Shown: one piece after another, positions 1 to 10,537 of the stretch
Layout of the letters: the number at the start of each line of letters is the position of its first letter
Position numbering within the stretch: position 1 is the first letter of the stretch
Assembly (NCBI GenBank): GCA_017437165.1
Contig: JAFSBS010000270.1
Span: 1-10,537, forward strand
Length of the DNA: 10,537 nt
Origin: Clostridia bacterium
Lineage (GTDB): Bacteria; Bacillota; Clostridia; Oscillospirales; Acutalibacteraceae
Reading direction: 5' to 3'
Notes under the pieces: model-generated
Seen by the model: only the letters and a program-made list of their open reading frames with translations
Told to the model about the DNA's origin: nothing
Database searches by the model: none
Made by a program: the position numbers and the translations under genes

Positions 1-487
1 AGTAAACCCATTCACCGCGTAATGCGGCTTTAATTTTCATTTCGCCGTTAGCAGAGTCAAAGAACTGTGTTCTACCGTAATCCTTACCGCAATCCTCTGC
101 TAAAATCGGAATACGAAGTTGTTTTAAAGTTTCTTTGACCGCCACAATATTTCTTTCACCAATAGATGAAAGTGAAGTATTATTAAATCCGGGGAACATC
201 TGAGCGCCACCCGCGATTTTTGCTTTTAATCTGAATTTGTTAGCACCTAACTGTTCCATCTTTTTAATCAAATCCGGAATTGCAGTATCCGCAAACTTCC
301 AAATTTCTTTGCCCTGTGGGTTAAAGCCTTCACTCGTGGGCAACATAATATGTGAAAGTCCTGCGACCTTAACAGTTTCATCATAAAGGCAAATACCTAT
401 ACAAGACCCTAATGCGTATGTAACAAGAATATCGCCATCTTTAGCAACATTCAAGTCAGATATACCGACAACAATATTTTGACTCAT
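1..487 (-). CDS. cheD: CheD, chemoreceptor glutamine deamidase (3' end cut by window edge)
   Basis: CheD deamidates glutamines on chemoreceptors in the cytoplasm and, in Bacillus-type chemotaxis, also binds CheC and stimulates its phosphatase activity. The visible 162 codons are nearly the usual length of about 160-165 residues, so only the last residues are missing. The catalytic triad is complete: Thr23, Cys29 (in LGSCIGICLYD) and His46 (in GLSHIMLP), with the same spacing (6 and 17) as Thr21/Cys27/His44 of the Thermotoga protein. The GGAQMFPGF segment around residues 87-95 is also typical of the family. The ATG overlaps the cheC stop as ATGA and has only a weak ribosome site, so translation is probably coupled to cheC. 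The frame is open to position 1; the stop codon is not seen. Confidence 0.95.
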   Translation of the reverse strand, partial: MSQNIVVGISDLNVAKDGDILVTYALGSCIGICLYDETVKVAGLSHIMLPTSEGFNPQGKEIWKFADTAIPDLIKKMEQLGANKFRLKAKIAGGAQMFPGFNNTSLSSIGERNIVAVKETLKQLRIPILAEDCGKDYGRTQFFDSANGEMKIKAALRGEWVY

Positions 488-1104
488 ATATCGCCTAACC
501 CCAGACTTTCCATAATTTTTTTGAGAGAGTCAACATCAGGAATCAAAATAATTTGTGATGATGCAGCATCTTCTTTGTCAAGCTCATCTTTTATAAAAAT
601 AATCTTGTCACTTATATTAGCATAATAAATTGCAGGTAAACTTAAAATTGAACCTACCATATCAACTGAAAGCTCAGGTGGTGAAATTTCAATTGAAAGA
701 CCTGTGAGTTCCGCAATAGCATTTACATAGGAAGCAGCAATAATATTACCAACTTCTTTAATTGCAGACTGACTCATTTCATCAAGGTCAAAGTTATCTT
801 CAATATCCATACCTAAAAGATTACTCAAAAGAATCTTTACAAAAGGTTTATGAATAAGGAACATAATCATACCTGAAACATCACCTGTGAGTGACATCAA
901 AATACCTGCAAGCACATTTTCAGGACCGCCGAGATTGTTAACAACCTCATTATAATCAAGAATATTGATTTGAGGGACATTCATATCAATAGTTCTGTCG
1001 AGCATTGATGACAGTGCAGACGCTGCATGACCTGAACCGATATTACCGATTTCTTTTAATGCATCAAACTGCATTTCGTTTAATTCGTAATTTTCAAATG
1101 CCAT
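484..1104 (-). CDS. cheC: CheC, CheY-phosphate phosphatase
   Basis: CheC removes phosphate from CheY-P and takes part in adaptation through its complex with CheD. The 206-residue protein has the duplicated CheC fold, and both copies of the family active-site pattern (D/S-x3-E-x2-N, then P after 21-22 residues) are intact: Asp14, Glu18, Asn21 and Pro44 in the first half, and Ser113, Glu117, Asn120 and Pro142 in the second. The C-terminal stretch ILIPDVDSLKKIMESLG fits the helix that ends CheC proteins. The start is an ATG two bases after the upstream stop; its AGGAG ribosome site (1111-1115) lies within the last codons of the upstream gene, 6 nt before the ATG. The 3' end overlaps cheD by 4 bases. 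A CheX protein is less likely because of the two active sites and the cheD neighbour. Confidence 0.95.
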   Translation of the reverse strand: MAFENYELNEMQFDALKEIGNIGSGHAASALSSMLDRTIDMNVPQINILDYNEVVNNLGGPENVLAGILMSLTGDVSGMIMFLIHKPFVKILLSNLLGMDIEDNFDLDEMSQSAIKEVGNIIAASYVNAIAELTGLSIEISPPELSVDMVGSILSLPAIYYANISDKIIFIKDELDKEDAASSQIILIPDVDSLKKIMESLGLGDI

Positions 1105-1106
1105 AA

Positions 1107-1838
1107 TTATCTCCTGAGTTCATTTATTGTTCGTTGATTTTCTTCAGCAACTGTAACAACTCTCGCTGCTAATTGGTACGCTCTCTGCATTGTAATCATT
1201 TCAACCATTTCTTCAGAAAGAACTGTACCTGATTGCTCAAGTGCATATTGAACTATCTGACCTTCGTTATTTTCAACTGCAACCGCTTCTCCGCTTTTTT
1301 GTGAAACTGCAAAAAGATTATCGTTCACAGGTGTTAAATAATTTTCATTTGCAAATGTAAAAAGTCCGATTCTGTTTGATAAGTTTGTTGTATCAAAATT
1401 ATTTGTACCCTCTTGTTTCTCGAGTACAATTCTCTGACCGTTTTTATCGAGAACAAAACCACCACTTTGTGTTACCAAATAACCTGTTTCGCCATCTAAA
1501 CCTATATTGAAATTACCTGCTCTTGTGTAACCGATTGAACCATCTTGCTCAATTGCAAATAAAGCATCACTTACAATTGCAAAATCAAGCGGATAATTAG
1601 TCGGTAACAAAGAACCTTGTGTAAAATTGGTATCATTTATTTCTGCCTTAATACCGTGACCTTTTTCGGGGTCTGTAGGAGTATTTACATACATCTCATC
1701 ATATATGAGTGATTGGAATGAAATATTTTGTGGTTTGTAACCCGCTGTACTTACATTAGCAACATTGTTTGCTAAATTATCCATTCCTTTTTGTGCTGCA
1801 AGCAAACCACTTGCACCTGCATAAAAAGCTGTTCTCAT
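1107..1838 (-). CDS. flgG: Flagellar basal-body rod/hook-family protein, FlgG type (FlhP-like)
   Basis: This is an axial protein of the flagellar rod, exported through the type III gate and polymerised outside the membrane. The N-terminus carries the rod/hook signature (LAAQKGMDNLANNVANVSTAGYK, split here only by context, residues about 13-35). The C-terminal helix with SEEMVEMITMQRAYQLAARVV and a terminal NELRR is characteristic of FlgG/FlhP ends. At 243 residues it is slightly shorter than the usual 260-270. The SNVD motif that normally precedes the C-terminal helix is replaced by SGTVLS. The start codon follows AAGGTAGG. It lies 23 nt downstream of its paralogue and its stop is 2 nt before cheC. 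The family is certain; the choice between FlgF and FlgG is less so. I prefer FlgG for the second gene because of its C-terminal end. Confidence 0.85.
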   Translation of the reverse strand: MRTAFYAGASGLLAAQKGMDNLANNVANVSTAGYKPQNISFQSLIYDEMYVNTPTDPEKGHGIKAEINDTNFTQGSLLPTNYPLDFAIVSDALFAIEQDGSIGYTRAGNFNIGLDGETGYLVTQSGGFVLDKNGQRIVLEKQEGTNNFDTTNLSNRIGLFTFANENYLTPVNDNLFAVSQKSGEAVAVENNEGQIVQYALEQSGTVLSEEMVEMITMQRAYQLAARVVTVAEENQRTINELRR

Positions 1839-1861
1839 AGTTCTACCTACCTTTCACTCTG

Positions 1862-2617
1862 TTATACTGATGCTATTTTAGAAGAAGCATTCTGATCCAT
1901 CTGGTCAATTATATGCATTGCAGATGAATAAAGTTGGAAAGACCTTTGTGCTTCAATAAGTTTTGTAAGTTCTGTGTTGATATCAACATTTGAAGATTCC
2001 AATGAACCCTGAAGTACTGTGTAACTTTCTGCAGCAATTAAATCTCCGGGATTCTGAACTAAAAAAGCAGAATTTTCAATTTTCTCTGCTCTGGTACCCT
2101 CCGCAGGTTTGTTTATAAGAAGTGTATCTATATAATTTCCGTTTACAGAAGTAACTGTACCATCAGGATTTACTTTAAATCCGCTTTCACCTATATAAAT
2201 TTCGCCATTCTGACCCAATACTCTACCGACACCATTAAGAACTAAATAGCCCTGCTCGTCAAGGTCGAAATTACCATTTTTAGTAATTGCCAACTGACCG
2301 TCAGGAGTGCGTATATTAAAGAAACCATCACCATTTATAGCAATATCAAGTTCTCTGTTAGTCTGCTCAATAATACCCGGGTCCATAATTGTATGAATAT
2401 CCTGAATAATAGATGAAACCTGACCAACACCGTCACCCAAAACGTCAGCCTGACCATTTTCCATTCTAACCATCAATTCCATTTCAAAAGCAGAAGTTTC
2501 AACTCTGTCTGTTTTGTAACCCGGTGTTTTTACATTTGTAATATTGTTACCAAGAACATCTATTTCATTTTGTCTTGTAAGAATTCCCGAAGCGAGAGTA
2601 TAAAAACCTGAATACAT
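1862..2617 (-). CDS. flgF: Flagellar basal-body rod/hook-family protein, FlgF type (FlhO-like)
   Basis: This 251-residue protein is a paralogue of the next gene in the operon and a predicted rod component secreted by the flagellar export gate. The N-terminus has the family signature around residues 19-35 (DVLGNNITNVKTPGYK). The centre has GDGFFNIRTPDGQLAITKNG, the rod/hook core motif. Near the end it has LQGSLESSNVDINTELTKL followed by an amphipathic helix, which pairs with the N-terminal helix in the assembled filament. There is no cleavable signal peptide, as expected for type III export. The ATG is preceded by CGGAGGAAAACTT, a strong ribosome site. It lies 38 nt after the sigma gene with no terminator between them. 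Pairs of this kind are called flhO/flhP in Bacillus and flgF/flgG (or two flgG) in clostridia; the exact name is uncertain because the SNVD motif is also FlgG-like. Confidence 0.85.
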   Translation of the reverse strand: MYSGFYTLASGILTRQNEIDVLGNNITNVKTPGYKTDRVETSAFEMELMVRMENGQADVLGDGVGQVSSIIQDIHTIMDPGIIEQTNRELDIAINGDGFFNIRTPDGQLAITKNGNFDLDEQGYLVLNGVGRVLGQNGEIYIGESGFKVNPDGTVTSVNGNYIDTLLINKPAEGTRAEKIENSAFLVQNPGDLIAAESYTVLQGSLESSNVDINTELTKLIEAQRSFQLYSSAMHIIDQMDQNASSKIASV

Positions 2618-2655
2618 AAGTTTTCCTCCGTTGATTATGATAAAAAGAATAAATT

Positions 2656-3438
2656 TTAATCACATCTATATTCTTTCATTTTTTCATATAGTTTGTCAAG
2701 TGCTTTTTTACGAATTTGTGAAACTCTTTGTTGAGAAATATCTAAAACTTCGCCTATTTCTCTCAAATTAAGATTTTCATAATAATAAAGCGAAATAACC
2801 TGTTTTTCTTTTGGGTCTAAACAATCAATTGCTTTTGCAAGTTCCCCACGAAGTTCATTTTCTAATAAGTCGTTGTCAACATGGGATTTCGAGTTATCCA
2901 TCGACTTTTCTATAACGCCTTCCCACGCTTGCTCAATCATTTCTTCAAAAGAAATAGTATCTACCGAAGCAATTTCTACTATTCTCTGGCTTAACTGTTG
3001 CTCAGTTATACCTAAATACTCAGCAAGTTCTGCATCAGTTGGCTCACGAAGAAGTTTTTGCTCTAAATATTTTCTACCCTGAGAAATTTTATTTTGTGCA
3101 TCCCACGCTCTGTTGGTAAGCCAATTCTGTTTTCTCATATATTTTAAAATTGAACCACGGATAGCAAGATAACTGAAAGTATCAAAACTTGCTCCTCTTG
3201 TCGGGTCATAACGTTCTAAACAATCTATTAAAGCAATTACACCCTGATTAAAGAAATCTTCAAAAGGTATGTTTGATAACAATACAGAACGCATACTGTA
3301 AATAGCAAGATTTACAAGATTCAAGTAATGCATAACAAGTTTATTTCTCAATTCAAGACTACCTGTTGCTTTATATTCGCTCATTACTTTTTCAGGATTT
3401 TCTAATTTCACTTCTTTAATTCCACTGAAACCGCTCAT
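2656..3438 (-). CDS. fliA: RNA polymerase sigma-28 factor of the flagellar (FliA/SigD/WhiG) class
   Basis: The gene encodes a 260-residue sigma-70-family factor that should direct RNA polymerase to late flagellar and chemotaxis promoters. Region 2 covers about residues 34-105 (including LIDCLERYDPTRGASFDTFS), region 3 about 118-160 (LLREPTDAELAEYLGI), and region 4 about 200-250, where LNLREIGEVLDISQQRVSQI is the helix-turn-helix. There is no region 1.1, as is usual for this class. I chose the ATG at 3438 over an in-frame GTG at 3450 because the GTG lies inside the ribosome site AAAAGGGGTG. The end of region 2 reads RKQNWLTNRA where most relatives have a DW-x-PR motif, a possible change in promoter recognition. 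It sits after flhA and before flgF, which suits flagellar SigD/FliA. No anti-sigma FlgM gene is in the window. A sporulation sigma factor is unlikely given the context. Confidence 0.93.
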   Translation of the reverse strand: MSGFSGIKEVKLENPEKVMSEYKATGSLELRNKLVMHYLNLVNLAIYSMRSVLLSNIPFEDFFNQGVIALIDCLERYDPTRGASFDTFSYLAIRGSILKYMRKQNWLTNRAWDAQNKISQGRKYLEQKLLREPTDAELAEYLGITEQQLSQRIVEIASVDTISFEEMIEQAWEGVIEKSMDNSKSHVDNDLLENELRGELAKAIDCLDPKEKQVISLYYYENLNLREIGEVLDISQQRVSQIRKKALDKLYEKMKEYRCD

Positions 3439-3447
3439 AATTGTTAT

Positions 3448-3457
3448 CACCCCTTTT
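3448..3457 (-). promoter_or_regulatory. Ribosome binding site deciding the sigma-28 start
   Basis: On the minus strand this reads AAAAGGGGTG, close to the anti-16S consensus, with a 9-nt spacer to the ATG at 3438. It overlaps the alternative GTG codon at 3450, which therefore cannot be the start served by this site. It lies only a few bases outside the left end of the inverted-repeat element. Confidence 0.85.
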
Positions 3458-3459
3458 CA

Positions 3460-3485
3460 TTATAATGATTGTAATTAGTCGAAAC
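3460..3485 (+). repeat. Left terminal inverted repeat of the element
   Basis: Begins TTATAATGATT and ends TTAGTCGAAAC. It pairs with the right repeat at 23 of 26 positions. The mismatches are at repeat positions 7, 12 and 15. Bases 3464-3475 can instead pair with 3556-3567 inside the element, so two exclusive folds are possible. Confidence 0.85.
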
Positions 3486-3567
3486 GCAATTACGTTTCGT
3501 AAAAGCCGATTTTATCGGCTTTTAGCAAAATTGTTTTTCATAAATACAATTTTGCATTACAGTCATT
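3464..3567. other. Cloverleaf-like unit A: basal stem with three abutting hairpins
   Basis: The basal stem pairs 3464-3475 with 3556-3567 (11 Watson-Crick pairs and one T-G). It encloses three perfect hairpins with no gaps between them. The first pairs 3480-3486 with 3493-3499 (CGAAACG/CGTTTCG, 6-nt loop). The second pairs 3500-3510 with 3514-3524 (TAAAAGCCGAT arm, 3-nt loop). The third pairs 3525-3534 with 3546-3555 (GCAAAATTGT arm, 11-nt loop). The third hairpin ends at the base next to the basal stem. Only 4 bases (3476-3479) are unpaired at the junction. This is seen directly in the sequence; its biological role is unknown. Confidence 0.75.
3512..3519 (-). promoter_or_regulatory. Candidate sigma-28 promoter -10 element upstream of the sigma-28 gene
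   Basis: The minus strand reads GCCGATAA, an exact match to the sigma-28/SigD -10 consensus, in the orientation of the sigma gene. A start about 7 nt downstream would give a leader of roughly 65-70 nt before the ATG at 3438. The -35 is imperfect: TAAA is expected about 15 nt upstream, and here there is AAAA at a 15-nt spacer or GAAA at 16 nt. The motif is also one arm of a perfect hairpin, so it may be coincidental. Confidence 0.35.
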
Positions 3568-3572
3568 GAAAG

Positions 3573-3666
3573 GATTATAGTCAAATTTTCAAAGAAAATT
3601 CGATACCAAATATATGATTTGGTATCGAAACAGTGTAATTTTACACTGTTTCGACTAACTATAATC
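3573..3666. other. Cloverleaf-like unit B, inverted relative to unit A
   Basis: The basal stem pairs 3573-3581 (GATTATAGT) with 3658-3666 perfectly. Inside are three hairpins end to end. The first pairs 3584-3590 with 3594-3600 (AATTTTC arm, AAA loop). The second pairs 3601-3611 with 3617-3627 (CGATACCAAAT arm, 5-nt loop). The third pairs 3628-3638 with 3641-3651 (AAACAGTGTAA arm); it can extend outward to 14 bp at the expense of the second. Read on the opposite strand, the unit starts with the same GATT..TTAGTCGAAAC block as unit A, so the two units look like diverged inverted copies. Confidence 0.75.
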
Positions 3667-3673
3667 GTTATAA
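3648..3673 (-). repeat. Right terminal inverted repeat of the element
   Basis: Read on the minus strand it begins TTATAACGATT and ends TTAGTCGAAAC, matching the left repeat at 23 of 26 positions. Its outer end is one base from the flhA stop codon (TAA at 3675-3677), so the element has not cut into flhA. Confidence 0.85.
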
Positions 3674-3674
3674 A

Positions 3675-5750
3675 TTACATTGCCATGAGTGTAATCGTAC
3701 CAAGAGATTGAATTTGCACTGAAGTATCAATATCATTGAATGATAAAACAGTAATATCAGGATAAAACTGGTCGAGTAACTTTTTAAAATATATTCTTAC
3801 AACAGGAGAAGTAATAATAATTGGCTCCTGAACAAGTTTTTTCATCTGGTTTATCTGCTCTGTTGTACTTGTAACAATTTTCTGAATAATATCAGGTTCA
3901 AGTGCTAAATAAGCACCACCCTCGATTTTTTTGATACTCTTTATAATCAAATCTTCAATTTCAGAATCAAGGCTTACAACCTTTAACTGCCCTGCTATTG
4001 AGAATTTGTGTGTAATTGTTCTTCTTAACGCTTGTCTTACATATTCTGTAAGCATATCGTGGTCTTTAACATTAGGCGCATAGTCCGCGAGAGTTTCTAA
4101 AATAGTTTCCATATCTAAAATCGGAATACCTTCTCTTAAAAGGTTTCTTAAAACTCTCTGGAGTTCATTAAGAGAAACAATTGCAGGAACAGTATCTTCA
4201 ACAATACTTTCGTTGCTCTGTTTAAGATTTTCAATCATTCTCTTAACTTCCTGTCTGCTGAGAAGTTCACTTGCGTGTCTTCTTATAACTTCAGACAAGT
4301 GTGTAACCATAACTGAAGTAGGGTCAATGAGTGTATAACCGGCAATTTCTGCTTTGATTTTCTTATCATCACTAATCCATTTTGCAGGCATACCAAATGC
4401 AGGTTCAACAGTTTCAATACCATCAACATCGTTTTCAGGTGTTTCTGCCGGAACAAGACCTAAATAGTGGTCAAGTAAAACTTCACCAACTGCAACGGAT
4501 TCACCTTTGAGTTTAATCTCATATTGGTTAGGATTAAGTTGTGAACTATCTTTAAGACGGATTGCAGGTATAACCATACCCATTTCGTCCGCAAAATGCT
4601 TTCTTAACATAACTACACGGTCAAGGAAGTTACCACCACTGCTCTCGTCAACGATAGGTAAAAGACTGTAACCAACCTCGACACAGATTGCATCAACGTT
4701 AAGAAGATTGTAAACATTATCAAGATTTTTGTAGTAACTTACTTCGCTTGTAACCTCTTGTGTAGTTGGTAAATCGCCAAGCTCTCCTGCATCTGCACCC
4801 ACAGGCTTTGCTTTTCTTAAAAGCATTATACCCAATGCAATAAGCATTATAGAAATCACTACCGTTTGTGGCACCGGGAAACCTATAAGTGTAAGGAATG
4901 GTAAAACCACACCCGCTATAAGTAAAACAAACGGTTGATTTGAGAATTGCTTTAAAACATCCGAGTTAAGATCTGCTTCAGATGAAGAACGAGTAACAAC
5001 AAGACCTGTTGCCATTGAAATTAAAAGTGACGGAATCTGGCTCATAAGACCATCGCCTACTGTTGAAATCGAGTAGGTCTGAATAATAGTCATAAAGTCG
5101 CCTTCTCCATTTATAAGACCTACAACAATACCACCTATTAAGTTTATCAAAGTAACGATAATAGAAATAATCGCATCACCTTTAACAAACTTGGTAGCAC
5201 CGTCCATAGCACCGAAGAAATCTGCTTCTCTCTGGATTTTAGAACGTCTTTCTCTTGCTTGTTCTTCTGTAATAAGGCCGGAACTTAAATCGGCATCAAT
5301 TGCCATTTGTTTACCCGGCAAAGCATCAAGTGTAAATCTTGCAGAAACTTCTGCAACACGTTCAGCACCTTTTGTAATAACAATAAACTGAACTAAAACT
5401 AAAATTAAGAATATAATAAGACCTACAACAATGTTACCCTGAATAACGAATTCACCGAAAGTTTTAACAACCTCACCGGCGTAACCACTGTTTGTAAGGA
5501 TTGACCTTGTAGAAGAAATGTTAAGGCTCAATCTGTAAACCGTTGTAACAAGTAACAGCGACGGGAAAATTGCGAATTCAAGTGTTTCTTTGATATACAT
5601 TGTTATAAACAAAATAACTAAAGAAATAGTAAGGTTAAGTATAAACATAAAGTCAAGAATTGCTGTAGGGAGCGGAATAATAAGAAGTGAAACAACCGCA
5701 ACCATCAAGAGTGCAACTGAACTTGTTTTAAGTCTTGATTTTATATTCAT
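3675..5750 (-). CDS. flhA: FlhA, flagellar type III export gate protein
   Basis: FlhA forms the nonameric export gate in the inner membrane and docks chaperone-substrate complexes through its cytoplasmic domain. The 691-residue length is normal. The first 310 residues hold about eight hydrophobic membrane segments. Between them is the conserved FHIPEP-family block at about 130-160 (RVAEVSARFTLDALPGKQMA) and the region AMDGATKFVKGDAI at about 181-194. Residues from about 330 to the end make the soluble domain, including DPTSVMVTHLSEVIR and the RRTITHKFS segment. The ATG follows AAGGAGG with an 8-nt spacer, and the gene begins 20 nt after flhB. The stop is one base from the right end of the 3460-3673 element. 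flhF and flhG, often next in Firmicute operons, do not follow. Confidence 0.98.
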   Translation of the reverse strand: MNIKSRLKTSSVALLMVAVVSLLIIPLPTAILDFMFILNLTISLVILFITMYIKETLEFAIFPSLLLVTTVYRLSLNISSTRSILTNSGYAGEVVKTFGEFVIQGNIVVGLIIFLILVLVQFIVITKGAERVAEVSARFTLDALPGKQMAIDADLSSGLITEEQARERRSKIQREADFFGAMDGATKFVKGDAIISIIVTLINLIGGIVVGLINGEGDFMTIIQTYSISTVGDGLMSQIPSLLISMATGLVVTRSSSEADLNSDVLKQFSNQPFVLLIAGVVLPFLTLIGFPVPQTVVISIMLIALGIMLLRKAKPVGADAGELGDLPTTQEVTSEVSYYKNLDNVYNLLNVDAICVEVGYSLLPIVDESSGGNFLDRVVMLRKHFADEMGMVIPAIRLKDSSQLNPNQYEIKLKGESVAVGEVLLDHYLGLVPAETPENDVDGIETVEPAFGMPAKWISDDKKIKAEIAGYTLIDPTSVMVTHLSEVIRRHASELLSRQEVKRMIENLKQSNESIVEDTVPAIVSLNELQRVLRNLLREGIPILDMETILETLADYAPNVKDHDMLTEYVRQALRRTITHKFSIAGQLKVVSLDSEIEDLIIKSIKKIEGGAYLALEPDIIQKIVTSTTEQINQMKKLVQEPIIITSPVVRIYFKKLLDQFYPDITVLSFNDIDTSVQIQSLGTITLMAM

Positions 5751-5770
5751 TTAACTAACCTCCTTTTCCT

Positions 5771-6844
5771 TTATTTTTTTGTAGTCTTTTTGTTTTTATC
5801 TTTAAGGTTATAAACGAATGCTAATATTTTAGCAATTGCTTTGTAGAATTCTTCGGGGATTTCGTCACCGACTTCTACTGCATCATATAAAGCCCTTGCA
5901 AGTGGTCTGTCTTCAGTAACATAAACATCATTTTCTTCTGCTACCTTAACAATTCTTAAAGCCAATTGGTCCATACCTTTTGCAACCACTCGTGGCGCTC
6001 TATCTTTATCTCTGTCAAATTTAAGCGCAACTGCAAAGTGTGTAGGGTTACGGATAACTACATCCGCTTCAGGAACATTCTGCATCATTCTCTGACGAGA
6101 ACGTTGCTGTTGCAACTGTCTTTGTCTACCCTTAATTTGCGGGTTACCTTCAATTTGTTTATATTCGTCTTTAATTTCCTGCTTACTCATCTTCATATTC
6201 TTTTCGTAATCCCACCATTGATACAGGTAGTCGGCTGCTGCCAGGAATACGAAAGCAATACCGGATTTCAACACAACATCCATTATAATTTCGCCTGTTT
6301 TGTTAATGGCGTTAACGGGTGCCATATCTATAAGCATCGGTAATGTAGTAACTTCATCTATAAGAACTGTATAAACCATATAAAGTAAAACTATAATCTT
6401 GATAAGTGATTTAAGCAGTTCTACTATTGCTCTTATAGAGAACATCTTTTTTATACCGTTAAGCGGATTTATTCTGTTAAATTTTGGTGCAAACGCTTTT
6501 GTAGAAAAAAGCATTTTTGTCTGTGCCATAGTAACAACTATCGCCACCAGAGCAGATACCAACACTAACGGCATGGCACATTTTATAAACACAAGACCTA
6601 AATCTGTAAAAGTTGTTGAAACATCAGAAGCCAAAAACACTTCTTTAGTACCGGCTAAAGAAATATATCTTCTGACTAAATCCTGCACATTGGTAAAAAT
6701 GGATGGTGCAAACATTTTCAATGAATAAAACGATGCAATAAGCGAAACGGCTGTAACAGCATCCTTACTCAGAAAGACATTACCTTTCTTTCGTTCGTCC
6801 TTTCGCTTTTTGGGCGTCGCTTTTTCGGTTTTCTCACCCGCCAT
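5771..6844 (-). CDS. flhB: FlhB, flagellar export gate protein and substrate-specificity switch
   Basis: FlhB is an inner-membrane export protein that switches secretion from rod/hook to filament substrates after self-cleavage. The 357 residues follow the family plan: a basic N-terminus (EKTEKATPKKRKDERKKG), four membrane segments between about residues 30 and 210, a basic linker rich in Q and R (about 215-255), and the soluble autocleavage domain. The cleavage motif NPTH is intact at residues 266-269 (in VVIRNPTHFAVALKF). The family motif EDRPLARALYD follows at about 311-321. The tail ends in a short lysine-rich stretch. It is a separate gene from fliR, 43 nt apart, unlike the fused fliR-flhB of some clostridia. 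The ATG is preceded by AAGTGGTGG. Its 3' end is 20 nt from flhA. Confidence 0.98.
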   Translation of the reverse strand: MAGEKTEKATPKKRKDERKKGNVFLSKDAVTAVSLIASFYSLKMFAPSIFTNVQDLVRRYISLAGTKEVFLASDVSTTFTDLGLVFIKCAMPLVLVSALVAIVVTMAQTKMLFSTKAFAPKFNRINPLNGIKKMFSIRAIVELLKSLIKIIVLLYMVYTVLIDEVTTLPMLIDMAPVNAINKTGEIIMDVVLKSGIAFVFLAAADYLYQWWDYEKNMKMSKQEIKDEYKQIEGNPQIKGRQRQLQQQRSRQRMMQNVPEADVVIRNPTHFAVALKFDRDKDRAPRVVAKGMDQLALRIVKVAEENDVYVTEDRPLARALYDAVEVGDEIPEEFYKAIAKILAFVYNLKDKNKKTTKK

Positions 6845-6887
6845 TTTTTAACCACCACTTTTCACAGTAAGAATAAATTGAGTCTAA

Positions 6888-7658
6888 CTACACCGAAGTA
6901 AATAAATTATAAATATTATCTGTTAATATTCCGACATAGTTTTCCATAAAATTTCCTACCGGAACAGAAAAAGCAAATAACAGTAAAAATCCGAGAAAAA
7001 TCTTTAACGGAAAATGTATTGTAAATATGTTGATTTGTGGTGAAAGTTTCATTAACACACCCAAAGCAACTTCTAAAACAAATGTAGCAACAATAAATGG
7101 TGCAACAAGTTTTATAATAAGTGAAAATGCAGAAACAAACATAGTCATTACAAACTGTGCTGTGTTCTGCCCTATTTCTACTGCACCCATGGATACAATA
7201 TCATAAGACGAAGCCATTATTCTGATAAATGTCAGATGACTGTCTGTGGAAAAGAAGTACATAATAAATAAAAGTTCAAAAAGCCTACCCGAAACAGATG
7301 CCTGAATACTTGTACCCGGGTCAAATGCTTTAGCCATTGAAAGACCAAAACCCATATCTATTATGTCACCTGCGGCAAAAAGCATATAATAGAAAATCTG
7401 AAAAACAAGCCCTGCAGCAAAACCAACTAAAAATTCTTTAAGCATGGCAAAAAGAAATACAAGACCATCGAAATTTTCTATTCCCGGTGCTTTTAGTGTA
7501 GGTGTAAGAATAATTGTCAAGCCCAGAGCCAAACCTATCTTGACAGCAGAAACAACGTTTCTTCTTGCAAGTAACGGATTAAAAAAGAGCATTGCTCCCA
7601 TTCTGCAAAAGACAAGAATGTATGCGCCAAGACCTTGTACTAAAATCTGCCCTGACAT
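6888..7658 (-). CDS. fliR: FliR, flagellar export gate membrane protein
   Basis: FliR is a component of the FliP5-Q4-R1 channel of the flagellar export apparatus. The 256 residues have the usual length and about six hydrophobic segments. Early features are FCRMGAMLFFNPLL at about residues 18-31 and the GFAAGLVFQIFYYMLFAAGDIID region at about 78-101, both typical of FliR. Later comes a conserved block around VAPFIVATFVLEVALGVLMK and SPQINIFTIHFPLKI, which matches the family's cytoplasmic-facing loop. The start lies 3 nt after the fliQ stop, with a weak GGCGGGG ribosome site within the end of fliQ, so translation is probably coupled. It is followed by flhB after 43 nt. Confidence 0.96.
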   Translation of the reverse strand: MSGQILVQGLGAYILVFCRMGAMLFFNPLLARRNVVSAVKIGLALGLTIILTPTLKAPGIENFDGLVFLFAMLKEFLVGFAAGLVFQIFYYMLFAAGDIIDMGFGLSMAKAFDPGTSIQASVSGRLFELLFIMYFFSTDSHLTFIRIMASSYDIVSMGAVEIGQNTAQFVMTMFVSAFSLIIKLVAPFIVATFVLEVALGVLMKLSPQINIFTIHFPLKIFLGFLLLFAFSVPVGNFMENYVGILTDNIYNLFTSV

Positions 7659-7661
7659 TTA

Positions 7662-7925
7662 CTACAACCCCGCCATATAGGACATTATGTACTGAAAGAA
7701 TTCCTGAATATTTGAAATCAACCAGGCCCCTCCTGCAATAAGCATAACTCCTATAACTAGAATTTTCGGTGCAAATGAAAGGGTTTGCTCGTGAATCTGT
7801 GTCGCTGCCTGAAATATAGCAATTACAAGACCGATACCAACACTTATTAAAAGCATTGGTGACACAAGTTTTATTATGAGAAGAATTGACTCTCTGAATA
7901 TTACAAGAGCATCTTCTTGTGTCAT
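7662..7925 (-). CDS. fliQ: FliQ, flagellar export gate membrane protein
   Basis: FliQ is the small two-helix protein of the FliPQR export channel. With the start at 7925 it has 87 residues, the usual size of 87-90; a longer reading from an ATG at 7943 would give 93. I chose the inner ATG because AAGGGAGTG lies between the two ATGs, 6 nt before the inner one. The sequence MTQEDALVIFRESILLI, the first membrane helix, then AIFQAATQIHEQTLSFAPKI and a second helix match the family closely. It sits 49 nt after fliP and 3 nt before fliR, the standard order. Confidence 0.96.
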   Translation of the reverse strand: MTQEDALVIFRESILLIIKLVSPMLLISVGIGLVIAIFQAATQIHEQTLSFAPKILVIGVMLIAGGAWLISNIQEFFQYIMSYMAGL

Positions 7926-7931
7926 ATTAAG

Positions 7932-7940
7932 CACTCCCTT
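7932..7940 (-). promoter_or_regulatory. Ribosome binding site deciding the fliQ start
   Basis: The minus strand reads AAGGGAGTG, 6 nt before the ATG at 7925 and downstream of the other in-frame ATG at 7943. It therefore supports the shorter, family-length FliQ. Confidence 0.85.
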
Positions 7941-7974
7941 CATTTGAATTTTTACAAAAATAAATTAAGCGTAG

Positions 7975-8793
7975 CTAATTGAAACTCGTTATGAGCATTT
8001 CAATCAGTAATCCCCAACCATCAACTACAACGAAAAGCATCAACTTAAACGGTAGCGAAATCATCGATGGCGGAAGCATAACCATACCCATCGACATCAG
8101 GGTACTCGAAACTATCATATCAATTATTAAAAACGGCAGGAACAACAAAAAGCCCATTGTAAATGCACGTTTTAATTCGCTTGTTATAAAAGCCGGAACA
8201 ATAACAGAAAGTCCTAATTCTTTTAATGACTCTGTGTTACCACTCTCAACTTTATCTTCATCACCCGACAAAGATAAAAACATATCTAAATCTTTATCTT
8301 TAGTTTGTTTAAGCATAAACTCTTTAATAGGGTCCTGCATTCTATCTAAAGCAACTTCCTCTGTTATTTTTCCTTTTTGCAAAGGCTCAATTGCCTCTGT
8401 ATTTATTGTGGAAATAACAGGTGACATTATAAAGAGTGAAAGTGCTAAAGCAAGACCTATAATAACCTGATTAGGTGGTGTCTGCTGTAAACCGATTGCA
8501 TTTCTTAAAAGCGACAGAACAATTACAATTCTTGTAAAACTCGTCATCATCATAAGTAATGACGGTGCTAAAGCAAGTAGTACAAACAAGAATAAAAGTT
8601 GTAATTCGCTCATTGCCCCTTCTTGTGCGTCACTGTTTATATCAACACTTACTGACGCAGCATTTGCAGTAACTGCAAAAATAATAGCAAAAACAGTTAT
8701 GGCAACTGTTAATAGTATTAGCCGTCCCCACAACCGTTTTATTTGCTTGGAGTGAGGGGCTTTTTTACTTTGAGTTTTGGGATTTTTATTCAT
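7975..8793 (-). CDS. fliP: FliP, flagellar export gate membrane protein
   Basis: FliP is the main subunit of the FliPQR export pore. From the ATG at 8793 the protein has 272 residues, somewhat longer than many homologues. The extra length is an unusually basic leader of about 24 residues (many Lys and Arg) before the hydrophobic signal core at about 25-42, with a probable signal peptidase site after TANA or TANAA. FliP is one of the few flagellar membrane proteins with a cleaved signal. The mature part has SLLMMMTSFTRIVIVLSLLR and AIGLQQTPPNQVIIGLAL, a soluble region around EFMLKQTKDKDLDMFLSL, and C-terminal membrane helices (FLLFLPFLIIDMIVSS, MMLPP-like MVMLPPSMISLPFK). The start overlaps the fliO stop by 8 nt; an ATG at 8817 has no good ribosome site. 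Confidence 0.95.
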   Translation of the reverse strand: MNKNPKTQSKKAPHSKQIKRLWGRLILLTVAITVFAIIFAVTANAASVSVDINSDAQEGAMSELQLLFLFVLLALAPSLLMMMTSFTRIVIVLSLLRNAIGLQQTPPNQVIIGLALALSLFIMSPVISTINTEAIEPLQKGKITEEVALDRMQDPIKEFMLKQTKDKDLDMFLSLSGDEDKVESGNTESLKELGLSVIVPAFITSELKRAFTMGFLLFLPFLIIDMIVSSTLMSMGMVMLPPSMISLPFKLMLFVVVDGWGLLIEMLITSFN

Positions 8794-9178
8794 CTTTACC
8801 GTCTCCCTTCCCCTCATTCTTCTTATTCAACAAATTATTATAAGCGTCTGTGAAGAAAGTCATAAAATTATTTTCACCCATATTCTGAACTACCGTGTTC
8901 TCAGGGAAAAGTGAAGCATCCATTTCTTCAATCTTTGTAACGCTTTGTGCTGTAAATGCTAAAAGAAACACTTTATCGGAAACTCTGACTAAAGCAAGTG
9001 ATTGGTCCTTACCAACCGCCATTCGTTCTATTATTTCAATATTTCTCGCTTTACCACCAATTTTAGGTTGATATTGTTTAGCAAAAAACTTTGAGAAATA
9101 ATATGCTCCGACAAAAACGGCAATCATAAGGACAATTGTACCAATTCCTACGAGAATTGTTTCTACAGTCTGCCCCAT
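8786..9178 (-). CDS. fliO: FliO, flagellar export assembly protein
   Basis: FliO helps assemble the FliP ring and sits in the inner membrane. The 130-residue protein has one membrane helix at about residues 8-30 followed by a small cytoplasmic domain. The segment RNIEIIERMAVGKDQSLALV followed by DKVFLLAFT is the conserved core of the family. The tail is rich in Lys, Asn, Gly and Asp, including NKKNEGKGDGKDE. FliO is poorly conserved overall; its position between cheY and fliP supports the call. The ATG follows AGAGGG with a suitable spacer. The last codons hold the fliP ribosome site and overlap the fliP start. Confidence 0.93.
   Translation of the reverse strand: MGQTVETILVGIGTIVLMIAVFVGAYYFSKFFAKQYQPKIGGKARNIEIIERMAVGKDQSLALVRVSDKVFLLAFTAQSVTKIEEMDASLFPENTVVQNMGENNFMTFFTDAYNNLLNKKNEGKGDGKDE
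8803..8809 (-). promoter_or_regulatory. Ribosome binding site deciding the fliP start
   Basis: The minus strand reads AAGGGAG within the end of fliO, 9 nt before the ATG at 8793. The alternative in-frame ATG at 8817 lies upstream of this site and has no comparable one, so the shorter fliP is preferred. Confidence 0.75.
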
Positions 9179-9217
9179 ACAAAGCCCTCTCTTATTATAA
9201 ATTTAAAACTATAATAA

Positions 9218-9580
9218 TTACAATGGTAAAATTTTAGTAACTGTCTGAACGATTCTGTCTTGTTTGAAAGGTTTAACAATGAAATCAAGAGCACCTAATT
9301 TAATAGCCTCCATAACCATTGATTCCTGACCCATAGCAGAACACATAACAACTTTTGAGTTAGGGTCGATTTGTTTGATAGCAGCAAGTGCTTCGATACC
9401 ACTCATATTAGGCATTGTAATATCAAGAAGAACTAAATCCGGTTTGTGTTCCTGATAAAGTTCAACAGCCTGAGCACCGTCAGCAGCCTCAACAAAATCT
9501 GTGTAACCTACACCACTTAAGTGGTTTTGAATCATTTTTCTCATGAAACCTGCGTCATCAGCTAACATAATTTTATACAT
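9218..9580 (-). CDS. cheY: CheY-type single-domain response regulator
   Basis: This 120-residue receiver domain without an output domain is the chemotaxis response regulator that binds the motor switch when phosphorylated. The active-site residues are all present: Asp8 and Asp9 (in LADDAGFMRK), the phosphorylated Asp53 (LLDITMPNMSG), Ser81 in the Thr/Ser position (VVMCSAMGQ) and Lys103 (IVKPF). Phe100 stands where the E. coli protein has the switch residue Tyr106. The gene follows fliY, as in Bacillus, where FliY dephosphorylates CheY-P at the motor. The ATG is preceded by AAGAGGAC. Single receiver domains can serve other kinases, but the location and close match make CheY the best call. Confidence 0.95.
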   Translation of the reverse strand: MYKIMLADDAGFMRKMIQNHLSGVGYTDFVEAADGAQAVELYQEHKPDLVLLDITMPNMSGIEALAAIKQIDPNSKVVMCSAMGQESMVMEAIKLGALDFIVKPFKQDRIVQTVTKILPL

Positions 9581-9613
9581 AAATTCGTCCTCTTTTCTTA
9601 ATTATAATTTAAT

Positions 9614-10537
9614 TTATAAAGAATTACCAAGTGAATCTAAAAGTTCTTTTGCACCTACAATTTCTGTTACACGGATGCCGAAGTTATCGCCAACAACAAT
9701 AACATCACCATATGCAAGTAACTGACCGTTAACAATGATTTCTGCCGGTGCACCTGTTTGTTTGTCAAGTTCAATAACTGTACCCTGACCAAAATCCATA
9801 ATATCTTTAATCTTTTTCTTTGCACGACCGATTACAACTGAAATTTCAAGTTGAACGCCCATAAGTAAGTTAAGATTACCGCTATATGGTGTACCTGTCA
9901 TACCAATTTTTTTGCCAAAATCAGGGAAATCTGCAGTTTTGATTGTTACAGACGGGTCTTGCTGCATTGGCATTCCATAACCCATAGGAGGCTGCTGCAT
10001 TTGCATACCATAATAAGGATTCTGCATACCGGGCATCATACCTTGTTGATATGGATTCTGTTGGTACATACCCTGACCCATATATTGTTCCTGACCATAC
10101 ATTGGCTGTTGGGCATACATATTAGGAGCGCCCTGATTCATAGGTTGTGCGTTATATGTATTATCCTGAACAGGCGGCTGCTGTACCGGTGGTTGTTCCG
10201 GAACCGGAGCCGGTGCAGGAGCAGGAGCTGGTGCAGGAGCAGGAGCTGGTGTTGGAGCCGGAGCCGGTGCAGGAGCTGGAGCTGGTTCTTCAACTTCTTC
10301 CTCTCCGCCTGAAATTATTGCAATAATTCTTTTTGCTAAGTCAATTGACAAATAAGAAGTAAATACTGTATCAACAATTGGCTGTCCTGCTATATCATCT
10401 TCAATATTAAGATTGAAAGAAACTGCTACTACATTTTCTTCTGTATGACCTTCTGCTTCAAAAGATTCAAGCACGTCTGTACGCGATGTGATTAACTTTG
10501 ATTCAGGTGTTGAAATATTAACTGTCATACCCAATAT
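9614..10537 (-). CDS. fliY: FliY/FliN-type flagellar motor switch protein (5' end cut by window edge)
   Basis: FliY is the Gram-positive version of FliN in the switch complex; full-length FliY also carries an N-terminal CheC-like phosphatase domain. The frame is open to the edge, so the beginning is missing; a TTG at 10534 is not a believable start. The visible part has three sections. First is the end of a CheC-like domain (about 75 residues, ending LSIDLAKRIIAIISG). Second is a low-complexity linker of about 115 residues: an acidic GEEEVEEP, an Ala-Pro repeat (10202-10285), then a Gln/Met/Tyr/Pro-rich stretch (9956-10201). Third is the SpoA/FliN C-terminal domain (9650-9880), with LNLLMGVQLEISVVIGRAKK and YGDVIVVGDNFGIRVTEIV. 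The phosphatase active site is in the missing part or cannot be judged. Confidence 0.93.
   Translation of the reverse strand: MLGMTVNISTPESKLITSRTDVLESFEAEGHTEENVVAVSFNLNIEDDIAGQPIVDTVFTSYLSIDLAKRIIAIISGGEEEVEEPAPAPAPAPAPTPAPAPAPAPAPAPAPVPEQPPVQQPPVQDNTYNAQPMNQGAPNMYAQQPMYGQEQYMGQGMYQQNPYQQGMMPGMQNPYYGMQMQQPPMGYGMPMQQDPSVTIKTADFPDFGKKIGMTGTPYSGNLNLLMGVQLEISVVIGRAKKKIKDIMDFGQGTVIELDKQTGAPAEIIVNGQLLAYGDVIVVGDNFGIRVTEIVGAKELLDSLGNSL
10202..10285 (-). repeat. Hexanucleotide-based Ala-Pro repeat inside fliY
   Basis: The stretch encodes about 13 Ala-Pro units from repeating GGAGCN/GGTGCN hexamers (plus-strand reading). Within it an 18-bp block, GGTGCAGGAGCAGGAGCT, occurs twice in direct tandem at 10212-10229 and 10230-10247. 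The near-identical units make length change by replication slippage likely, always in whole codons when a hexamer is gained or lost. Confidence 0.85.

Follow-up and report, generated by a model that had tools for sequence, protein, structure and literature searches.

A putative two-lobed MITE-like element between flhA and a sigma factor gene, one copy of a dispersed gene-free family in gut Clostridia

Among the small repetitive elements described in bacteria, the Correia/NEMIS and ERIC MITEs form a stem loop by pairing of both ends, and most of them have TA termini, according to a review (PMC2229807). The element reported here resembles them, as portrayed there, in a length of roughly 100–200 bp, terminal inverted repeats, the lack of a transposase, a mainly intergenic location, stable stem loops and a target duplication. 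It differs in that its ends pair best with its centre, giving two lobes, and in that the duplicated bases are AT, within TTATAA-like targets. According to the same review, IS630-Spn1 moves RUP of Streptococcus pneumoniae, which is likewise small and intergenic with inverted-repeat ends and a 2-bp target; RUP has a TA target and an IS630 partner (PMC2229807), whereas here AT lies between symmetric ends and an IS630-type transposase exceeds its cut-off in 0 of 15 carrier genomes. The CIR repeats of Caulobacter and Brucella share the arrangement of two arms and a linker, yet the review presents them as two long inverted repeats in RNA and gives no target duplication (PMC2229807), while the present element has three hairpins per lobe and is bounded by a target duplication. 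REP sequences, of 20–40 bp, and BIMEs are also DNA hairpins outside genes, proposed to be moved in trans by RAYT transposases (PMC2817692, PMC3733652); our element is unlike them in being about 210 bp long and in having an AT duplication, and the distribution of Y1 genes does not follow its carriers cleanly. No published description of the family itself was found in the literature searched.

The window, meaning the whole stretch of 10,537 nucleotides that was analysed, comes from a Clostridia bacterium and contains a 214-bp element between flhA and the gene for a FliA/WhiG-family sigma factor (Table 1). Both genes lie on the minus strand and were recognised by matches to TIGR01398 (FlhA, 798.5 bits) and TIGR02479 (202.2 bits), in agreement with the setting given in a preliminary description of the locus. 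That description had also reported 26-bp terminal inverted repeats with 23 matches, TTATAA at both ends and no internal open reading frame, all of which was borne out. The terminal arms (3460–3485 and 3648–3673, 26 nt each, 162 nt apart) are complementary at 23 of 26 positions (88%), and an inverted repeat as good, with at least 100 nt between its arms, did not arise in any of 300 first-order Markov simulations of the surrounding 501 bp. TTATAA is read at the left end and at the right. Besides flhA, two frames of at least 25 aa touch the element (42 aa and 30 aa), both of which cross its borders. The internal hairpins, the central motif and the two-lobed anatomy were absent from the earlier account. 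We read the sequence, with a probability of about 70%, as a non-autonomous MITE-like mobile element that, in this lineage, entered the space between flhA and the sigma gene.

Table 1. Coordinates of the element, its parts and the flanking genes within the window
Feature	Position	Strand	Remark
Whole element	3460..3673	+	Outer TT and AA are target bases; + as drawn, flanking genes on -
AT, putative left copy of the 2-bp target duplication	3462..3463	.	Deduced from other copies and their empty sites
Left lobe: left end, three hairpins, left centre half	3464..3567	+	End-to-centre match, DNA folding
Left lobe hairpin 1 (CGAAACG...CGTTTCG)	3480..3499	.	
Left lobe hairpin 2 (TAAAAGCCGAT...ATCGGCTTTTA)	3500..3524	.	
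Left lobe hairpin 3 (GCAAAATTG...CAATTTTGC)	3525..3555	.	
Central dinucleotide GA, where the ends of the element have AT	3568..3569	.	
Right lobe: right centre half, three hairpins, right end	3570..3669	+	End-to-centre match, DNA folding
Right lobe hairpin (AATTTTCAAAGAAAATT)	3584..3600	.	
Right lobe hairpin (TTCGATACCAAAT...ATTTGGTATCGAA)	3599..3629	.	Terminator-like on the minus strand
Right lobe hairpin (TCGAAACAGTGTAA...TTACACTGTTTCGA)	3625..3654	.	Overlaps the preceding stem by a few bases
AT, putative right copy of the target duplication	3670..3671	.	Deduced likewise
FliA/WhiG-family sigma factor gene	2656..3438	-	Downstream in operon direction
flhA	3675..5750	-	Upstream in operon direction; stop codon adjoins the right end of the element

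Judged by sequence comparison, the 214 bp is one copy of a dispersed, gene-free family in related gut bacteria. The genome of origin, a draft that is 81% complete, contains one more copy, which is partial and covers 112 of the 214 bases at 95%. Multiple copies with TTATAA or TA at their borders had been named beforehand as a sign of mobility, and BLAST (E ≤ 0.001) indeed gave matches in 14 of 60 genomes, its own included and one of them (G012) weak at 7.5e-4, from 5 of 39 genera. Near-full copies within the genus are 89–98% identical, and those in G031 and G046 are 71–80% identical. As a rough feel for copy number, matches to an end numbered 35 in G013 and 46 in G046 when up to two mismatches were allowed, and 56 in G163 and 33 in G218 with up to three, reversed-pattern controls giving 0–3. 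A covariance model built from 43 copies, with search filters that lose weak matches, detected the family in 11 of the 295 genomes searched from the order (E ≤ 1e-6, own included) and in 9 of 149 genera. When one end was scanned as an exact pattern against 84,980 species genomes, 78 stretches were returned; their record titles name MAGs of Clostridia, Oscillospiraceae or Ruminococcaceae, with ruminant gut wherever a source is named. Plasmid and phage collections gave no match to the family, and the exact element end was not found in viral contigs. Several copies end at contig ends. With copies at many contig ends of draft genomes and hairpins put between genes, the family may affect both assembly and expression.

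To describe the anatomy, 122 elements were clustered at 90% into 27 representatives. The copy in the window has three hairpins on either side of a central motif, and a strict hairpin finder recovered all six hairpins in 5 representatives and five in 13; in another 7 it saw four, and one representative each showed three and two. The central motif is YRTT-NN-AA.G, where NN is GC in 17 representatives, GA in 5, TC in 4 and TG in 1, and never AT. Each half of the centre matches its own end at a mean of 9.81 of 12 bases on the left and 9.81 on the right, as against 8.59 of 12 for end versus end and 7.56 and 7.48 for a centre half versus the wrong end. At bases where the two ends differ, the centre agrees with its own end in 140 of 184 cases and with the other end in 16 of 184; in a larger set (118 of the 122 elements) the corresponding counts are 619 and 38 of 772. 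Because the ends are thus more like their own centre halves than like each other, we conclude that the element consists of two hairpin lobes of about 100 nt set back to back, each closed by its own end and its own centre half. With DNA energies, the lobes folded apart (mean lengths 107 and 99 nt) fall short of the unconstrained optimum by at most 0.6 kcal/mol in all 27 representatives and on both strands. With RNA energies, the plus strand of the window element folds best as one ring and the minus strand as two lobes. The consensus fold of a MAFFT alignment lost most left-lobe hairpins, and stems were therefore counted in other ways. In the distant copies L294–L302 the layout is broadly kept with mostly different stems, L299 and L300 being less clear.

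The strength of the fold brings up the possibility of a structured RNA or attenuator of the flhA-sigma operon, kept for its transcript. RNA folding is very stable relative to shuffled sequences (z -12.80 and -12.78 on the two strands), and the alignment of 43 sequences shows compensatory changes, with 117 cells altered on both sides against a shuffled mean of 56.4 (reached in 0 of 500) and 28–71 when the alignment was slid. For further pair types the signal is weaker, at 68 against 64.0 shuffled (46/500). One terminator-like hairpin in operon direction was also found, against 0.1 expected. However, the opposite strand has the same z, and the stems point elsewhere. Were the structure maintained at the RNA level, one strand should be enriched in G·U; the stems of the 27 representatives comprise 1315 Watson-Crick pairs and 20 mismatches, in which G·T (5) is not in excess of A·C (7). 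The absence of a G·T preference suggests that pairing is kept as DNA. Rfam gave ten weak matches to window positions 3300–3800, up to E 5 and each below the gathering score. Together with four relatives that have no element at the flhA-sigma junction and with copies dispersed elsewhere, these observations contradict an RNA specific to the locus, which we regard as very improbable. The pattern of changes in the stems fits selection on DNA hairpins, although perfect stems could also stem from mutational correction of palindromes rather than from selection.

Returning to a mobile element, the preliminary description had suggested that relatives with an empty site would support mobility, and such relatives exist. 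In four of them (G012, G019, G002 and G001) flhA lies beside the sigma-gene ortholog with no insert, although the gap at these empty junctions is too diverged for the original target to be read; the contig of G016 stops short of the junction. In G001 the sigma gene beside flhA (L040, G001:C36:25403-26181) is represented by two overlapping matching pieces with stops inside one, and may be broken or misassembled.

For other copies, the flanks were joined and then searched in close relatives, and 14 sites were aligned. At five of these the empty allele consists of the joined flanks with exactly AT between them, the targets being TTATAC (L077), CTATAA (L101), GTATAA (L065), TTATAA (L071) and TTATAA (L074); three of the five (L077, L071 and L074) are situated in dispersed repeats, which means that paralogs may have been read as their empty alleles. 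Four further sites (L073, L083, L070 and L067) agree with an AT duplication but their flanks have drifted. The alignment of L076 is ambiguous, and L066 and L098 are uninformative. For L080 one relative stops before the site, and the other (L239) spans it but has no AT and shows a gap of 6 bases. L068 is anomalous, its ortholog reading element-end-like sequence in frame. At a further copy, L069, the empty site (L243) is too diverged to read. From the clean sites it follows that the insert is 206 bp long, with a 2-bp duplication of AT in TTATAA-like targets. The preliminary description had taken TTATAA as the duplicated unit, and this part of it has to be revised, since only the central AT is doubled at the empty sites and the outer bases vary: among the 77 distinct copies that could be scored out of 122 elements, TT stands on the left in 52 and AA on the right in 56. 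Against a 6-bp duplication of TTATAA stands the frequent difference in outer bases between the left and right sides of a single copy, and this reading was rejected. So was a TA duplication with symmetric ends, which would leave TTAA, whereas the empty sites keep two more bases, having AT plus the outer bases. L071 and L074 are inserted in opposite orientations in one kind of target repeat, as expected for a palindromic target.

Dispersed copies, empty sites and terminal repeats together uphold the earlier proposal of a MITE-type mobile element, and past mobility is well supported by these comparisons. The contrary pattern that had been considered, a single copy always at this locus with no empty sites, is not what the genomes contain. 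In the broad sense of the term the element is a MITE, by its size, the lack of a transposase gene, terminal repeats, dispersal with empty sites and a short duplication, an autonomous partner being the one feature that was looked for and not found. The family is a widespread small mobile DNA of gut Clostridia, with an anatomy unlike the single stem loop of classical bacterial MITEs.

A placement test was carried out on 38 of 59 full-length copies, those with enough flank and no duplicate. In the rebuilt empty alleles an open frame of at least 90 aa runs across the site in 4 of 38 (L146, L165, L179 and L198), against 636 of 760 random positions, so the family sits mostly outside genes. The copy in the flhA-sigma operon is probably tolerated. 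Promoter-like sites are at chance level (3 found, mean 2.7). On the basis of the terminator-like structure, hairpins of the element may reduce read-through into the sigma gene.

If an enzyme encoded elsewhere moves the element, it would recognise both lobes as DNA, the cuts would fall at the outer ends of the lobes, and the cut ends would be joined to the AT of a TTATAA-like site. The predicted junction of an excised circle, or of joined ends, is CGTTATAATG. The centre would be spared from cutting because it has GC, GA, TC or TG in place of AT. Should the folded lobes be the recognition signal, DNA-hairpin recognition by a recombinase would become directly testable.

A partner transposase with the same ends, which the preliminary description had envisaged, did not emerge from end-pattern scans of ten genomes (G019, G013, G046, G031, G009, G218, G163, G144, G215 and G276; G144 without any hit), in which no pair of ends within about 5 kb, as judged by eye, encloses a transposase. 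Two long pairs of ends in G046 were rejected as candidates. One (C17, 35503-36995) has a 411-aa AAA_14/DUF4143 ATPase between two broken copies, and the other (C22, 24780-27311) has weak ends and an 864-aa repeat protein, read by eye. Lone ends in G046, G031, G013, G218 and G163 were likewise set aside, those read being contig ends, partial copies or single lobes; the ORF listing for lone ends covered L304, L305 and L323. In addition, three transposase domain families were compared between 15 carriers and an equal number of genomes lacking a BLAST match. DDE_3 (IS630 type) exceeded its cut-off in 0 of 15 carriers and 0 of 15 non-carriers, DDE_Tnp_1 (IS4/IS5 type) in 1 of 15 and 6 of 15, and Y1_Tnp in 8 of 15 and 5 of 15.

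These counts bear on two other explanations. The element might be a conventional MITE, derived by internal deletion from an insertion sequence of a standard DDE family and mobilised by the transposase of that family through the terminal repeats alone, the hairpins being by-products. Terminal inverted repeats, a short target duplication, the lack of genes and AT-rich targets are all in keeping with this, as are the short forms of 46–108 bp with both ends (9 of 103). Draft genomes often lose repeated transposase genes, and absence of the enzyme from drafts is thus weak evidence. Nevertheless, neither the DDE_3 nor the DDE_Tnp_1 counts follow the carriers, the ten scanned genomes show no like ends around a transposase, and the hairpins and the end-to-centre match are kept as the sequence changes; we consider such an origin rather unlikely. 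Alternatively, the element could consist of REP-like palindromes that are mobilised, as single-stranded DNA, by a RAYT-type lone Y1 (HUH) transposase. DNA hairpins outside genes and the slight surplus of Y1_Tnp among carriers speak for this, but a Y1 match is absent from the copy-rich G163 and from G009, with the reservation that drafts may miss genes. Insertion of the IS200/IS605 type is not known to leave a duplication, whereas AT is duplicated here, and the Y1 route seems improbable.

Beyond the reading as a MITE-like element, we tentatively raise the idea of a class of elements recognised as folded DNA, in which two cloverleaf-like lobes, end-to-centre stems and near-perfect hairpins are kept across several families of one order while most of the sequence changes, and whose insertion at the AT of TTATAA-like sites would be due to a recombinase belonging to none of the tested families (IS630, IS4/IS5 and Y1). 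In Tn3-type res sites the crossover takes place at a TTATAA core, and by analogy a serine recombinase might be suspected. This is only a lead, the string TTATAA as a Tn3-type res core not having been found in the literature searched.

Variation in length and arrangement is also apparent. The distinct elements with both ends (n=103) fall into 94 of 180–259 bp and nine short forms of 46–108 bp that retain both ends, and single-lobe forms occur in G218 (L304 and L306). Head-to-tail neighbours sharing one TTATAA were seen at six loci (L072, L085, L087, L088, L089 and L091), while a motif scan gave no mirror-image element pairs, though the flanking sequences at L146, L165 and L189 look like the initial bases of an end. 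A head-to-tail arrangement only, despite a palindromic target, hints at circular or multimeric intermediates or at repeat expansion.

Several individual sites deserve description. L071 and L074 are inserted in a dispersed palindromic repeat that contains a hairpin and TTATAA and has many matches in G012 and the other close genomes (L232–L237). The target of L077 lies in another multicopy repeat of G001, G002, G012, G016 and G019, with copies 91–97% identical (L207–L211). At L068/L203 the element-free ortholog has TATAATCGTTATAA in frame, 14 bases matching the right end of the element; insertion into end-like sequence and an old remnant are both possible. Lastly, at L070/L247 both G001 and G019 have an element at one and the same position between orthologous genes, the G019 copy being without its right part, and some insertions thus look shared between species.
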